Part shown: in pieces, positions 1-64,000 of the stretch | How the letters are laid out: each line of letters begins with the position of its first letter | Numbering within the stretch: position 1 is the stretch's first letter | Source: Shewanella sp. MTB7 | GTDB taxonomy: Bacteria; Pseudomonadota; Gammaproteobacteria; Enterobacterales; Shewanellaceae | Reading direction: 5' to 3' | Length of the DNA: 64,000 nucleotides | Assembly (NCBI RefSeq): GCF_027571385.1 | Contig: NZ_CP085636.1 | Span: 1,798,001-1,862,000, forward strand | Position numbers and translations under genes: made by a program | The notes under the pieces: generated by a model | Told to the model about the DNA's origin: nothing | The model's input: only the letters and a program-made list of their open reading frames with translations | Database searches by the model: none

Positions 1-1
1 A

Positions 2-691
2 CGTCAGGCCCGTGGGACATCGTATCCGGATCCTGTTCATGCCGCCGCGGTTGCTGAGCATGCCGGCGCTGAAGGTATTACTGTGCATTTGCGTGAAGAT
101 AGACGTCACATAATAGACAGAGATATCTATATCTTGGCTAAGACAATAAAGACGCGTATGAACTTCGAAATGGCAGTGACCGATGAGATGCTCGACATTG
201 CCTGTGAAGTTAAACCGACTTACGTCTGCTTAGTGCCAGAAAAACGTGCAGAATTGACGACTGAAGGTGGCTTAGACGTCGCTGGTCAAATGGGAAAAAT
301 TGCTGCAGCCGTGCAACGTCTCGATGACGAAGGCATTAAAGTCTCACTGTTTATTGATGCTGATAAAGCTCAAATAGATGCTGCCGTTGCAGTGGGGGCT
401 CCCGTCATTGAAATTCATACTGGCTGCTATGCCGATGCGACTAATGATGCGGATCAAGCTAAAGAGCTGGCTCGTATTACCGAGATGGCAACTTACGCAC
501 ACGCTAAAGGCTTAGTGGTTAATGCTGGCCACGGGCTCCATTATCACAACGTGAAGCCAATAGCGGCAATTCCAGAGTTGTATGAGCTTAACATTGGTCA
601 TGCCATCATCGCCCGTGCTGCCATTGATGGTCTGGCGACTGCGGTTAAAGACATGAAGCAGTTAATGGATGAAGGTCGCAGAGGCGAGTAG
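2..691 (+). CDS. pdxJ: Pyridoxine 5'-phosphate synthase, 5'-partial
   Basis: PdxJ condenses 1-deoxy-D-xylulose 5-phosphate with 3-amino-2-oxopropyl phosphate to make pyridoxine 5'-phosphate, the last ring-forming step of vitamin B6 synthesis. The reading frame is open from base 2, starting [20 protein letters not shown], and the window cuts off only the first dozen or so residues. The 229 visible residues end at a TAG. Recognisable PdxJ blocks are the HLREDRRHI region, [13 protein letters not shown] EIHTGCYA, the [10 protein letters not shown] phosphate/active-site loop and the C-terminal IGHAIIARA. It is followed closely by acpS in the same direction, the usual pdxJ-acpS arrangement of gammaproteobacteria. 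The family assignment is secure. Confidence 0.97.
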
Positions 692-699
692 ATATCTCA

Positions 700-725
700 G
701 TTCCTAGGGCCTAGGTTCTAGGAAC
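700..725 (+). terminator. Hairpin between pdxJ and acpS
   Basis: GTTCCTAG and CTAGGAAC can pair over 8 bp with a 10-base loop, just after the pdxJ stop. The downstream bases are only mildly T-rich, so it may be an RNA-processing or weak termination structure rather than a strong terminator. Confidence 0.4.
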
Positions 726-753
726 TCTTCATTTCTCTGCTATAAGGAAATAT

Positions 754-1152
754 ATGATTGTTGGTTTAGGTACTGATATTGTTGAGATTAAACGTATCGA
801 AAACAAGGTTCCGGCAGCAGGAGAATTGGATAGTCTTGCTAAGTGCCGCTTAGCTAAGCGGGTCCTCACTGAGCCTGAAATGACCATCTTTACCGCCTCA
901 TCTCAACCCGGACGCTACCTTGCTAAGCGCTTTGCTGCTAAAGAAGCTGCCGCCAAAGCCCTCGGCACAGGTATCGGCCGTGGTATCTCGTTTCAACATA
1001 TCGAGATAAGTAACGATGCTAATGGTGCCCCGTTAGTGAGTTTCAGCGGCGGCGCGGCTGAACGACTCGCACTGTTAGGCGGTATGCGTGGCCATATCTC
1101 TATTGCCGATGAGAAGCACTACGCAACTGCAACAGTTATTCTTGAATCATAA
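754..1152 (+). CDS. acpS: Holo-[acyl-carrier-protein] synthase
   Basis: AcpS transfers 4'-phosphopantetheine from coenzyme A to a serine of acyl carrier protein, activating fatty acid synthesis. The 132-residue protein has the two AcpS signature blocks: the N-terminal IVGLGTDIVEIKRIE with the metal-binding Asp, and RFAAKEAAAKALGTGIG with the catalytic/metal Glu. The length is normal for the family. The ATG at 754 follows an AAGGAAATAT ribosome binding site. It lies 62 bases after pdxJ and is probably co-transcribed with it. Confidence 0.97.
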   Translation: MIVGLGTDIVEIKRIENKVPAAGELDSLAKCRLAKRVLTEPEMTIFTASSQPGRYLAKRFAAKEAAAKALGTGIGRGISFQHIEISNDANGAPLVSFSGGAAERLALLGGMRGHISIADEKHYATATVILES

Positions 1153-1160
1153 ATAGTTTG

Positions 1161-1180
1161 AATCTTAAGGATAAGATTCT
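1161..1180 (+). terminator. Possible terminator hairpin after acpS
   Basis: GAATCTTA and TAAGATTC form an 8-bp stem with an AGGA loop directly after the acpS stop. The following bases are AT-rich but lack a clean T-run, so termination is plausible but unproven. Confidence 0.4.
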
Positions 1181-1204
1181 ATTATCCCTTTAAGTTGTCA
1201 TTTG

Positions 1205-1560
1205 AGAGTTGATTGAAGGTTGTCCCTTCATTGTTGTTTATCGCCTCCGGCGTGGTATGAGCATTATTTTTTTGAAAAGGTTCTGCGAGACACCGCGAGT
1301 ACAGATCCTGTAGTTATCTTTGATGACATTCTCTTATTTAGCTTCTGGCCGGTTTGACATTTGGTGGTGTGTTTGAAGGCCGTTCCTTCACTGTTATCAA
1401 TCGCTTCGATTTGGCTTGTGATGTTGTACTTTGTTTTTGCACTTCTCCGTGGTCTCTGTGTTCCAACAACGTCCCTGTTTAACGGCCAATTCGCTATCCC
1501 TAGCTCTCGCTTATTAGCACATGGCTTTGCCATATTCGCCGTGGTGAATAGTCTTTGTTT
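1205..1560 (+). repeat. Dispersed mosaic repeat, two partial copies
   Basis: No gene is visible here. Around 1209-1302 is a block reading GAAGG..CCCTTCATTG..TATCGC followed by GGTTCTGCGAGAC. A second copy of the start is at 1374-1410, followed at 1465-1550 by a block (CGTCCCTGTTTAACGGCCA, then CGCTTATTAGCACA) that is repeated at about 2010-2075. The same modules recur at 1720-2077, 3390-3590, 4980-5400 (other strand), 49770-49945 and 50935-51115 (other strand). ORFs of 111 and 115 codons across it overlap each other on opposite strands and look non-coding. Confidence 0.75.
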
Positions 1561-1719
1561 GGATTGTTTAACTAAGAGACAAAAGCTTGTTCTCACCACG
1601 GAGCGCTTCACTTCACTTCACGGAGTACACGGAGGTAAAGATGGAGGTAAATCGACTTTGAAGAAGATTACATTCTCTGATTTAGCTTTTGACTGAGCTG
1701 ATATTGGGTGAGTTGTCGA

Positions 1720-2077
1720 ATCTTGTATTTTCGTTGCTGCTTATCGCCTCCAGCTAGGTATGTGCACTATTTCTTTGAGAGGGTTCTGCGAGACGGTGAG
1801 TGAAGCGAAGCTTTAAGTTAACGAACGAGAAGCATGGGTGCTGAACTGGCTTTTAGGTAGGGATATAGTTGCAAGCACATCTGATCTCCATGGTCTTAAG
1901 CGTTCCAGACGCTTTAAAGACATTTCCCATATCCCTATGGGTCAGTGGAGGAAATGCAGAAAAATGTCTGGAACATTTTCTGCCATGTGAGCTCTATCAA
2001 AACCAATAACGTCTCTGATAAAACGGCCAGTTCGAAATCCCAACCTTTCGCTTATTAACACATAGCTTCGCCGTGAT
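1720..2077 (+). repeat. Dispersed mosaic repeat, copy left of the IS pair
   Basis: This stretch contains, in order, the TATCGCCTCCAG and GGTTCTGCGAGACGGTGAG module, AACGAACGAGAAGCATGG, GATATAGTTGCAAGCACATC, a small palindrome around GTCTGGAACATTTTCTGCC (1956-1985), and the ACGGCCAGTTCGAAATCCC block. From about 1783 to 2077 it is matched in inverted orientation by 4980-5310, so the two insertion sequences lie between long inverted copies. The IS3 element interrupts its right end. Confidence 0.75.
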
Positions 2078-2150
2078 TGAAGTGGCATAGTTAATTTGGC
2101 CACCTAGTTAGAGGTTGATATCATAGCCTCATTATTATTTAAGTGATCGT

Positions 2151-3328
<1,178 letters not shown>

Positions 3329-3364
3329 CCACTTCAAATGAAGGCTGAATACATTTTCTGGTTT

Positions 3365-3604
3365 GGTTCATTTGAATTTTTGGTATTGGGTGAGCTTTTG
3401 AAGGTCTGCCCTTCATTGTGATCTATCGCTTGCAGCGTGCTTACGTGCAAGTAATCTCTCGGTACGCTGTAAACCCATCCATGGGCGCTCTACGATTTCA
3501 TCCTTGAAATCGAAGTCCTCGAGCTCACTTACACCTGTTCATAAGCCTCTTCGATTTGGCTTTGTCTGTGACCTAAGATTTAAGTTACTGACTCGTTAAT
3601 AAGA
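3365..3604 (+). repeat. Dispersed mosaic repeat between the two IS elements
   Basis: This gene-free stretch holds a well-preserved copy of the repeat modules: TTTGAAGG..CCCTTCATTGTGATCTATCGC, CGCTGTAAACCCATCCATGG, CTCTACGATTTCATCC, then ACACCT..CTCTTCGATTTGGCTTT. The reverse complement of 50935-51115 has the same modules in the same order. Confidence 0.75.
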
Positions 3605-3667
3605 TGGTACGCCCCAACCTAGTGTTAAACTCCAGTTTGTCTGGTTAACAAATAAGAGGTGATCATC

Positions 3668-4684
3668 ATGTCTAACTTTCGCGTTATAGGGATTGATTTA
3701 GGTAAAAGCACATTTCATCTTATTGCTCATGACTATGCCGGGAGGGAAGTGCTTCGTAAGAAATTAACCAGACCGAGGCTGATTCAATTTTTATCCATTC
3801 AAGAGCCAACCATCATTGCAATGGAAGCCTGTGGTGGCTGCCATTGGCTTGCTAGAAAATGTGAGTCATATGGTCATCAAGTTAAATTGATCCCCGCTCA
3901 ATATGTAAAACCTTACGTTAAAACTCACAAAAATGACTTCATTGATGCAGATGCCATTGCTGAAGCGGCAATGAGGCCCAGCATGAGATTCACATCACCA
4001 AAAAGTGAAACCGCACAAGTCGCCACTGTCATTCGTCGTATACGTTCGGGCTACATCAAAGAAAGAACTGCCAGCATGAATAGAATTGGCTCTATGTTGC
4101 TTGAGTTTGGTATGAGCTTTCCTAGAGGCCATGCCCATATGAAAAAGCTGTTCCAATGGCTAGCAGATAAAGGTGAACCGATCCCTTTAACATTGATGGT
4201 CGAGTTGCAGGAGTTACATGAATACTACAAACATCTGAACGAATTAATAAAAAAACAAGATAAGAAATTGCAGTTGTTACTTAATGAAAACCCATTAATG
4301 CAGTTACTACAGTCAATACCTGGTGTAGGGCCAATGACAGCTGCTTGTTGCTTATCAAATGTAGGGAACGCATCAGATTTTAAGAATGGCCGAAATTTTG
4401 CTGCTTGGATTGGTCTGGTTCCGTTTCAATACTCCACAGGGGGAAAGACAAGAATGCTTGGCATTTCTAAACGGGGTAATAAAGAACTGCGAGAATTGTT
4501 TGTTGATGCCGCACGAGTCATTGTGTCAAGGCCTGAGACATCTGAACGGTATTTTGGTCATTGGTTAACAGAGTTAAGAATGAGGAAACCGTTCAATGTT
4601 GCGGTTGTCGCATTAGCAAATAAATTAGCGCGTATAGCTTGGTCAGTAATGACAAGCCAGAAAGCGTTTGAGTTAAGAGTTTAA
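3668..4684 (+). CDS. IS110/IS1111-family DEDD transposase
   Basis: The 338-residue protein has the N-terminal RuvC-like DEDD domain (VIGIDLGKSTFHL with the first Asp, then EACGGCHWLAR, and KNDFIDADAIAEAA with the paired acidic residues) and the C-terminal Transposase_20 domain (LLQSIPGVGPMTAACCLSNVG, FAAWIGLVPFQYSTGGK and a KRGNKELRELFVDAARV segment with the serine-bearing catalytic region). I prefer the ATG at 3668, placed 6-10 bases after AAGAGGTGATC, over the GTG at 3659. These transposases act with an element-encoded guide RNA. The gene appears intact. Confidence 0.94.
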   Translation: MSNFRVIGIDLGKSTFHLIAHDYAGREVLRKKLTRPRLIQFLSIQEPTIIAMEACGGCHWLARKCESYGHQVKLIPAQYVKPYVKTHKNDFIDADAIAEAAMRPSMRFTSPKSETAQVATVIRRIRSGYIKERTASMNRIGSMLLEFGMSFPRGHAHMKKLFQWLADKGEPIPLTLMVELQELHEYYKHLNELIKKQDKKLQLLLNENPLMQLLQSIPGVGPMTAACCLSNVGNASDFKNGRNFAAWIGLVPFQYSTGGKTRMLGISKRGNKELRELFVDAARVIVSRPETSERYFGHWLTELRMRKPFNVAVVALANKLARIAWSVMTSQKAFELRV

Positions 4685-4910
4685 ATCGAGTTACTACCGA
4701 GTTTGCAGATGATAAAAATAGATGACAAAACGGTTAGACCACCAGATTGAAGACCTGATGGACAGAACAGCAATTAATATGCTTTCTCGTTTTTGAGGAC
4801 AATCTGGCGCGGATCTCATCGTAGAGCTGGGACTAATGAAGGTCTCAATAGACTCTGAATACATTAGCGCAAACCAACTCCTGTTATCTTGCTTTATTAT
4901 TTGCAATAAC
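4685..4910 (+). ncRNA. Candidate IS1111 bridge/seek RNA region
   Basis: This non-coding 3' segment of the element lies where IS1111-group elements are known to encode the guide RNA that pairs with target and donor DNA. A stem CCACCAG / CTGATGG with a 9-base loop (4739-4761) is visible, with further self-complementary stretches downstream. The RNA limits and guide loops were not determined; the call rests on position and family knowledge. Confidence 0.45.
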
Positions 4911-4939
4911 GGGGCGTACCATACATTCTGTCCAAAACC

Positions 4940-5400
4940 TTCCTAGAATCACTCAATCTCTGAGTGTGATCACCAAGGGACTTTGTCGTACAAAACCTAA
5001 ATCGAAGAGATAAAAAATCAGGTGTGAATGCGGCTATGACCTTCGACAGCATGGCGAGGTTTTACAGGGTGAAACTCTTCGAGCGGGAGATAGGGATATC
5101 GAACTGGCCTTTTAACAGGGAGGTTATTGGCTGTCGTAGAGCCCACAGGGCAGAAAATGTTCCAGATATTTTTCTGCATTTTCTCCGTCCCTGGAGGTCA
5201 GATGTGCTTGCAACGATATCCCTATCTTAATGCCAGTTCAGCCTCCATGCTTCTCGTTCGTTAGCTTGAAGCTATGCTTCACCCACCGTGTCATAGAAGT
5301 ATTTACACATAGGGGGCGTTCATTCACATCAGTGTGATCACGACATTCGTATATCCATATACAGCACATTCTGCAAGCAATAGATATCAACGAAGCTATG
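4940..5400 (-). repeat. Dispersed mosaic repeat, inverted copy right of the IS pair
   Basis: Read on the minus strand, this gives GTGCTGTATATGGATATACG, GTGATCACAC, ACGAACGAGAAGCATGG, GATATCGTTGCAAGCACATC, TCTGGAACATTTTCTGCC, AAAGGCCAGTTCGATATCCC, TTCACACCTG and CTCTTCGATTTAGG. It is the inverted partner of 1783-2077 and extends further in both module directions. The first part matches 49770-49850 closely. No gene is supported in 4922-5622. Confidence 0.75.
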
Positions 5401-5622
5401 CCTATCTGGCAATAACCAAATACGAATTTAGCTAAATGAACCCAACCAGAAAGATACTTAAAACTTGTTATCAGGCAAGTGCTAATCCTTTTGATAACTG
5501 CTTAGAATCGATGGTCGAGAATTTTTCTCAGTAAACTTTGATACATTAGGCGCAAAAGGCGTAATCTAATACTAATCAGTATCAATCCTCAGTGACTGAA
5601 TCATCACAACCTATATAGGAAT

Positions 5623-5853
5623 ATGGTCATGGCGAAGAAACAAGATAGAGATATTGAGAAAGACTACCCAACGACAGAATTTGTCGCCAAATTGCGTAGA
5701 CTGGCTGATTCCCTTGAGAGTGGCAGTAAGTTTGAGATTCAGATAGCTGGTGAGCGCATCTATGTTCCAGTGAGAGCGCAGTACAATATTGAGCATGAGC
5801 GTGAAGGTGACGAAGAGGAGATTGAGTTCCAAATAAAATGGACTCATTCTTAG
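5623..5853 (+). CDS. Amphi-Trp domain protein
   Basis: This is a 76-residue acidic protein, or 74 if the ATG at 5629 is used. It resembles the small amphi-Trp domain family: a charged N-terminus (KKQDRDIEKDY), the helix FVAKLRRLADSLESGSKFEIQIAGERIYVPV, an acidic linker, and a final EIEFQIKWTHS that provides the terminal tryptophan strand. The function of the family is not established. It is monocistronic, with a good terminator directly after it. The coding call is firm and the family call likely. Confidence 0.8.
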   Translation: MVMAKKQDRDIEKDYPTTEFVAKLRRLADSLESGSKFEIQIAGERIYVPVRAQYNIEHEREGDEEEIEFQIKWTHS

Positions 5854-5878
5854 TTACCAGTTTTTAATCATGCCCAAC

Positions 5879-5904
5879 AAAAACCATCTACTTAGGTGGT
5901 TTTT
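5879..5904 (+). terminator. Terminator after the amphi-Trp gene
   Basis: AAAAACCATCT and AGGTGGTTTTT pair around an ACTT loop, and the stem ends in a T-run. The symmetry suggests function on both strands. Confidence 0.75.
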
Positions 5905-5981
5905 AGATTATATAAAGAGGTCATGTTTGTCCCATGTGTCAGGATACTTGCTATCAGTAAGGTTATTGGGAGGGGGAGAAC

Positions 5982-6971
5982 GTGCTAACAACACCGACCA
6001 AAGATGATTGGATCCGTGGCTGTTTGTATGCCATAGCTATGGGTATTCCTTTGTTGATTGGTCTGTTAACAGAAAGGGAAATATTAGCCTTTGTGGCTCT
6101 TGGCGCTTTGTTCTGTCTACGGCTTGATCCCCGCAGTGAGTCTAAAAGGTATCGCACTTTAGCCATGGTTGGCGGAATGATGTTGGTGATCATGTCGGGT
6201 ATGCTTGGATCGCTATTGGTGGGGCACCTAGAACTCGCAATCTTAGCACTGATAATCATCAGTTTTTTAGCCGGACAGCCTAAACCGGATCAAAGCTACT
6301 TCTCCCTTCTCGCTAAATTTATGGTCGCTGCTCTGCTGCTTGAAGAGATGGGTATCTCCGCCACTATTTACACCGCGTTGGCTTATTTTGTTGGTGCGAT
6401 ATTGGCGCTGGCTTTGAGCCTAGTGCAGACACGATTTTTCCCATCACAAGCGGTGACTTGGTCACCAAATCTTGAATGGCATCGACTGCGTGAGGGAGAC
6501 ATTAATGGCCCGCTTTATGGGCTTACGCTAACAATCACTATTTTAGTCGCGACATTAACTGCGCATTGTCTGCATGCTCAGCATGGAGTGTGGGTTGGTT
6601 TAACAGTGCTTTTTGTGATGCATATCGATGGTGCAAAAGCGTGGACAAGAGTCTGGAAACGAATAGCGGGTACTATGCTAGGTGTTTGTTTTGCTTACCT
6701 TGTTGTTGTTTACCTACCCACTTGGTGTTCCCCCTTACTTATTATGCTGGCAGCGTTATTTATGCCAAGTGGGTTGCGGCAAAATTACCTTGTTTTTAGC
6801 GTCTTGATAACGATGGTTATTTTGTTGGTGTTCGACTTGGCTGTATTGCAGGAAGGTGGAGACAGGACGCTTATCTTATGGCGGTTATTTGATACCTTGA
6901 TAGGCTGTGCTTGGGTAGCAGTCAGTGTAACCTTACTCTATTTCTGGAAAAAGTATCGACTGAGAACCTGA
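5982..6971 (+). CDS. FUSC-family inner membrane protein
   Basis: The protein has 329 residues and about ten hydrophobic segments arranged as two similar halves, each with membrane helices and a short basic loop (LRLDPRSESKRYR in the first, WTRVWKRIAGTMLG in the second). The second half resembles the FUSC/aromatic-acid exporter type (GVWVGLTVLFVMHID followed by RIAGTMLGV). Family members are thought to export small organic acids; the substrate here is unknown. Translation starts at a GTG preceded by GGGAGGGGGAGAAC, a strong ribosome binding site. It has no functional partner next to it. Confidence 0.8.
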   Translation: MLTTPTKDDWIRGCLYAIAMGIPLLIGLLTEREILAFVALGALFCLRLDPRSESKRYRTLAMVGGMMLVIMSGMLGSLLVGHLELAILALIIISFLAGQPKPDQSYFSLLAKFMVAALLLEEMGISATIYTALAYFVGAILALALSLVQTRFFPSQAVTWSPNLEWHRLREGDINGPLYGLTLTITILVATLTAHCLHAQHGVWVGLTVLFVMHIDGAKAWTRVWKRIAGTMLGVCFAYLVVVYLPTWCSPLLIMLAALFMPSGLRQNYLVFSVLITMVILLVFDLAVLQEGGDRTLILWRLFDTLIGCAWVAVSVTLLYFWKKYRLRT

Positions 6972-7109
6972 CGGGTTTTCAGTGTGTTGTACATATAATA
7001 GGTCGCTCCCGCAAGTTGATTTGACAACATCAACCCTGAAGATTTAGCCGGTGCTTCATTTTGAGGGCTAATGTATTGTTGCATAAGCCCAAAACCCCGA
7101 GGTGACGAT

Positions 7110-7328
7110 ATGATATTAAAAAATATACTATTTCTGGCGATAGCCTTATCAATTATCCCAGCGGCACAAGCCAAAGTATCTAAGACCGATAAAGCAAAAG
7201 ATATGTCTTGTATAGAGTTTTTAACCGTTGATTACGAGACCATTCCTGTTGTGATTGGGCCTTTTGAATATTTACTCTATTCAAAAGGTTTAAAATCCAT
7301 TAGGTTAAATGAGATGACGTACACTTAG
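7110..7328 (+). CDS. Small exported protein, HdeA-like N-terminus, possibly truncated
   Basis: The likely start is the ATG at 7110 after GAGGTGACGAT, giving 72 residues. A signal peptide is clear (MILKNILFLAIALSIIPAAQA). The mature start, KAKDMSCIEFLTVDYETIPVV, resembles the opening of the HdeA/HdeB periplasmic acid chaperones (a Cys-x-x-Phe-Leu motif), but those are about 100-110 residues and have a second cysteine that would form a disulfide. Here the protein stops soon after and no second cysteine is present. I found no continuation in the other frames. It may be a decayed remnant. Confidence 0.45.
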   Translation: MILKNILFLAIALSIIPAAQAKVSKTDKAKDMSCIEFLTVDYETIPVVIGPFEYLLYSKGLKSIRLNEMTYT

Positions 7329-7428
7329 CACTCAAATTGGTATTTAAAAGCGAGTACTAACTTAGTTACTAACGGGTGATAGTGGCTTCATCGTTACAAT
7401 TAAACAAACCTATCATGGAGAAAAGCAG

Positions 7429-7974
7429 ATGAAATCCGCCGTAGAGCAGTTGTCTACCTATAAAAGTGTTCACTTAAATTCTAAGAACATTAACACCCAT
7501 TTTGTTGGGGTTCCGCTGATCATCTGGTCACTTTTTTTATTGTTAAATCTTATTCCGATTAGTTTTTTTACTGTGGAAAATCTAGGGATTAACCTTAATG
7601 TAGCATCGGTATTTGCTATTGGTGTTTTAATCTATTACGTCAAGTTGCATGCTCGTCTAGCCATTGGCTTAGCACTGTTTATTATCCCTGTGCTTTATAC
7701 ATCAAGCCTTGTCGCTCAAATGTCAGTAGCTTTATGGATCGCGCTTGCTGTGTTCGCGATAGGTTGGGTTATTCAGTTAATAGGGCATCAATATGAGAAA
7801 GCTAAGCCAGCCTTTATCGACGATCTGAATCAACTGTTGATAGGTCCTTTCTTCCTAATGGCTGAAGTCTATTTTCTGCTGGGATTTGAGCAAGAGTTAG
7901 ATAAGCAGGTAACGCCTATGGCGATCGCAAAACGTCGTGTGCTAGAAGGTAAGCGTAAAGTTGCGGTGCCTTAG
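7429..7974 (+). CDS. Mpo1/YGL010w-like (DUF962) membrane protein
   Basis: The 181-residue protein matches the Mpo1-like family: HLNSKNINTHFVGVPLIIWS near the N-terminus, a series of hydrophobic helices, and the signature GHQYEKAKPAF near residue 120 with conserved histidines. The yeast member is an Fe(II)-dependent dioxygenase that shortens 2-hydroxy fatty acids by alpha-oxidation in the ER membrane; the bacterial function is inferred only. The ATG at 7429 follows ATGGAGAAAAGCAG. It appears monocistronic. Confidence 0.85.
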   Translation: MKSAVEQLSTYKSVHLNSKNINTHFVGVPLIIWSLFLLLNLIPISFFTVENLGINLNVASVFAIGVLIYYVKLHARLAIGLALFIIPVLYTSSLVAQMSVALWIALAVFAIGWVIQLIGHQYEKAKPAFIDDLNQLLIGPFFLMAEVYFLLGFEQELDKQVTPMAIAKRRVLEGKRKVAVP

Positions 7975-8028
7975 CAAAATAACTTTTGCTATTCTAATTT
8001 TTTATTGAATGGCATAATCAGCTCAAAA

Positions 8029-8066
8029 CGACACCACCTTGTTTATTCAACAGCGAGGTGTGGTGT
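8029..8066 (+). terminator. Imperfect hairpin before the DUF486 gene
   Basis: ACACCACCTT and AAGGTG/AGGTGTGGTGT can pair imperfectly around a loop of about 15 bases. No T-run follows on the plus strand, so it is only a weak candidate for ending the upstream transcript. Confidence 0.25.
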
Positions 8067-8092
8067 TGGGTCTTGTCTGAGCTTAGTTGAAA

Positions 8093-8443
8093 ATGAATCC
8101 GATAGTAGTAAGTATCTCCTTGTTATTTTGCAGCAATATCTTTATGACTTTTGCTTGGTATGCGCATTTAAAAGAGCTTAATAATAAGCCTTGGATAATT
8201 GCGGCATTAATAAGTTGGGGCATTGCTCTTTTTGAATATATGTTCCAGGTTCCGGCCAATAGAATCGGTTACATGGCGTTAAATGTCGGACAACTAAAGA
8301 TTTTACAAGAGGTTATTACCTTGATGGTGTTTGTGCCTTTTTCTGTATTTTATTTAAGAGGGCCATTAAAGTTAGATTATCTGTGGGCTGGTTTATGTTT
8401 AGTTGGTGCTGTTTATTTTGCTTTTAGAAGTAAATTTAGCTGA
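8093..8443 (+). CDS. DUF486/DMT-superfamily small membrane protein
   Basis: This four-helix membrane protein of 116 residues matches the DUF486 family, a small relative of drug/metabolite transporters: MTFAWYAHL early, then WGIALFEYMFQVPANRIGY, followed by the LKILQEVITLMVFVPFSV block. The ATG at 8093 is preferred; an in-frame TTG at 8087 would add two residues, and no strong ribosome binding site is visible for either. Transport substrate unknown. It stands alone. Confidence 0.82.
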   Translation: MNPIVVSISLLFCSNIFMTFAWYAHLKELNNKPWIIAALISWGIALFEYMFQVPANRIGYMALNVGQLKILQEVITLMVFVPFSVFYLRGPLKLDYLWAGLCLVGAVYFAFRSKFS

Positions 8444-8516
8444 TTTATCATATTGATAAATGGGATCCGTTTGTCCTGAGCGTCATTCATTCGCAGCGTT
8501 TCCAGTACGGTAGGGT

Positions 8517-9797
8517 TTACTGGTTTTTTTTCGGAGCTTGATAGTATTGGGGCATCACCCTCACCATTTTTACTTTATTTTCTCCCACTTCTACAATTTC
8601 AATCGGGTAACCTGCGATGCGCATGCTGGTATTGGGAGGAGGGATCTCTTCGAAGTACTCGACGATGAGACCATTGATAGTTTTAGGGCCATCAATAGGA
8701 AAATGCCATAGCATCTCTTTGTTGAGTTCACGAATATTGATGGCGGCTTCAATAAGATAGCTACCATCTTGCTGTTTATTTATCTCTTCACTCGGCGCCG
8801 GCTCTGTTGAGGTGGTGAAGTCCCCGACGATCTCTTCGAGAATATCTTCTAAGGTTACTAGACCTTGAATATCACCGTACTCATCGACAACAAGTCCTAT
8901 GCGCTCCTTATTTTGCTGAAAATTACCTAATTGTACATTGAGTGGCGTGCCTTCTGGAATAAAATAGAGTTCTTTGACGGCTCGTAGTAGTGAAGATTTG
9001 CTGAACTGATTTTTTGATTGCAAGCGTAGGGCATCGCGCAGATGCACAAATCCGACGGCGTCATCGATATTGTCACGGTAGAGCAGCACTCGAGTGTGGG
9101 GACTCTGAATCATTTGTTTGGTAATGCTTTTAAAGTCGTCATTAATATTGATGGCGAATAGATCTGAGCGCGGGATCATGATGTCTTCTACGGTCACTTT
9201 TTCAAGATCCATTATCGACAGCAACATCTCTTGATGACGGGTTGGAATAAGTGCACCAGCTTCATGAACGACGGTTCTCAGCTCCTCTTTACTCAGCGCA
9301 TCGGATGAACTCACCGAGCGAATGCCTAGGAGGCGTAAAACACCAGAGGTTATGAAATTAACGATTTTTACTAATGGTGACAAAAATACCAGTAACCATT
9401 TAAGTATAAAGCTTGAAGGAAAAGCGACCCGTTCAGGATGCATAGCAGCAATGGTTTTGGGGGTGACTTCGGCAAAAACCAATACAACTAAGGTTAACAC
9501 TCCAGTGGCGATGGCGACTCCCACGTCACCAAATAACCGCATTCCAATGATGGTCGCGATAGCTGATGCAAGAATATTAACCAGATTATTACCAATAAGA
9601 ATAAGACCTATTAATCGGTCTGGCCGTTCAAGCATCTGAATGGCTCGTTTGGCACCTTTATGTCCTTTAGAGGCTAAGTGTTTTAACCGATAGCGGTTCA
9701 GGGACATCATGGCAGTTTCAGACCCAGAGAAGTAAGCTGAGATAATGAGCAAGAAGATGAGAACAATTAGAAGTGTACTGGTTGATATGGCGTCCAA
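8517..9797 (-). CDS. yfjD: CNNM/CorC-HlyC family membrane protein (YfjD/CorB-like)
   Basis: The 426-residue protein has an N-terminal DUF21/CNNM membrane domain (residues about 5-190, including YFSGSETAMMSLNRYRL), a pair of CBS domains (about 205-335, including VEDIMIPRSDLFAI and DEYGDIQGLVTLEDILEEIVGD) and a C-terminal CorC_HlyC domain (about 350-420). Family members are linked to magnesium/cobalt handling and resistance to Mg stress. The start is a TTG at 9797, with GGAG eight bases upstream. It lies downstream of ypjD, as in E. coli, where the order ffh-ypjD-yfjD is conserved. Confidence 0.9.
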   Translation of the reverse strand: MDAISTSTLLIVLIFLLIISAYFSGSETAMMSLNRYRLKHLASKGHKGAKRAIQMLERPDRLIGLILIGNNLVNILASAIATIIGMRLFGDVGVAIATGVLTLVVLVFAEVTPKTIAAMHPERVAFPSSFILKWLLVFLSPLVKIVNFITSGVLRLLGIRSVSSSDALSKEELRTVVHEAGALIPTRHQEMLLSIMDLEKVTVEDIMIPRSDLFAININDDFKSITKQMIQSPHTRVLLYRDNIDDAVGFVHLRDALRLQSKNQFSKSSLLRAVKELYFIPEGTPLNVQLGNFQQNKERIGLVVDEYGDIQGLVTLEDILEEIVGDFTTSTEPAPSEEINKQQDGSYLIEAAINIRELNKEMLWHFPIDGPKTINGLIVEYFEEIPPPNTSMRIAGYPIEIVEVGENKVKMVRVMPQYYQAPKKNQ

Positions 9798-9893
9798 AAA
9801 GGAGCTCCATTAGTCTGGTTATAAATGTGTGAAACAGGTAAAACAGGCAATAGAAACTAGTAATTACAGCGATTTTATCAAAGTGTCAAGTTA

Positions 9894-9943
9894 GCCCTTT
9901 TATCTTTTCCATAAAAGATATCATAAACATATGAGAAAAGGGC
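9894..9943 (-). terminator. Hairpin between ypjD and the CorB-like gene
   Basis: GCCCTTTT and AAAAGGGC are complementary and flank an AT-rich loop that itself contains an AAAAGATA repeat. It lies directly downstream of ypjD on the minus strand and is likely a terminator or attenuator. Confidence 0.45.
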
Positions 9944-9961
9944 GTTTCCACTGAACTCTAT

Positions 9962-10750
9962 TTAATTTAAAATCAGTTCTTTAACTATTCTGGCACCAAA
10001 ATAAGCCAGTGACAATAGGGTCGCTCCTGATAGGGTATAGATAACGGCCGTTCTGATTTTACAGCCAACTAAATATTGCTGAGCAAGCATGGCGATATAA
10101 GTAAACCAGGCGAGGATAGAAAGTATGGCTTTATGTCCTTTACCCTCTTCAAACATATCATCAAGAAAGATGAAACCTGTGGCCAAAGATAAACTGAGTA
10201 AGATCACCCCAACAATGACTAAGTGGTAAAGTTGTTTCTCGACGGTCATCAAAGGTGGCATCGATGGACTCATTATCAGCTTTTTACTTTTAAGCTTATT
10301 TTGAATAATGGCAAGCTGGATAGCATAGAGTGCAGCAATCATAAGCGCGCTATAGGCCATGAGCGAGAGCACTACATGAACTAAGATGTCAGGATGGATT
10401 TCAAAGTGAGTGATATATTCTGGCGGTACCAACCAGAGTAGAGCGACGGAGATAATTGAGCAAGCATAGACAACAGGCACGACGACAATCATCTTGAGTC
10501 TGAATAACAACACTGTAAAGCTAAAAGCAATGATCCAGTTAACTAAAGATATCACATTTGTGAGGCTGAAATTCTGCCCGTTTCCGGTGAACATGGCTTG
10601 TGAAAGTGCTGCTGCGTGCAGGATAACGGCGATGGCGGCCACACCAGCCACTAGGCGACGGTTAGGACCGTCAGTATGAAACAGTCGGCTGACGACTAGC
10701 ACTAAGGCGATGCAGTAAAAAAGCATGGCAAAAGCAGAAAATATAACCAT
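9962..10750 (-). CDS. ypjD: CcsA/YpjD-type inner membrane protein
   Basis: This 262-residue protein has about eight transmembrane segments and belongs to the cytochrome c assembly (CcsA/CcmC-like) family. Visible marks are HAAALSQAMF in the N-terminal half, the HPDILVHVVLSLMAYSALMIAALYAIQLA region and a C-terminal GKGHKAILSILAW segment with conserved histidines that could bind haem. Its exact role is not established, although YpjD/CorE has been linked to Mg/Co transport with the neighbouring CNNM protein. It is divergent from ffh, as in enterobacteria. Confidence 0.9.
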   Translation of the reverse strand: MVIFSAFAMLFYCIALVLVVSRLFHTDGPNRRLVAGVAAIAVILHAAALSQAMFTGNGQNFSLTNVISLVNWIIAFSFTVLLFRLKMIVVVPVVYACSIISVALLWLVPPEYITHFEIHPDILVHVVLSLMAYSALMIAALYAIQLAIIQNKLKSKKLIMSPSMPPLMTVEKQLYHLVIVGVILLSLSLATGFIFLDDMFEEGKGHKAILSILAWFTYIAMLAQQYLVGCKIRTAVIYTLSGATLLSLAYFGARIVKELILN

Positions 10751-11325
10751 TGAGTATTAACCTATCGTTTTTGTTTACGATGCTAGTGTCTTGTTCGTGG
10801 GCAAAGCTCCGGGGAGCTAAGGTTAAGAACAGTATATGAAACCTATCGTTAGAATAACACGAGCGGCAGCTAATTGTGCAGTAGCTTTAAGCACAAAAAT
10901 TAGTGCTTTCTGAGCGTTAGCCCTAAGTTTCGAATATTTGTTGTTCAATTTTGCATAAAACTGTGGCGGTAAGCCTATCCTAAGCTGTTTACTCTGGTCT
11001 TAAGCAACTTCTCAGCGGGTCTCCCTCTGCCTATTCTTTGTAATTTAAATCAGTTTTATAAATAACCCAGAGTCTTACTTACACCGGTTGCGGTAAGGGG
11101 ATAACCATTGTCTCAATCACTGCAATTACCATGGGTGGTGCGAATGTCAGTCATGCACGACTATAGGGATATAGGAGGTAGAGCACTGTCAGGAACAAAT
11201 GCCGAGGCGTATTTTACTGAACAAGTTCAGCCATTCTACGGACGCTCTGAAACTAGTATTTTAAAGTAGCTTGGGGTTATAATGCTGCCCTATCAACGTA
11301 ACCTCTAAATGGTAAGAACACGATA
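10751..11325. other. Intergenic region between ypjD and ffh
   Basis: This 575-bp gap between divergent genes must hold both promoters, but I could not assign convincing -35/-10 boxes. Around 11125-11215 there is a degenerate relative of the small palindromic repeat (CACTGTCAGGAACAAATGCC). AGCACAAAAATTAGTGCT at about 10890-10907 is a small hairpin. No ORF is supported. Confidence 0.5.
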
Positions 11326-12699
11326 ATGTTTGAGAACTTAACGGACAGACTGTCACGTACACTGAAAAATATTAGTGGTCGTGGTCGCTTAACAGAAGAT
11401 AATGTTAAGGAAACCTTGCGCGAAGTGCGTATGGCGCTACTCGAAGCTGATGTGGCCTTACCGGTAGTACGTGACTTCGTTAACAGTGTAAAAGAGCGTG
11501 CAGTAGGACAGGAAGTTTCTAAGAGTCTCAGTCCGGGCCAAGCGTTTATTAAGATAGTCCAGAGCGAACTAGAAAACGCAATGGGCGCAGCGAATGAAGC
11601 GCTAGATCTATCGGCTCAACCGCCGGCAGTGATCATGATGGCGGGTCTTCAAGGTGCGGGTAAGACCACCAGTGTCGCCAAGTTGGCAAAGTTCCTGCGT
11701 GAACGTGAGAAGAAATCTGTTCTGGTTGTGAGTGCTGACGTATACCGTCCAGCGGCAATCAAGCAGTTAGAAACATTGGCAACTGAGGTTGAAGTTGAAT
11801 TCTTCCCATCAGATGTAAGCCAAAAGCCTATCGATATCGTTAATGCGGCTTTGGCACATGCCAAGCTTAAGTTTATTGATGTGGTTATTGTCGATACAGC
11901 AGGTCGTCTGCATGTTGACGAAGGCATGATGGATGAGATCAAAGCACTTCATGCAGCGGTTAATCCGGTTGAAACCTTGTTTGTCGTCGATGCGATGACG
12001 GGTCAAGATGCTGCTACGACGGCAAAAGCCTTCAATGAAGCTTTACCTTTAACCGGTGTGATATTGACGAAGGTTGATGGTGATGCCCGTGGTGGTGCTG
12101 CTTTATCTATCCGTCACATAACCGGTAAGCCAATTAAATTTTTAGGTGTCGGTGAGAAAATCGATGCCTTAGAGCCTTTCTATCCAGATCGTATCGCATC
12201 TCGCATCTTAGGTATGGGCGATGTACTGTCACTGATTGAAGAAGTTGAGCGCGGTGTCGATAAAGACAAGGCGATGAAGCTTGCTGCTAAAGTGAAAAAA
12301 GGTGGCAATTTCGATCTTGAAGATTTCCGCGAACAGCTGCAGCAGATGAAGAACATGGGCGGCATGATGAACATGATTGAGAAATTGCCGGGTGTAGGCC
12401 AATTGCCACCAGAGGCACTTGCTCAAGTTCAAAATGGTAAGATGACAAACCAGATGGAGGCGATTATTAACTCCATGACTAAAGGTGAGCGTACGCGACC
12501 GGACATCATCAAAGGTTCCCGTAAACGTCGTATTGCCCAAGGTTCAGGTACTCAAATTCAAGACGTCAATCGTCTGCTAAAGCAGTTTGCTCAGATGCAG
12601 AAGATGATGAAAAAGATGTCGGCTAAAGGCGGCATGAAAAAGATGATGCGTGGCATGAGTGGTATGTTGCCACCAGGTATGAAGATGCCCGGCCGCTAA
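11326..12699 (+). CDS. ffh: Signal recognition particle GTPase Ffh (SRP54)
   Basis: Ffh binds 4.5S RNA and the signal sequences of nascent membrane proteins and delivers ribosomes to FtsY. The 457-residue protein has the N domain (1-90), the G domain with the P-loop GLQGAGKTT (107-115), DTAGRLHVDE and TKVDGDARGG, and the methionine-rich M domain (about 325-457, with repeated MMKKMSAKGGMKKMMRGMSGM-type composition) that grips signal peptides and RNA. Length and order are standard. The ATG start at 11326 follows AAGAACACGATA, a weak ribosome binding site. Confidence 0.98.
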   Translation: MFENLTDRLSRTLKNISGRGRLTEDNVKETLREVRMALLEADVALPVVRDFVNSVKERAVGQEVSKSLSPGQAFIKIVQSELENAMGAANEALDLSAQPPAVIMMAGLQGAGKTTSVAKLAKFLREREKKSVLVVSADVYRPAAIKQLETLATEVEVEFFPSDVSQKPIDIVNAALAHAKLKFIDVVIVDTAGRLHVDEGMMDEIKALHAAVNPVETLFVVDAMTGQDAATTAKAFNEALPLTGVILTKVDGDARGGAALSIRHITGKPIKFLGVGEKIDALEPFYPDRIASRILGMGDVLSLIEEVERGVDKDKAMKLAAKVKKGGNFDLEDFREQLQQMKNMGGMMNMIEKLPGVGQLPPEALAQVQNGKMTNQMEAIINSMTKGERTRPDIIKGSRKRRIAQGSGTQIQDVNRLLKQFAQMQKMMKKMSAKGGMKKMMRGMSGMLPPGMKMPGR

Positions 12700-12757
12700 T
12701 AATATATAAATTTACATCAGGAGCTCGGGGTAGGTTATTAGCCACCAAGGGCTTTTA

Positions 12758-12799
12758 TACGCCAATCTCACTAAATATTGATTTAGCGAGATTGGCGTA
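12758..12799 (+). terminator. Long hairpin after ffh
   Basis: TACGCCAATCTC-A-CTAAAT and ATTTAG-C-GAGATTGGCGTA form a 19-bp stem with one mismatch and an ATTG loop. The stem is followed by AGTGCTCAAAAA, not a T-run, so it is a strong structure without the tail of an intrinsic terminator. Confidence 0.6.
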
Positions 12800-12857
12800 G
12801 TGCTCAAAAAACATTGCATTCGTCGACGAGTAAGGTAAACTCGTCCGGCTTTCTACA

Positions 12858-12897
12858 CTGGGACACTTCGCGAACACGGAGTCCCAGTTTTTATTTT
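12858..12897 (+). terminator. Terminator-like hairpin in the rpsP leader
   Basis: CTGGGAC and GTCCCAG pair around a loop containing TTCGCGAA, followed by TTTTTATTTT. It lies only about 38 bases before the rpsP start. It could end ffh transcripts or act as an attenuator for the ribosomal protein operon. Confidence 0.6.
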
Positions 12898-12934
12898 GCT
12901 TCGAAGAAGCAAACCATTAGAGGATTGAAGACGC

Positions 12935-13186
12935 ATGGTTACCATTCGTTTAGCTCGTGGCGGCGCAAAAAAGCGTCCATTTTATAACATCGTTGTTGCT
13001 GACAGCCGTAATGCCCGTGATGGTCGTTTCATTGAGCGTGTTGGTTTCTTTAACCCAATGGCTCGCGGACAGGAAGAAACGTTACGTTTAGACCTAGACC
13101 GTGTTGAGCATTGGGTTGCTACTGGCGCAGGTACTTCTGATCGCGTAGCAAAATTGATCAAAGACGCGCGTAAAGCAGCTGCTTAA
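12935..13186 (+). CDS. rpsP: 30S ribosomal protein S16
   Basis: S16 is needed for assembly of the 30S subunit, in the 5' domain of 16S rRNA. The 83-residue product starts [20 protein letters not shown] and contains [14 protein letters not shown], both hallmarks of the family. The ATG at 12935 follows AGAGGATTGAAGACGC. It is the first gene of the conserved rpsP-rimM-trmD-rplS operon. Confidence 0.98.
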
Positions 13187-13206
13187 TAGCGTTAAGGTAT
13201 AGTTTG

Positions 13207-13737
13207 ATGAGTAGTAAACAAGAACCTGTCGTACTGGGTAAAATAGGCTCCAGTCATGGCATTAAGGGTTGGTTGAAGATCACTACCTATACCGATTCTG
13301 TTGAAGGCATTTTTAATTATTCACCTTGGTTGATTAAAGAGCAGGGTGAGTGGCGCGAAGTAAAGGTTATCCAGTGGCGTTGTCAGGGAAAAGCTGTAGT
13401 GGCTTCTCTTGAGGGCGTAGAAACACGGGATCAGGCGCAGATGCTCACAAATTGTGAGATAGCTGTGACTGCAGAGCAGATGCAAGATCTACCGGAAGAT
13501 GAATTCTACTGGCGTGATCTTATCGGTTGTGAAGTAACCAATACGAAAGGCTACAAGATGGGTAAGGTTCAGGAGATCGTGGAAACAGGATCGAATGACG
13601 TGCTTCTTGTTAAGGCTAATGCAAAAGATGGCTTCGGCAAAGCGGAACGTATGATCCCCTTTGTCACCGAGCAGTTCATCATTGAGGTGAACTTAGCGGA
13701 GAAACAGATCTTAGTGGATTGGGATCCGGACTTTTAA
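13207..13737 (+). CDS. rimM: Ribosome maturation factor RimM
   Basis: RimM assists assembly of the 30S head, acting with S19. The 176-residue protein has the N-terminal RimM domain ([18 protein letters not shown]) and a C-terminal PRC-barrel ([23 protein letters not shown] and the final [19 protein letters not shown]-like strand ending ILVDWDPDF). The ATG at 13207 is preferred to the overlapping TTG at 13204. It lies 20 bases after rpsP and 15 before trmD, consistent with one transcript. Confidence 0.97.
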
Positions 13738-13752
13738 GTCGAGGTAGAACAT

Positions 13753-14499
13753 ATGTGGTTAGGGGTAGTAACCCTGTTTCCAGAGATGTTTCGTGCCGTA
13801 ACAGACTTTGGAGTAACGGGTCGGGCCGTTAACAAAGGCCTGCTTAAGTTGCAAACGTGGAATCCAAGAGATTTCACCCATGATAAACATAATACAGTGG
13901 ATGATCGCCCTTATGGTGGTGGTCCTGGCATGTTGATGATGGTGCAACCTTTACGCGATGCTATCCATGCAGCGAAAGCTGCGGCTGGTGACAGTGCGAA
14001 GGTGATTTATCTTTCTCCTCAAGGACGCAAGCTGACTCAGCAAGGCGTCGAAGAGTTAGCTAAATCGGACAGTTTGATTTTAGTCTGTGGTCGATACGAA
14101 GGTGTTGACGAACGAATTATTCAAACTGAAGTGGATGAAGAGTGGTCAATTGGAGATTACGTGCTTTCGGGCGGTGAACTTCCTGCGATGGCTCTGATTG
14201 ATTCAGTATCTAGGTTGGTTCCGGGTGTACTCGGTAAACAAGCCTCAGCAGAGCAGGATTCCTTCTCTGATGGTTTACTGGATTGTCCCCACTATACTCG
14301 CCCTGAAAGCTTGGATGGTTTAGATGTACCGGCAGTTTTGTTAAGTGGTAACCACGAACATATTAGACGCTGGCGTCTGCAACAAAGTCTCGGAAGAACT
14401 TTGTTAAGACGACCAGAATTATTAGAAAACCTAGCTCTGACTGACGAACAAACGAAGCTGTTAGCTCAGTTTGTTGATTCAACAAATGAGTGTGGATAG
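13753..14499 (+). CDS. trmD: tRNA (guanine37-N1)-methyltransferase
   Basis: TrmD methylates G37 next to the anticodon of several tRNAs using S-adenosylmethionine, preventing +1 frameshifts. The 248-residue protein shows the SPOUT trefoil-knot motifs: [36 protein letters not shown] and [13 protein letters not shown], then the C-terminal tRNA-binding part ([12 protein letters not shown] and [13 protein letters not shown]). The start is an ATG at 13753 after TCGAGGTAGAAC. It is the third gene of the rpsP operon. Confidence 0.98.
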
Positions 14500-14534
14500 T
14501 TACGATCAGTTATTACTAGTATGGAGTTTATTTC

Positions 14535-14888
14535 ATGAATAACATCATTAAAATGCTCAACGAAGAGCAAATGAAGAAAGATGTACCAGATTTTGGTGCA
14601 GGCGACACAGTCGTTGTTAAAGTACGTGTTGTTGAAGGTGGTAAAGAGCGTCTACAGGCGTTTGAAGGTATTGTAATCGCTAAGCGTAACCGCGGCGTTC
14701 ACTCTGCATTCACTGTACGTAAAATCTCTAATGGTGAAGGTGTTGAGCGTGCATTTCAAACGCATAGCCCAATCATCGCTGATATCGAAGTTAAGCGTCG
14801 TGGCCGTGTTCGTCGTGCTAAGCTTTACTATCTACGTGAGCGTTCAGGTAAGTCTGCACGTATCCGTGAGAAACTAGTCGCTAAGTAA
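14535..14888 (+). CDS. rplS: 50S ribosomal protein L19
   Basis: L19 sits at the 30S-50S interface of the ribosome. The 117-residue product has [17 protein letters not shown], the [15 protein letters not shown] loop and the basic C-terminus [20 protein letters not shown], all typical. It closes the rpsP-rimM-trmD-rplS operon and is followed by an intrinsic terminator. Confidence 0.98.
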
Positions 14889-14935
14889 TTAGTTGTTATA
14901 GTTTCAAGTAAAAAAAGACGCAGTGTTCGCACAAT

Positions 14936-14960
14936 AACCCGCCAATAGGCGGGTTTTTGT
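14936..14960 (+). terminator. Terminator of the rpsP operon
   Basis: AACCCGCC, loop AATA and GGCGGGTT form a GC-rich stem followed by TTTT. It is a classic intrinsic terminator about 48 bases after the rplS stop. Confidence 0.88.
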
Positions 14961-15246
14961 GATCTTGGGGGAGAAGAAAAGTTTCGAGTTCAAGAAAGCT
15001 AAAAAGTCTCGAATGGCGAGTTCAAATAGAGCTTAGAGAACATCGAGCTGCTAGGTTCTACTTTATTCCATGAATTTTGCTTGAGTTGATAGTTCTTGCT
15101 TGATCTTAGGATTAAGCACAGGCATAGTTAACTCAACTCTGTAATGGTGTAGCGTTACAGCTTTACGTTTTATTTGAATAATCAAGTCAATATTGTTTAA
15201 TCATATAGCGAAATTCAGGCAAGTTTAAAATTATCAGGTGGTTAGT
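14961..15246 (+). other. Leader/promoter region of aroF
   Basis: This gap of 286 bases must contain the aroF-tyrA promoter. TGTAAT..GTTACA at 15140-15159 resembles two TyrR half-boxes, but the spacing is 2 bases longer than the TyrR consensus, so I do not call an operator. No leader peptide or terminator is visible. Confidence 0.35.
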
Positions 15247-16341
15247 ATGCAACAAGATACGATAAATAATGTTCATATCAGTTCAGAGAAAGTGTTGGTG
15301 ACGCCTCAGGAGTTAAAGCTTGAGTTGCCTCTGTCTGAGCATGCATACCATTATGTGCTTAATGCCCGTAAAACTGTCGCAGATATCGTACATAAACGTG
15401 ATAATAGAGTCTTAATCGTAGCTGGCCCATGTTCAATCCATGATATTGATTCAGCCAAAGAGTACGCGCTTAAACTGAAGAAACTGCACGATGAGCTTAA
15501 TGATGACTTTTACATCTTGATGCGAGTTTACTTTGAGAAGCCAAGAACGACAGTAGGTTGGAAGGGGATGATTAACGATCCAGATATGGATGAATCATTT
15601 GATGTGGAGAAGGGACTTCGTCAAGCTCGTGAGTTAATGATCTGGCTTGCTGAACTTGGCTTGCCCGTTGCGACCGAAGCGTTGGATCCAATTAGCCCTC
15701 AGTATATGTCAGAGCTGGTCTCCTGGTCTGCTATTGGCGCGAGAACGACTGAATCTCAAACTCATAGAGAGATGGCGTCGGGTTTATCAATGCCGGTAGG
15801 TTTTAAAAATGGTACCGATGGTAAACTTGGTGTCGCGATTAATGCGCTCGAGTCTGCGGCCAGTAGCCATCGATTCATGGGGATTAATCAGAAGGGGCAG
15901 GTAGCTTTATTGCAAACAGCGGGAAATCCTGACGGTCATGTGATTTTACGTGGTGGGAAAACACCAAACTATGATGCCCAAAGTGTTGAGATTTGTGAGC
16001 GTCAGCTGCACAGTGCAAATTTAAATGCTCGCTTAATTGTCGATTGCAGTCATGGAAACTCTTCGAAAGATCACCGTAAACAAAAAGGTGTCTGTGAAGA
16101 CGTTTTTAAGCAGATTTTATCAGGTAATCAATCTATTATTGGTGTCATGCTTGAGAGTCACCTCAATGAAGGTAACCAAAGTAGCAATAAACCTATGAGT
16201 GAACTCACTTACGGTGTGTCAGTGACTGATGCCTGTATTGATTGGGCAACGACAGAGCGGTTATTACGTGAAGGTGCAGTATCATTATCTTCTGTACTTA
16301 CAAGCCGATTCGATATACCAAATAAAGTGGTCAATGGTTAA
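15247..16341 (+). CDS. aroF: 3-deoxy-7-phosphoheptulonate (DAHP) synthase, class I-alpha
   Basis: This enzyme joins phosphoenolpyruvate and erythrose 4-phosphate in the first step of aromatic amino acid synthesis. The 364-residue protein has the class I-alpha motifs RVLIVAGPCSIHD (metal-binding Cys), RVYFEKPRTTVGWKG, GARTTESQTHREMASGLSMPVGFKNGTDG and IVDCSHGNSSKDH. The ATG at 15247 is preferred to the GTG at 15238. The gene lies just before tyrA, which suggests it is the tyrosine-responsive isozyme, as in E. coli; the feedback specificity itself is not read from the sequence. Confidence 0.95.
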   Translation: MQQDTINNVHISSEKVLVTPQELKLELPLSEHAYHYVLNARKTVADIVHKRDNRVLIVAGPCSIHDIDSAKEYALKLKKLHDELNDDFYILMRVYFEKPRTTVGWKGMINDPDMDESFDVEKGLRQARELMIWLAELGLPVATEALDPISPQYMSELVSWSAIGARTTESQTHREMASGLSMPVGFKNGTDGKLGVAINALESAASSHRFMGINQKGQVALLQTAGNPDGHVILRGGKTPNYDAQSVEICERQLHSANLNARLIVDCSHGNSSKDHRKQKGVCEDVFKQILSGNQSIIGVMLESHLNEGNQSSNKPMSELTYGVSVTDACIDWATTERLLREGAVSLSSVLTSRFDIPNKVVNG

Positions 16342-16400
16342 TATTTTGACTGTCGGTTTTCACTGAGCTTTTGTACACCTTCTTGATGGAAAGATAAACA

Positions 16401-17540
16401 ATGAACGAACGAACAACGGCCGATCTGGAAAACCTACGAGGTCTGATTGACAGTGTCGATCAGCAGCTGCTCAATTTATTAAGAAAGCGTCTGGATTTAG
16501 TCGCTCAAGTTGGTGCGGTTAAACATAGTGCTGGTTTGCCTATTTATGCGCCCCAACGAGAAGCAGCTATGCTGGCTAAACGTCGCGCTGAGGCTAATGA
16601 AATAGGCGTGTCACCTCAGTTGATTGAGGATATTCTACGCCGTTTGATGCGGGAATCTTACCTCAATGAAAGAGATGTCGGCTTCAAGCAAATTAAAGAA
16701 AATTTGGGCCATGTGGTGGTGGTTGGTGGAGAAGGAAAGTTAGGTGGCTTGTTCTCGCAGATGTTACGTCTGTCAGGTTACCAAGTCGAAACATTGGATA
16801 AAGATGACTGGGGTAATGCTGAGCAGATTTTTGATGGTGCTGGTTTAGTCATCGTGACCGTACCTATCGCCATTACCTGTGAGTTAATTCGTGAACAACT
16901 TACTACATTACCTGAAACTTGTATCTTGGCCGATTTGACATCGATTAAGAGCGAACCAGTCAATGCCATGTTAGCAGCGCATAAGGGACCTGTTGTAGGC
17001 TTACACCCAATGTTTGGCCCCGATGTAGGTAGTTTAGCAAAGCAGGTTGTGGTGGTGTGTCATGGGCGAGACAGTGATAAGTATCAGTGGCTGCTTGAGC
17101 AGATCCAAATATGGGGGGCACGAATTGTTGAAGCTGAGCCTGAGAGACACGATAAGGCGATGCAACTAGTGCAAGCTATGCGACATTTCTCCTCTTTTGT
17201 TTATGGCTTAAACCTCTATAAAGAGGAAGCAGATATAGAGAGCTTACTGCAATTTAGTTCGCCTATTTATCGTCTCGAACTTGCAATGGTAGGTCGTTTA
17301 TTCGCTCAAAGTCCTGAGCTCTATGCTGATATTATTTTTGCTCAAAAAGAAAGTATGCAAGCGATCGGTGATTATTTGGATAACTATTCCCATGCATTGT
17401 CATTGTTACAAGCTGGCGATAGGGAGGCTTTTGTGGCTCAATTTAAAGAGGTAGCTCAGTGGTTTGGTGACTTTGCTCCTCAATTTCAACGTGAGAGTCG
17501 TGCCATGCTGCAGTCTGTCAATGATATGAAAACCGACTAA
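16401..17540 (+). CDS. tyrA: Bifunctional chorismate mutase / prephenate dehydrogenase
   Basis: TyrA (T-protein) converts chorismate to prephenate and then to 4-hydroxyphenylpyruvate, toward tyrosine. The 379-residue protein has an N-terminal AroQ-type mutase (residues about 5-90: [27 protein letters not shown] and [10 protein letters not shown]) and a dehydrogenase domain with the NAD-binding loop [17 protein letters not shown] and [12 protein letters not shown] with the substrate-binding residues. It lies 59 bases after aroF and is presumably in the same operon. A terminator follows. Confidence 0.97.
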
Positions 17541-17569
17541 TCAGCAATAGATTGATCAATTATACCAAT

Positions 17570-17593
17570 GGGAGCTTAGGCTCCCTTTCCTAT
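17570..17593 (+). terminator. Terminator after tyrA
   Basis: GGGAGC, loop TTAG and GCTCCC form a tight stem followed by TTTCCTATTT, 30 bases after the tyrA stop. Confidence 0.65.
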
Positions 17594-17781
17594 TTATCGT
17601 TATCTCTTCACTCTTTTACTTACTATCTTTGCCGCTCTTTCTTTGATACTTGTAATTTAGCTATCTGCAATGTAATTGGTATATGTCGATTCGTTTTGAT
17701 GAATTTGATCTACCTCAAACTTTCAGCTATTAAATCAAATTCCGCTATCTAAGTGACAATGCTTACCTTTACACTAGCTTT

Positions 17782-17806
17782 AAACATGCAAATTAAAAGC
17801 ATGATT
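17782..17806 (+). promoter_or_regulatory. Candidate NsrR-like operator upstream of hcp
   Basis: CATGCAAATTAAAAGCATG (17785-17803) is an imperfect palindrome. It agrees at roughly 16 of 23 positions with the gammaproteobacterial NsrR consensus, with the same spacing between the ATGCA-type half-sites. NsrR is the nitric-oxide-sensing repressor known to control hcp-hcr. The assignment is by similarity of pattern only. Confidence 0.5.
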
Positions 17807-17825
17807 AAAATTAGGAGCAGTAGCA

Positions 17826-19490
17826 ATGTTTTGTATTCAGTGTGAACAGACAATTAGAACTCCAGCAGGAAATGGCTGTAGTTACTCTCAAGGTATGTGT
17901 GGCAAGCTTGCAGATACTTCAGATCTACAAGATTTACTTATCTACTTGTTGCAAGGGGTGTCGGCTTACGCTGTTAAAGCCCGTGAGTTTGATATTGTCG
18001 ATAGCGAAATTGATGCCTTCGTGCCAAAAGCCTTCTTTGCGACTTTAACCAATGTAAACTTCGATGATGATCGCCTGCTTGATTACGTCAAACAAGCCGA
18101 TGTTTGTCGTAATCGTCTGAAAGCAGCCTATGAAGAGGCATGCAAAGCAGCAGAGAAGTCGCCTGAACTGTTAAGTGCTCCGTCACAATTAATCTTAGGT
18201 GCAACTAAACCTGAGATGTTAGCGCAAGCCGTTATTGCTGCACCAAACCGAGGAAAAGCGGATATTCATGAAGATATTCTTGGCTTACGTCTGCTTTGCC
18301 TTTATGGCTTAAAAGGTGCGGCTGCTTACATGGAGCATGCTCGTGTACTTAGCCAAACTGATGTTGATGTTGCTGCTCGTTTCCATGAGCTGATGTCCTT
18401 TCTAGGCGAAGATTCAGTTGATGCCGATAAATTATTTTCCGTTGCGATGGAGATAGGTCAACTGAACTACCGTGTCATGGCTATGTTGGACGAAGGCGAA
18501 ACATGTGCCTTCGGTCATCCTGAGCCAACTCAAGTGAATACTGTGGCGATTAAAGGTAAAGCTATCTTAGTGTCTGGCCATGACATGGTCGATTTAGCGC
18601 TTATTCTCAAGCAAACAGAAGGTAAGGGAATCAATGTCTTTACTCATGGCGAGATGCTACCAGCGCTCGCGTACCCTGAGCTGAAAAAGTACCCACACCT
18701 TGTCGGTAACTATGGCAGCGCTTGGCAAAATCAACAGAAAGAGTTTGCTAATTTCCCTGGTGCAGTAGTGATGACCTCTAACTGTATTATCGATCCTAAT
18801 GTGGGTGATTACTCTGATCGTATCTTTACTCGCAGCATTGTTGGTTGGCCTGGGGTTACGCATTTAGTTGGTGATGATTTTTCTGCTGTTATCGAAAAGG
18901 CACTTACGCTTGAAGGCTTTATCTATGACGAGATCCCCCATCTAATCACCATAGGTTTTGCTCGAAATGCATTGATGGCAGCGGCCCCTGCAGTGGTTGA
19001 GAACGTGAAGAATGGTTCAATTAAGCACTTCTTCTTGGTTGGTGGCTGTGATGGTGATAAGGCTGAGCGCAGTTACTTCACCGATATAGCTACTCAGGCG
19101 CCAAAAGATTCTGTGATTTTGACGTTGGGCTGTGGCAAGTACAAGTTTAATAAGCTTGAATTTGGCGACATTAATGGTATTCCACGTTTACTTGATATTG
19201 GCCAGTGTAATGATGCGTACTCTGCAATCCAGCTAGCCATCGCGTTGTCTGAAGCTTTCGATTGTGAGATTAATGAGCTGCCTTTAAGTATTGTACTTTC
19301 ATGGTTCGAGCAAAAAGCGATTGTCGTTCTGCTGACGCTGCTGTCACTGGGCGTGAAAGATATCCGCACTGGCCCAAGTGCACCAGCATTTTTAACCACT
19401 AATTTATTAAATGTGTTAGAGGATAAATTTGGGCTTCGCGGGACGACGACAGCTGAAGAAGATCTTAAAACTATCTTAAACGTCGCATAG
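17826..19490 (+). CDS. hcp: Hybrid cluster protein (NO / hydroxylamine reductase)
   Basis: Hcp carries an unusual [4Fe-2S-2O] hybrid cluster and acts in nitrosative stress, reducing NO (and in vitro hydroxylamine). The 554-residue protein has an N-terminal cysteine set C3, C6, C18 and C25 (CX2C, X11, C, X6, C), the spacing of the E. coli type that binds a [2Fe-2S] cluster. Hybrid-cluster residues appear in the conserved blocks [32 protein letters not shown] and [11 protein letters not shown] and in an [10 protein letters not shown] region. It is followed by hcr, its reductase. Confidence 0.97.
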
Positions 19491-19507
19491 TTTTAAATGT
19501 AGCTGTA

Positions 19508-19543
19508 GATCAAGGCTCTCTTATGTGGGCCTTGGTCAATTTT
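19508..19543 (+). terminator. Hairpin between hcp and hcr
   Basis: GATCAAGGC and GCCTTGGTC form a 9-bp stem (one G-T pair) followed by AATTTTTA. It probably lowers read-through into hcr rather than separating the operon completely. Confidence 0.6.
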
Positions 19544-19592
19544 TAGCATTAACACTTACACCAAACTCTTTTCTAAAATGAATGGAAACAAA

Positions 19593-20690
19593 ATGAGCAC
19601 AGATACTCTTTCTAAGCTTGATATTGATGAAATAAAACTGACATCGCCAAATTGGCAACATGGTGAGGTTGAGCTTTTATGCGTAGAGAAGTGGCATGAA
19701 ACCTTTGATGTGATTAGTTTTCGTTTTCAGGGAAAGAGTCCAGTCAAGTTCCAGTTTAAACCCGGACAGTTTTTGACTTTTGTTCTTGAAATCGATGGTG
19801 AGCTTGTTCACCGTAGTTACACCATTTCTTCATCTCCCTCACGCCCGTACTCTATAGTGGTGACCATTAAGCGTATTGAAGGTGGTTTGGTGTCGAATTA
19901 CCTTGCTGAGTCCTTGCTGGTTGGCGATTGTGTAATGGCTACGGGTCCTGATGGGCTATTTAATCTTGTCGATATTCCCGCTAAAAAATATCTATTCTTA
20001 AGTGCCGGTAGCGGTGTTACACCCATGTACTCAATGACGCGTTGGTTGGTTGATACACAAGTGGGGGCCGATATCGCTTTTCTTCATTGCGCCAAGAGCC
20101 CGGAGGATCTTATCTTTAGGGCTGATTTGGATAAGATTAATTACAACAATCCTAAGCTGTCGCTAAGTTATATTATTGAAACGAGTGCTGAAAGTTTGCC
20201 TTCTGAACAAGTTTACAGAGAAGGGCGTATCAATGGGAAAAGTTTGATTGAGCTTGTTAGTGATTTTCAAGAAAGAAGGGTATTTGTTTGTGGCCCAACA
20301 CCTTTTATGTTTTGCGTGCACTCGTTATTGAGCGAACTAGGTTTTGATATGTCTCAATATCATCAAGAGAGTTTTGGTGATGCCCCAGCTAAGCTTGTCC
20401 CTGCATCACATGTTGCTGAGCTTAATGAGTCAAGTGGCTTTATGCTGAGCATTGATGATCGTCAACGTGTGCTGACATCAGATCAAAGCTTGCTCGAAGG
20501 CATAGAAGCGGAAGGTTTGCCTATCATCGCCGCATGTCGATCTGGCGTGTGTGGCGCGTGTAAATGTCAGGTGATCAAAGGAGAGACTGAATCTTCGAGT
20601 CAGATGAGCTTAACGCCTGAGGAAATAGCACAAGGTTTTGTGCTGGCTTGTTCTACTAAGTTAAGATCCGATGTCACTTTAGTCCTCTAG
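19593..20690 (+). CDS. hcr: NADH oxidoreductase Hcr
   Basis: Hcr passes electrons from NADH to Hcp. The protein has a ferredoxin-reductase part with the FAD motif HRSYTISSSP and the nicotinamide loop SAGSGVTPMYSM, then a C-terminal plant-type [2Fe-2S] ferredoxin domain with CRSGVCGACKC and a fourth Cys in LACST. I prefer the ATG at 19593 (365 residues) with GGA upstream; the in-frame ATG at 19578 adds five residues. The hcp-hcr pair is the conserved arrangement. Confidence 0.94.
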   Translation: MSTDTLSKLDIDEIKLTSPNWQHGEVELLCVEKWHETFDVISFRFQGKSPVKFQFKPGQFLTFVLEIDGELVHRSYTISSSPSRPYSIVVTIKRIEGGLVSNYLAESLLVGDCVMATGPDGLFNLVDIPAKKYLFLSAGSGVTPMYSMTRWLVDTQVGADIAFLHCAKSPEDLIFRADLDKINYNNPKLSLSYIIETSAESLPSEQVYREGRINGKSLIELVSDFQERRVFVCGPTPFMFCVHSLLSELGFDMSQYHQESFGDAPAKLVPASHVAELNESSGFMLSIDDRQRVLTSDQSLLEGIEAEGLPIIAACRSGVCGACKCQVIKGETESSSQMSLTPEEIAQGFVLACSTKLRSDVTLVL

Positions 20691-20854
20691 AGATTTTCGC
20701 TATCTTTTAGTGTGTTATGCATGAGTTTACTTGGTATTAAAGGGCAAGTTGGATAGGACGTGGGTAAAGATGTATTTGCGCAATAGCCTGTGACGAAGTA
20801 TTGTTAAGGAGTGAGCGTTATTTATCATCTACTTGTCATTATTGGAGCTTATCT

Positions 20855-21190
20855 ATGATATCGACGGCCTCAGCGAGAGTAACTATGGATGATCCTAGCC
20901 TAGCGCATCTTCTGTATGGCTTGATGACCGCTTTCCCTTTGTTTTTTCTGCCGACGTTATTGGGTTTAGCAATCAATCTTGCCCATAAACCGTTAAGTGA
21001 AAGCTCAGTTATTCAATCGCATTTGCGTTGGCAACGCCACTCCATTATCGGCTTCACGATATTAAGCATTGTAGGCTTTCTTCTCTCACCTTTGTGGGTG
21101 AGTGTGAGTGTTTATCTGGTGGCGACACTTTGGTTTTGTCATAGAATTATCAAGGGCTGGTTAAATCTAACGGAAGGTATTGCAGTTTGA
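20855..21190 (+). CDS. Small integral membrane protein, DUF4870-like
   Basis: The ATG at 20855 has TTGGAG about 8 bases before it and gives 111 residues; an in-frame TTG further upstream has less support. It contains three hydrophobic segments (LLYGLMTAFPLFFLPTLLGLAI, GFTILSIVGFLLSPLWVSV and VYLVATLWFCHRII) and the cytoplasmic block HLRWQRHSI between the first and second, as in DUF4870-type proteins. Function unknown. It ends before a strong bidirectional terminator. Confidence 0.7.
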   Translation: MISTASARVTMDDPSLAHLLYGLMTAFPLFFLPTLLGLAINLAHKPLSESSVIQSHLRWQRHSIIGFTILSIVGFLLSPLWVSVSVYLVATLWFCHRIIKGWLNLTEGIAV

Positions 21191-21241
21191 TAACATGATA
21201 TTTCGAGTAGTATTAATACCAATCGGTATACCATGAATATT

Positions 21242-21268
21242 AAAAATGAGGACCTAGGTCCTCATTTT
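21242..21268. terminator. Bidirectional terminator
   Basis: AAAAATGAGGAC and its complement GTCCTCATTTTT form a 12-bp-plus stem (AAAATGAGGACCTAGGTCCTCATTTT) with a T-run on each strand. It lies between two convergent genes, the small membrane gene and pheA. Confidence 0.85.
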
Positions 21269-21277
21269 TGTGGATGA

Positions 21278-21552
21278 ACCTAATACCAATCAGTATAAGA
21301 AGTTGATCTACTCAGAGTGTTTTTTGGCAAGCTAATTCAAGGCGAATGGATGACATAATGGTTGTTCCCTTGTGAGTTTATTCAACGCAGAAATAGGCAG
21401 CCAAAAACACTCCTTACAGGCGAGTTTTAGCGGTTCTGTTGCTGTGTTAACGAGCTTAACCGTAGAATAACTATGCTCTTCACTCGTTGCCTTGCCTCAG
21501 GACCGCTAAACTCTCGCTGAGCGATCAAATCTTTATATTGATTGGTATAATC
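21278..21552. repeat. MITE-like repeat with ACCAATC terminal repeats
   Basis: The segment starts AATACCAATCAGTATAAG and ends with the matching inverted TTATATTGATTGGTATAA, giving terminal repeats of about 15 bases around 240 bp of non-coding DNA. A separate half-site, AATACCAATCGGTATACC, lies just before it at about 21213-21230. There is no ORF. The shape suits a non-autonomous mobile element. Confidence 0.6.
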
Positions 21553-21554
21553 CT

Positions 21555-23543
21555 TTATTGGTACAAGTTTCTTAATAACTCGCTGTGACTGGCAAGCTCA
21601 GTGTCAAACTCACTATTTTCAGATGAGAAATTCAAGATTAAACCATCGGCATTGAGTTGTTTTCCTGCTACTGAATGCGGTAATAGTGTCTGTTTATTCG
21701 ATGCATAGCTTGGATTGATTAAGACAGGTAGATGAGTTATAGCCTTGATATTCACTAAGGCGGCCAGATCGAGGGAGGGCATGATTGAGTCACTGAACGT
21801 TCTTATGCCTGATTCACAAAGTATCAGTTGTTGATTCCCCTGGGCTAGCACTGTCTCTGCTGCAGTTAAAAGCTCCTCAACACTTGCCATGGTATTACGC
21901 TCCAATATCACAGGGATATGCAGTGAACCAACTTGCTTTAGTAAGGTCTTGTTGTGCATCTGCTTACCTGTTATCAGCAAAATACTGGCATGTTCGGTGG
22001 CAAATTTGAGCTCTGATTCATGTTCGACTGAAATGATGCATTCAAGGTCAAATTGATGTAAGGCTTTTTTAAACTCAAGCACATTTGATTTTAGATTAAC
22101 CTGATGAGATAAGCCCTCTAAAATGACGGCCTGAAACCCTGCTTCTTTCAGTAATTTAGCTTTATGACTATAGCGATCGCTCTCTTGTGGTAGGGAGATA
22201 AGTGCAATGGCACCAAATTGTCCATCACCGACTTGTAGTTGACCTATGGTTACCTCAGTCACATCTGTTTTATGCGCTTTACAGTATCTTAATTGCTCGT
22301 TGTTAAGAGCGCTGTTTTGTACTGTCACTTTATTTGAGTGTTCAGCCCGACTGGTGTCGGGCTCTATCATTAACTGGCTGTTAGTTAATTGCGTCGGGCT
22401 GACAGTTTCGCAGGGATAACAGCCTAATACTTTAATGAAACGTGTGATACGTTCAAGTTCTTTGAGCGCCGATTGCATCGCATCACTGGCTAGGTTTGCA
22501 TCGAGATCCAGATAAAACATCTCTTCCCAAGGGGTACCTGGAATAGGGCGTGATTCGAGCTTGCTCATATTCAAGTTGTGAGCTTTTAAGACTAAGAGGG
22601 CTTCTACCAACGCACCAGGCTTTTGGCCTGTCGCCATGATCAAGGTTGTTTTGGCCGGTAGTTGCTCTGGGACTGTAATGGCTTTTCTGGCTACAACAAT
22701 AAAACGGCTTTGATTGATTTTCTGATTTGCTAAATCTTGTGCGATTGCTTCAAGTTGATAAAGGGCACCGCCTTCAGCGCTACCAATGGCAGCGACAGTT
22801 GGGTCGTCATTGTCTACGACTTTCTGCATGGCCTCAGCACTGCTGGAACAGTACTCAAGTTTATAATCTGGGTGAAGACTCAGATATCGGCTACATTGAC
22901 TGATAGGCTGAGGATGAGCGTAGACGGTTTTTATTTGGCTTAGTTTATTACTGTTTTTAGCCAGTAGGCAGTGGTCCACTTCTATTGTTGTTTCGCCGAT
23001 TATGGCTAAACTCGTATGTTGCAGTACATCATAGACCTCATTAATAGAGCCAGATGAAGTATTTTCTATTGGAAGAAATCCATAGTCAGCATGACCAGAC
23101 TCAACAGCTTGCACGATTTCGTCAAAACTTTTGCAACCTAAGTCTTGCATATTAACCTGTCTGCGATTGCAGTAACGATTGGCTGCCAAGTAGGAGTATG
23201 AACCTCTTGCACCTAGATAAGCGATGTTGTATTGCCGCTTCTGAGTATCTGGGTTAGCACGGCTTTGTAGGTAGGCTTGCTGGTTGAGAACAGAGTCTTC
23301 GATAATGCTTTGGTATAAAGAGATAACATAGTGAGCATCGAGACCTTGTTCACGACCTTGTTTAACTAATCGAGAAAGTAATTCCTTTTCTCTTTGGGTA
23401 TCACGTATAGGACGAATGTCTACCTCTTTACTGCGGGCGACGTCCAAACTGAGCTCTCGTCTTTTAGCCAATAGTGCCAGTAGATCTCTATCTAGTGAAG
23501 TGATCTGTTCACGGGTATGATTCAAAGGCTGTGGTTTGCTCAT
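21555..23543 (-). CDS. pheA: Chorismate mutase / prephenate dehydratase with C-terminal DAHP-synthase-like domain
   Basis: PheA (P-protein) turns chorismate into prephenate and then phenylpyruvate. The start at 23543 (MSKPQPLN) has AGAGGA upstream and gives 662 residues; typical P-proteins have about 390. Order: AroQ mutase (about 1-90), prephenate dehydratase (about 105-280, with GARGSYSYLAA, ENTSSGSI and QSRFIVVARK where the usual Thr-Arg-Phe is Ser-Arg-Phe), ACT domain (about 300-375, GALVEALLVLK and ESRPIPGTPWE for Phe feedback). The last 230 residues resemble class I-beta DAHP synthase (LQVGDGQFG, LLKQVGSLHIPVILERN, LILCESGIRTF, LDLAALV, HLPVLINPSY), but GPCS, KRG and DPSH motifs are replaced, so this part is probably inactive. 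It is preceded by an attenuator with leader peptide pheL. Confidence 0.95.
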   Translation of the reverse strand: MSKPQPLNHTREQITSLDRDLLALLAKRRELSLDVARSKEVDIRPIRDTQREKELLSRLVKQGREQGLDAHYVISLYQSIIEDSVLNQQAYLQSRANPDTQKRQYNIAYLGARGSYSYLAANRYCNRRQVNMQDLGCKSFDEIVQAVESGHADYGFLPIENTSSGSINEVYDVLQHTSLAIIGETTIEVDHCLLAKNSNKLSQIKTVYAHPQPISQCSRYLSLHPDYKLEYCSSSAEAMQKVVDNDDPTVAAIGSAEGGALYQLEAIAQDLANQKINQSRFIVVARKAITVPEQLPAKTTLIMATGQKPGALVEALLVLKAHNLNMSKLESRPIPGTPWEEMFYLDLDANLASDAMQSALKELERITRFIKVLGCYPCETVSPTQLTNSQLMIEPDTSRAEHSNKVTVQNSALNNEQLRYCKAHKTDVTEVTIGQLQVGDGQFGAIALISLPQESDRYSHKAKLLKEAGFQAVILEGLSHQVNLKSNVLEFKKALHQFDLECIISVEHESELKFATEHASILLITGKQMHNKTLLKQVGSLHIPVILERNTMASVEELLTAAETVLAQGNQQLILCESGIRTFSDSIMPSLDLAALVNIKAITHLPVLINPSYASNKQTLLPHSVAGKQLNADGLILNFSSENSEFDTELASHSELLRNLYQ

Positions 23544-23582
23544 GTTGTCCTCTATGTTTTGACCAAATTCTAATACAAAGCT

Positions 23583-23672
23583 CATTTTCCCTTGACCTCT
23601 ATGGAGGGAATGTCTTAAAGATGTCGGGGACATCTAAGATCTCAGGGAAATTGACATAAGTGTTCCTGACAC
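23583..23672. repeat. Small palindromic repeat within the pheA leader
   Basis: CTTGACCTCTATGGAGGGAA, then GATGTCGGGGACATC and TAAGTGTTCCTGACAC belong to a short palindromic repeat that recurs at about 1905-1985, 5148-5212, 23855-23930 and 39733-39790. This copy lies between the pheL terminator and the pheA start. Confidence 0.6.
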
Positions 23673-23699
23673 AAAAAAGCCTCCCTAGTGGGAGGCTTT
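23673..23699 (-). terminator. pheA attenuator terminator
   Basis: On the minus strand, AAAGCCTCCC, loop ACTA and GGGAGGCTTTTTT form a strong intrinsic terminator 40 bases after the pheL stop. Upstream, GGAATTTT (about 23733-23740) and AAAATTCC (about 23699-23708) can pair instead, giving the alternative fold expected in attenuation. Confidence 0.85.
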
Positions 23700-23739
23700 G
23701 GAATTTTCATTTTCGTTTTTACACCAAAATTCCGCCGCC

Positions 23740-23793
23740 CTATTTGGGTGGAATAAAAAAGAAAATAAAAAAGTGAACTATAAGTGGTTTCAT
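23740..23793 (-). CDS. pheL: Phe leader peptide
   Basis: A 17-codon ORF reads MKPLIVHFFIFFFIPPK, with five phenylalanines among six consecutive hydrophobic positions, then a TAG. It lies between a promoter-like sequence and the attenuator hairpin upstream of pheA, exactly as E. coli pheL does. Ribosome stalling at the Phe codons when Phe-tRNA is scarce would prevent the terminator from forming. The peptide sequence differs from that of E. coli, but composition and position make the assignment strong. Confidence 0.9.
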   Translation of the reverse strand: MKPLIVHFFIFFFIPPK

Positions 23794-23800
23794 CTCTACA

Positions 23801-23829
23801 AAAGTAAAGCTCGAACCCTTTAGTGTCAA
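23801..23829 (-). promoter_or_regulatory. Probable pheL-pheA promoter
   Basis: On the minus strand TTGACA (23829-23824) and TACTTT (23806-23801) are separated by exactly 17 bases. The -35 is a perfect consensus. The predicted start falls about at the pheL ATG, which leaves almost no 5' leader for a ribosome binding site. Confidence 0.55.
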
Positions 23830-23854
23830 TTAAAACTTGTTTTAAATTTAAGCG

Positions 23855-23960
23855 TGCACAAATGTTCCAGACAAATTACTACATCTTTCCATCCATGGGG
23901 TGTGGCATAAATGTTCCTGACATGAAAAAGCGTACCTTGGAGGTACGCTTTAGATTTAAA
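23855..23960. repeat. Palindromic repeat plus hairpin between raiA and pheL
   Basis: ACAAATGTTCCAGAC, CCATCCATGGGG and CATAAATGTTCCTGACATG form another copy of the small palindromic repeat. AAAGCGTACC, loop TTGG, AGGTACGCTTT (23928-23953) follows and would be a terminator on the minus strand, with TTTTT next to it. It may end the raiA-side transcript. Confidence 0.6.
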
Positions 23961-24029
23961 TTATTAAAAATCAAACTAATATTTCCTCCTTTGGTTATCA
24001 AAAGCTATTATTTTGTTATGTAGTGACAG

Positions 24030-24922
24030 CTCCTTTAGTTTAATGAAAGTTTACTTATCATTTTTCATTGTACTGGTATTTACTTGAACTATGACTGTTT
24101 TAACGATGTTGCTATCGCTCCTTTTTAGCTAAAACTTTCTATCTTTTTATGATGTTTAATGGAGTTGCGATTGTTTCTAATAATGTTGTTATCGCTCCTT
24201 ATCTAGCTAAAAAATATACACTTTTATGATTTTACTTGGTTGTTACTGTTGTTATACTCCTTTGTGTAGTTGAAACCTATCTAGTTTGCATCACGCTTCT
24301 CGATTAAGGGAGACAGAAGACAGGCTTCGATTTACAGCTTGTCACACTATCAGGTGTGTTGGCTTTAAAAGCTCATTTTGCCTAGGGTTTCCTAGCTGCT
24401 TAGCTTAGGACCTTTAGAGGCTGGTATTCACCTGAGTTCTTGTTACAACTAACATTTATCGTTCTGAATTTTATAGCTAATCCAGCATTAACTGATCTTG
24501 AGGTGATTCTATTACTCCTCCTTTGTGTCGTTGAAACCTTTTATCTGCATCACTCTTCTAAATTAAGGGAGGCAAGAGACTGGCTTCGTTTTACTGCTTT
24601 CACACTATCAGGTGTATTGGCTTTAACAGCACATTTGCCAAGGGTTACCTAATCTTAGGGCCTTTAACTGACGAGTATTCACCTGAGCTCTACTTACAAC
24701 TAACTTTGAACGACTAATATTTCTACGGACTTACTTTCTAACATACAGTTAATCTACATTTCCTCCTGATTGAGTCAATCATTACACTGCTTTCTTACTT
24801 TAAGGTGTACATTGAACTTGTCGTATTGCTTTTTCGAGTATATTTCCAACTGTTTAACTGGTGAAAAGTTTCTGTTTATATTGTAGGATCCTAATTGAAT
24901 CCTAGTTCAACATTACTTCTGT
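24030..24922. repeat. Repeat-filled gap between raiA and pheL
   Basis: No gene is supported in this stretch of about 0.9 kb. Two direct copies of about 200 bp, 24251-24453 and 24508-24704, share blocks such as CACACTATCAGGTGT, TTCACCTGAG and TTACAACTAAC. A shorter module (TTGTTATCGCTCCTT, then TAGCTAAA) is repeated at about 24110, 24188 and 24250. On the minus strand these give repeated AAGGAG motifs that resemble ribosome binding sites but are not followed by start codons. A plus-strand ORF at 24440-24652 is doubtful. Confidence 0.7.
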
Positions 24923-25288
24923 TTATGCAGCAAACTCTTCATCTAATTCATCTTCAACATCGAGGCCAACGGTTTCTTCCTCTTGTCTCTTTAGTGTTTC
25001 ATGGCGTTGAGATTCTGGCTTATGGGTTAGACGATTAAGTTGTTTCTCTAATTTTTGACCCATAGCGTTAATTGCCGAGTAGAGATCTTCATGTTTTGCT
25101 TGAGCAAAAAGCTGATGATTAGGGATCCCAACAGAGGTTTCAATTTTAAATAACTGTTTCTCTTGAACTATGATGACATGTGGATTAATCAGTTGAACAT
25201 CATGTCTAGATAGCTTTTCTAAACGAGCCTGAATACGTTCACGAATAAGGGGAGTAACTTCAAGATTTTTGCTAGTGATCATTGTCAT
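24923..25288 (-). CDS. raiA: Ribosome hibernation factor RaiA (YfiA)
   Basis: RaiA binds the 30S subunit decoding region in stationary phase or cold and blocks translation initiation. The 121-residue protein has the S30AE fold: MITSKNLEVTPLIRERIQARLEKL, the central strands VIIVQEKQLFKIETSVGIPNH and AQAKHEDLYSAINAMGQKLEKQL, then an acidic tail (VGLDVEDELDEEFAA) typical of the short RaiA type rather than long HPF. It lies upstream of pheL-pheA as in E. coli, though with an unusually long gap. Confidence 0.95.
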   Translation of the reverse strand: MTMITSKNLEVTPLIRERIQARLEKLSRHDVQLINPHVIIVQEKQLFKIETSVGIPNHQLFAQAKHEDLYSAINAMGQKLEKQLNRLTHKPESQRHETLKRQEEETVGLDVEDELDEEFAA

Positions 25289-25576
25289 ATATTTAACCTT
25301 CTCTTATTGGCTTGAATTTAGATTACCAATCTCCACAACGAAAGTCGTGATCTGGATCACATATTCACTGCTATTTTGTGTTGTTCGATTTTTTTTTGAT
25401 CACTTAGACTATTCTCGAAAATATCTGGTGTAAATTGCTTGTAAAGGGAACAGAAGGGGGGCATATTTGAATGGATAAGTTCAAGTGCTTTTTTATCATC
25501 TCTCCCAAAGTTGAGCAAAATATCATCGAAGTCGTTAATCCAATATTCTTTTTTCCCTCATATATCTGGTAATCAA

Positions 25577-26245
25577 ATGAACAAAAAAATTAAAGTTTGG
25601 GATCTTCCTACTCGAATTTTCCACTGGGGTCTAATTTTTTTATTGGCCTGCTTGTGGTGGACTGCCGATGCTGGAGAGATGGATTGGCATCAGGTATTGG
25701 CGTATTCTTTGATGATTTTCATCATTTTTAGGCTTGTTTGGGGGATTATTGGTAGTGATACTTCTCGTTTTAGTCACTTTATTAAACATCCTGAAACAGT
25801 ATTAAATTATATGAAGAAGGTTAAGCATCAAGGTGTTACTTCGAGCGTAGGCCACAACCCATTAGGGGGCTATATGGTGATAGCCTTGATTTTATTAGTC
25901 TCTATGCAATTAATTAGTGGCCTATTTACTACCGATGAAATTTTTACCGAGGGTCCTTTCTATTCTTTAGTTTCCAGTGATACAGGTTCTGTGATGACTT
26001 GGTTACATAAGAAAATTTTCTATGTCATGTTAGGTTTTACTGCTATTCATGTGTTGGCGGTTATATACCATGGAATTAAAGGAGACAGATTAATTGCTCC
26101 AATGATAACGGGCTATAAGCTAGTAGTAGAAAAAGGTCAACTTGATCTAAAGTTTAAGCCTGTATTACTGGCTTTGTTATTGCTTGTTGTGGTTGCAGGA
26201 TTTGTGGGTAATTACTTGATTTTTCCAGTTGTAAAAATGCTTTAA
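25577..26245 (+). CDS. Cytochrome b561 / Ni,Fe-hydrogenase-type b subunit
   Basis: The 222-residue membrane protein has four main transmembrane helices with paired haem-ligand histidines: RIFHWGLIFLLACLWW, WHQVLAYSLMIFIIFRLVWG, GYMVIALILLVSMQLISGLF and FYVMLGFTAIHVLAVIYHGI. It would pass electrons between the quinone pool and a cytochrome c. I chose the ATG at 25577 because the preceding 22 codons do not resemble the family; ribosome binding site weak. It faces a cytochrome c' gene on the other strand, a pairing likely to be functional. Confidence 0.9.
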   Translation: MNKKIKVWDLPTRIFHWGLIFLLACLWWTADAGEMDWHQVLAYSLMIFIIFRLVWGIIGSDTSRFSHFIKHPETVLNYMKKVKHQGVTSSVGHNPLGGYMVIALILLVSMQLISGLFTTDEIFTEGPFYSLVSSDTGSVMTWLHKKIFYVMLGFTAIHVLAVIYHGIKGDRLIAPMITGYKLVVEKGQLDLKFKPVLLALLLLVVVAGFVGNYLIFPVVKML

Positions 26246-26261
26246 CATTTAATTTAGAATA

Positions 26262-26298
26262 AGAGCTACGAGTAATCTAGTTTAAGCTCGTAGCTTTA
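26262..26298. terminator. Terminator between cytochrome b and cytochrome c' genes
   Basis: AGCTACGAG (26264-26272) and CTCGTAGCT (26287-26295) pair perfectly over 9 bp and are followed by TTATTTAC; an AT-rich flank also suits the minus strand. It separates two convergent genes. Confidence 0.75.
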
Positions 26299-26332
26299 TT
26301 TACTGTTTCTTGATCAACTGTTCAGCTAAAGT

Positions 26333-26794
26333 TTAATCTTTCTTATATGCATCATGACAGCCTTTACAGTTCTTAGCTGTTGTCATGAAGGCTTGCTTCA
26401 AGGCTTTTTTATCATCAGATTTTGCTGCAATAGCAAGTGCAGCTGAATCTTTTTGTAGTTGTTTCATCTTGGCATCGAAATCAGGTTTATCAGTCCACAC
26501 TTTAGCTAAAGCCTCTGTATCGCCTTTATCTGAATCAGCTATAAAGCCTTCTAAAGGAAGCTTTGCAAGTGCTGCGACGTTATTTGCACGCATTGCAAAA
26601 ACCTGAGCATCGAACGGTTTTTTACCTTTCAACATCGCACCCATGTCACCAAAGTTGTAGGCCATCAGGCTAAATGCTGACTGACGATACTCGATAGCAT
26701 CATCAGTTGTCTTAAAATTGTCGGCTTGTACGCTTGTTGCTAAAACAGTACTGCTTACGAGTGCCAAAATGGCCATTTTTGCTTTATTGTTCAT
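26333..26794 (-). CDS. Cytochrome c' (class II c-type cytochrome)
   Basis: The start at 26794 (MNNKAKMAILAL) gives 153 residues with a signal peptide ending ATSVQA. The mature protein (DNFKTTDDAIEYRQSAFSLMAYNFGDMGAML...) is a four-helix bundle with the haem site CKGCH followed by DAYKKD close to the C-terminus, the standard place in cytochrome c'. Such periplasmic proteins bind NO or take part in electron transfer. The neighbouring b-type cytochrome could be its electron partner. A longer upstream start is possible but would precede the signal peptide. Confidence 0.94.
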   Translation of the reverse strand: MNNKAKMAILALVSSTVLATSVQADNFKTTDDAIEYRQSAFSLMAYNFGDMGAMLKGKKPFDAQVFAMRANNVAALAKLPLEGFIADSDKGDTEALAKVWTDKPDFDAKMKQLQKDSAALAIAAKSDDKKALKQAFMTTAKNCKGCHDAYKKD

Positions 26795-27098
26795 TATGTT
26801 GCTCTCACGTTTCTTGTAGTTTTGTGACATCACTCCGTCATTGTATTCTTTTTTTACCATCTGATACTATCCAAATATTCAATAGTTTATATGTAAAAGT
26901 GCAACGATTTGTAATCTGGTGCCTGTTAAAGTTAATGGTATGAAAATATTAAGTAAAAGTGTGATGATAGCTTTGGATTTTATTGGCTTATTGGTACAAT
27001 TGTAATGGAGTGGCAGTACATTGAATAGTTCGATTGCCATTAAAGTGTGGAGTATAAGAATTGTGTAAGTTGTTGGAAACTGAGTGGAGGGGAAGGCG

Positions 27099-27377
27099 AT
27101 GAGAGCTGAATGGGATTCTGTATTAGAAAAAGTTGTGAGCCATCAAGATCATAATGCGTTGTTGGCATTATTCGAACTGTTATTGACAGAAGAGGAACGC
27201 AGCGCTGTAGCCGGTAGGCTTAAAGTGTTTCAGACACTGCTTCAGGGTGAGATGAGCCAACGTCAGATCGCTGTCGAGTGTAATATAAGTATTGCAACTA
27301 TTACCCGTTGTTCAAATTACCTTAAACATATGTCGCAAGCGCAAAGAGAGAAGATCAAACAACTTATACTCAATTAA
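27099..27377 (+). CDS. trpR: Trp operon repressor
   Basis: TrpR binds operators of tryptophan biosynthesis genes when loaded with tryptophan. The 92-residue protein has LFELLLTEEERSAVAGRLKVFQTLLQGEMSQRQIAVECNISIATITRCSNYLK, with the helix-turn-helix MSQRQIAVECNISIATITR; only short parts are quoted in the family comparison. The ATG at 27099 follows GGAGGGGAAGGCG, an excellent ribosome binding site. Variants from E. coli (LGAGIATITRG) include Cys for Gly, without effect on assignment. Confidence 0.93.
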   Translation: MRAEWDSVLEKVVSHQDHNALLALFELLLTEEERSAVAGRLKVFQTLLQGEMSQRQIAVECNISIATITRCSNYLKHMSQAQREKIKQLILN

Positions 27378-27380
27378 TGC

Positions 27381-27815
27381 TTAAAATATACTGCGTTGGA
27401 TAGGGAGTTGGCGGCGACGATAAGCTGCGCGTCTCATTAAGACATAAAGAGAGTAACCCATCAAACTAAAGCTTATACCTGCTCCTAAGCCTGTAGCCGA
27501 TGACTTTAAGATAATAATAGCAATAAACAAATAAAAGAAAGGAAGTGCATTATAAAGCGTTACAGGGATACCGCCTTTTTTCGTTTTCTCATGGGATCAG
27601 TACGTCGATTTTGAGAGCGCATATTATAGACTTTGGTGCCTAGATAGAAAACAGTAAATGCGGCTAACAATGGCCAGCCTTCATCTAACAAAAGTATGCT
27701 GGCAGAACCAATCGCTATATAGCTTAATGGAAGGATTTCATAGAGGGGTTTGCTAAGTATAAACAGTCCTTTGTTTTAGTGCACTAGTTTGAATATTTGT
27801 TCTCTTACCGAACAT
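27381..27815 (-). pseudogene. Small membrane protein gene broken into three frames
   Basis: Three consecutive minus-strand reading frames together look like one small membrane protein. Frame one begins at an ATG at 27815 (MFGKRTNIQTSALKQR). Frame two (27766-27560) reads KPLYEILPLSYIAIGSASIL... to RTDPMRKRKKAVSL. Frame three continues GGIPVTLYNALPFFYLF...RRAAYRRRQLP and ends at 27381. The last join sits at A AAA AAG (27591-27585), where a -1 slip gives ...KRKK-GGIPVTLYN. Either the gene has two indels, or the second is a programmed frameshift. A TATAAT lies just before the ATG. The family is not recognised. Confidence 0.6.
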
Positions 27816-27826
27816 GATTATAGTCG

Positions 27827-27868
27827 AAAAAAAAGCCCACAACATTGATGAAATGTAATGGGCTTATA
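27827..27868 (-). terminator. Terminator after slyD
   Basis: On the minus strand AAGCCCATTACATTT, loop CATC, AATGTTGTGGGCTTTTTTTT forms an intrinsic terminator about 50 bases after the slyD stop. Confidence 0.85.
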
Positions 27869-27918
27869 CCGAATAGTAATGAGCTAATATTAATTAGCGC
27901 TTATCCTATGGCAGATGA

Positions 27919-28584
27919 TTATCTGCAACCGCATCCCCCGTTGCCATCGCAACCTTCTTTAGCGGGTTCATCTTCTTTACTACTGCAACAGCCGTCTTTA
28001 TGGTCATGAGCATGGCTATGCTCACCACCGCAACATCCGCCTTTATCGTCGTGTTCATGGCTGTGCCCACCACCACAACATCCACCTTTATGGTTATGGT
28101 CTGAATCACAACTACTACCATGAGCATGAATGTGGCCGTGAGCTCTCTCTTCTGCAGTCGCTTCACGAACGTCCATGACTTCAACAACAAAGTTCAATGC
28201 TTGACCTGCTAGTGGGTGATTACCGTCGACTACGACAACATCATCTTTTACTTCCATAACCTGAACAGGACGTTGCCCCATTTCAGTCTCAGCGATAAAG
28301 CGCATCCCAGGAACGATATCTTCAACATCTCCAAAAGCACTAAGTGGTACTTCCTGACGTAAGCCATCATGGTATGGACCATAACCGTTATCAGCATCAA
28401 CAGTGACATCAAGTTTATCACCGACAACTTTGCCTTCTAGTTCAGTCTCAAGGCCCGGGATCATATTTTCTGCTCCATGAAGATAAAGCATTGGCTCACC
28501 TTCAAAAGAATCTTCGATAACTCGGCCTTGCTCATCAGATAAACGGTAGTGAATGCTTACAGCACAGTGTTGGGTGATTTTCAT
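27919..28584 (-). CDS. slyD: FKBP-type peptidyl-prolyl isomerase SlyD with metal-binding tail
   Basis: SlyD is a folding helper and metallochaperone that helps deliver nickel to hydrogenase. The 221-residue protein has the FKBP domain (about 1-70 and 125-150: VIEDSFEGEPMLYLHGAENMIPGLE, then PLAGQALNFVVEVMDV), the chaperone IF insert between them (VSADNGYGPYHDGLRQ-like), and a long C-terminal tail from about residue 160 rich in His, Cys and Asp. The tail has two tandem copies of a GGCCGGxHSHxHDxK unit plus a related third, ending CDGNGGCGC. The start is at 28584 after GGAGGCGAT. Confidence 0.96.
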   Translation of the reverse strand: MKITQHCAVSIHYRLSDEQGRVIEDSFEGEPMLYLHGAENMIPGLETELEGKVVGDKLDVTVDADNGYGPYHDGLRQEVPLSAFGDVEDIVPGMRFIAETEMGQRPVQVMEVKDDVVVVDGNHPLAGQALNFVVEVMDVREATAEERAHGHIHAHGSSCDSDHNHKGGCCGGGHSHEHDDKGGCCGGEHSHAHDHKDGCCSSKEDEPAKEGCDGNGGCGCR

Positions 28585-29062
28585 ATCGCCTCCAATTCAG
28601 AATGTGCGCGTATTTTAACTTTCTTTTTATTTGTTGGCGATGATTTGCATCAGGTAATGTCGGTTAGCTCAGCTTTCTTGAATATTTCTTGATAAAAAAT
28701 TTACCTGATTTGACTCAACCTTTCACTACAAGGTATTGATTTTGATTTTTTAGTCATTATTTTTAAAAATAAATTCACAACGAAAAACCAATTTAAACAG
28801 AGATAATTGTAATTTATACTTGTTAGTGTGATTTAATTCTCAATTAGAGGTCATTTCACTATTTTAAAAATATGGGTGTTTTAAAATCATTTAAACCCAT
28901 TAATTTCAATCATATGTAACATTGCTTACCTTTCCGTAAACGTAAGCACCTGTGATTTACCCTCACGGTTATTATTACCATTGTCAGCTTAATCTCCCTT
29001 AGAATCCTTATAAGGAAAATAGAGAGTAAATGGTTTTTTCTATATAACTTGTTATTAGGGGC
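28585..29062 (+). other. AT-rich intergenic region upstream of the thr operon
   Basis: This stretch of 478 bases between slyD and the thr leader is AT-rich. Short self-complementary pieces are present (TTTAAAAATAAA, GCTTACCTTTCCGTAAACGTAAGC around 28927-28951) but no ORF, terminator or recognised operator. Confidence 0.4.
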
Positions 29063-29091
29063 TTGACATCTGCATAAGAAAAAAGCAATTC
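29063..29091 (+). promoter_or_regulatory. Possible thr operon promoter
   Basis: TTGACA at 29063-29068 is a perfect -35. Seventeen bases later the -10 region reads CAATTC, a poor match. Position, 45-70 bases before thrL, is right, so it is offered with low confidence. Confidence 0.35.
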
Positions 29092-29135
29092 TGTACCCAC
29101 AGATTTTTACGTTTATTTGGATGAATTAATTTCTA

Positions 29136-29207
29136 ATGCATTGCCTGAATAGAGTTGTAACCACCATTATTACAACCACCACGATTATTTTCGTGGGGGC
29201 GGGCTAA
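29136..29207 (+). CDS. thrL: Thr operon leader peptide
   Basis: A 23-codon ORF starts ATG CAT TGC CTG and contains ACC ACC ATT ATT ACA ACC ACC ACG ATT ATT, that is, six threonine and four isoleucine codons in a row, then ends VGAG and TAA. E. coli ThrL has the same Thr/Ile composition and ends GNGAG. It lies before a terminator and thrA, so ribosome stalling at these codons would control attenuation. The ribosome binding site is weak. Confidence 0.92.
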   Translation: MHCLNRVVTTIITTTTIIFVGAG

Positions 29208-29233
29208 ACGTACTTAAGATTTTTTGAATAAGA

Positions 29234-29268
29234 CAAGCCCGCTCCCACACCAAGGAGCGGGCTTTTTA
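29234..29268 (+). terminator. thr attenuator terminator
   Basis: AAGCCCGCTCC and GGAGCGGGCTTTTT pair with loop CACACCAA, giving a strong intrinsic terminator 27 bases after thrL. The segment GGGGGCGGGCT at the end of thrL can pair with AGCCCGCTCC, forming the competing antiterminator. Confidence 0.88.
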
Positions 29269-29356
29269 GTTTCTATCCCCATAGAATCTTGAAATGCAGA
29301 GTTCAGTATTTTGAAATGGCTTGGGTATTAAAGTAGCGCGGTATCAAGGAGAAAGT

Positions 29357-31822
29357 ATGAAAGTAATGAAGTTTGGCGGTACCTCGCTAGCAAACTGGCA
29401 ACGATTTAATGCAGCAGCGGCTATTGTTGCCGATACGGCACAAGGTGAATCTGTCGCTGTAGTGTTGTCTGCTCCTGCAACTGTCACAAATGGACTATTA
29501 GAGGTGGTTGAACTCGCCATTCAAGGTAGCGACTTTAAGGCCGTGCTAGCGGATACCGAGGGGGTATTTACCAATTTATATCAAGGGGCTAGCTCTATTT
29601 TAACCTCTTCACAGTTATTACTATTGATGAGCAAGTTAACTGATCAGCTAAACTTCTGGGAAAAGAAGTTGCTGGGTATTAGCTTGCTTAATGAATGTCC
29701 TGACTTTGTTCGTGCGGAAGTGTTAGTTGGTGGAGAGAAATTATCATCTGCGCTGATGGTACAGCTGATGATAGCGAGAGAGATAGGGTCAGATTTACTC
29801 GAGCCTCAGTCTTTGCTTGTTGCGACAGGTGACCCCTTAGAGTCCGTGGTTGATATTGAGTCGAGTAAAGCTAGGTTCGAGCAAATCCCGTTAGAGAGTA
29901 AACGTGTTTGGGTGATGCCAGGCTTTACTGCTGGAGACAGTAAAGGACGTACTGTTATCTTGGGCCGCAATGGCTCTGATTATTCAGCAGCGGTATTGTC
30001 AGCTTGCTTAGATGCGAGTTGTTGCGAGATTTGGACTGATGTCGATGGCGTATATAATACCGATCCTCGTGTTGTTGCCGATGCGAAGCTGCTTTCTCAA
30101 TTGAGTTACCAAGAGGCGATGGAGTTGTCCTATTTTGGGGCTAAGGTGCTTCACCCTAAAACGATCTCTCCTATCGCTCGTTACCATATCCCTTGTTATA
30201 TCCGTAATAGCTTTAATCCATCAGCCATAGGGACATTAGTGTCAAATGAAGCGGATAAAAGTGGTTTAAATGTTAAAGCCATCTCTAATTTAGATAACCA
30301 AACCATGTTTGATATCTCAGGTCCTGGCATGAAGGGCATGGTGGGCATGGCTAGCCGTACTTTGGGAGCGATATCTCGTGCTGGTGTGTCTATTTCACTT
30401 ATCACTCAAAGTTCATCTGAGTACAGCATCAGCTTTTGTATTGCGACTCAAGATGCAGGTAAAGCGAAAGAGTCATTGGAGCTTGAGTTTGAACTTGAGC
30501 TTGAGAATGAGATCTTAGAGCCTATTGAAATGAGAGACAGTTTGGCGATTGTGTCACTGATTGGTGACGGTATGCGAACTCATAAAGGAATTGCTGGAAA
30601 GTTCTTTCAAGCACTCGCTCAAGCGTCAGTGAATATTATTGCTATTGCGCAGGGTTCCTCTGAACGCTCAATTTCAACGGTGATAGAACAACGCAAAATT
30701 AAACATGCTATCTCGGCCTGTCACCAAAGTTTCTTTGATGTACAACACTACCTTGATGTTTTCTTAGTGGGTTGTGGCAATGTTGGTGCCGGCTTACTTG
30801 AGCAAATAAAGCAGCAAGCTCAGATCTTGAAGCAAGAGCACATCACGATTCGTGTGTGCGGTATTGCCAACTCTCGTCATATGCTACTTGATGCCGAAGG
30901 GGTTGATCTTAATGGTTGGCAGAGTTTACTTTCAGATTGCCAAAGAAAATGTGATTTGGACTTCATGTTGCAATGGGCTAAGGAACAACAACTTCTTAAT
31001 CCTGTATTAGTCGATTGTACCTCCAGTGAGCATGTATCAGATAAATATCTCGATGTGATGAATGCAGGTTTGCACGTCGTGACACCAAACAAAAAGTCCA
31101 ATACCCGTGATATCGAATATTATCGCGCACTACGCCAAACAGCACTTAAGCAACGTAGACAGTTTCTCTATGAAACAACCGTAGGTGCTGGCCTACCAGT
31201 GATTGACAACCTTAAAAAGCTGCTCTTTGCAGGGGATAAATTACTTAAGTTTAATGGCATATTATCAGGTTCTCTCTCCTATATTTTCGGTATGTTAGAT
31301 GAAGGAATGACGCTATCTGAAGCGACAGGGATTGCGCGGGATAAATGCTTTACTGAGCCCGATCCCCGTGATGATCTAAGTGGTATGGATGTGGCTCGTA
31401 AAGTGCTTATTCTTGCCCGTGAAGTGGGGCTGGATCTCGAGCTAAGTGATATTACTATTGAGTCTGTGCTGCCTGATGATTTTGATGCTAGTGGTGATGT
31501 TGAGAACTTTATGAACAATCTACCTAAAGTCGATAAGGAGATTTCCCTGAGGGTTGAAAAAGCACGTTCAGAGGGGAAAGTTCTGCGCTATTTAGGGCAA
31601 ATTGATACTGATGGTTGCCGCGTCAAGATTGCAGAAGTGGATGCCACAGATCCTCTCTACAGTGTAAAGGGAGGCGAAAATGCGTTGGCATTTTACAGCC
31701 GCTATTATCAGCCTATTCCGTTTGTACTGCGTGGCTATGGTGCAGGAACTGATGTGACCGCTGCAGGAGTATTTGCTGATCTGCTCAGAACCTTAAACTG
31801 GACTCGGGAGATGAGTGCATGA
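29357..31822 (+). CDS. thrA: Bifunctional aspartokinase I / homoserine dehydrogenase I
   Basis: ThrA catalyses the first and third steps from aspartate toward threonine. The 821-residue protein starts at the ATG at 29357 after AAGGAGAAAGT. Its N-terminal aspartokinase part begins [12 protein letters not shown], followed by the regulatory ACT domains (around [19 protein letters not shown] and [17 protein letters not shown]), and the homoserine dehydrogenase part has the NAD loop [37 protein letters not shown] and GTLSGSLSY-like [12 protein letters not shown]. Order and length match E. coli ThrA. It is first in thrABC. Confidence 0.97.
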
Positions 31823-31907
31823 GCCTGAATATGTTTAGTGCGGCAGATTCTACGAGAAGTGATGTGATTCAAGTCGAGACAATGGTATTTCAAAGGGGAC
31901 ATTCTCT

Positions 31908-32843
31908 ATGAGCCTAACTGTTTACGCCCCCGCATCGATGGGCAATGTTGGTGTCGGTTATGATCTGCTCGGGGCTGCACTCGCGCCTATTGATGGCACG
32001 TTATTGGGCGATAGAGTCTCTATTGTCTCTTCACCAGCCGGAGTTTCATTAGAGGTTGAGGGTAAGTGGGCTGATAAGCTACCGCCTAATCCGACAGATA
32101 ATATTGTTTATCAATGTGCACAGTTCTTTATGAAAGAGCTGAATAAGCAAGAGGGAATCGCACTCACGTTAGAAAAAAACCTGCCTGTCGGCAGTGGGCT
32201 CGGTTCAAGTGCCAGCTCAGTAGTTGCAGCCCTTTACGCCCTCAATGAGTATTTTGACAAGCCTTATGATGAGCAAGCGCTGTTGCGATTGATGGGGAAG
32301 TTTGAAGGTAAGATAAGTGGATCGGTTCATTATGATAATGTCGCACCCTGCTATTTAGGCGGCATGCAGTTGATGCTCGATACTGAGCATAAAGTGTGTG
32401 ACAGTATCCCATCATTTGAACATTGGTATTGGGTTGTCGCTTATCCGGGAATATCGCTTTCCACGGCCAAAATGCGTCAGTTACTACCTGCTCAATATGA
32501 TAAGTCCGTGGCTATCGAATTTGCACGTAATTTGAGCGCATTTGTTCATGCCTCTTATCGGCAAGATGCAGAGCTGGCTATCTCAGTATTAAAAGATGTG
32601 ATGGCAGAGCCTTACCGTGCATCGGCAATACCGGGATATGAATCAGCGCGACAAGCGTTAAATAAGCTTGGCATGCTGTCGACTGGGATCTCAGGTAGTG
32701 GTCCCACACTCTTCTCGGTCACTGACAACTTAGAGACTGCTCAGGCAGCGCAAGCTTGGTTAGATTCAAACTACGTAGAGCATGGTGTTGGTTTTTCTCA
32801 TATTTGTAAGCTAGATGCCATAGGCACTCGTAGAATTGATTAA
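31908..32843 (+). CDS. thrB: Homoserine kinase
   Basis: ThrB phosphorylates homoserine using ATP. The 311-residue protein is a GHMP kinase: VYAPASMGNVGVGYDLLG at the N-terminus, the ATP-binding NLPVGSGLGSSASSVVAAL loop around residue 90, and the C-terminal GISGSGPTLFSV. The ATG at 31908 follows AAAGGGGACATTCT. It lies 85 bases after thrA, longer than the one-base gaps of enterics, but no terminator is visible between them. Confidence 0.97.
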   Translation: MSLTVYAPASMGNVGVGYDLLGAALAPIDGTLLGDRVSIVSSPAGVSLEVEGKWADKLPPNPTDNIVYQCAQFFMKELNKQEGIALTLEKNLPVGSGLGSSASSVVAALYALNEYFDKPYDEQALLRLMGKFEGKISGSVHYDNVAPCYLGGMQLMLDTEHKVCDSIPSFEHWYWVVAYPGISLSTAKMRQLLPAQYDKSVAIEFARNLSAFVHASYRQDAELAISVLKDVMAEPYRASAIPGYESARQALNKLGMLSTGISGSGPTLFSVTDNLETAQAAQAWLDSNYVEHGVGFSHICKLDAIGTRRID

Positions 32844-32861
32844 TAAAAGGTATTTGAATTC

Positions 32862-34142
32862 ATGGAACTGTATAATTTAAAACACCCCTCTCAAGTGGTC
32901 AGCTTTACTGAAGCATTAAAACTCGGGCTAGGTAAAGACAGAGGTTTATTTTTTCCGAAGGCGATCCCCGTATTAAAGGATATGGATGCTCTGTTGGCCC
33001 TGCCATTTGTTGAACGCAGTAAAAAGGTACTCGGTGCTTGGCTTGCATCAGAAATAGGTCAAGAGACGGTAGACTCTTTGGTTGAAAATGCCTTTAATTT
33101 TGATCTTAAATTAGTCAAGGCTGATGAGAGCCGATACTGTCTGGAGCTTTTTCATGGCCCGACTTTAGCGTTTAAGGACTTTGGCGCCCGCTTTATGGCG
33201 CAATGCCTTAATGAGTTAGCGGGAGGCGATAAAATCAATATTTTAACAGCAACTTCAGGTGACACTGGTGCTGCTGTCGCAGATGCTTTTTTTGGACTGG
33301 ATAATATTCAGGTTGTCGTGCTTTATCCGAAAGGGAAGATCAGCGTCTTACAGGAAAAGATGTTCACCACCTTAGGTGACAATATTCATACAGTGTCAGT
33401 TGAGTCGGATTTTGATGCCTGCCAAGATCTGGTTAAACGAGCATTTGAAGACAGTGATGTACGTGACGGTTTGCACCTTAATTCTGCTAATTCAATAAAT
33501 ATTAGCCGTTTGCTGGCACAAATCTGTTATTACTTTGAGGCGGTTGCTCAGTTTAAAGCTCAACATAACCAAGATCCTGTGATTGCAGTTCCCAGTGGTA
33601 ATTTTGGTAATCTCACCGCGGGTTTATTTGCTAAAGCAATGGGATTGCCAGTTGCGCGTTTTATAGCCGCAACCAACAGTAATGATACCGTGCCTCGCTA
33701 TTTAGATGAGGGAGATTGGCTTCCACATGCAACGGTCGCGACAATGTCAAATGCAATGGATGTGGCTGAGCCGAGTAATTGGCCTAGAGTTGAAGCTATT
33801 ATTGAGAAGATGGGATGGTCTCTGTCTGAGATAACTGGTGTCGCCTTATCGGAAGAGGATACGTCAGATGCGTTGAAGTCACTTTACAGTCAAGGTTATT
33901 TGTCTGAGCCACATGCTGCGATCGCGGCGCAAGCATTGAAGCTAGCTTTATCAGATGAAGGGAAAGGAATATTTCTAGGTACAGCACATCCAGCTAAATT
34001 CAAGGATGTTGTCGACAGAGAGCTAGCCATTGAATTGCCTTTGCCAGCTGAGCTTGCAGTCGTAGAGCAGAAGGATATCTTGTCAGTGACATTAGCGGCA
34101 GACTTTGACCAATTAAAAACGCATCTGTTTAAAGTACTCTAG
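32862..34142 (+). CDS. thrC: Threonine synthase
   Basis: ThrC converts O-phosphohomoserine to threonine with pyridoxal phosphate. The 426-residue protein has the family start ELYNLKHPSQVVSFTEAL, the PLP lysine in HGPTLAFKDFGARF, ILTATSGDTGAAVADAF, the pyridoxal-phosphate loop AVPSGNFGNLTAG and a final GTAHPAKF block. It lies 18 bases after thrB and closes the operon before a terminator. Confidence 0.97.
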   Translation: MELYNLKHPSQVVSFTEALKLGLGKDRGLFFPKAIPVLKDMDALLALPFVERSKKVLGAWLASEIGQETVDSLVENAFNFDLKLVKADESRYCLELFHGPTLAFKDFGARFMAQCLNELAGGDKINILTATSGDTGAAVADAFFGLDNIQVVVLYPKGKISVLQEKMFTTLGDNIHTVSVESDFDACQDLVKRAFEDSDVRDGLHLNSANSINISRLLAQICYYFEAVAQFKAQHNQDPVIAVPSGNFGNLTAGLFAKAMGLPVARFIAATNSNDTVPRYLDEGDWLPHATVATMSNAMDVAEPSNWPRVEAIIEKMGWSLSEITGVALSEEDTSDALKSLYSQGYLSEPHAAIAAQALKLALSDEGKGIFLGTAHPAKFKDVVDRELAIELPLPAELAVVEQKDILSVTLAADFDQLKTHLFKVL

Positions 34143-34160
34143 TTTTTTCACATTTTTAAA

Positions 34161-34188
34161 GGGGAGGGCTTGCCCTCTTTTTTTATTG
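34161..34188 (+). terminator. Terminator after thrC
   Basis: GGGAGGG, loop CTTG, CCCTC and TTTTTTT form a compact intrinsic terminator about 20 bases after the thrC stop. Confidence 0.85.
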
Positions 34189-34415
34189 TTTACTCATTAT
34201 TACCTTTGTAAATGCCAATGATGAAGTTTGATGGTATTTGTTGTTGGATTTGCATCTGAAGTTTGATTTTAATGAGTTGGCTTACAAAAGGTTATCTAAT
34301 TCACTTGTGTATCAACACGTATCCTTTTGGGGGTGATTACTGTGATGTTCATCGCAAATGGTTGTTCTTAATTTATATATCTTCCCTCGCAGTTTTTCAG
34401 ATAGGTTTCCAAACT

Positions 34416-34709
34416 GTGTATCGATTTTTTACTACAATACTTATTTCACTTTCACTTACTGCTTGTTCTTCAATGGATGAACCTGAGTTGTATCACAGGA
34501 TTAATGAAGCTTATGATTTTGAAGTCACCCACTGTGACAGTTTTGCCATGGTGACTGGCATAGGTAGAGGAGATAAAGCGTTAAGCGATGCTAAGCTCGA
34601 CGCCACTATTCATGGCGAAGAACTGGGCGGTACACATATTGTTTGGTTACAAACTGACCATGGTGAGCCAACCAAGGTGGTTGCAGTGATATACAAATGC
34701 CTACGATAG
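34416..34709 (+). CDS. Probable small lipoprotein
   Basis: A GTG at 34416 gives 97 residues: a short hydrophobic signal, [18 protein letters not shown], with a lipobox cysteine, then a small domain of about 75 residues with [27 protein letters not shown] and a final YKC. The pattern, two Cys and an [19 protein letters not shown] segment, resembles DUF4156-type lipoproteins, but I do not claim the family. An upstream in-frame ATG at 34263 gives a longer protein with an odd N-terminus. Its stop overlaps the end of the convergent nfo gene by 9 bases. Confidence 0.6.
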
Positions 34710-35594
34710 AGTTTGCAACTGAGACTGGCTAATGGGTTTATTTTTTCTATCTAAACTGCGTAGCCAGTTTATCTCATCAACCCAAATATCTGAATTAATG
34801 GTTTCCAATACCAATGGAATATTTTCAGTTGCGGGATGATTCATTATAAATTTAAAGCCCTCTCTACCAATATGGCCCAAACCTAAAGATTGATGCCGAT
34901 CGACTCGACTGTTTAATGGCGTTTTACTGTCATTGAGGTGCATGGCTTTGAGGTATTGATAGCTAACAATTTTGTCAAACAGTGCAAAACTCTCTTCACA
35001 GGCTTGATATGTACTGATGTCATATCCAGCTGCAAACATATGACAAGTGTCAATGCAGATCCCAACTCGGGATTTATCTTCCACTTTATCGATTATCTGA
35101 GCCAGTTGCTCAAAGCTATGACCTAAGTTTGACCCTTGCCCTGCGGTATTCTCAATTACTGCGGTGATATTACTCGTGCGCTCTAAAGCCATATTTATCG
35201 ATTGGCTTATTCTGGTAAGACATTCATCAATCTCTATTTTCCTCAAGTGGCTCCCTGGATGGAAGTTAAGTAGTGTTAAGCCCATTTGCTCACAACGATC
35301 CATCTCATCGAAAAAAGCCTCTCTGGATTTTTCAAGCAGCTCCCTATCTGGGTGTCCAAGGTTTATCAGGTAGCTATCATGGGGCAAGATAGCCTCTATT
35401 AAGATATTGGCTTGCTCGCAGTTATGTTTAAATGCCGAGATCTGTTCGCAGCATAGTGGGGCTGCCTGCCATCTTCTTTGGTTCTTGGTGAAAAAAGCGA
35501 ATGCATTCGCCCCTATTTTGTTTGCATTAATGGGGGCATTGGCGATACCACCAGAGGCACTGACATGAGCACCAACCCATCGGTTTGAATTCAT
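34701..35594 (-). CDS. nfo: Endonuclease IV
   Basis: Nfo cuts DNA at abasic sites in base-excision repair, using three metal ions. The 297-residue protein is a TIM-barrel AP endonuclease: [91 protein letters not shown] and the last ligand in VLETI, covering the known His/Glu/Asp metal ligands. Length is close to the usual 280-290. The ATG at 35594 is preceded by AGGATATTTTTAA. Confidence 0.96.
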
Positions 35595-35735
35595 TTAAAA
35601 ATATCCTTACACAGCTATGAGCAAATAGTTACCATCTTTATATGCAATAAAGTCGCTAAATACTAAGCCTTAACTATGCTAATAACAGATTGAAAAAGTT
35701 AATAATGAGCATGAGCTAGAAAAAGGGTAATTGGA

Positions 35736-37775
35736 ATGGACTCTACAGTGTTTACAGAATTCTCTCAAACAGACTTTAACCCCATCTGGCCTCGACTTCT
35801 CGCTGAACTGGGTAAATTACAGGTGGGCTTTATCAATGGAGAGGACGTGTTGCTTCCCCTTTGCCGAGTCTTGGCTGAGCTTAGTCAATCACAAGCAGTA
35901 TTGATACTCCATAAAGACTCTTTTGAGTCAGAAGATATGCCTGCCTGTACGACTTGTTGGTGTCGTGATTCTGTTCGGTACTTAACCCTATGGAAAGAGG
36001 CCAAAGACTGGCCTTTCCTTGATCAGGAACCGACAGTTCACCGCTGGAAGTCATTCGTAATTTGGCCAGCAAAAAGGGGGAATATTCAAATATTTTTCCA
36101 CTCAGCAAGTGAAGAGTGGTTGTCATTTATTCTTGCTTCAAATGAGACTTTGTCTGACATTATTATGGGAATGCTAGCACAGCAATCAGGAGGCTGGCAG
36201 GAAAGCATTAGCAGCAGAGTGGTTTCAACTGTTGATAGCGAGATGTTTCAATCCATTGTCAGTAATAGTGAAGATCTTATTCTGGTGGCAAGCCGTTCCC
36301 CTTTTGGGGTTCCTAGCATCGTGTATGCGAATGCTGCTGCTACCAGTGTTAGCCATTATCCCAGAAGTCAGTTAATTGGTAAGCCAATCACCCTGTTATT
36401 TGAACCGGGGCAAACAGAGTTTGAGGGAAGTAGCCTGTTACAGGCCATTAATTGTCGTACTGAGTTTGATGGTGAGCTTATCTGCATTACGGCAGCTAAA
36501 GAGGAAGCGCTACTTCACATGCATTTGGTCGCACTTGAAGAGACGAGTGGGCATGGTAGCTTATTTGCGCTAGTGGGTAGAGATATTACTGAACAGAAAC
36601 AGATTCAACACATCATGGCGAGAACGCAAAAGATGCAAGCTATGGGGCAGTTGGTGGGAGGAATTGCTCACGATTTTAATAATATTCTTGGTGTCTTGAA
36701 GGGAAATTTGGAGCTTTTAGAATTAAAAACCTCTGAGGAAAAATCATTACGTTATCTCAATAATGCATTTAAAGCCTGCCAAAGAGGGACTGATCTGACC
36801 CGACGGTTACTGCAGTTTTCAAGACAGGAGCAATTCAGTGCTCATCATTGCCAAGTTAATGATGTTATTGGTGGCATGGAAGAGTTGTTAGGGAAATCCC
36901 TCACGACGCAGATAACACTAAAAACTGAGATTAAGGCTGGAGTTGCCGATATCTACGTCGATCGAGGTGATCTTGAGGATGCGTTATTGAATTTGGTGCT
37001 CAATGCTAAAGACGCAATGGGGGGCGAGGGAGACATCTTAATTAAAACAGATGCCACCTATTTAAGTGGTTTACTGCCAGGAATAACGGGTAGCCCACAA
37101 GTGGAAGATGGTCAATACGTGACGGTGTCGGTGCTTGATTCAGGTTGCGGTATTGCGCCTCACCTTTTGGAAAAGATATTTGAACCTTTTTTTACAACAA
37201 AAGATAAGAGCAAAGGGACGGGTTTAGGCCTCTCTATGGTTTATGGTTTCGTAAAACGCTCTAAAGGCTATATGAGTGTGATTAACTCTGACAAACAGGG
37301 TACTGAGTTTCGTCTCTGGTTTCCTGTGACTAAGCTGACCGTAGTTGAAGAGACAAAAAGCGATGAACGTATACAAATGCCAGTTGTTGCTAAGAAGCTC
37401 AAAGTCTTAATTGTTGATGATGAAGTTGAGCTATTGGATGTGTTGACTGACTATTGTGAGCTTTTGGGCATGGAGGTCGAATCTTGTACCGATCCCTTAG
37501 AGGTAAGAAAAAAGTACGGTGATGGTTTAGGGGGAATAGAGTTACTGATTACCGATGTGTTGATGCCAGGTGGGATTAATGGTTATGAGTTGGCTAAAGA
37601 ACTGTCGGCGAATACAGAGCTTCCTGTGTTACTGATATCTGGGTTTATCGGTGATATCGGTATTAATAAAAATGAAGATATGCCTTATCGAGTATTGCAT
37701 AAACCTTTTGATCTAGGGGGCTTGGTAAGTTCACTGCAGCAGATAGGTATCCAATTTTCCTCTGATAGTGTTTAG
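35736..37775 (+). CDS. Hybrid sensor histidine kinase / response regulator
   Basis: A 679-residue cytosolic signalling protein with no membrane segment. Residues 1-165 are an unassigned input region containing CTTCWC (C71, C74, C76). A PAS domain spans about 170-290 (IVYANAAATSVSHYPRSQLIGK). Next come the HisKA box GQLVGGIAHDFNN with the phospho-accepting H312, the HATPase motifs LVLNAKDAM, DSGCGIAP and GTGLGLSMVYGF, and a C-terminal receiver (about 555-670) with D607 in ITDVLMPGG and K657 in LHKPFD. The signal is unknown. It lies just before a response regulator and a hemerythrin gene. Confidence 0.93.
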   Translation: MDSTVFTEFSQTDFNPIWPRLLAELGKLQVGFINGEDVLLPLCRVLAELSQSQAVLILHKDSFESEDMPACTTCWCRDSVRYLTLWKEAKDWPFLDQEPTVHRWKSFVIWPAKRGNIQIFFHSASEEWLSFILASNETLSDIIMGMLAQQSGGWQESISSRVVSTVDSEMFQSIVSNSEDLILVASRSPFGVPSIVYANAAATSVSHYPRSQLIGKPITLLFEPGQTEFEGSSLLQAINCRTEFDGELICITAAKEEALLHMHLVALEETSGHGSLFALVGRDITEQKQIQHIMARTQKMQAMGQLVGGIAHDFNNILGVLKGNLELLELKTSEEKSLRYLNNAFKACQRGTDLTRRLLQFSRQEQFSAHHCQVNDVIGGMEELLGKSLTTQITLKTEIKAGVADIYVDRGDLEDALLNLVLNAKDAMGGEGDILIKTDATYLSGLLPGITGSPQVEDGQYVTVSVLDSGCGIAPHLLEKIFEPFFTTKDKSKGTGLGLSMVYGFVKRSKGYMSVINSDKQGTEFRLWFPVTKLTVVEETKSDERIQMPVVAKKLKVLIVDDEVELLDVLTDYCELLGMEVESCTDPLEVRKKYGDGLGGIELLITDVLMPGGINGYELAKELSANTELPVLLISGFIGDIGINKNEDMPYRVLHKPFDLGGLVSSLQQIGIQFSSDSV

Positions 37776-37898
37776 GTGAGTTTGAGGCCATTTTCCTAAA
37801 CGCATATTGGTTAAAATGGTATTTATTACTGAATTAAATGGAATTATAGCTACCAGTTGATTATATGTTGTTAGCGTTTATTAAGGAGATAGAAGATT

Positions 37899-38993
37899 AT
37901 GGAGCAAATATTGGTTTGGGTAGTTGATGATGATCTGGATTATTGTGAGTTGATATCAGAGGTGCTCAGTGATGAGTATCAGGTTTCACTTTTTAATGAT
38001 GCTAATTCATATCGCGTGGCGTTAAAACTGAAAACTCCAGCTCTTATTCTTATGGACATCAATTTACCTGACGTGAGTGGTATTGAGTTATGCCAAGAGT
38101 TGATGAATTCAGGAAAAGATGTCGCAGTCATATTTGTCTCAGGTATGAATACCCTTGAAGAGAGGTTGAGGGCTTATGAAGTCAGTGCCGTGGACTTTAT
38201 TGCTAAGCCTTTTGAACTAAAAGAGTTGCAGGCAAAGGTACAGGCAGTTGCTTCATATCAAGCTAAAAAGCAATCTTTAGTTCAAGCGGAATCGATGTCA
38301 AGAAATATGGCGTTTCAGTCAATGACTGAATCATCGCAATACGGCGCTGTATTGCAATTTTTTAGGCAGTGTTTCCTCTGCAATGATTATCAAAGTTTAG
38401 CTGATGCTTTTTTTGAGTTGATGCAACAACTCAATCTCAGTACCTGCTTAGAGATCCGCGATGATGAGGTGCACTATTTTGCTCCTAATCAGGCTGATGT
38501 TAGCCCAATTGAAGCGAATATTTTGGAACTATTGGATAAGCATGGTCGCTTATATGACTTCGGTTGCCGAACCATATGTAATGATAATCATGTCTCATTT
38601 CTCATTAAAAATATGCCGATGGATGATGAAGTGCTATATGGCCGATTAAGGGATGTGATTGCGGTTATTGTTGAAGGATTAGAGGCGCGTATTCTGGATA
38701 TTGGTCGTCAGAAAACTTTGGAACATGTATTTAAAGAGATCCAAAATCTTTTAGGTAATATCTCTGGAGCGATTGTAGAACATGATAATAAGTTCAGTGC
38801 TGCATTGACCGGGGTTACCACAGAAATTCGTAGCAGTTTTCATTTATTGGATATGACGGAAGAGCAAGAGGATTATTTTGCATCTTTAATAGAAAGGAAT
38901 TTGAAAGAAGCGAGTTCCGCAGGAGATGCTTTTTATCGTCTACAAGGATCGCTTAAAATGGTTAAAAATGTGGTTGAGTCGAGCGTCTCCTAG
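37899..38993 (+). CDS. Response regulator with uncharacterised C-terminal domain
   Basis: The 364-residue protein has an N-terminal receiver (WVVDDDLDYCEL acidic pair, D53 in LMDINLPDVSG, FVSGMNT and K103 in FIAKPF). The remaining 240 residues are not a DNA-binding or enzymatic output that I recognise: a helical segment (AVLQFFRQCFLCNDYQSLADAFFELMQQL), a possible sensor-like section (IRDDEVHYFAPNQ) and a helical end (KTLEHVFKEIQNLLGNISG). The arrangement resembles receiver proteins controlled by a partner kinase. It follows the hybrid kinase after a 123-base gap and starts after AAGGAGATAGAAG. Confidence 0.9.
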   Translation: MEQILVWVVDDDLDYCELISEVLSDEYQVSLFNDANSYRVALKLKTPALILMDINLPDVSGIELCQELMNSGKDVAVIFVSGMNTLEERLRAYEVSAVDFIAKPFELKELQAKVQAVASYQAKKQSLVQAESMSRNMAFQSMTESSQYGAVLQFFRQCFLCNDYQSLADAFFELMQQLNLSTCLEIRDDEVHYFAPNQADVSPIEANILELLDKHGRLYDFGCRTICNDNHVSFLIKNMPMDDEVLYGRLRDVIAVIVEGLEARILDIGRQKTLEHVFKEIQNLLGNISGAIVEHDNKFSAALTGVTTEIRSSFHLLDMTEEQEDYFASLIERNLKEASSAGDAFYRLQGSLKMVKNVVESSVS

Positions 38994-39122
38994 TGTGGGT
39001 CATAGGAAGTAGATTATCTCTCTTTTAATTGATCTTGGTCAGGTCAATATAATATGAGTCTTTGTTACATTGGTTATTCTTTAATCCATTTACTCTTGTT
39101 TTATATATAAGGTGTTCAGAAT

Positions 39123-39680
39123 ATGGAGATCACTATGCTTGCAAGACTAAACAATGATCATAAGCATATCGCAATTTTGCTCAACATTCTGAAGGTGAAA
39201 TACGGACGGTTAGAACTTGGTGAAGCTGTTAACTATAATCTTATTAGAGATATTGTTGAGTACATGCAAAGTTACGCTGAGCATAGTCACCATCCTTTAG
39301 AGGATATTATTAATCAGTATTACATGACGAAGTACTCTTCTGAAGTGGGTAATGATAAATTGCTCAGAGAGCATCAAAAGATGATAGCGCTTTCAGCGTC
39401 TTTAATGACCAGTTTAAACCTAATCTTAAGTGATGTAGTCGTTCCCAAAGAGCAGTTAGTCATGGATCTTAAGTCATATGTTACGGAGCAGGAGGGGCAT
39501 ATGGCATATGAGAACAGCATCATCTTTCCACTATGGTCTAAGATGACTGATGAGGAGGATTGGAAAGAGATTGGGCAGGAGTGCTACCTTAAGTTGGTTG
39601 ATGATCCTCTGTTTAATGGTAACGATAACACGCTATTTGAAGAGTTAAGGGAGTATATTAATTTGTCTGAAACCAATTAG
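39123..39680 (+). CDS. Hemerythrin HHE-domain protein
   Basis: The 185-residue protein has the HHE cation-binding four-helix fold: LNNDHKHIAILLNIL, an EYMQSYAEHSHHPLEDIINQYY region, REHQKMIALSASL, then YVTEQEGHMAYENSIIFPLW, each with the His and Glu residues expected to bind a di-iron centre. Such domains sense or carry oxygen or NO and store iron. The ATG at 39123 or at 39135 is possible; GGAG before the second and AAGGTG before the first. Its position next to the kinase and regulator suggests a common signalling role, not proven. Confidence 0.87.
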   Translation: MEITMLARLNNDHKHIAILLNILKVKYGRLELGEAVNYNLIRDIVEYMQSYAEHSHHPLEDIINQYYMTKYSSEVGNDKLLREHQKMIALSASLMTSLNLILSDVVVPKEQLVMDLKSYVTEQEGHMAYENSIIFPLWSKMTDEEDWKEIGQECYLKLVDDPLFNGNDNTLFEELREYINLSETN

Positions 39681-39732
39681 ATAAATTAATTAACAGCCTG
39701 TTTAAGAGTTGAGAACAGCATAAATTCTTCTC

Positions 39733-39790
39733 CTTGACCTCCATGGAGGGAGAAAATGGCATAAAATGTATGGAACATTTATGGCCAGAC
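39733..39790. repeat. Small palindromic repeat
   Basis: TTGACCTCCATGGAGGGAG followed by AAAATGGCATAAAATGTATGG and AACATTTATGGCCAG is the cleanest copy of the short palindrome found at 1905-1985 and in the pheA leader. Confidence 0.6.
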
Positions 39791-39823
39791 ACAAAAAAGA
39801 GCGCTTAAGGCGCTCTTTTTTGT
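39791..39823. terminator. Bidirectional terminator
   Basis: AAAAAAGAGCGC, loop TTAA, GCGCTCTTTTTT is symmetrical and serves both the hemerythrin gene and the convergent DUF3545 gene. Confidence 0.88.
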
Positions 39824-39832
39824 GTTTACACT

Positions 39833-40018
39833 TTACATCAGGAGGTTATCTAACTCGCATTCGAAACTTTTGTCGATATCCTGCAACTCTTTAAGTAAGC
39901 GATGCTTCTCTTTCAGGGCTTCAATTTCACGCCACTTACGTTTCTTGTTGGAGCTTCTTGAGCGACTCGGCCTTTCTACGACTGCATCTAGCGCACTACC
40001 ATAATCTAGTCGATTCAT
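39833..40018 (-). CDS. DUF3545 family small protein
   Basis: A 61-residue basic protein starts MNRLDYGSALDAV after CAGGAGGTTGCC, a perfect ribosome binding site. It has an arginine-rich block (ERPSRSRSSNKKRKWREIEALKEKHRL) and a helical end with ELQDIDKSFECELDNLL. It belongs to DUF3545, a family of short proteins in Shewanella and Vibrio with unknown function. The coding call is firm because of the ribosome binding site and the codon pattern. Confidence 0.85.
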   Translation of the reverse strand: MNRLDYGSALDAVVERPSRSRSSNKKRKWREIEALKEKHRLLKELQDIDKSFECELDNLLM

Positions 40019-40199
40019 GGCAACCTCCTGTTGTTGTTATTATGTCCAATAAATAAATACCACACTTTTAAAATAGTGCGCAAGAGAAATGTTTCATTTG
40101 TGTTAATTAAGTGTGGTGATTTGATATTGCTTGAAGGGTAAAGGCAGAGGTAAGTATAAAGAAAATAAAAGGATATGCTGCTCTAGACTGGAGTAAAAG

Positions 40200-40226
40200 A
40201 AAAAGCCAGTGAAAACTGGCTTTTTG
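40200..40226 (-). terminator. Terminator after pgi
   Basis: AAAAAGCCAGT and ACTGGCTTTTT flank a GAAA loop and form an intrinsic terminator just beyond the pgi stop. Confidence 0.85.
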
Positions 40227-40243
40227 CTCTTTAAGCTACAAAG

Positions 40244-41881
40244 TTAAATATTACCTTGTCTAAACATGTTGATTAGCCCATTGCTTGAGCTGTCTAATTC
40301 TGTTGCATTAACCTCTGCACTGAGTCTCTCCAGAACATCATTGCCTAAGTTTTTGCCTAGTTCGACTCCCCATTGATCAAAGGAGTTGATATCCCAGATA
40401 GCACCTTGAACGAAAGTTCTATGCTCATAGAGTGCGATTAGGGCCCCTAAGGTCGATGGGGTTAACATATCCATCAAAATGGTATTGCTAGGTTTATTAC
40501 CGGGCATCACTTTATGTTTGGCGATTAAGTCTTGCTCATCGGCAGTTAGCTCGCTGTTTGAAAGCTCTTCCATTGCCTCATCATAGTTTCGGCCCTGCAT
40601 CAATGCCTGGGTTTGGCCGAAGCAATTAGAAGCTAGTTGAATATGGTGTTCACCGAGTGGATTATGGCTATTAAGCGGCATGATGAAATCAGCTGGGATC
40701 AATGCAGTACCTTGATGTAGCAGTTGGTGGTAAGCATGTTGCCCATTAGTCCCTTCTCCACCCCATATTACTGGTCCTGTACTATAGTCCACATCAGTTC
40801 CATCTAAGGTGACAGATTTACCATTACTTTCCATATCGAGTTGTTGGAAGTAAGCGGGTAAGCCTCTTAAATAGTGATCATAAGTTAACACTACATGTGA
40901 TTGAGCATCGTGGAAGTTTCCGTAAAGCAATGAAAGCAAGCCCATAAGAACAGGCATGTTTTCAGCGAGTGGCGCATGTAAAAAATGCTGGTCCATCTCA
41001 TTGGCACCTTGTAAAAGAGCTCGGAAATTATCCATACCTATCAATAGAGCAATCGGTAACCCAATTGTTGACCAAAGAGAGTAGCGACCTCCGACCCAGT
41101 CCCACATAGGAAAGATGTTACTGGCATCGATACCAAATTCGGTGGCTTTGGTGACATTAGAAGTGACAGCGACAAAATGTTGTGCGACATCCTTCTGCTC
41201 TCCACCTTGCTTTAAGAACCAATCTTTAGCGCTTAATGCATTGGTCAGTGTCTCCTGAGTACCAAACGATTTGGAAGACATGATGAACAAGGTCGTTTCG
41301 GCATCCAGTAGCTTAAGCTTCTCTGTTATTGCGCTGGCATCAACATTGGCGACGAAATGACAGTTTATTTTATCTGTCCAGTAAGGTCTAAGAGCCTGAG
41401 AAACTATTTTAGGCCCTAAAAAGGAGCCTCCAATGCCAATGCTTACCACATCGGTGATAGCTTTACCTGTGTAGCCTTTCCAAGCTCCAGAACTGACAGC
41501 TTCAACGAAGTTGGCCATCTGCTGCTGAGTCTCATGTACCTCTTGTACAATATTGACACCATCAAGCCGTATTGGTTGCTCAGGTTTAGCGCGAAGAGCA
41601 ATGTGCAGTACAGCTCGATTTTCTGTCGTGTTGATAACGTCACCATTAAACATGGCTTTTATTTTCGACACGAGCTGGGTTTCATCGGCAAGCTTAAGCA
41701 ACAAAGAGAGTGTTTCTTGTGTTGCTCTATTTTTTGAGTAATCTAAAAATAGACCACAGGCCGAAGTCGACATCTTGTTAAAACGCTGAGCATCATCTTC
41801 GAACAAGTTTCTCATATGAGGCAGTGCTTGAGTATGAGTTTGAAGTGCTTTCCAAGTGTTACTCTGGGTCAGTTTGGTCAT
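40244..41881 (-). CDS. pgi: Glucose-6-phosphate isomerase
   Basis: Pgi interconverts glucose 6-phosphate and fructose 6-phosphate. The 545-residue protein has the sugar-phosphate loop [35 protein letters not shown], the [20 protein letters not shown] signature, and [19 protein letters not shown] with the catalytic residues. Length and order are normal. It starts 14 bases after tal and is presumably co-transcribed with it, linking glycolysis with the pentose-phosphate pathway. Confidence 0.97.
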
Positions 41882-41895
41882 CTCTTTACTCCTTC

Positions 41896-42852
41896 TTAAG
41901 AGGCTAATTTCTCTTTAAGCATGACTTCAAGCTTTCCTTGGTCAATAGCAAAGTTGCGAATACCTTCGGCAAGTTTTTCAACAGCCATAGGATCTTCATT
42001 AAACGCCCAACGGAATTGTGATTCAGTCAGTGGCTCACCCGCTTCCACTGTCGTTTCTGCCGGAATAAGTTTACGTACAACTTGCGTTTGTGAGTTAGCC
42101 ATCTCTTCAAGAAGGGCTGGGCCAATTGTTAAACGGTCACAACCAGCAAGTTCGATGATCTCACCTGTGTTTCTGAAACTTGCACCCATTACCACGGTTT
42201 TAAAGCCATGATGTTTATAGTAGTTATAGATCTCTGTAACAGATACAACACCTGGATCTTCAGAGGCTGAGTAATCGAGTCCGGTATCTTTCTTGTACCA
42301 GTCAAGAATACGGCCAACAAAAGGTGAGATAAGGAAAACGCCAGCTTCGGCACAGGCACGTGCTTGAGCAAAACTAAACAGTAACGTTAGGTTACAGTTA
42401 ATGCCTTCTAACTCTAGCTCTTTAGCTGCGCAGATACCTTCCCACGTTGATGCTAACTTGATAAGAATACGAGACTTGTCAATGCCGGCGTCTTGATAAA
42501 GTTGAATAAGTTTATGCGCTTTAGTGATAGAGCCAGCTTTATCGAATGAAAGGCGAGCATCAACTTCAGTAGAGATACGGCCTGGAACGATTTTTAAGAT
42601 CTCAACACCGATATTGACGGCCAATTTATCACCGGCATCTCCAACTTGTTGTTCAATGAGATCGCTCTGTGTTTTGGCCCATTCAATTGCATTTTCGATG
42701 AGGTGAGCATAGTCCGGGATCTGGGCTGCTTTTAAAATTAATGATGGGTTGGTTGTGGCATCTTCTGGTTGATAACGCTTGATGGCCTCAATGTCACCGG
42801 TATCAGCGACGATGGTTGTGATTGATTTGAATTGCTCTAGTGTATTAGCCAT
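41896..42852 (-). CDS. tal: Transaldolase
   Basis: Tal transfers dihydroxyacetone units between sugar phosphates in the pentose-phosphate pathway. The 318-residue protein resembles E. coli Tal[38 protein letters not shown], the Schiff-base lysine K132 in [13 protein letters not shown], and [27 protein letters not shown]. The ATG at 42852 follows AAGAAGGATGTTATTTT. It is the first gene of tal-pgi. Confidence 0.97.
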
Positions 42853-43073
42853 AAAATAACATCCTTCTTAAGAAGCAGCTTAAGGTTTGTGATTTGCAGC
42901 AGGTATTAAAAGCGATCTTGATGATAAATCCAACCATAAATGAAAAAAAATTACAGAAAAGTTGTAAAATATCAGTAAAAAGGTTTTTAAAGGGTAAGAT
43001 TGCTTGAAAATACTCGCTTAAATTGAGTATCGAAGAGTATAGCCTGTCGTTTGCTATCATTACAGATAAAAAA

Positions 43074-43095
43074 ATCGCTGCCAGTGGGCAGCGAT
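43074..43095 (-). terminator. Terminator after the OmpA-family gene
   Basis: ATCGCTGCC, loop AGTG, GGCAGCGAT is followed on the minus strand by a T-run (AAAAAAA on the plus strand at 43068-43074). Confidence 0.85.
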
Positions 43096-43122
43096 TTCTC
43101 TGTATTACAAGCGAGTTACATC

Positions 43123-44241
43123 TTACTTAAGCATAAGAACAGATTCACTCTTTAAGTCTGTTATGTAGGCTTCTATACGACGGTTAGCTTTGTTTGCTTC
43201 GGGGCTATTACCTTCAATAATTGGCTGCGTTATCCCTTGTCCTTTTGCTGACACTCTATCTTGGTTGATCCCATATTTTTCCACCAAAATGTTCGCAACA
43301 GCGTTAGCACGCTTGTCGGATAACATCATATTGTAGGCAGCTTGCCCTACATCTGATGAGTGCCCTAAAATCAGTACGGTTGATTTTGGATTGTTATTCA
43401 TGTAAGTCGCTAGTTTTTCAATTTTTTCATATGATTCAGCTTTAACTACAGAAGAGTTGTTAGCGAATAAAATTGATCCAACTTCATGTTGCTCAGTCGT
43501 TTCGATATAAAGGCTGAGACTACATCCATAGTTATCGATTTGGTGGGTTGACGGGGTATTGCCACATTTATCAAGGTTGTCAATAACACCATCATTGTCT
43601 GAATCGAGAGGGGCGACAACCAAAGGAGCGGCAGCAACAGCTGCTGGAGTTGCAGTACCAAATCGGTAGCTAAGCGCTAAGCCCCAATAGTTGCTTTCCA
43701 TGTCGAGGGTGTTCCACTTGTCATCCTCTAAATTCTCATAGCGGCGATATTTAAGCTGCATTTTTAAGCTTTCAGTGATGTTATAGTCAACTCCAACACC
43801 GAAGTAGGGGGCTACGCCACTATCACTGTAATATTCAGTGCCCCACTGTTTGTTGTTTGACAGTAGGTAGTTCATCGCGCCCGCTTCAGCCGAAAGGCCC
43901 CAACGTTGTGATAAGGGTAAAAAACCAACCAGACCTAAGGTCATACCTTTAGCGCCTACATCGTTTAACTTATTGGCGTAATCTGTCCACTCAGCGCGAC
44001 CAAGATCGCGGTAACCTAACTCAACACCAAAATAGTCATTAAATAGGTAACCACCAAATACGTCCCAAGCATAAGGATCATCTTTACCACATACTTTCAT
44101 GGTTTTCATGTCACAGTTTGGTTCATAATTATTAACACCTATACCACCACCAACGTACCACGGCGTTAGTTCTTGTGCCGCATTGGCTGCAAATGGAAGC
44201 ATAGAAGTTAGCAGAACTGCTTTTAATGTATTGTTCATCAT
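43123..44241 (-). CDS. OmpA-family outer membrane protein
   Basis: The start at 44241 follows AAAAGGATTTGGAAA and gives 372 residues: signal peptide MMNNTLKAVLLTSMLPFAANA, then an 8-stranded beta-barrel domain (residues about 22-200, with WYVGGGIGVNNYEP, VFGGYLFNDYFGVELGYRDLG and YWGLALSYRFG). A calcium-binding thrombospondin-type linker follows (DSDNDGVIDNLDKC). The C-terminal OmpA peptidoglycan domain (about 255-365) has VLILGHSSDVGQAAYN, LSDKRANAVANIL and NRRIEAYI. It links outer membrane and cell wall. Confidence 0.93.
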   Translation of the reverse strand: MMNNTLKAVLLTSMLPFAANAAQELTPWYVGGGIGVNNYEPNCDMKTMKVCGKDDPYAWDVFGGYLFNDYFGVELGYRDLGRAEWTDYANKLNDVGAKGMTLGLVGFLPLSQRWGLSAEAGAMNYLLSNNKQWGTEYYSDSGVAPYFGVGVDYNITESLKMQLKYRRYENLEDDKWNTLDMESNYWGLALSYRFGTATPAAVAAAPLVVAPLDSDNDGVIDNLDKCGNTPSTHQIDNYGCSLSLYIETTEQHEVGSILFANNSSVVKAESYEKIEKLATYMNNNPKSTVLILGHSSDVGQAAYNMMLSDKRANAVANILVEKYGINQDRVSAKGQGITQPIIEGNSPEANKANRRIEAYITDLKSESVLMLK

Positions 44242-44502
44242 TTTCCAAATCCTTTTATTATTAATACATCCCCATGACTGCCTATCGATTGATGATGCAG
44301 AACCAGCCCTTTGGGAGGGGAATCCTTTGTTTTTGTCGCTGGTGTCACTATTATCCATTGAATTGTGAATAATTTCCAACTTGATTGTGATTTATTGGTT
44401 GCTTTGTGTGGTTCGTTGGTTGTTTTGAATGGTTTTTTGTGTGAAAAGGTGTATCCAGTGGGGATACACCTTATAAATTAATTTTGTTTAATAAAGCCCT
44501 TT

Positions 44503-46869
44503 TTAGCGATTCCAGACCCAGTTTTCTAAGCTTATAGGGTCGACACCGTTGGCTTTGATGTAATTTCTATGATCGACTAAGCGTTGAAGCATGTCAGTGG
44601 TTAAAGAAACATGTTGAGTTTCATCAATGACACCCTGTTGGAATAGCTTGTACGCCATATCAATGACTAAGTGATAACGAGATGTGCCATTTCGTACTCC
44701 CATATCGAATGGTGTAGTCGTAGAGCCTTCCTCTTCATAGCCCTTGATTCTGAATCTGCGGTTACCTTTATAGTCAAAGACCAATTTCTTAATGGTATTT
44801 GGGTAGCCGTGATAGTTAAATATCACCCCTTTATCAGTGGTAAAAATCTCATCCATTAACCAGGGCTTACTTTGGAAATCTACACTACCAAGGCCACTGC
44901 TGGTTAGCTCGGTTACACTGACAAAACGGATACGCACTCGTGGAAGCAACTCGCGGATCAGTACCAGAGATGCCATCGCCTCCTGGGTGACATAATCACC
45001 ACAACCGACTAGTACCACATCAGGGTTTTCATCCGATGCAAAATCCCACACCATGACGCCATCTTTAGCTTGTTGGCGTGCTTCATCAAGTGTTAACCAT
45101 TGAGGAAGATCTTTTTTGCCTGCCACCAGAATATTTAACTTGTCTCTGTCATCAAAAGCGCGCTCGGTATAGACGAGTGTACTGTTGCCATCAGCAGGTA
45201 GATAAGCCGAGATGATCTTTGGGTGTTTTTCCAGCATCGCCCCTAAGAAAGATGGGTTCTGATGTGAGTAACCATTGTGATCTTGTCGCTCAAGTAGTGA
45301 AGATAGTACAACGTTACAGGCTGGTACGGGTTTACGGAAATGAACCCCTTGACTTGCATATACATATTTGCAGTATTGATCTGCCATAGAAGATACCACT
45401 TGTGAGAATGACTCATAAGTGGGGAACATGGCGTGACGACCGGTAACTGTATAACCATGCATCATACCAAAGAGCAAGTTTTCTGATAGCAGTTCTATGA
45501 CGCGTCCGTCGCGCGCCATATCTTGATCCCACTCTTCGATAGGCCACTGCCATGCTCGGTCAGTCTCTTCAAATACTGCTTGAAGCTGGTTTGAATAGGT
45601 TTCATCTGGGCTGAATATACGTAAATTGCGTTGTTCGCGGTTAAGTTTGAATGCATCACGCATCCACTCGCCCATCTTGAACATAGAGAGACCACGCTGT
45701 CCTTTTGGCGTTTCTGGTCCGTATGCAAGCTTTTCAAGATCAGGTTTAATCAAGGGGCGAACGACTTCACCACCATAACTTAAGTGCTGTTGACCACAAC
45801 AGAGTTCACTTGGTGGGATTAATGATTGGATCTCTGCATCGAAAATTAACTCGCCTTGTTCATTGATTGAGTAGAGTTCATTAAACTTGTAACTGGCAAG
45901 CCAAGTGTCAAGCGCATCTAGGTGGCCTTTATCGCTTGCACATTTGTTGACGATAACTTGATGAGACTCACAATTCCCCGCTAACTTCTTACCATTATAT
46001 TCAGCTGTACCAGTCCAGCCTTTGGCGGTCCGCATCAAAATAACAGGCCAGCGTGGTTTAACTACATCTTCACCATTGCGTGCTCGGATCTGAATATCTG
46101 TGATCATCTCATAAGCGGTGTCCATGGCGTTAACCATCTGCACATAGACATCTTCATCCAGTTCATCATCGACGATGAATGGTTGGTAACCCAGTCCTCT
46201 AAATTCAAGATCTAACTCTTCGTGGCTCATACGGCCCATGCGAGTTGGACCAGAAATTTTATAGCCATTGATGTGAACGATGGGAAGAACCGCACCGTTG
46301 GTTGCGGGATCGACTAAGCGGTTAGCATACCAAGATGCGGCTAATGGGCCTGTTTCTGACTCTCCATCACCGATTAAACACGCTGCTATTAGATCTGGGT
46401 TATCTAATACCGCTCCCCAGGCAACAGAAAGTGAATAGCCCAGTTCACCGCCCTCTAAAATTTGGCCCGGTGCTTCAGGGTTTGCATGAGAAGGGTAGCC
46501 ATAAGCCGCAGAGAATTTTTTACAGATATCTTCAATACCAGTTTCATTGTAGGGAATGTTTTCTGGGTAGAAGTGACTGAGAGAGCCCTCCATAAATAGG
46601 TTAGCCTGCACTGCCGGGAAACCGTGGCCTGGGCCAACAAGATAGACGAACGAACGTTGGTTTTTAACAATAAGTCGGTTGACGTTAGCATAAACAAAAT
46701 TGATACCGGGACATGTTCCCCAATGGCCAAGTAATCTGGGCTTGATATCTGAGTGCAGAAGTGAACGCTTATGCAGTACGTTTTGTTTGAGATAAATTTG
46801 TGATGTGGCTAAAAAGTTAGTGGCTCGGACAAATTTCTTTAATGCGCTGATCTCTTGCTGATGTGACAT
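44503..46869 (-). CDS. Xylulose-5-phosphate/fructose-6-phosphate phosphoketolase
   Basis: Phosphoketolase cleaves xylulose 5-phosphate or fructose 6-phosphate with phosphate to acetyl phosphate plus a shorter sugar phosphate, using thiamine diphosphate. The ATG at 46869 gives 788 residues, the normal family length. Visible signatures: YLVGPGHGFPAVQANLFMEG, GYPSHANPEAPGQILEGGELGYSL, the TPP-binding LIGDGESETGPLAASW, HINGYKISGPTRMG, VLSSLLERQDHNGYSHQNPSF and HGYPNTIKKLVFDYKGN. There is no acetate kinase next to it, so the acetyl phosphate must be used elsewhere. A symbol such as xfp would be usual. Confidence 0.96.
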   Translation of the reverse strand: MSHQQEISALKKFVRATNFLATSQIYLKQNVLHKRSLLHSDIKPRLLGHWGTCPGINFVYANVNRLIVKNQRSFVYLVGPGHGFPAVQANLFMEGSLSHFYPENIPYNETGIEDICKKFSAAYGYPSHANPEAPGQILEGGELGYSLSVAWGAVLDNPDLIAACLIGDGESETGPLAASWYANRLVDPATNGAVLPIVHINGYKISGPTRMGRMSHEELDLEFRGLGYQPFIVDDELDEDVYVQMVNAMDTAYEMITDIQIRARNGEDVVKPRWPVILMRTAKGWTGTAEYNGKKLAGNCESHQVIVNKCASDKGHLDALDTWLASYKFNELYSINEQGELIFDAEIQSLIPPSELCCGQQHLSYGGEVVRPLIKPDLEKLAYGPETPKGQRGLSMFKMGEWMRDAFKLNREQRNLRIFSPDETYSNQLQAVFEETDRAWQWPIEEWDQDMARDGRVIELLSENLLFGMMHGYTVTGRHAMFPTYESFSQVVSSMADQYCKYVYASQGVHFRKPVPACNVVLSSLLERQDHNGYSHQNPSFLGAMLEKHPKIISAYLPADGNSTLVYTERAFDDRDKLNILVAGKKDLPQWLTLDEARQQAKDGVMVWDFASDENPDVVLVGCGDYVTQEAMASLVLIRELLPRVRIRFVSVTELTSSGLGSVDFQSKPWLMDEIFTTDKGVIFNYHGYPNTIKKLVFDYKGNRRFRIKGYEEEGSTTTPFDMGVRNGTSRYHLVIDMAYKLFQQGVIDETQHVSLTTDMLQRLVDHRNYIKANGVDPISLENWVWNR

Positions 46870-47299
46870 AAATGACCCCATTTTTAGTAAGCAAAAAGTT
46901 AATCAAACCTTATGGGAAATACTATATTTGTAATTTTATTACAAAAACGTGTTCTATATCTTGTTTTGATAAAGTTATCAAATTTGTAAAATGTTACTGA
47001 AATGGTGGTGAACCCTTTGTTTTATCAGTTGTGAAAAGTAATGTTGAGTGTAAATGGCTGTGACTTAGCTGTTATGCAAGTGGTTAAATGTGAGGCTGGT
47101 CACGCGAGGTATTTTTAATGGTATGCTATTTTGTGACTGTGAATTCGGTAAGCGTGGCTGAGTTAGGTTACGTAAGGAAAATTCTAATAGATAATTTACC
47201 GGTATTCTTTGATCAAAATTGGAAGGAAAATTAAACAAGTCAAATACGGAAGAGAAAAATAATTTAGTCTGTATTTGTCATAGGGATAAAAATTAGCTT
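46870..47299. other. Intergenic region between phosphoketolase and the AGCS transporter
   Basis: A divergent promoter region of 430 bases with AT-rich DNA and no convincing gene, terminator or operator. A short inverted repeat TTGATCAAAATTGG near 47208-47222 is the only structure noticed. Confidence 0.4.
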
Positions 47300-48769
47300 A
47301 TGTTTGAAAATTTAATAACGTCTATAGAGTCTGGGATCAATGCTATTAATGGCTTGCTCTGGGGCAGTGTGCTTATTTATGTGTTAGTTGCTGCAGGGAT
47401 TCTTTTTACACTCCGTTTAGGTTTTATCCAATTCCGTTTGTTCGGACACGGTGTAAAACTGGTGCTTCAAGGCCGTGAAAAAGTTGATGGCATCTCTTCA
47501 TTCCAGGTTTTCTGTACTTCGATGGCTGCGCGAGTTGGAACAGGAAACATGGCAGGTGTAGCCGTGGCTATCACTGTTGGTGGTGCAGGGGCTATTTTCT
47601 GGATGTGGCTAATTGCCATGTTGGGTATGGCAACCGCATTTATTGAGTCTACCTTAGCGCAAGTTTATAAAGTCAAAGACAGCGACGGTCAGTTCCGAGG
47701 TGGTCCAGCATATTATATGGAACGTGGTCTAGGTAAGCGTTGGATGGGCACTGTTTTCTCGATATTGCTTATCAGTGCTTTTGGCTTTGCGTTCAACTCA
47801 GTACAAGCCAATACCATGACGGATGCATTAAATAATGCATTTGGTTTCGACAAAACGCTTATTGGTGTCATGATCGTACTTGCCTCTGCTTACATCATAT
47901 GTGGTGGGCTTAAAAAGGTCGCTAAGGCATCAGAACTCATCGTTCCTGTTATGGCGGTTGCATATTTAGGGATCGCCCTGGTTGTTTTGGTGACGAACAT
48001 TGAGCAAGTTCCCGCTGCGCTATCTTTGATTTTTAAGAGTGCAATGGGATGGGAAGAGGCTGCTGGCGGTGCCATGGGCGCGATGATGGCGGGTATTGCG
48101 CGTGGTTTGTTCTCAAATGAGGCGGGTATGGGCAGTGCAGCTAATATTGCCGCTTCTGCTACACCAAACCCTAATCATCCGGCATCCCAAGGTTTTGTAC
48201 AGATGATTGGTGTCTTTGTTGATACCATCGTTATCTGTAGTGCTTCTGCGGCAATCATTTTGCTGTCGGGTGTACTGGATAATCCAGGTGAGCAGCAAGG
48301 TATTGGCTTGTTACAGTTAGCCTTAACCAATGAACTGGGGAGTTGGTCTGCTTACTTCTTGGCATTTGCAATTATCTTGTTCTGCTTCTCCTCTATTATA
48401 GCTAACTATAGCTACGCTGAAACCAATGTGATATTTCTTAGTAAGAATAAGAAAGTATTATATATTTTTCGTGCTCTAGTACTGGCAATGGTGATGGCGG
48501 GCTCTGTGGCATCACTGAGTATGGTATGGAATTTCGCTGATTTGACGATGGGATTAATGGCCTTGGTTAATATCGCGGCCATCGTGATGCTGTCTAAAGT
48601 GGCTTACGCTGTTATTAAGGATTATGAACGTCAACTGAAATTAGGGCTTACACCGACTTTTGATAGTAGTTTGTTTCCTGAAATCGATAATTTAGAGGGC
48701 GGGATCTGGGTGAATAAAAATCAACAAACTGCCCAGAGTGATAAACAGAGTAAGCAAACAAAGGCTTAA
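47300..48769 (+). CDS. yaaJ: Sodium:alanine symporter, AGCS family (YaaJ-like)
   Basis: A 489-residue transporter with about eleven transmembrane helices. The AGCS signature is present: SSFQVFCTSMAARVGTGNMAGVAVAITVGG near residue 65-95, FRGGPAYYMERGLGKRWMG, and the later ANIAASATPNPNHPASQGFVQM block. It imports alanine or glycine with sodium. In E. coli yaaJ lies near yaaA and tal, and here yaaA follows at once, matching that synteny. It has a terminator after it. Confidence 0.93.
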   Translation: MFENLITSIESGINAINGLLWGSVLIYVLVAAGILFTLRLGFIQFRLFGHGVKLVLQGREKVDGISSFQVFCTSMAARVGTGNMAGVAVAITVGGAGAIFWMWLIAMLGMATAFIESTLAQVYKVKDSDGQFRGGPAYYMERGLGKRWMGTVFSILLISAFGFAFNSVQANTMTDALNNAFGFDKTLIGVMIVLASAYIICGGLKKVAKASELIVPVMAVAYLGIALVVLVTNIEQVPAALSLIFKSAMGWEEAAGGAMGAMMAGIARGLFSNEAGMGSAANIAASATPNPNHPASQGFVQMIGVFVDTIVICSASAAIILLSGVLDNPGEQQGIGLLQLALTNELGSWSAYFLAFAIILFCFSSIIANYSYAETNVIFLSKNKKVLYIFRALVLAMVMAGSVASLSMVWNFADLTMGLMALVNIAAIVMLSKVAYAVIKDYERQLKLGLTPTFDSSLFPEIDNLEGGIWVNKNQQTAQSDKQSKQTKA

Positions 48770-48805
48770 TCGGTCTAGGTTTGGCTAAATGAATTAGCAC
48801 AATCT

Positions 48806-48838
48806 AAAAAACCACGTGTAATAGCGTGGTTTTTTTTC
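48806..48838. terminator. Terminator between yaaJ and yaaA
   Basis: AAAAACCACG, loop TGTAATAG, CGTGGTTTTTTTT forms a good intrinsic terminator. Confidence 0.82.
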
Positions 48839-48887
48839 GATTTGAAAAGTATCATGTTTACCAGTCAATAAACCTTAAGGATGAAGA

Positions 48888-49661
48888 ATGTTAGTTTTAG
48901 TTTCACCAGCAAAGACCTTAGATTATAAAAATGAAGCGGCGACAACTGAATACACTCTCCCTAAGTTAACCCAATACAGTGAACAGTTGATCAATGAGTG
49001 TCGCAAACTGACGCCGACTGATATCGCCTCTTTAATGAAAGTCAGCGATAAAATTGCTGGATTAAATGCCGCGCGTTTCGAGAGCTGGAACCCAACATTT
49101 ACCACTGATAATGCTAAGCAAGCAGTTTATGCCTTTCGTGGTGATGTCTATACCGGCTTAGATGCCGATAGCTTATCAACAGCAAGCCTAAGCCGAGCAC
49201 AAACTCACTTGCGCATCTTATCAGGCTTATATGGCTTGTTAAGGCCGTTAGACTTGATGCAACCCTATCGTTTAGAGATGGGAACACGTCTAGCTAATGC
49301 CAATGGCACTAACCTGTATCAGTTCTGGGGTGATGTGATCACCGACGAAGTTAATCTTGCCCTCGAGGCGCAGGGTGATGATATGGTGGTGAACTTAGCG
49401 TCAAATGAGTATTTTAAAGCGGTAAAGCCTAAGTTGGTTAACGGCACTATTATCACTCCAGTATTTAAAGACCGCAAAAATGGTCAATACAAGGTGATTA
49501 GCTTTTTCGCTAAACGTGCTAGAGGCATGATGGTGAGATACATTCTTGATAATGATATTAAAACCCTAGCAGGCTTAACCAAGTTTGATGCTGCCGGATA
49601 CTATTACTGCGAAGCCGAATCAACGCCTGCTTCACCAGTGTTTAAACGCGAAGAACAGTAA
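48888..49661 (+). CDS. yaaA: Peroxide stress protein YaaA
   Basis: YaaA lowers free intracellular iron during hydrogen peroxide stress. The 257-residue DUF328 protein shows [55 protein letters not shown], the [12 protein letters not shown] block and [15 protein letters not shown]. The ATG at 48888 follows AAGGATGAAG. Family and length are standard. Confidence 0.95.
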
Positions 49662-49769
49662 CTTGTCTGATAACAAGTTATAAGTATCTTTTTAGATTGG
49701 GTTCATTGGGCCGGTTTGGTACTTATTAAGTTTGCTAGGTGCCAAAATTTCAATGTTAACCTATAGCCT

Positions 49770-49945
49770 GCAGCGGTGCTGTATATGGATATACGAATGT
49801 CGTGATCACACGGATGTGAATGAACGACCTGAATGTGCAAGCACTTCTATGACTCGCCGCAAGCACAATCCCTGTGGGCTCTGCCGTGACATCCTTGTCA
49901 CGGAAGGTCACAGCCGTGTTCACACCCAATTGCTAATTTCTTCGA
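49770..49945 (+). repeat. Dispersed mosaic repeat
   Basis: GTGCTGTATATGGATATACG, AATGTCGTGATCACACGG and ATGTGAATGAACG match 5300-5390 in inverted orientation, followed by a stretch ending TTCACACCC and TTTCTTCGAGCTAG, a diverged copy of the 3' module. The 49662-49952 gap holds no gene. Confidence 0.75.
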
Positions 49946-49952
49946 GCTAGAA

Positions 49953-50774
49953 TTACCAAATTATTTTCCCATCATGCTGAATATTTTTTGGGGTTTTCAA
50001 TACGTCTACATCATAAATACCGTAAGAGAATGCCTTATTAACTTTAACTAATGAGGTGTAATCTAGAGCCAATAGTTCATCAGCTTTTTTATATGGAAGA
50101 GCAATATTCATCCCACCATAGCTCGCAATACTGTGGTACATTAATGCATCAAGAGATGGGTGTTTTTCAAACAGTAGCTTTGTCAGTGTTCGGGAATGTA
50201 TGTAATCAAAACGAGAGGCTACCGGATCGGTAATAATTTCATCAAAAAACATATCTGGGTACAAATATGCCCATGCTTTTTTTCTATCTTCTACCAGCAG
50301 CTTGTTTACTACATTAGCAAGAACTTTGGCATGCTAGTCAGAAATAAAAGTGCCGCTCCCCATTGAAGCCTTATATTTTTCTCCGATAATTTCTACACGC
50401 AATGGCTTATCTGTTGAGCGGAATCCACTGACTTAAACAACATCCCCTTCTTTTGCCCCTATTTCTGCTAATGCAATATCAAGTGAGAGGCTTAGATATA
50501 AAAATGGGTCACCTTTTTCATTAACCCGCCCAACGTTTGTAAATTGTAAAGGAGGGTAATAGATTTCTGATGTATTAGTAAAAGCTTGTTCATTTTTAGT
50601 CATTCTTGCTCTGATGTATGAGTTCTCATACTTATATTCAAAGTTTATGATGTCATAGAATTGCAGAGCATATTTGATGCCATCATAAATAAATGTTGCT
50701 GAGTTACTTGCTTTAATGTCTTGCACTAAATTATGCATATAATCTAGATCAAGAATCCACTTTTCAACTGGCAC
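49953..50774 (-). pseudogene. RES-domain gene with two in-frame stops
   Basis: Read in one frame, this 273-codon stretch encodes a full RES-type protein: MPVEKWILDLDYMHNLV, the RES start VGRVNEKGDPFLYLSLSLDIALAEI, then DALMYHSIASYGGMNIAL and DYTSLVKVN. It carries a TAA at 50435-50433 and a TAG at 50336-50334, so only a 113-residue N-terminal and a 103-residue C-terminal part would be made. RES proteins are NAD+-degrading toxins, usually next to an Xre/DUF2384-type antitoxin; no such gene is adjacent. The frame is intact elsewhere, so decay looks recent. Confidence 0.75.
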
Positions 50775-50934
50775 GTAATTTCCTTGAGATAGCTAACTGC
50801 TATAGTACTTTAGAGTTTATTCTAACGTACTAGATAACAACATAAATAAAATTTAAACTAACCAATTTACTATTATTCTGCTGATGAAAATTGAGTACGA
50901 CGTGGGTGTGACTAGTTACGATATGTACTGCTAG
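50775..50934. other. Upstream region of the RES pseudogene
   Basis: AT-rich DNA with no antitoxin ORF or other gene on either strand. Confidence 0.4.
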
Positions 50935-51115
50935 AAAGCTAAATCGAAGAGGTAGATAACCTAGGTGTAGATGCGGCTGCGAGTTTCGGTTTCAGGGATG
51001 AAATCGTAAAGCGGCCAGGGATGGTTTTACAGCGTCTCGCAGAAGTGTCTACACATGAGCTCACTGCAGGTGATAGATAGCAATGAAGGTTCGTTTTAAA
51101 GGGAACCTTCAAATG
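50935..51115 (-). repeat. Dispersed mosaic repeat, inverted copy
   Basis: On the minus strand it reads CTTCATTGCTATCTATCACCTGCAG, CTTCTGCGAGACGCTGTAAAACCATCC, TTTACGATTTCATCC, then ACACCT..CTCTTCGATTTAGCTTT, the same modules and order as 3390-3570. No gene is present. Confidence 0.75.
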
Positions 51116-51173
51116 CCAACTAAGTCAGAAACTCAGACTAAGAAAAATGTAATCAAGCTTCATTCGAAGCGAA

Positions 51174-51205
51174 AAAAGCCACCATTATAGATAAACGGTG
51201 GCTAA
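51174..51205 (-). terminator. Terminator after the M28 peptidase gene
   Basis: AGCCACC and GGTGGCT (rest of the stem imperfect) with a T-run on the minus strand (AAAAAA at 51173-51178) form an intrinsic terminator about 50 bases beyond the stop. Confidence 0.75.
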
Positions 51206-51255
51206 ATTGATGAGGCAAAAATAAAGCTGATCGCTAAACAGCTATTTAGTAAAAT

Positions 51256-52656
51256 CTACTTAGTAGCCAAAGGTCGTAAATCAATTTCTGATTGAGCCAT
51301 TAGATAGGCAAACTGGGCATAGGCGGCGACGTTTTGTTGTAGCGCTGCAGGATCTATTTTATCCAGCGTGTCATTGGGTGTGTGGTGATAGTCAAAGTAA
51401 TCACGGCCATCTTGCCTTAATGATGCTACTGGTACGCCTTGTTTGGGCAGCATGGAGACATCTGGGCCACCAGATGCGGTATTGGTGCCCATCGCGACGC
51501 CATTCGCTGTCATAGGAGCACTAAGTGTTAATACATCCTTAAAAGCTTGTTCAGCGACGCGGTAATCGATTTGATAGATTCGACCTGCACCGAAATCAGA
51601 CTCTGCGGCAATATAGTGCATAGCCAGTTCATCTTGATGAGCTTTAGCGTAAGCTTTACCACCAATAAGTCCTAGCTCTTCGGCTGCGTAGAGTACGACT
51701 CGTATGGTTCTGGCTGGTTTTTGAGGCAAGTCTTGGATCAATTTTCCCGCAGCAATCACAATGCCAACCCCTGCGCCATCATCTAATGCACCAGTGCCTT
51801 CATCCCATGAGTCAAGATGTGCGCCGATAAGTACGATCTCATCTGGCTTGCTTGAACCTGTGACTTCGGCAATCACATTGTAAGAGGTGGCGTATCCATG
51901 GCTTTGTGGTGACATTTTAATTTTTAAAACAACATTGTCATCTCGTTTTAGCATCAAATTTAGCTGATCAGCATCGGGTGAGGATAATGCTGCTGCAGGA
52001 ATTCGTGGCACATCATCTTGATAGCGCATCGCACCAGTGTGGGCCATTCTGTCGTGATCTGTGCCGATGGAGCGAATAACGATAGCTAGAGCGCCTTTAG
52101 ATGCTGCAGTCACCGCGCCCCGTGAACGGCCACCTACGGTTTTACCATAACCCTTTCCTGTCGTGTGACGCTCAGTCTTATGATCGATAAAAGCTATTTT
52201 CCCCTCTAATGAGCCTGCTGGTGCAGCCTTTAGTGCAGTTAATGTGTCAAAGCGTACAATCGGGGCGGTAATTCCTTCAAGGGGCGTTGCAACACTGCCT
52301 CCTAAAGCGGTAATGACTAAGCTTTGAGGATAAGGGGTTACCACAGTGGCTTCGGCACTACCTCGATCCCATACCGGCACTTTTACTGGCTCTTTGTAAA
52401 CGTTATCAAAACCTAATTGATTTAATTTGTTTTCAGCCCATTGAACCGCAATGAGATCTTTCTCGCTACCGGACAATCTAGGACCAACCTCTACGGTTAG
52501 GGATTCAACCAAGTCATAGGCCAAGGGGGAGGAGAGTGCGTCTTGTTGTAATTGTTTAGAAACTTGAAGGTTTTCGGAAGGTGGTGGTATTTGTTGACAG
52601 GCTAAAAGTGAACCTGAAAGACAAGTCATGAGTAAGATGTGTTGGTAGTTTTTCAT
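51256..52656 (-). CDS. M28-family zinc aminopeptidase, lipoprotein
   Basis: The 466-residue protein starts with a lipoprotein signal peptide (LMTCLSGSLLAC) whose Cys would be lipidated. A protease-associated domain lies in about 110-260, within a larger M28 peptidase. Metal and catalytic residues are visible: GAHLDSWDEGTGALDDGAGV (His and Asp ligands), VLYAAEELGLIGG (catalytic Glu plus ligand), AESDFGAGRI (ligand Asp) and DYHHTPNDTLDKI (final His). It would remove N-terminal residues from peptides in the envelope. It lies divergent from an ArsR-type gene. Confidence 0.94.
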   Translation of the reverse strand: MKNYQHILLMTCLSGSLLACQQIPPPSENLQVSKQLQQDALSSPLAYDLVESLTVEVGPRLSGSEKDLIAVQWAENKLNQLGFDNVYKEPVKVPVWDRGSAEATVVTPYPQSLVITALGGSVATPLEGITAPIVRFDTLTALKAAPAGSLEGKIAFIDHKTERHTTGKGYGKTVGGRSRGAVTAASKGALAIVIRSIGTDHDRMAHTGAMRYQDDVPRIPAAALSSPDADQLNLMLKRDDNVVLKIKMSPQSHGYATSYNVIAEVTGSSKPDEIVLIGAHLDSWDEGTGALDDGAGVGIVIAAGKLIQDLPQKPARTIRVVLYAAEELGLIGGKAYAKAHQDELAMHYIAAESDFGAGRIYQIDYRVAEQAFKDVLTLSAPMTANGVAMGTNTASGGPDVSMLPKQGVPVASLRQDGRDYFDYHHTPNDTLDKIDPAALQQNVAAYAQFAYLMAQSEIDLRPLATK

Positions 52657-52791
52657 AAGTTTCCTTTGTTTTTATTACTTATGTCCCATTTTGGAAAACA
52701 ATCTAGCAAAAAGTGTGCTTTATGTCCCGACTATATCTGTAAGGCAAGGCTATATTAGTGGCGGGGATTGTTTTAGGAGAATTAGATTTTA

Positions 52792-53106
52792 ATGAGTATT
52801 GAATTAATGCAGCAACGTGCTGATCACGCCGTTGTAATGTTGAAAGCCTTAGCTAATGAGCGTCGCCTTTTTATTCTGTGTTATCTACTGAGTGAAGGGG
52901 AGATGTGTGTTGGTGAGATGAACAAGAAGCTGGGTCTAAGTCAGTCTGCTTTATCACAACATTTAGCCTGGTTAAGAAAAGATAATTTAGTTGAAACTCG
53001 CAAGGAAGCTCAGACGGTTTACTATTCGTTAAAGAGCCATGAAGTTGCAGAAATCATTAAATTACTTGATAACATCTATTGTAGTAAATTAAAGACAGTT
53101 GCTTAA
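52792..53106 (+). CDS. ArsR-family regulator with BigR/SqrR-type cysteines
   Basis: The 104-residue winged-helix protein has LKALANERRLFILCYLLSEGEMCVGEM, then the recognition region LGLSQSALSQHLAWLRKDNLVETRKEAQTVYY. Cysteines are at 30, 39 and 97; positions 30 and 97 match, in order and 67-residue spacing, the two cysteines that sense persulfide in SqrR/BigR/YgaV, which are otherwise very similar in this region. It might therefore sense sulfide or redox state, as an inference. Its own target is not visible nearby. The start follows TTAGGAGAATTAG. Confidence 0.85.
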   Translation: MSIELMQQRADHAVVMLKALANERRLFILCYLLSEGEMCVGEMNKKLGLSQSALSQHLAWLRKDNLVETRKEAQTVYYSLKSHEVAEIIKLLDNIYCSKLKTVA

Positions 53107-53185
53107 TAAAGCTAAGACCAGTTGTTAGTTTTTTACTAGCGACTGATTTATGACTGGATAAGAGTGGCACAATGGATGACTGATG

Positions 53186-53212
53186 GAGAGGCTTGCCTCT
53201 CTATTTTTTTGT
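53186..53212 (+). terminator. Terminator after the ArsR gene
   Basis: GAGAGGC and GCCTCTC pair with a tiny loop, followed by TATTTTTTTG, about 80 bases after the stop. Confidence 0.75.
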
Positions 53213-53245
53213 CTTAATTTTGATGTATCATGGAACGATAGGCAT

Positions 53246-53272
53246 AAAAAAACCGACCAAGGCCGGTTTTTA
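53246..53272 (-). terminator. Terminator after rpsT
   Basis: On the minus strand AAAAACCGGCC, loop TTGG, TCGGTTTTTTT forms an intrinsic terminator directly beyond rpsT. Confidence 0.85.
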
Positions 53273-53294
53273 GAATTTGCTTTAAAGTTAAAAA

Positions 53295-53561
53295 TTAAGC
53301 AGCAAGTGCTTTGATTTTAGCATTTAAGCGTGACTTATAACGAGCAGCCTTATTCTTGTGAATAAGACCTTTAGTCGCCATACGGTCAACAATTGGTTGT
53401 GCTACAGCGAAAGCAGCAGTAGCTGCAGCGTGATCACCTGCAGTGATTGCAGCAATTACTTTTTTAACGTAAGTACGTAACATTGAGCTACGGCTAGCGT
53501 TATGCTGACGACGCTTCTCAGATTGAAGCGCGCGCTTCTTTGCAGACTTGCTATTAGCCAA
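53295..53561 (-). CDS. rpsT: 30S ribosomal protein S20
   Basis: The 88-residue highly basic alanine-rich protein starts [21 protein letters not shown] and contains [23 protein letters not shown], the S20 signature. It binds 16S rRNA at the subunit base. The ATG at 53561 follows TAGGAGTTGCACCTT. It stands alone and divergent to murJ, as in E. coli where rpsT precedes ribF. Confidence 0.98.
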
Positions 53562-53806
53562 GGTGCAACTCCTAAATAGGGTTAGATATTTTAAAGGTCG
53601 GGAATATGCCTCACTATTGTCACTTTGTCAATGACAATAGTTGAATCTTTATCTTAAAGAGAAAAAATTCAACCTGCTTGGCTATCTTCAACCTAACTCG
53701 TGTAATATGGAGCGCGATTCTAACAGTAATAGCTAGAAGGTGATAGGGGAAAATCATATTTTTGAGACTACTCTTCTAAGGTTCTAAGCACAATTCAGGG
53801 CATATT

Positions 53807-55366
53807 TTGAGTAAAAAATTAGTTAAGTCAGGCATCATCGTGAGTGCCATGACCTTAGTCTCTCGTGTCATGGGGTTAGTAAGGGATGTGGTTATTGCTA
53901 ATCTTATGGGCGCCAGCAGTGGGGCCGATGTATTTATTTTAGCAAATAAAATCCCCAATTTTTTAAGACGTTTATTTGCAGAAGGCGCTTTTGCTCAGGC
54001 TTTCATTCCCGTCTTTACTGAGTACCAACAAAAAAATACTGAGGAAGAGGTCAGGGAGCTGATTTCAAAGGTCACTGGCACCTTAGGTGTTTTGGTGAGT
54101 ATTGTTACTTTAGTTGGGGTCATCGGCTCACCGTTAATCATGGCTCTGTTTGCCAATGGCTGGTTTGTTGCTTGGCTCAATGGTGAACCAGGCGGTGAAA
54201 AGTTTGAACTCGCCTCTCTTTTGTTAAAGATCACTTTCCCTTATCTGTGGTTTATCACTTTTACAGCAATGGCTGGCTCTATTCTCAATACTCGAGGTCG
54301 ATTCGCTGTTTCTGCATTTACACCGGTGTTTTTAAACATCGCTATCATCTGTGCCGCACTCTTTTTATCGCCGGAACTGGAAAAACCTGAACTAGGTCTG
54401 GCCATTGGGGTTTTTGTTGGTGGTTTGATTCAATTTTTATTTCAACTTCCGTTTCTTTATAAAGAGAAGGCGTTAGTTAAGCCATCTTGGGGTTGGCATC
54501 ACCCTGGTGTGGTTAAAATTAGAACCTTGATGCTCCCCGCCATTTTTGGGGTTTCGGTGTCACAAATCAATCTTCTATTTGACACCATTATTGCCAGTTA
54601 TCTGATGACAGGCTCGATCAGTTGGCTGTACTACTCAGATCGATTATTAGAATTTCCCTTGGGTTTGTTTGGTATTGCTATAGCCACAGTGATCTTACCC
54701 GCATTATCTAAAAAACATGTCAATGATGAGGGCAATGGGTTTGCAAAGACCATGGATTGGGGAGTAAAAGCGATTCTATTACTGGGTATGCCAGCCATGT
54801 GTGGTCTAATTCTACTAGCTAAGCCTATGTTAATGGTGCTGTTTATGCGTGGTGCTTTTACTGCTAATGATGTCGATATGGCGTCATATAGCTTGATGGC
54901 TTATGGAAGTGGCTTGTTGAGTTTTATGCTGATTAAAGTACTCGCTCCCGGATATTATTCAAGGCAGGACACTAAAACACCTGTACGTTACGGGATTATT
55001 GCGATGGTCAGTAATATGGTATTAAATATCATTTTTGCTATTCCATTCGGTTATGTGGGGTTAGCAATAGCGACATCTATATCGGCATTATTAAATGCTG
55101 CATTATTATATCGAGGCTTGCATAAAGCTAAGGTTTACACCGTTAGTAAACAAACTGGACTCTTTTTTGGTAAAGCGATGCTATCTTGTATAGTGATGGT
55201 CACCGTTTTAATTCAACTTTTACCTAGTCAAGATATTTGGTTGCAACAAGTGTTCACACAGCGAGCCTTAACACTTTTAGCCTTGATTGGTGCAGGCGTT
55301 GGGAGTTATTTGGTCAGTATGATTGTACTGGGAATTCGCCCCTGGAAAATTAAAACGGGTCTGTAA
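53807..55366 (+). CDS. murJ: Lipid II flippase MurJ
   Basis: MurJ flips the peptidoglycan precursor lipid II across the inner membrane. The 519-residue protein has about 14 transmembrane helices and the family start LVKSGIIVSAMTLVSRVMGLVRDVVIANLMGA, with FFLPNFLRRLFAEGAFAQAFIPVF-type NKIPNFLRRLFAEGAFAQAF near residue 50. Start is the TTG at 53807 (MSKKLVKS), with GGG about 8 bases upstream. Upstream of ribF, as usual in Shewanella-type genomes. Confidence 0.95.
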   Translation: MSKKLVKSGIIVSAMTLVSRVMGLVRDVVIANLMGASSGADVFILANKIPNFLRRLFAEGAFAQAFIPVFTEYQQKNTEEEVRELISKVTGTLGVLVSIVTLVGVIGSPLIMALFANGWFVAWLNGEPGGEKFELASLLLKITFPYLWFITFTAMAGSILNTRGRFAVSAFTPVFLNIAIICAALFLSPELEKPELGLAIGVFVGGLIQFLFQLPFLYKEKALVKPSWGWHHPGVVKIRTLMLPAIFGVSVSQINLLFDTIIASYLMTGSISWLYYSDRLLEFPLGLFGIAIATVILPALSKKHVNDEGNGFAKTMDWGVKAILLLGMPAMCGLILLAKPMLMVLFMRGAFTANDVDMASYSLMAYGSGLLSFMLIKVLAPGYYSRQDTKTPVRYGIIAMVSNMVLNIIFAIPFGYVGLAIATSISALLNAALLYRGLHKAKVYTVSKQTGLFFGKAMLSCIVMVTVLIQLLPSQDIWLQQVFTQRALTLLALIGAGVGSYLVSMIVLGIRPWKIKTGL

Positions 55367-55463
55367 ATATCAGTTAGAGACAATACCAAGTAAGATCATT
55401 GCTGATAATCAATGTCAGCTGGTATATAATCCGCCCACTTAGGCTCGCTAGTTATGTAATGCA

Positions 55464-56399
55464 ATGGAACTAATCCGCGGTATAAACAATATTTTACCAG
55501 CACATCACGGCTGTGTTCTCACCATCGGCAATTTTGATGGTGTACACCGTGGGCATGCTGAAGTTATCTCAAAGCTTGTAAAAAAGGCTAGACAGCTAAA
55601 CGTGCCAGCGACTTTGATGACCTTTGAACCTCAACCACAAGAGATGTTTAGGGGAGATAGTGCGCCGGCTAGACTCAGTACCTTGCGGGATAAGATCGTT
55701 TTGCTTGAAGAGCTCGGAATAGACCGCTTAGTGTGTATTAATTTTAATGCTAAGTTTGCCGAGATGTCTGCAGAAGATTTTATTGAGAAATTGTTGGTGA
55801 AAGCCCTTGGGGTTAAATACTTGGTTGTCGGAGACGATTTCTGTTTCGGCAAGGAGAGAATGGGCAATTTTGATATGCTCAGATCCTCAGGGGAAAAACA
55901 CCAGTTTGCCGTTGTTAGTACCCAAAGTTTCCTCCTTGGTGATAAACGAGTGAGCTCTACAGAGATTAGAGAGTTGCTCGCTAAGGGGAAGATGGAACAG
56001 GCAAGGCGACTATTGGGTCATCCCTTTACTTTGAGTGGTCGGGTTGCTCATGGTGAGGAGATTGGGCGTACTATCGGCTTCCCTACTGCCAATATCGCTT
56101 TGAAGCGTCAAGTGAGCCCTGTGAGAGGCGTATTTGCGGTAAGGTTGTATTGGGATAACAGTGACGTTTATGATGGTGTTGCCAACGTCGGTTTCAGGCC
56201 AACGGTTAATGGGCAAAAGTGCCAATTAGAAGTACACATTTTCGACTTTGATGGTGATCTGTATGGACGCAATATTGAGGTTGAATTAGTAGCAAAAATT
56301 CGAGATGAACAGCCTTTCCAGTCTCTGGAAGCGTTGAAAAAACAAATTAACAATGATGCAAACAAAGCCAAAGATCTGCTTGGCTGCGATGCAAGCTAA
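55464..56399 (+). CDS. ribF: Riboflavin kinase / FAD synthetase
   Basis: RibF phosphorylates riboflavin to FMN and adenylylates FMN to FAD. The 311-residue protein has the N-terminal nucleotidyltransferase part (LTIGNFDGVHRGHAEVI with the HxGH-like motif, LVVGDDFCFGKER, and RVSSTEIRELL) and the C-terminal kinase part (GRTIGFPTANI and FRPTVNGQKCQLEVHIFDFDGDLYG). Length is standard. It lies 34 bases before ileS. Confidence 0.97.
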   Translation: MELIRGINNILPAHHGCVLTIGNFDGVHRGHAEVISKLVKKARQLNVPATLMTFEPQPQEMFRGDSAPARLSTLRDKIVLLEELGIDRLVCINFNAKFAEMSAEDFIEKLLVKALGVKYLVVGDDFCFGKERMGNFDMLRSSGEKHQFAVVSTQSFLLGDKRVSSTEIRELLAKGKMEQARRLLGHPFTLSGRVAHGEEIGRTIGFPTANIALKRQVSPVRGVFAVRLYWDNSDVYDGVANVGFRPTVNGQKCQLEVHIFDFDGDLYGRNIEVELVAKIRDEQPFQSLEALKKQINNDANKAKDLLGCDAS

Positions 56400-56432
56400 G
56401 ATCTCTTAGCAAACATGAATGGTATAGGATTA

Positions 56433-59255
56433 ATGAGCGACTATAAATCTACTTTGAATTTGCCGGAAACTGAGTTTCCGATGCGTGGTAATCTGGCTAA
56501 TCGTGAGCCTGTGATGCTGAAATCTTGGACAGAAGATAATCTGTACCAACAGATCCGTGATAGTCGTATTGGTCGCAAACCTTTTATATTACACGATGGT
56601 CCTCCGTACGCGAACGGCAGTATTCATATCGGCCACTCTGTTAACAAAATTCTAAAAGATATCATTGTTAAATCTAAAACAATGTCAGGTTTTGATGCGC
56701 CTTATATTCCTGGTTGGGATTGTCACGGTTTACCCATTGAACTTAAAGTTGAGCAAAAAGTGGGTAAGCCTGGACATAAAATTAGCGCGGCAGAGTTCCG
56801 TGTTAAATGTCGTGAGTATGCGGCTAAACAGGTTGATGGTCAGCGCGATGATTTTATTCGTTTAGGTGTGTTTGCTGACTGGTATAACCCTTATTTAACA
56901 ATGGATTACAGTACTGAAGCTAATATTGTACGCTCTTTGTCAAAAGTGATCGAAAGTGGTCATTTACACAAAGGCGTGAAGCCTGTGCATTGGTGTACGG
57001 ACTGTGGTTCAGCACTTGCTGAAGCAGAAGTTGAATATGAAGATAAAAAATCTCCAGCCATTGATGTTGCTTTTGCTGCTGTAGATAAAGCCGCGCTGCT
57101 CGCTAAATTTGGTGTTGATGAATGTAGTGGCTCAGCTTCTATGGTTATTTGGACAACGACCCCTTGGACACTGCCCGCTAACCGTGCTTTATCTATTGCT
57201 GGTGATATCGAATATGCGTTAGTTGAGTTTGTTAAAGGTGATAAAATCACTACTGTGATTTTAGCTGATGCGTTGGTTGAATCATGCATGGAGCGTTATG
57301 GCGTTGATTCACATAAAGTGCTTGGTAAGGTCAATGGTGAAGCGCTTGAGTTACTAAGATTTAACCACCCTTTTTATGATTTTGATGTGCCTGTTATTTT
57401 AGGTGAACATGTCACGGTCGATTCAGGTACGGGTGTGGTTCACACGGCTCCTGGTCATGGTCAAGACGATTTCATCGTTGGTCAGAAGTATGGACTTGAA
57501 GTGGCTAACCCAGTTGGTGATAACGGTGTCTATAAAGCGGATACTGAGATCTTTGCCGGTCAGCATGTATTTAAAGCGAATACCAGTGTAGTAGCCCTTC
57601 TTGAAGAGAAAGGTGCTTTAATCAAGTTTGAAAATATTCTTCATAGCTACCCGCATTGCTGGCGCCATAAAACGCCTATTATCTTCAGGGCTACACCTCA
57701 GTGGTTTATCTCTATGGAGCAAAAAGGTCTGAGACAACAAGCGTTGACTGAAATCAAGAAAACGCAGTGGATCCCAGAATGGGGTCAGAACCGTATTGAA
57801 AAAATGGTAGAGAACCGTCCTGATTGGTGTATCTCTCGCCAACGTACGTGGGGCGTGCCTATTGCTCTGTTTGTACATCGTGAAACCGAAGAGCTTCATC
57901 CTGACAGCACGTCACTTATGGAGCGTGTTGCCAATAAGATTGAGCAGGAGGGTATTCAGGCTTGGTGGGATCTTGATGCCGCTGAGCTTTTAGGTGATGA
58001 AGCTGATCAATATCGCAAAGTAACCGATACACTTGATGTCTGGTATGACTCCGGTTCATCTTTCTCATCGGTTGTCGCCGCTCGTCCTGAGTTCCATGGT
58101 CATGAGATTGATCTTTACTTAGAAGGTAGTGATCAGCATCGTGGCTGGTTTATGTCATCTTTGATGATCTCTACTGCGATGAATGGTAAAGCACCTTATA
58201 AGCAAGTACTGACACATGGCTTTACCGTTGATGGTAAAGGACACAAGATGTCAAAGTCTGTGGGTAATGTGATTGCGCCTCAAACGGTGACCAATAAACT
58301 GGGTGCGGATATTTTACGTTTCTGGGTTGCAGCCACTGATTATACAGGTGAAATGACGGTTTCTGACGAGATCTTAAACCGCAGTGCAGATGCGTATCGT
58401 CGTATTCGTAATACGGCTAGATTCCTGCTTGCTAACATCAATGGTTTTAACCCTGAAACAGATTTGGTTGCTGTTGAAGATATGGTCGCCTTGGATCGTT
58501 GGGTGGTTCGTCGTGCTACTGCGCTGCAAGAAGAGATACTTGAAGCCTATGATCAATATAATTTCCACATTGTGACGCAGAAGTTAATGCAGTTCTGTTC
58601 TGTTGAGCTCGGTAGTTTCTATCTTGATATTATTAAAGATAGACAGTACACAGCTAAAGGCGACAGCCATGCTCGTCGTAGTTGTCAAAGTGCCTTGTAC
58701 TTAATCTCAGAAGCGATGGTTCGCTGGATAGCGCCTATCTTAAGTTTTACAGCCGATGAAATTTGGCAACTGCTACCGGGCGAGCGTGAAAAATACGTAT
58801 TCACTCAAGAGTGGTTCCAAGGGCTTAACTCTGTCACTACAGAGAATGATCTTAGTGATGATTATTGGTCACAGCTGTTGGCTGTTCGTGCTGAAGTGAA
58901 TAAAGTGATCGAGCAAGCTCGTCGCGAGAAACAGATTGGTGGATCGCTTGAGGCTGAGATCACGTTATACGCTGATGAAGCGTTATCTTCAGTTTTAGCT
59001 ACATTAGGTGATGAACTTAGATTCGTATTGTTGACCTCTAAGACTCAAATTATTGAGTTGTCTGCGGCACCAGTAGACGCCATTGATACAGAGTTGAGTT
59101 CACTTAAACTAGGACTGCATAAATCAGAAGCTGCAAAGTGTGAGCGTTGCTGGCATCACAGAGAAGATGTGGGGCAAATTGAATCGCATCCTACCTTATG
59201 TATTCGCTGCGTGACTAATATTGAAGGTGATGGTGAAGTTCGCCAGTTCGCTTAA
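56433..59255 (+). CDS. ileS: Isoleucyl-tRNA synthetase
   Basis: IleS charges tRNA-Ile. The 940-residue protein starts at the ATG at 56433 ([13 protein letters not shown], as in E. coli); an in-frame ATG at 56415 adds six residues. It has the HIGH motif in [19 protein letters not shown], the editing domain ([14 protein letters not shown] and [18 protein letters not shown]), KMSKS in [14 protein letters not shown], and a C-terminal zinc finger CERCWHH...CIRC. It is class I, bacterial type. It lies in ribF-ileS-lspA-fkpB-ispH. Confidence 0.98.
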
Positions 59256-59263
59256 TATAGTAA

Positions 59264-59296
59264 AAAATAACGGCTCTTGAGGAGCCGTTATTTTTA
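59264..59296 (+). terminator. Hairpin between ileS and lspA
   Basis: AAAATAACGGCTC, loop TTGAG, GAGCCGTTATTTTT is an intrinsic terminator between two operon genes. It likely limits read-through, so lspA may have its own promoter as well. Confidence 0.78.
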
Positions 59297-59378
59297 CTGC
59301 TATTTAATGGTCATTGCTTTAAAGATAATATTTTTCAAGCAATGACAAAATAAACCTTAGATTGAGAAGGATTGATTA

Positions 59379-59909
59379 ATGCCAACTAACTGGAAAGACA
59401 GTGGCTTACGTTGGTATTGGGTCGTGATATTGGTATTTATTGCCGATCAACTGTCTAAGCAATGGGTATTGTCTAATTTTGAGTATCGTGAATCGATAGA
59501 GCTATTGCCTTTCTTTAATTTTACTTATCTACGTAATTATGGTGCAGCTTTTAGTTTCTTGAGTGATGCAGGGGGGTGGCAAAGATGGTTATTTACTATC
59601 GTTGCTGTGGGCTTTAGCACGTTATTAACGGTTTGGTTAAGAAAGCAACCGGCGCAGATGTGGCGTTTGAATTTAGCATACACCTTAGTGATTGGCGGTG
59701 CGTTAGGTAATTTAATTGACCGTTTACAGCATGGATTTGTAGTCGATTTTTTACACTTCTATTGGAATACCAGTCATTTTCCTGCGTTTAATATTGCTGA
59801 TTCTGCAATTTGTGTTGGTGCTGGTTTAATCATCATTGATTCAATTATCACTGAACGAAACGATAAGAAAAAAAAAGCTCAAGATAACAATAGTGCCGCT
59901 AAGGAGTAA
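59379..59909 (+). CDS. lspA: Lipoprotein signal peptidase
   Basis: LspA removes signal peptides from prolipoproteins after lipidation. The 176-residue protein has four transmembrane helices, with the conserved ADQLSKQWV, NYGAAFSFL, the catalytic Asp in GGALGNLIDRLQHG and the second Asp in FNIADSAIC. The C-terminus is charged (ERNDKKKKAQDNNSAAKE). The final 50 bases of the gene are duplicated immediately downstream, before fkpB. Confidence 0.97.
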   Translation: MPTNWKDSGLRWYWVVILVFIADQLSKQWVLSNFEYRESIELLPFFNFTYLRNYGAAFSFLSDAGGWQRWLFTIVAVGFSTLLTVWLRKQPAQMWRLNLAYTLVIGGALGNLIDRLQHGFVVDFLHFYWNTSHFPAFNIADSAICVGAGLIIIDSIITERNDKKKKAQDNNSAAKE

Positions 59910-59990
59910 TTCCCTCTGCCAGAGACTCGTACCACAAAGATAAACGATAAGAAAAAGCTCAGGATAACAATAATACAGCGAAGGAGTAGA
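59855..59990 (+). repeat. Tandem duplication of the lspA 3' end
   Basis: CGATAAG(A)nGCTC..GATAACAAT and AAGGAGTA occur at 59861-59908 and again at 59945-59988. The second copy carries four fewer bases in the A-run. It supplies the AAGGAGTAG that precedes fkpB. Confidence 0.8.
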
Positions 59991-59994
59991 TACA

Positions 59995-60417
59995 TTGGCT
60001 GATACACGTTCTATTTTATGTCATATGAATATCGTACTTGAAGATGGTTCAACGGCTGATAGTACTAAGGCGTCGGGCAAGCCCGCAAAGTTGAATGTCG
60101 GTGATGAGACATTAAGTCCAGCGTTTGAAGCTGAAATTATTAATTTGTCTAAAGGCGATAAGCATAGCTTTACACTGCAAGCTGTTGATGCGTTTGGTGA
60201 GTCAAATCCAGATGCGATTCATCATATGGACAGAAGTAAATTTCCCGCTGACATGTCACTTGAATCTGGCGTGATTGTTAGCTTTGGTGGTCCTGGTGGC
60301 AGTGAGATCCCTGGCATGATCCGTGAGGTTGCTGGTGACTCTGTTACCGTAGATTTGAATCATCCATTGGCTGGACAAGTGGTGACCTTTGAACTTGAAG
60401 TTGTGCAGGTACTATAA
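59995..60417 (+). CDS. fkpB: FKBP-type peptidyl-prolyl isomerase FkpB (SlpA)
   Basis: The 140-residue protein resembles SlpA: a short FKBP with VDAFGESNPDAIHHMDRSKFPADM and DLNHPLAGQVVTFELEVVQV, including the histidine-proline loop seen in SlyD. It is cytosolic and assists protein folding. The start is a TTG at 59995 with AAGGAGTAG about 8 bases upstream, the ribosome binding site coming from the duplicated lspA tail. It is four bases from ispH. Confidence 0.92.
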   Translation: MADTRSILCHMNIVLEDGSTADSTKASGKPAKLNVGDETLSPAFEAEIINLSKGDKHSFTLQAVDAFGESNPDAIHHMDRSKFPADMSLESGVIVSFGGPGGSEIPGMIREVAGDSVTVDLNHPLAGQVVTFELEVVQVL

Positions 60418-60420
60418 CGT

Positions 60421-61368
60421 ATGCAAGTAGACAATAACCTCCAGATTAAACTCGCTAATCCCCGTGGTTTTTGTGCCGGTGTGGATCGGGCGATCAGCAT
60501 TGTTGAACGCGCTTTAGCGTTATTTCCGGCTCCTATCTATGTTCGCCACGAGGTGGTGCATAATCGTTACGTGGTACAGAACCTTAAAGATCGTGGCGCC
60601 GTTTTTGTTGAAGAGCTTGATCAAGTTCCTGATAATAGCATTGTGATCTTCAGTGCTCATGGCGTTTCACAAGCTGTGAGGAAAGAAGCTAAACATCGAG
60701 GTTTAAAGGTGTTTGATGCAACTTGTCCACTTGTCACTAAAGTTCATTTACAGGTAACACGAGCAAGCCGTAAAGGCATTGAGTGCATCTTAATTGGTCA
60801 TGCAGGTCACCCCGAAGTTGAGGGAACCATGGGTCAGTATGATAATCCTGAAGGCGGTGTGCTGTTAGTTGAGTCTCCGGCTGATGTTGAGTCTTTGGTT
60901 GTTAAAGATTCTGATAATCTCTGTTTTGTGACTCAAACTACCTTGTCTATGGACGATACCGCAGATGTTATAGAGGCCCTCCAAAAGCGTTTTCCTGACA
61001 TTCAAGGACCCCGTAAAGATGATATCTGTTATGCAACTCAAAACAGACAAGATGCTGTTAGAAACGTCGCCGATGATGTCGAACTGTTTATTGTAGTAGG
61101 TTCTAAAAATAGCTCTAACTCTAATCGTCTTCGCGAGTTAGCTCAAAAGAGAGGTACGCAGTCTTATTTAGTCGACAACTCCGATGACATTGATTCTGGA
61201 TGGTTTCAAGGTGTTACTAAAGTTGCTGTTACCGCAGGGGCATCAGCTCCAGAGGTGCTAGTTCAGCAAGTTGTAGACGCTATAGCAGAATTAGCGCCAA
61301 GTGTCATAACTGAAATTGAAGGGCGCAAAGAGGATACCGTTTTTGCGGTTCCAGCCGAGTTAAGATAA
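60421..61368 (+). CDS. ispH: 4-hydroxy-3-methylbut-2-enyl diphosphate reductase
   Basis: IspH makes isopentenyl and dimethylallyl diphosphate in the last step of the MEP isoprenoid pathway, using a [4Fe-4S] cluster. The 315-residue protein has [60 protein letters not shown] and [11 protein letters not shown], with the three cluster cysteines in GFC, ATC and DIC. The C-terminal [15 protein letters not shown] is present. It follows fkpB after 3 bases. Confidence 0.97.
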
Positions 61369-61395
61369 TTATTTCTAACGTATTTTTTTGAAATA

Positions 61396-61420
61396 AAGGA
61401 GGCTATTAGCCTCCTTTTTG
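61396..61420 (+). terminator. Terminator after ispH
   Basis: AAAGGAGGC, loop TATTA, GCCTCCTTTTT closes the ribF-ileS-lspA-fkpB-ispH unit. Confidence 0.85.
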
Positions 61421-61609
61421 TTGCCTAAACAGTTATCCTGATTTTTATCATTGTTACAACGTGAAATATCCGCACACACTATTAACACTAGCGCGCTACA
61501 TTCGACTAAACTACCATTAACCTATATAGTGGGTGCTTTAGCTAACATTCAGATTTTTAACAGGTAAATTAGTGTTTTAACCGTCAAGAATATGACTATC
61601 GGAGGATAA

Positions 61610-62185
61610 TTGACGCAGGTAAAAAATGAGATAGAAGGCTTCTCTTTGATCGAAGTGTTAGTGTCGTTGGTGATACTAGTCATAGGTCTTATCGGCATTT
61701 TTAATTTGCATATTGTCTCTAAGAGAAGCAGTTTTGAGTCATTTCAACAGACTCAAGCTTCTTACTATGTCAATGATATTATTAATCGAATGAAGCTAAA
61801 TCGTACTCAGTTGAACAACTATAATGGCACTTTTAGCGGCGCTCTCTCCCTCCCCGGAACTTCTTGTGATGTCGCTGTTAATGCTGCCGCAGTGATATGT
61901 ACTAATGTCGAAACACGGCTTTGGGATCTATATCAATGGGAGCAACTATTCGGCGGAGCTTCTGAAAAACTCAGTGGCCGTGATGTAGGTGGTTTAGATA
62001 CTCCTACAGCCTGTATTCAAGCCCAAGCAAATGGACAAGTACTTGTCGTGATGACATGGAGGGGAATTAGGCGTTTATCAGATGGTGCTGAAAATGCTAC
62101 CGGTGATAATGCTAGTTTCACTAAGGGGTGTGGTACCAGTGGTGACAGACGTAGAGTTTATTCAATTGATACAGTGATCATATAG
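61610..62185 (+). CDS. pilV: Type IV pilus minor pilin PilV
   Basis: The 191-residue protein has a short leader and prepilin cleavage site G|F in EGFSLIEVLVSLVILVIG, with the +5 Glu, followed by a long hydrophobic helix. The pilV region with NDIINRMKLNRTQL and the C-terminal RRVYSIDTVII is typical. I use the TTG at 61610 because GGAGG stands eight bases before it. It initiates the minor-pilin operon pilV-pilW-pilX-pilY1, which primes pilus assembly. Confidence 0.9.
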   Translation: MTQVKNEIEGFSLIEVLVSLVILVIGLIGIFNLHIVSKRSSFESFQQTQASYYVNDIINRMKLNRTQLNNYNGTFSGALSLPGTSCDVAVNAAAVICTNVETRLWDLYQWEQLFGGASEKLSGRDVGGLDTPTACIQAQANGQVLVVMTWRGIRRLSDGAENATGDNASFTKGCGTSGDRRRVYSIDTVII

Positions 62186-63166
62186 ATGAGACAATTAATA
62201 CTAAATAAAAACAAACAAGCGTCGGGGTTTTCTCTGGTCGAGCTTATGGTTGCCATGGTGATCAGTTTGTTTCTTTCTGCTGGCCTTTTCTCAATGTTCA
62301 ATATGTCTGCGACCAATGTTACAACCACAAGTCAATTTAACCAACTGCAAGAAAATGGTCGTATTGCGATCGCACTGATAGAGAGAGATATCAGTCAACT
62401 TGGTTTTATGGGGGATATGACGGGCACTGACTTTGTGCTTGGTGCGAATACTCAAATACCAGCAGGCGTCGTACCTAACGACTGTGTCGGTGCTGGCGCG
62501 AATAACGCAACATTGCCTAACAATCAGCCCTCTCATTTTAGGCGACTGTGGGGGTATGAAAGTGGAGTGAGTGCTAATTCCTTTGCTTGTCTTAATAGCG
62601 TAAACAGCAGCACAGATGTGTTACAGATTAAAAGACTCATTGGTCCTGCAACCGCGACGCCTAATGTTAATACAAGATATTACATGGCAGCCACACCAAA
62701 TCAGGCCATATTTTTTGTTGGTAATCCGATCGCGCCGGTTTTGGCAAATGCAAGGTTTTGGGTATATCAGCATCATATCTATTATATCGCCGATGACGGT
62801 GACATTCCCGTGTTAAGACGTAGAACATTAAGTGTCAATAATGGCATGGCTAATGAAGATCAACTTGTCGAAGGAATCGAAAATTTAAGAATCTTGTATG
62901 GTTTCGATAACGATGGCGATAATTCGGCGGATAGTTTTATGCCAGTGCAAAATGTAACAAATTTGATGTGGGACAATGAATTGTTTCAACGATTAGTTGC
63001 TCTGAGAGTATTCGTCTTAGTTAGAGCTATAGAGGCTGACAAGAGTTATACCAACAATACCGATTACATTTTGGGTGATAAAACCATTTTAGCTGCGAAA
63101 GATCACTTTAGACGAAAAGTTGTTTCGACGACAGTGGTGCTCGAAAATCCAGTGCTAATTAGGTAA
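62186..63166 (+). CDS. pilW: Type IV pilus minor pilin PilW
   Basis: The 326-residue protein has the prepilin site ASG|FSLVELMVAMVISLFLSAGLFSMF with the +5 Glu and long hydrophobic helix, then LIERDISQLGFMGDM, characteristic of PilW. It starts immediately after the pilV stop (ATG at 62186), a translationally coupled arrangement. It works with PilV, PilX and PilY1 at the pilus tip. Confidence 0.92.
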   Translation: MRQLILNKNKQASGFSLVELMVAMVISLFLSAGLFSMFNMSATNVTTTSQFNQLQENGRIAIALIERDISQLGFMGDMTGTDFVLGANTQIPAGVVPNDCVGAGANNATLPNNQPSHFRRLWGYESGVSANSFACLNSVNSSTDVLQIKRLIGPATATPNVNTRYYMAATPNQAIFFVGNPIAPVLANARFWVYQHHIYYIADDGDIPVLRRRTLSVNNGMANEDQLVEGIENLRILYGFDNDGDNSADSFMPVQNVTNLMWDNELFQRLVALRVFVLVRAIEADKSYTNNTDYILGDKTILAAKDHFRRKVVSTTVVLENPVLIR

Positions 63167-63213
63167 ATAGTACAAGTTAAATAATGTTTATTTACATGTT
63201 TTTGGAGTAAGAG

Positions 63214-63642
63214 ATGAAGAAGCAAAAAGGAATAGTCCTATTCTTCTCACTGATAGTCCTTGTCATTATGACAGTCATCGGTGTCGCCCTCGCGGTAAAT
63301 TCAACTCAGTCTATAAGAATGGCTGGAGCGGGTTCAGAGCGGATAGAGGCTATGGCTGCGGCTCATGGGGCCTTAGATAGTGTTGTCAGTATTAATAAAG
63401 GGGTTGCGCTGGCAAATTTAACTGGCGAAATTAATGCAGGCACTATGTTAGGTGTGACAAGTACGATCACCCCTTTGCAGCTTGAAGATGTGAGTTGTCA
63501 GCGAAGTGCTAATGCAAACTCGTCTAATTTAGTGAGTTGTCGCCGTTCTGAAATATCGAGTGTATCCAGTTTCGGACGCAATGATATGGGACGATTAACC
63601 GTTGTTGCAGGGGTAGAGCAAGAAGTGCTCACTGGGAGTTAA
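63214..63642 (+). CDS. pilX: Type IV pilus minor pilin PilX
   Basis: The 142-residue protein begins KKQKGIVLFFSLIVLVIMTVIGVALA: the cleavage site follows KQKG and the +5 position is not Glu, as is usual in PilX. It continues RMAGAGSERIEAMAAAHGAL. The ATG at 63214 follows GGAGTAAGAG. It lies two bases before pilY1. Confidence 0.88.
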   Translation: MKKQKGIVLFFSLIVLVIMTVIGVALAVNSTQSIRMAGAGSERIEAMAAAHGALDSVVSINKGVALANLTGEINAGTMLGVTSTITPLQLEDVSCQRSANANSSNLVSCRRSEISSVSSFGRNDMGRLTVVAGVEQEVLTGS

Positions 63643-63644
63643 AG

Positions 63645-64000
63645 ATGATGATTAAACGTATCGCATGCGCCGCTCTGTTTGCCATTATTGGAGTATCGGC
63701 TAGCATCTTTGCCGATGACACTGAACTGTATGTAGTTGAGTCCTCTCTCAGAACTGGTGCAAGCCCTAAAGTGTTAATCATTTTTGATAACTCAGGAAGT
63801 ATGGGCACTATTGAGGAGGATGCTCCTGGTGCCTATGATTCAGCAACAACCTATGAAGCTATTAGCTCAGCACATGCTTATCAAGATGATAAGATCTACT
63901 TTACCAAAGGTGCAGGCATTGATAATGCGGGAACGGATATACCGTTAAGCCCCTCTGATTCGAAACGCTTCTTAAAAGATATTAATGGTTGCCACCAAAG
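63645..64000 (+). CDS. pilY1: Type IV pilus tip adhesin PilY1, 3'-partial
   Basis: The frame is open from the ATG at 63645 (or 63648) to the edge of the window, 118 codons. It has a signal peptide (MIKRIACAALFAIIGVSAS) ending near AD, then LYVVESSLRTGASPKVLIIFDNSGSMGT, a von Willebrand A-type metal-ion site DxSxS. That motif and the position after pilX identify PilY1, a large adhesin/mechanosensor. Most of the gene is outside the window. Confidence 0.9.
   Translation, partial: MMIKRIACAALFAIIGVSASIFADDTELYVVESSLRTGASPKVLIIFDNSGSMGTIEEDAPGAYDSATTYEAISSAHAYQDDKIYFTKGAGIDNAGTDIPLSPSDSKRFLKDINGCHQ

Follow-up and report, generated by a model that had tools for sequence, protein, structure and literature searches.

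The PheA protein encoded in the analyzed stretch of Shewanella sp. MTB7 DNA (64,000 nt; hereafter the window) continues past its ACT domain into a class I-beta DAHP synthase (DAHPS) barrel, which has lost all 11 published metal and substrate ligands of the live enzyme and is kept under purifying selection in the genus. The barrel most likely descends, in decayed form, from the third enzyme of an ancestral fusion, in which chorismate mutase (CM), prephenate dehydratase (PDT) and an ACT domain were followed by DAHPS, and this origin is well supported by sequence comparison. Most simply, the plain enteric P-protein of the E. coli type would have lost its barrel.

The first 385 residues of PheA resemble a conventional P-protein (Table 1). 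The CM domain scored 93.2 bits with CM_P_1, above the cut-off of 73.7, and the PDT domain scored 198 bits in Pfam and 222.8 versus 219 with PRK11898; the fold of residues 102–383 matches 6vh5 in a structural alignment. The Pfam ACT model scored below its own cut-off on PheA. Judging from PDT structures determined with Phe, the ACT domain would be the phenylalanine sensor. Residues 279–281 read SRF, as they do in one Ferrimonas protein, at a place that we take to be the TRF motif of PDT; R280 and F281 are invariant across 116 sequences. The P-protein model NF007910 covers residues 1–385 with 549.3 bits, short of its cut-off of 577, and PheA extends 276 residues past the end of this 386-position model, so the extension beyond the ACT domain described in an earlier note on this DNA is real. 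Within the linker, Q390, L391, I393, E394, P395 and S398 are each found in at least 95% of 140 aligned Shewanella sequences, and pLDDT falls below 50 at residues 393–415 of the predicted model.

Table 1. Features in and around pheA, in positions of the window.
Feature	Position	Strand	Remarks
pheA CDS	21555..23543	-	662 aa; CM - PDT - ACT - linker - putative pseudo-DAHPS barrel
CM domain, residues 11–89	23277..23513	-	Pfam CM_2; NCBIfam CM_P_1
PDT domain, residues 107–287	22683..23225	-	Pfam PDT 1.3e-58
ACT domain, about residues 297–377	22413..22655	-	
Linker, residues 387–425	22269..22385	-	Start partly conserved in Shewanella, remainder disordered in the model
Putative pseudo-DAHPS (beta/alpha)8 barrel with N-terminal hairpin, residues 431–662	21558..22253	-	
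Most constrained part of the barrel, residues 526–610 including GNQQ	21714..21968	-	dN/dS 0.043; lowest segment entropies at 526–605
Phe leader/attenuator upstream of pheA	23670..23791	-	Rfam RF01859, 81.4 bits, gathering score 55, E 2.1e-13
Separate class I-alpha DAHPS (aroF type), intact	15247..16341	+	

Profiles, PDB comparison, an AlphaFold model and structural alignment all identified the tail as a class I-beta DAHPS barrel, the likeness that the earlier note had drawn by eye. TIGR01361 matched it with 122.2 bits (E 2.4e-35), below the equivalog cut-off of 267.75, and the model has a complete (beta/alpha)8 fold with an N-terminal hairpin, that is, a TIM barrel and not another fold. The pTM of the PheA model is 0.56, so the packing of the domains against each other is not predicted by it. 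The ligands of a class I-beta enzyme, as given in the available text of PMC6362186, are C36, H206, E232 and D243 for the metal, R60, K65, R120, K141 and R171 (and S119) for PEP, and R67, T68 and D243 for E4P. We scored the 11 distinct residues, excluding S119, by an aligned count that superseded a regular-expression search for motifs. A constant offset of 421 places them at C457, R481, K486, R488, T489, R541, K562, R592, H627, E653 and D664 of P0154, a complete fusion, which carries the expected letter at each site. At the same sites the PheA of the window has S, gap, gap, I, L, K, E, S, Y, N and gap (0/11), bearing out the statement in the earlier note that the catalytic and metal-binding residues are gone.

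This loss is shared by the genus: 138 of the 140 Shewanella rows keep none of the 11 ligands and the other two keep one, and every one of the 140 has a gap where the lysine of KPRT and the arginine of RGG would stand. Elsewhere, 0–4 ligands are kept in the Agarivorans family (17 rows), 0–6 in fused Ferrimonas proteins (11 rows) and none in Paraferrimonas (two rows). The Shewanella alignment omits P0022 and P0025 (<600 aa), and fused proteins of <640 aa were also omitted. As duplicates occur, the rows are not independent; distinct sequences number 131 in the 140 Shewanella rows, 190 in the 201 fusion rows described below, 16 in the 17 Agarivorans-family rows and 10 in the 11 Ferrimonas rows, and three of the 201 fusion rows are loci, among them L106, which is P0154. 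Judged from the sequences, the homology of the tail to class I-beta DAHPS and its catalytic death are firm, and the barrel is predicted to be a pseudoenzyme and not part of a trifunctional enzyme.

Residual or new catalysis of a DAHPS-like or aldolase type is hardly conceivable. The (beta/alpha)8 fold is complete, but we rejected a still-active barrel because not one of the metal, PEP and E4P ligands is left; the DAHPS reaction is moreover covered by the intact class I-alpha gene in the window, as already pointed out in the earlier note, and by two more class I-alpha-like genes elsewhere in the genome. That note also called the tail a dead copy of the first enzyme of the pathway. It is indeed a dead DAHPS, but an origin from the resident class I-alpha genes was rejected, as the I-alpha gene scored only 24.8 bits on the I-beta model versus 122 for the tail. 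The suggested binding of phosphosugars is disfavored, since the residues published as binding phosphate have been substituted or are missing; among the functions suggested there, an allosteric or structural one would fit the sequences best. Two dead barrels from other genera, L068 of Ferrimonas (343.5 bits) and P0242 of Agarivorans (273.9 bits), exceed the TIGR01361 cut-off and are therefore likely to be misannotated as DAHPS, and Agarivorans proteins among the best 120 of 1859 matches do bear the DAHPS label in the database.

Among the matches listed, all 129 genomes of the genus Shewanella match PheA from its start to residue 593 or further, and 128 of them hold it as a single open frame of 622–716 codons; a frameshift or annotation artefact was therefore rejected as the source of the extension. 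In the remaining genome (G074, locus L084) pheA lies in two frames with a break near residue 260, and P0025 of S. algidipiscicola, found among the best 120 of 229 relatives, is a 366-aa ACT-barrel piece; either a sequencing error or a real split would account for these two. In a survey of the family (152 genomes), the matches listed contain the barrel or its remains in 8/14 Ferrimonas genomes and the plain protein in 6/14, the barrel in 2/2 Paraferrimonas genomes, plain PheA in two of seven other genomes and no clear PheA in the remaining five. G144 is P. sedimenticola, the PheA of G130 is 99.7% identical to P0126 of Ferrimonas balearica, and the protein of G140 bears the conflicting label Marinobacter hydrocarbonoclasticus. 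In the order (197 genomes), at least 36 genomes carry a barrel or a degenerate tail, divided among the matches listed into 13 Shewanella, 1 Ferrimonas, 12 of the Agarivorans/Aliagarivorans/Alginatibacterium family and 10 others. Three of these (G207, G164 and G225) keep 11/11 ligands and the other scored barrels at most six; the scoring covered part of the Shewanella genomes in this survey. The phylogenetic survey suggested in the earlier note thus places the extension in Shewanella, Paraferrimonas, Ferrimonas, the Agarivorans family and more distant fusions.

To estimate selection, dN/dS was calculated from a set of 68 sequences, with dS by the Nei-Gojobori method and the Jukes-Cantor correction; L076 and L079 of Ferrimonas failed the motif filter and L087, a divergent Shewanella locus, was omitted. 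In nine disjoint Shewanella pairs, dN/dS was 0.023 for CM-PDT-ACT, 0.145 for the linker, 0.075 for the barrel (codon bootstrap 0.058–0.095) and 0.043 for its core at residues 526–610, and 25 overlapping pairs gave the same picture. Three pairs of the Agarivorans family gave 0.006 for CM-PDT-ACT and 0.024 for the barrel. The barrel is under purifying selection in Shewanella and is maintained in the Agarivorans family also. In two Ferrimonas pairs the values were 0.22 for CM-PDT-ACT and 0.49 for the barrel, and the latter is a rough estimate because CM-PDT-ACT is likewise high.

These values bear on the reading of the barrel as a functionless, decaying tail, the 'pseudogene' of Song et al., 2005, which we consider very unlikely. 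It finds its best case in Ferrimonas, where the barrel is relaxed and decaying, its ligands run down from 6 to 0 of 11 and six genomes have dispensed with it; there, 'pseudogene' is roughly right. In Shewanella, the single open frame in nearly every genome and a dN/dS whose upper bound lies far from the neutral value of about 1 make the term wrong, and the Agarivorans family is more constrained still. A passive relic is disfavored for Shewanella unless foldability alone, through avoidance of the harm done by a misfolded tail, is selected.

The distribution of constraint over the barrel differs between live and dead versions. With faces assigned from DSSP segments of the predicted model, the loops of the catalytic face have a mean entropy of 0.38 in live barrels versus 1.83 in Shewanella, and those of the opposite (bottom) face 0.92 versus 1.12. 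The difference between the faces is significant with opposite sign in the two sets (permutation P 0.0012 for live barrels, 0.0015 for Shewanella). As 59 representatives of one genus were set against 145 live barrels from many phyla, only the reversal in sign is given weight here, and not the entropy values as such. Constraint has flipped from the catalytic face in live barrels to the opposite face in Shewanella. Within the extension, G569 and N570 (of GNQQ) and P606 (of HLP) are invariant in 116 aligned proteins.

Several former ligand positions have become fixed in new states in Shewanella: K to E548 in 138/140 rows, D to N610 in 135/140, H to Y613 in 126/140, R to S578 in 123/140 and R to K527 in 116/140. 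The changes K to E and D to N are also found in 17/17 Agarivorans-family rows and in P0246 and P0248, and all five sites lie at or just past the C-terminal ends of strands in the model. The mouth of the old active site may accordingly be imagined as a ligand sensor, which would bind a small molecule other than PEP or E4P and regulate PheA, adding another effector site to that of the ACT domain. That these positions are fixed and not drifting, that two of the changes recur in other lineages and that the sites lie near strand ends speak for such a sensor. We nevertheless regard it as unlikely, because the 15 sites of the whole old pocket are not significantly more conserved than the barrel average (permutation P 0.073), the catalytic-face loops are overall the less conserved ones, the pocket wall is partly missing at the RGG and KPRT positions, and the replacements at the Cys and second Glu positions are scattered.

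The source of the barrel was sought with the best-preserved Ferrimonas barrel as query. Among the best 120 of 7711 matches were many proteins of 670–720 residues joining CM, PDT and DAHPS, from Permianibacter, Aliikangiella, Iodidimonas, Melioribacteraceae, Ignavibacteria, a Gemmatimonadaceae MAG and Bacteroidota MAGs; NCBI names several of those listed bifunctional DAHPS/chorismate mutase. The lists of protein relatives hold the best 120 of 229, of 7711 and of 1859 matches, and proportions taken from them describe the listed relatives, not nature. In the aligned fusion rows, 190 of 201 keep 11/11 ligands, nine keep 10 and two keep 4, the last being the dead, Agarivorans-like P0246 and P0248. 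Shewanella PheA shares the domain set and order of these CM-PDT-ACT-DAHPS fusions, and since its barrel is not catalytically complete, it would be a decayed descendant of their lineage.

Trees were built from hand-picked sets of 71, 73 and 45 rows; the 73-row tree dropped 17 rows of the 71-row one, mostly as redundant and two for length. In the barrel tree (45 rows), a branch with support 100/99 parts the fused barrels from 12 stand-alone I-beta barrels, so that one fusion suffices among the few stand-alone barrels sampled. The latter include the second gene of Ferrimonas, a stand-alone class I-beta DAHPS found in 14/14 genomes of that genus at 364.6–373.9 bits (L036–L049), above the curated cut-off; an origin from this gene was rejected because it falls in the separate clade. 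In the CM-PDT tree (73 rows, rooted on distant P-proteins), the deepest enteric-type branches are complete fusions and one degenerate version (G188), and a 58-row clade (98/95) mixes fused and plain proteins, including close relatives of E. coli pheA such as L174, about 77% identical to it in DNA. A single clade of the 24 plain proteins is incompatible with the data (AU p 0.0002), and this tree requires the barrel to have been gained or lost no fewer than nine times. Its deepest branching order is not settled, as long branches meet there. Taken together, the two trees make losses a simpler reading than gains. Among the 44 barrel-bearing rows of the CM-PDT tree, 33 are dead and fall into four maximal clades, so catalysis would have been lost at least four times if its loss is irreversible.

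No barrel debris was found near plain pheA in six Ferrimonas and two other plain loci, where no match was better than E 0.067. Among the matches listed in the class and phylum samples, there was no CM-PDT-to-barrel match outside the domain order of the window. L159 (G575) and L144 (G355), from genomes that do not belong to the order, each have a plain pheA with a distinct class I-beta DAHPS gene in frame behind it, some ten codons or a short gap further on. These are two neighboring genes and not fusions, and a fusion could arise from such an arrangement.

We lean towards the interpretation that the barrel is the dead remainder of the former three-enzyme fusion, kept as a structural or allosteric scaffold of PheA. 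In the ancestor, a single ACT domain, the Phe sensor, would have stood between the branch enzymes and the entry enzyme of the pathway. Barrel catalysis would then have lapsed several times in the gammaproteobacterial order of Shewanella, permitted by redundancy with class I-alpha isozymes at a time when the barrel was already part of the oligomer. Some lineages, namely the E. coli type and one Ferrimonas branch, would afterwards have dropped the barrel, while Shewanella and the Agarivorans family would have kept it under purifying selection. The barrel may pack on the rest of the oligomer through its bottom face (the alpha-beta loops, GFQ, GNQQ and HLP) and the C-terminal helix; so packed, it would stabilize the PheA oligomer and shape how ACT-bound Phe shuts down prephenate dehydratase and chorismate mutase. 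We infer this scaffold function, as we do the role of the ACT domain and the reason for the loss of catalysis. At least one further PF00793 gene of at least 340 codons is present in 20/20 genomes. As the three genomes whose fusion is complete are among them, redundancy by itself does not determine whether catalysis is lost.

The order of ACT domain and barrel equals that of regulatory domain and barrel in the chimera 4grs and in the T. maritima-type enzyme; when residues 301–662 of the model were superposed on chain 1–328 of 4grs, the relative placement differed (rmsd 15.3). That a chorismate mutase can depend on an I-beta barrel fused to it has a precedent in the P. gingivalis DAH7PS-CM: once the two are split apart, the CM Km climbs about 11-fold, from 19 to 207 µM, according to the available text of PMC12202928. 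Against a scaffold, the barrel is dispensable in principle, since it is absent from 6/14 Ferrimonas genomes and from the E. coli type, and the fused Ferrimonas barrel evolves far more freely by its rough dN/dS; a pure scaffold also does not predict that E548 and N610 are fixed in new states.

The conserved bottom face would suit docking, in which the barrel holds another aromatic enzyme, such as a class I-alpha DAHPS or TyrA, much as chorismate mutase is bound by DAHPS in M. tuberculosis. Complexes of these two enzymes are known from the available text of PMC4281200 and PMC7762937, but a pheA-tyrA neighborhood occurs in E. coli too, whose PheA has no barrel, and we give docking little credence. 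In the window itself, the aroF-tyrA and pheA block at 15247–20690 is broken by hcp-like (17826–19490) and hcr-like (19578–20690) genes, both named by eye. Returning to the scaffold, its fullest form holds that the E. coli-type P-protein is a cut-down trifunctional enzyme, that the barrel lost its catalysis independently in several lineages but stayed in place, and that Shewanella PheA regulates itself through the dead barrel, retained as an allosteric scaffold; this combined proposal is a tentative one, which we do not quite regard as probable.

The Phe leader upstream of pheA, whose peptide reads MKPLIVHFFIFFFIPPK by eye, implies that the gene is probably also under transcriptional control by the Phe supply. 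A 2009 scan of Shewanella likewise lists a leader upstream of pheA in its available text (PMC2659441). Between this leader and the gene at 24923–25288 (a ribosome-hibernation factor by eye), the minus strand of 23930–24920 has two tandem copies, 80% identical, of an element of ~200 nt, together with six AAGGAG boxes and a hairpin that resembles a terminator by eye. Rfam gave no match at E 0.5 or better in 23930–24920, and none of the other loci compared, many of which include little upstream sequence, contained a 12-nt motif taken from the element. The tandem element is possibly an uncharacterized structured RNA.

The fusion in S. oneidensis was noticed by Song et al., 2005, who, in the available text (PMC1173090), called it "bizarre" and entered it as 'Fusion of aroQ-pheA with aroAI-beta pseudogene of unknown origin' in the Shewanella line. 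Their aroQ-pheA-aroAIbeta belongs to the same protein family as the PheA described here, with the I-beta class already recognized. While they placed the gain in the Shewanella line, the barrel appears to be older, as Paraferrimonas, Ferrimonas and the Agarivorans family have it too, and it is under purifying selection in Shewanella. The same text states, with data not shown, that the AroQ-PheA proteins of the lower gamma group are set off from those of other proteobacteria by the length of the linker and by indels; both observations would be explained if the former were a lineage of their own, descended from a fusion. The fusion was thus known as an oddity of S. oneidensis, and its likely source lineage, retention, repeated death and flipped constraint are new. 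In the open-licence literature, to which our search was confined, subscription papers lying outside it, no account was found of the lineage of complete fusions, of how widely the barrel is distributed, of the selection on it or of the descent of the plain enteric P-protein.

Among known systems, the E. coli P-protein (NF007910) has CM, PDT and ACT in the same order and a Phe leader upstream, but lacks the barrel. The complete fusions, such as P0154 (Permianibacter), P0176 (Melioribacteraceae), P0145 (Aliikangiella) and P0218 (Iodidimonas), share the order at about 670–720 aa and, carrying all 11 ligands, are presumably trifunctional, whereas the Shewanella barrel carries none. In T. maritima 1rzm/1vr6 and the chimera 4grs, class I-beta barrels with an N-terminal regulatory domain are enzymes, as are those fused to CM in Listeria 3nvt, Geobacillus 5j6f and P. 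gingivalis DAH7PS-CM. Unlike the barrels of these last enzymes, the Shewanella barrel is dead and placed after the ACT domain of a prephenate dehydratase. QutR and QA-1S are fungal repressors built of dead shikimate-pathway domains; they resemble PheA in that dead aromatic-pathway domains are kept for regulation, but they are transcriptional regulators, derive from other enzymes and belong to another kingdom.

The dead barrels that pass the NCBI DAHPS model expose annotation errors. Complete, half-decayed, dead-but-kept and lost versions of one fusion coexist in related bacteria, several of them within the one family of Ferrimonas, Paraferrimonas and Shewanella. This series is a natural experiment on the passage from enzyme domain to scaffold, and it makes a curiosity of 2005 testable. 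It also suggests that PheA of the E. coli type, on which feedback inhibition has been modeled, descends from a three-enzyme protein.
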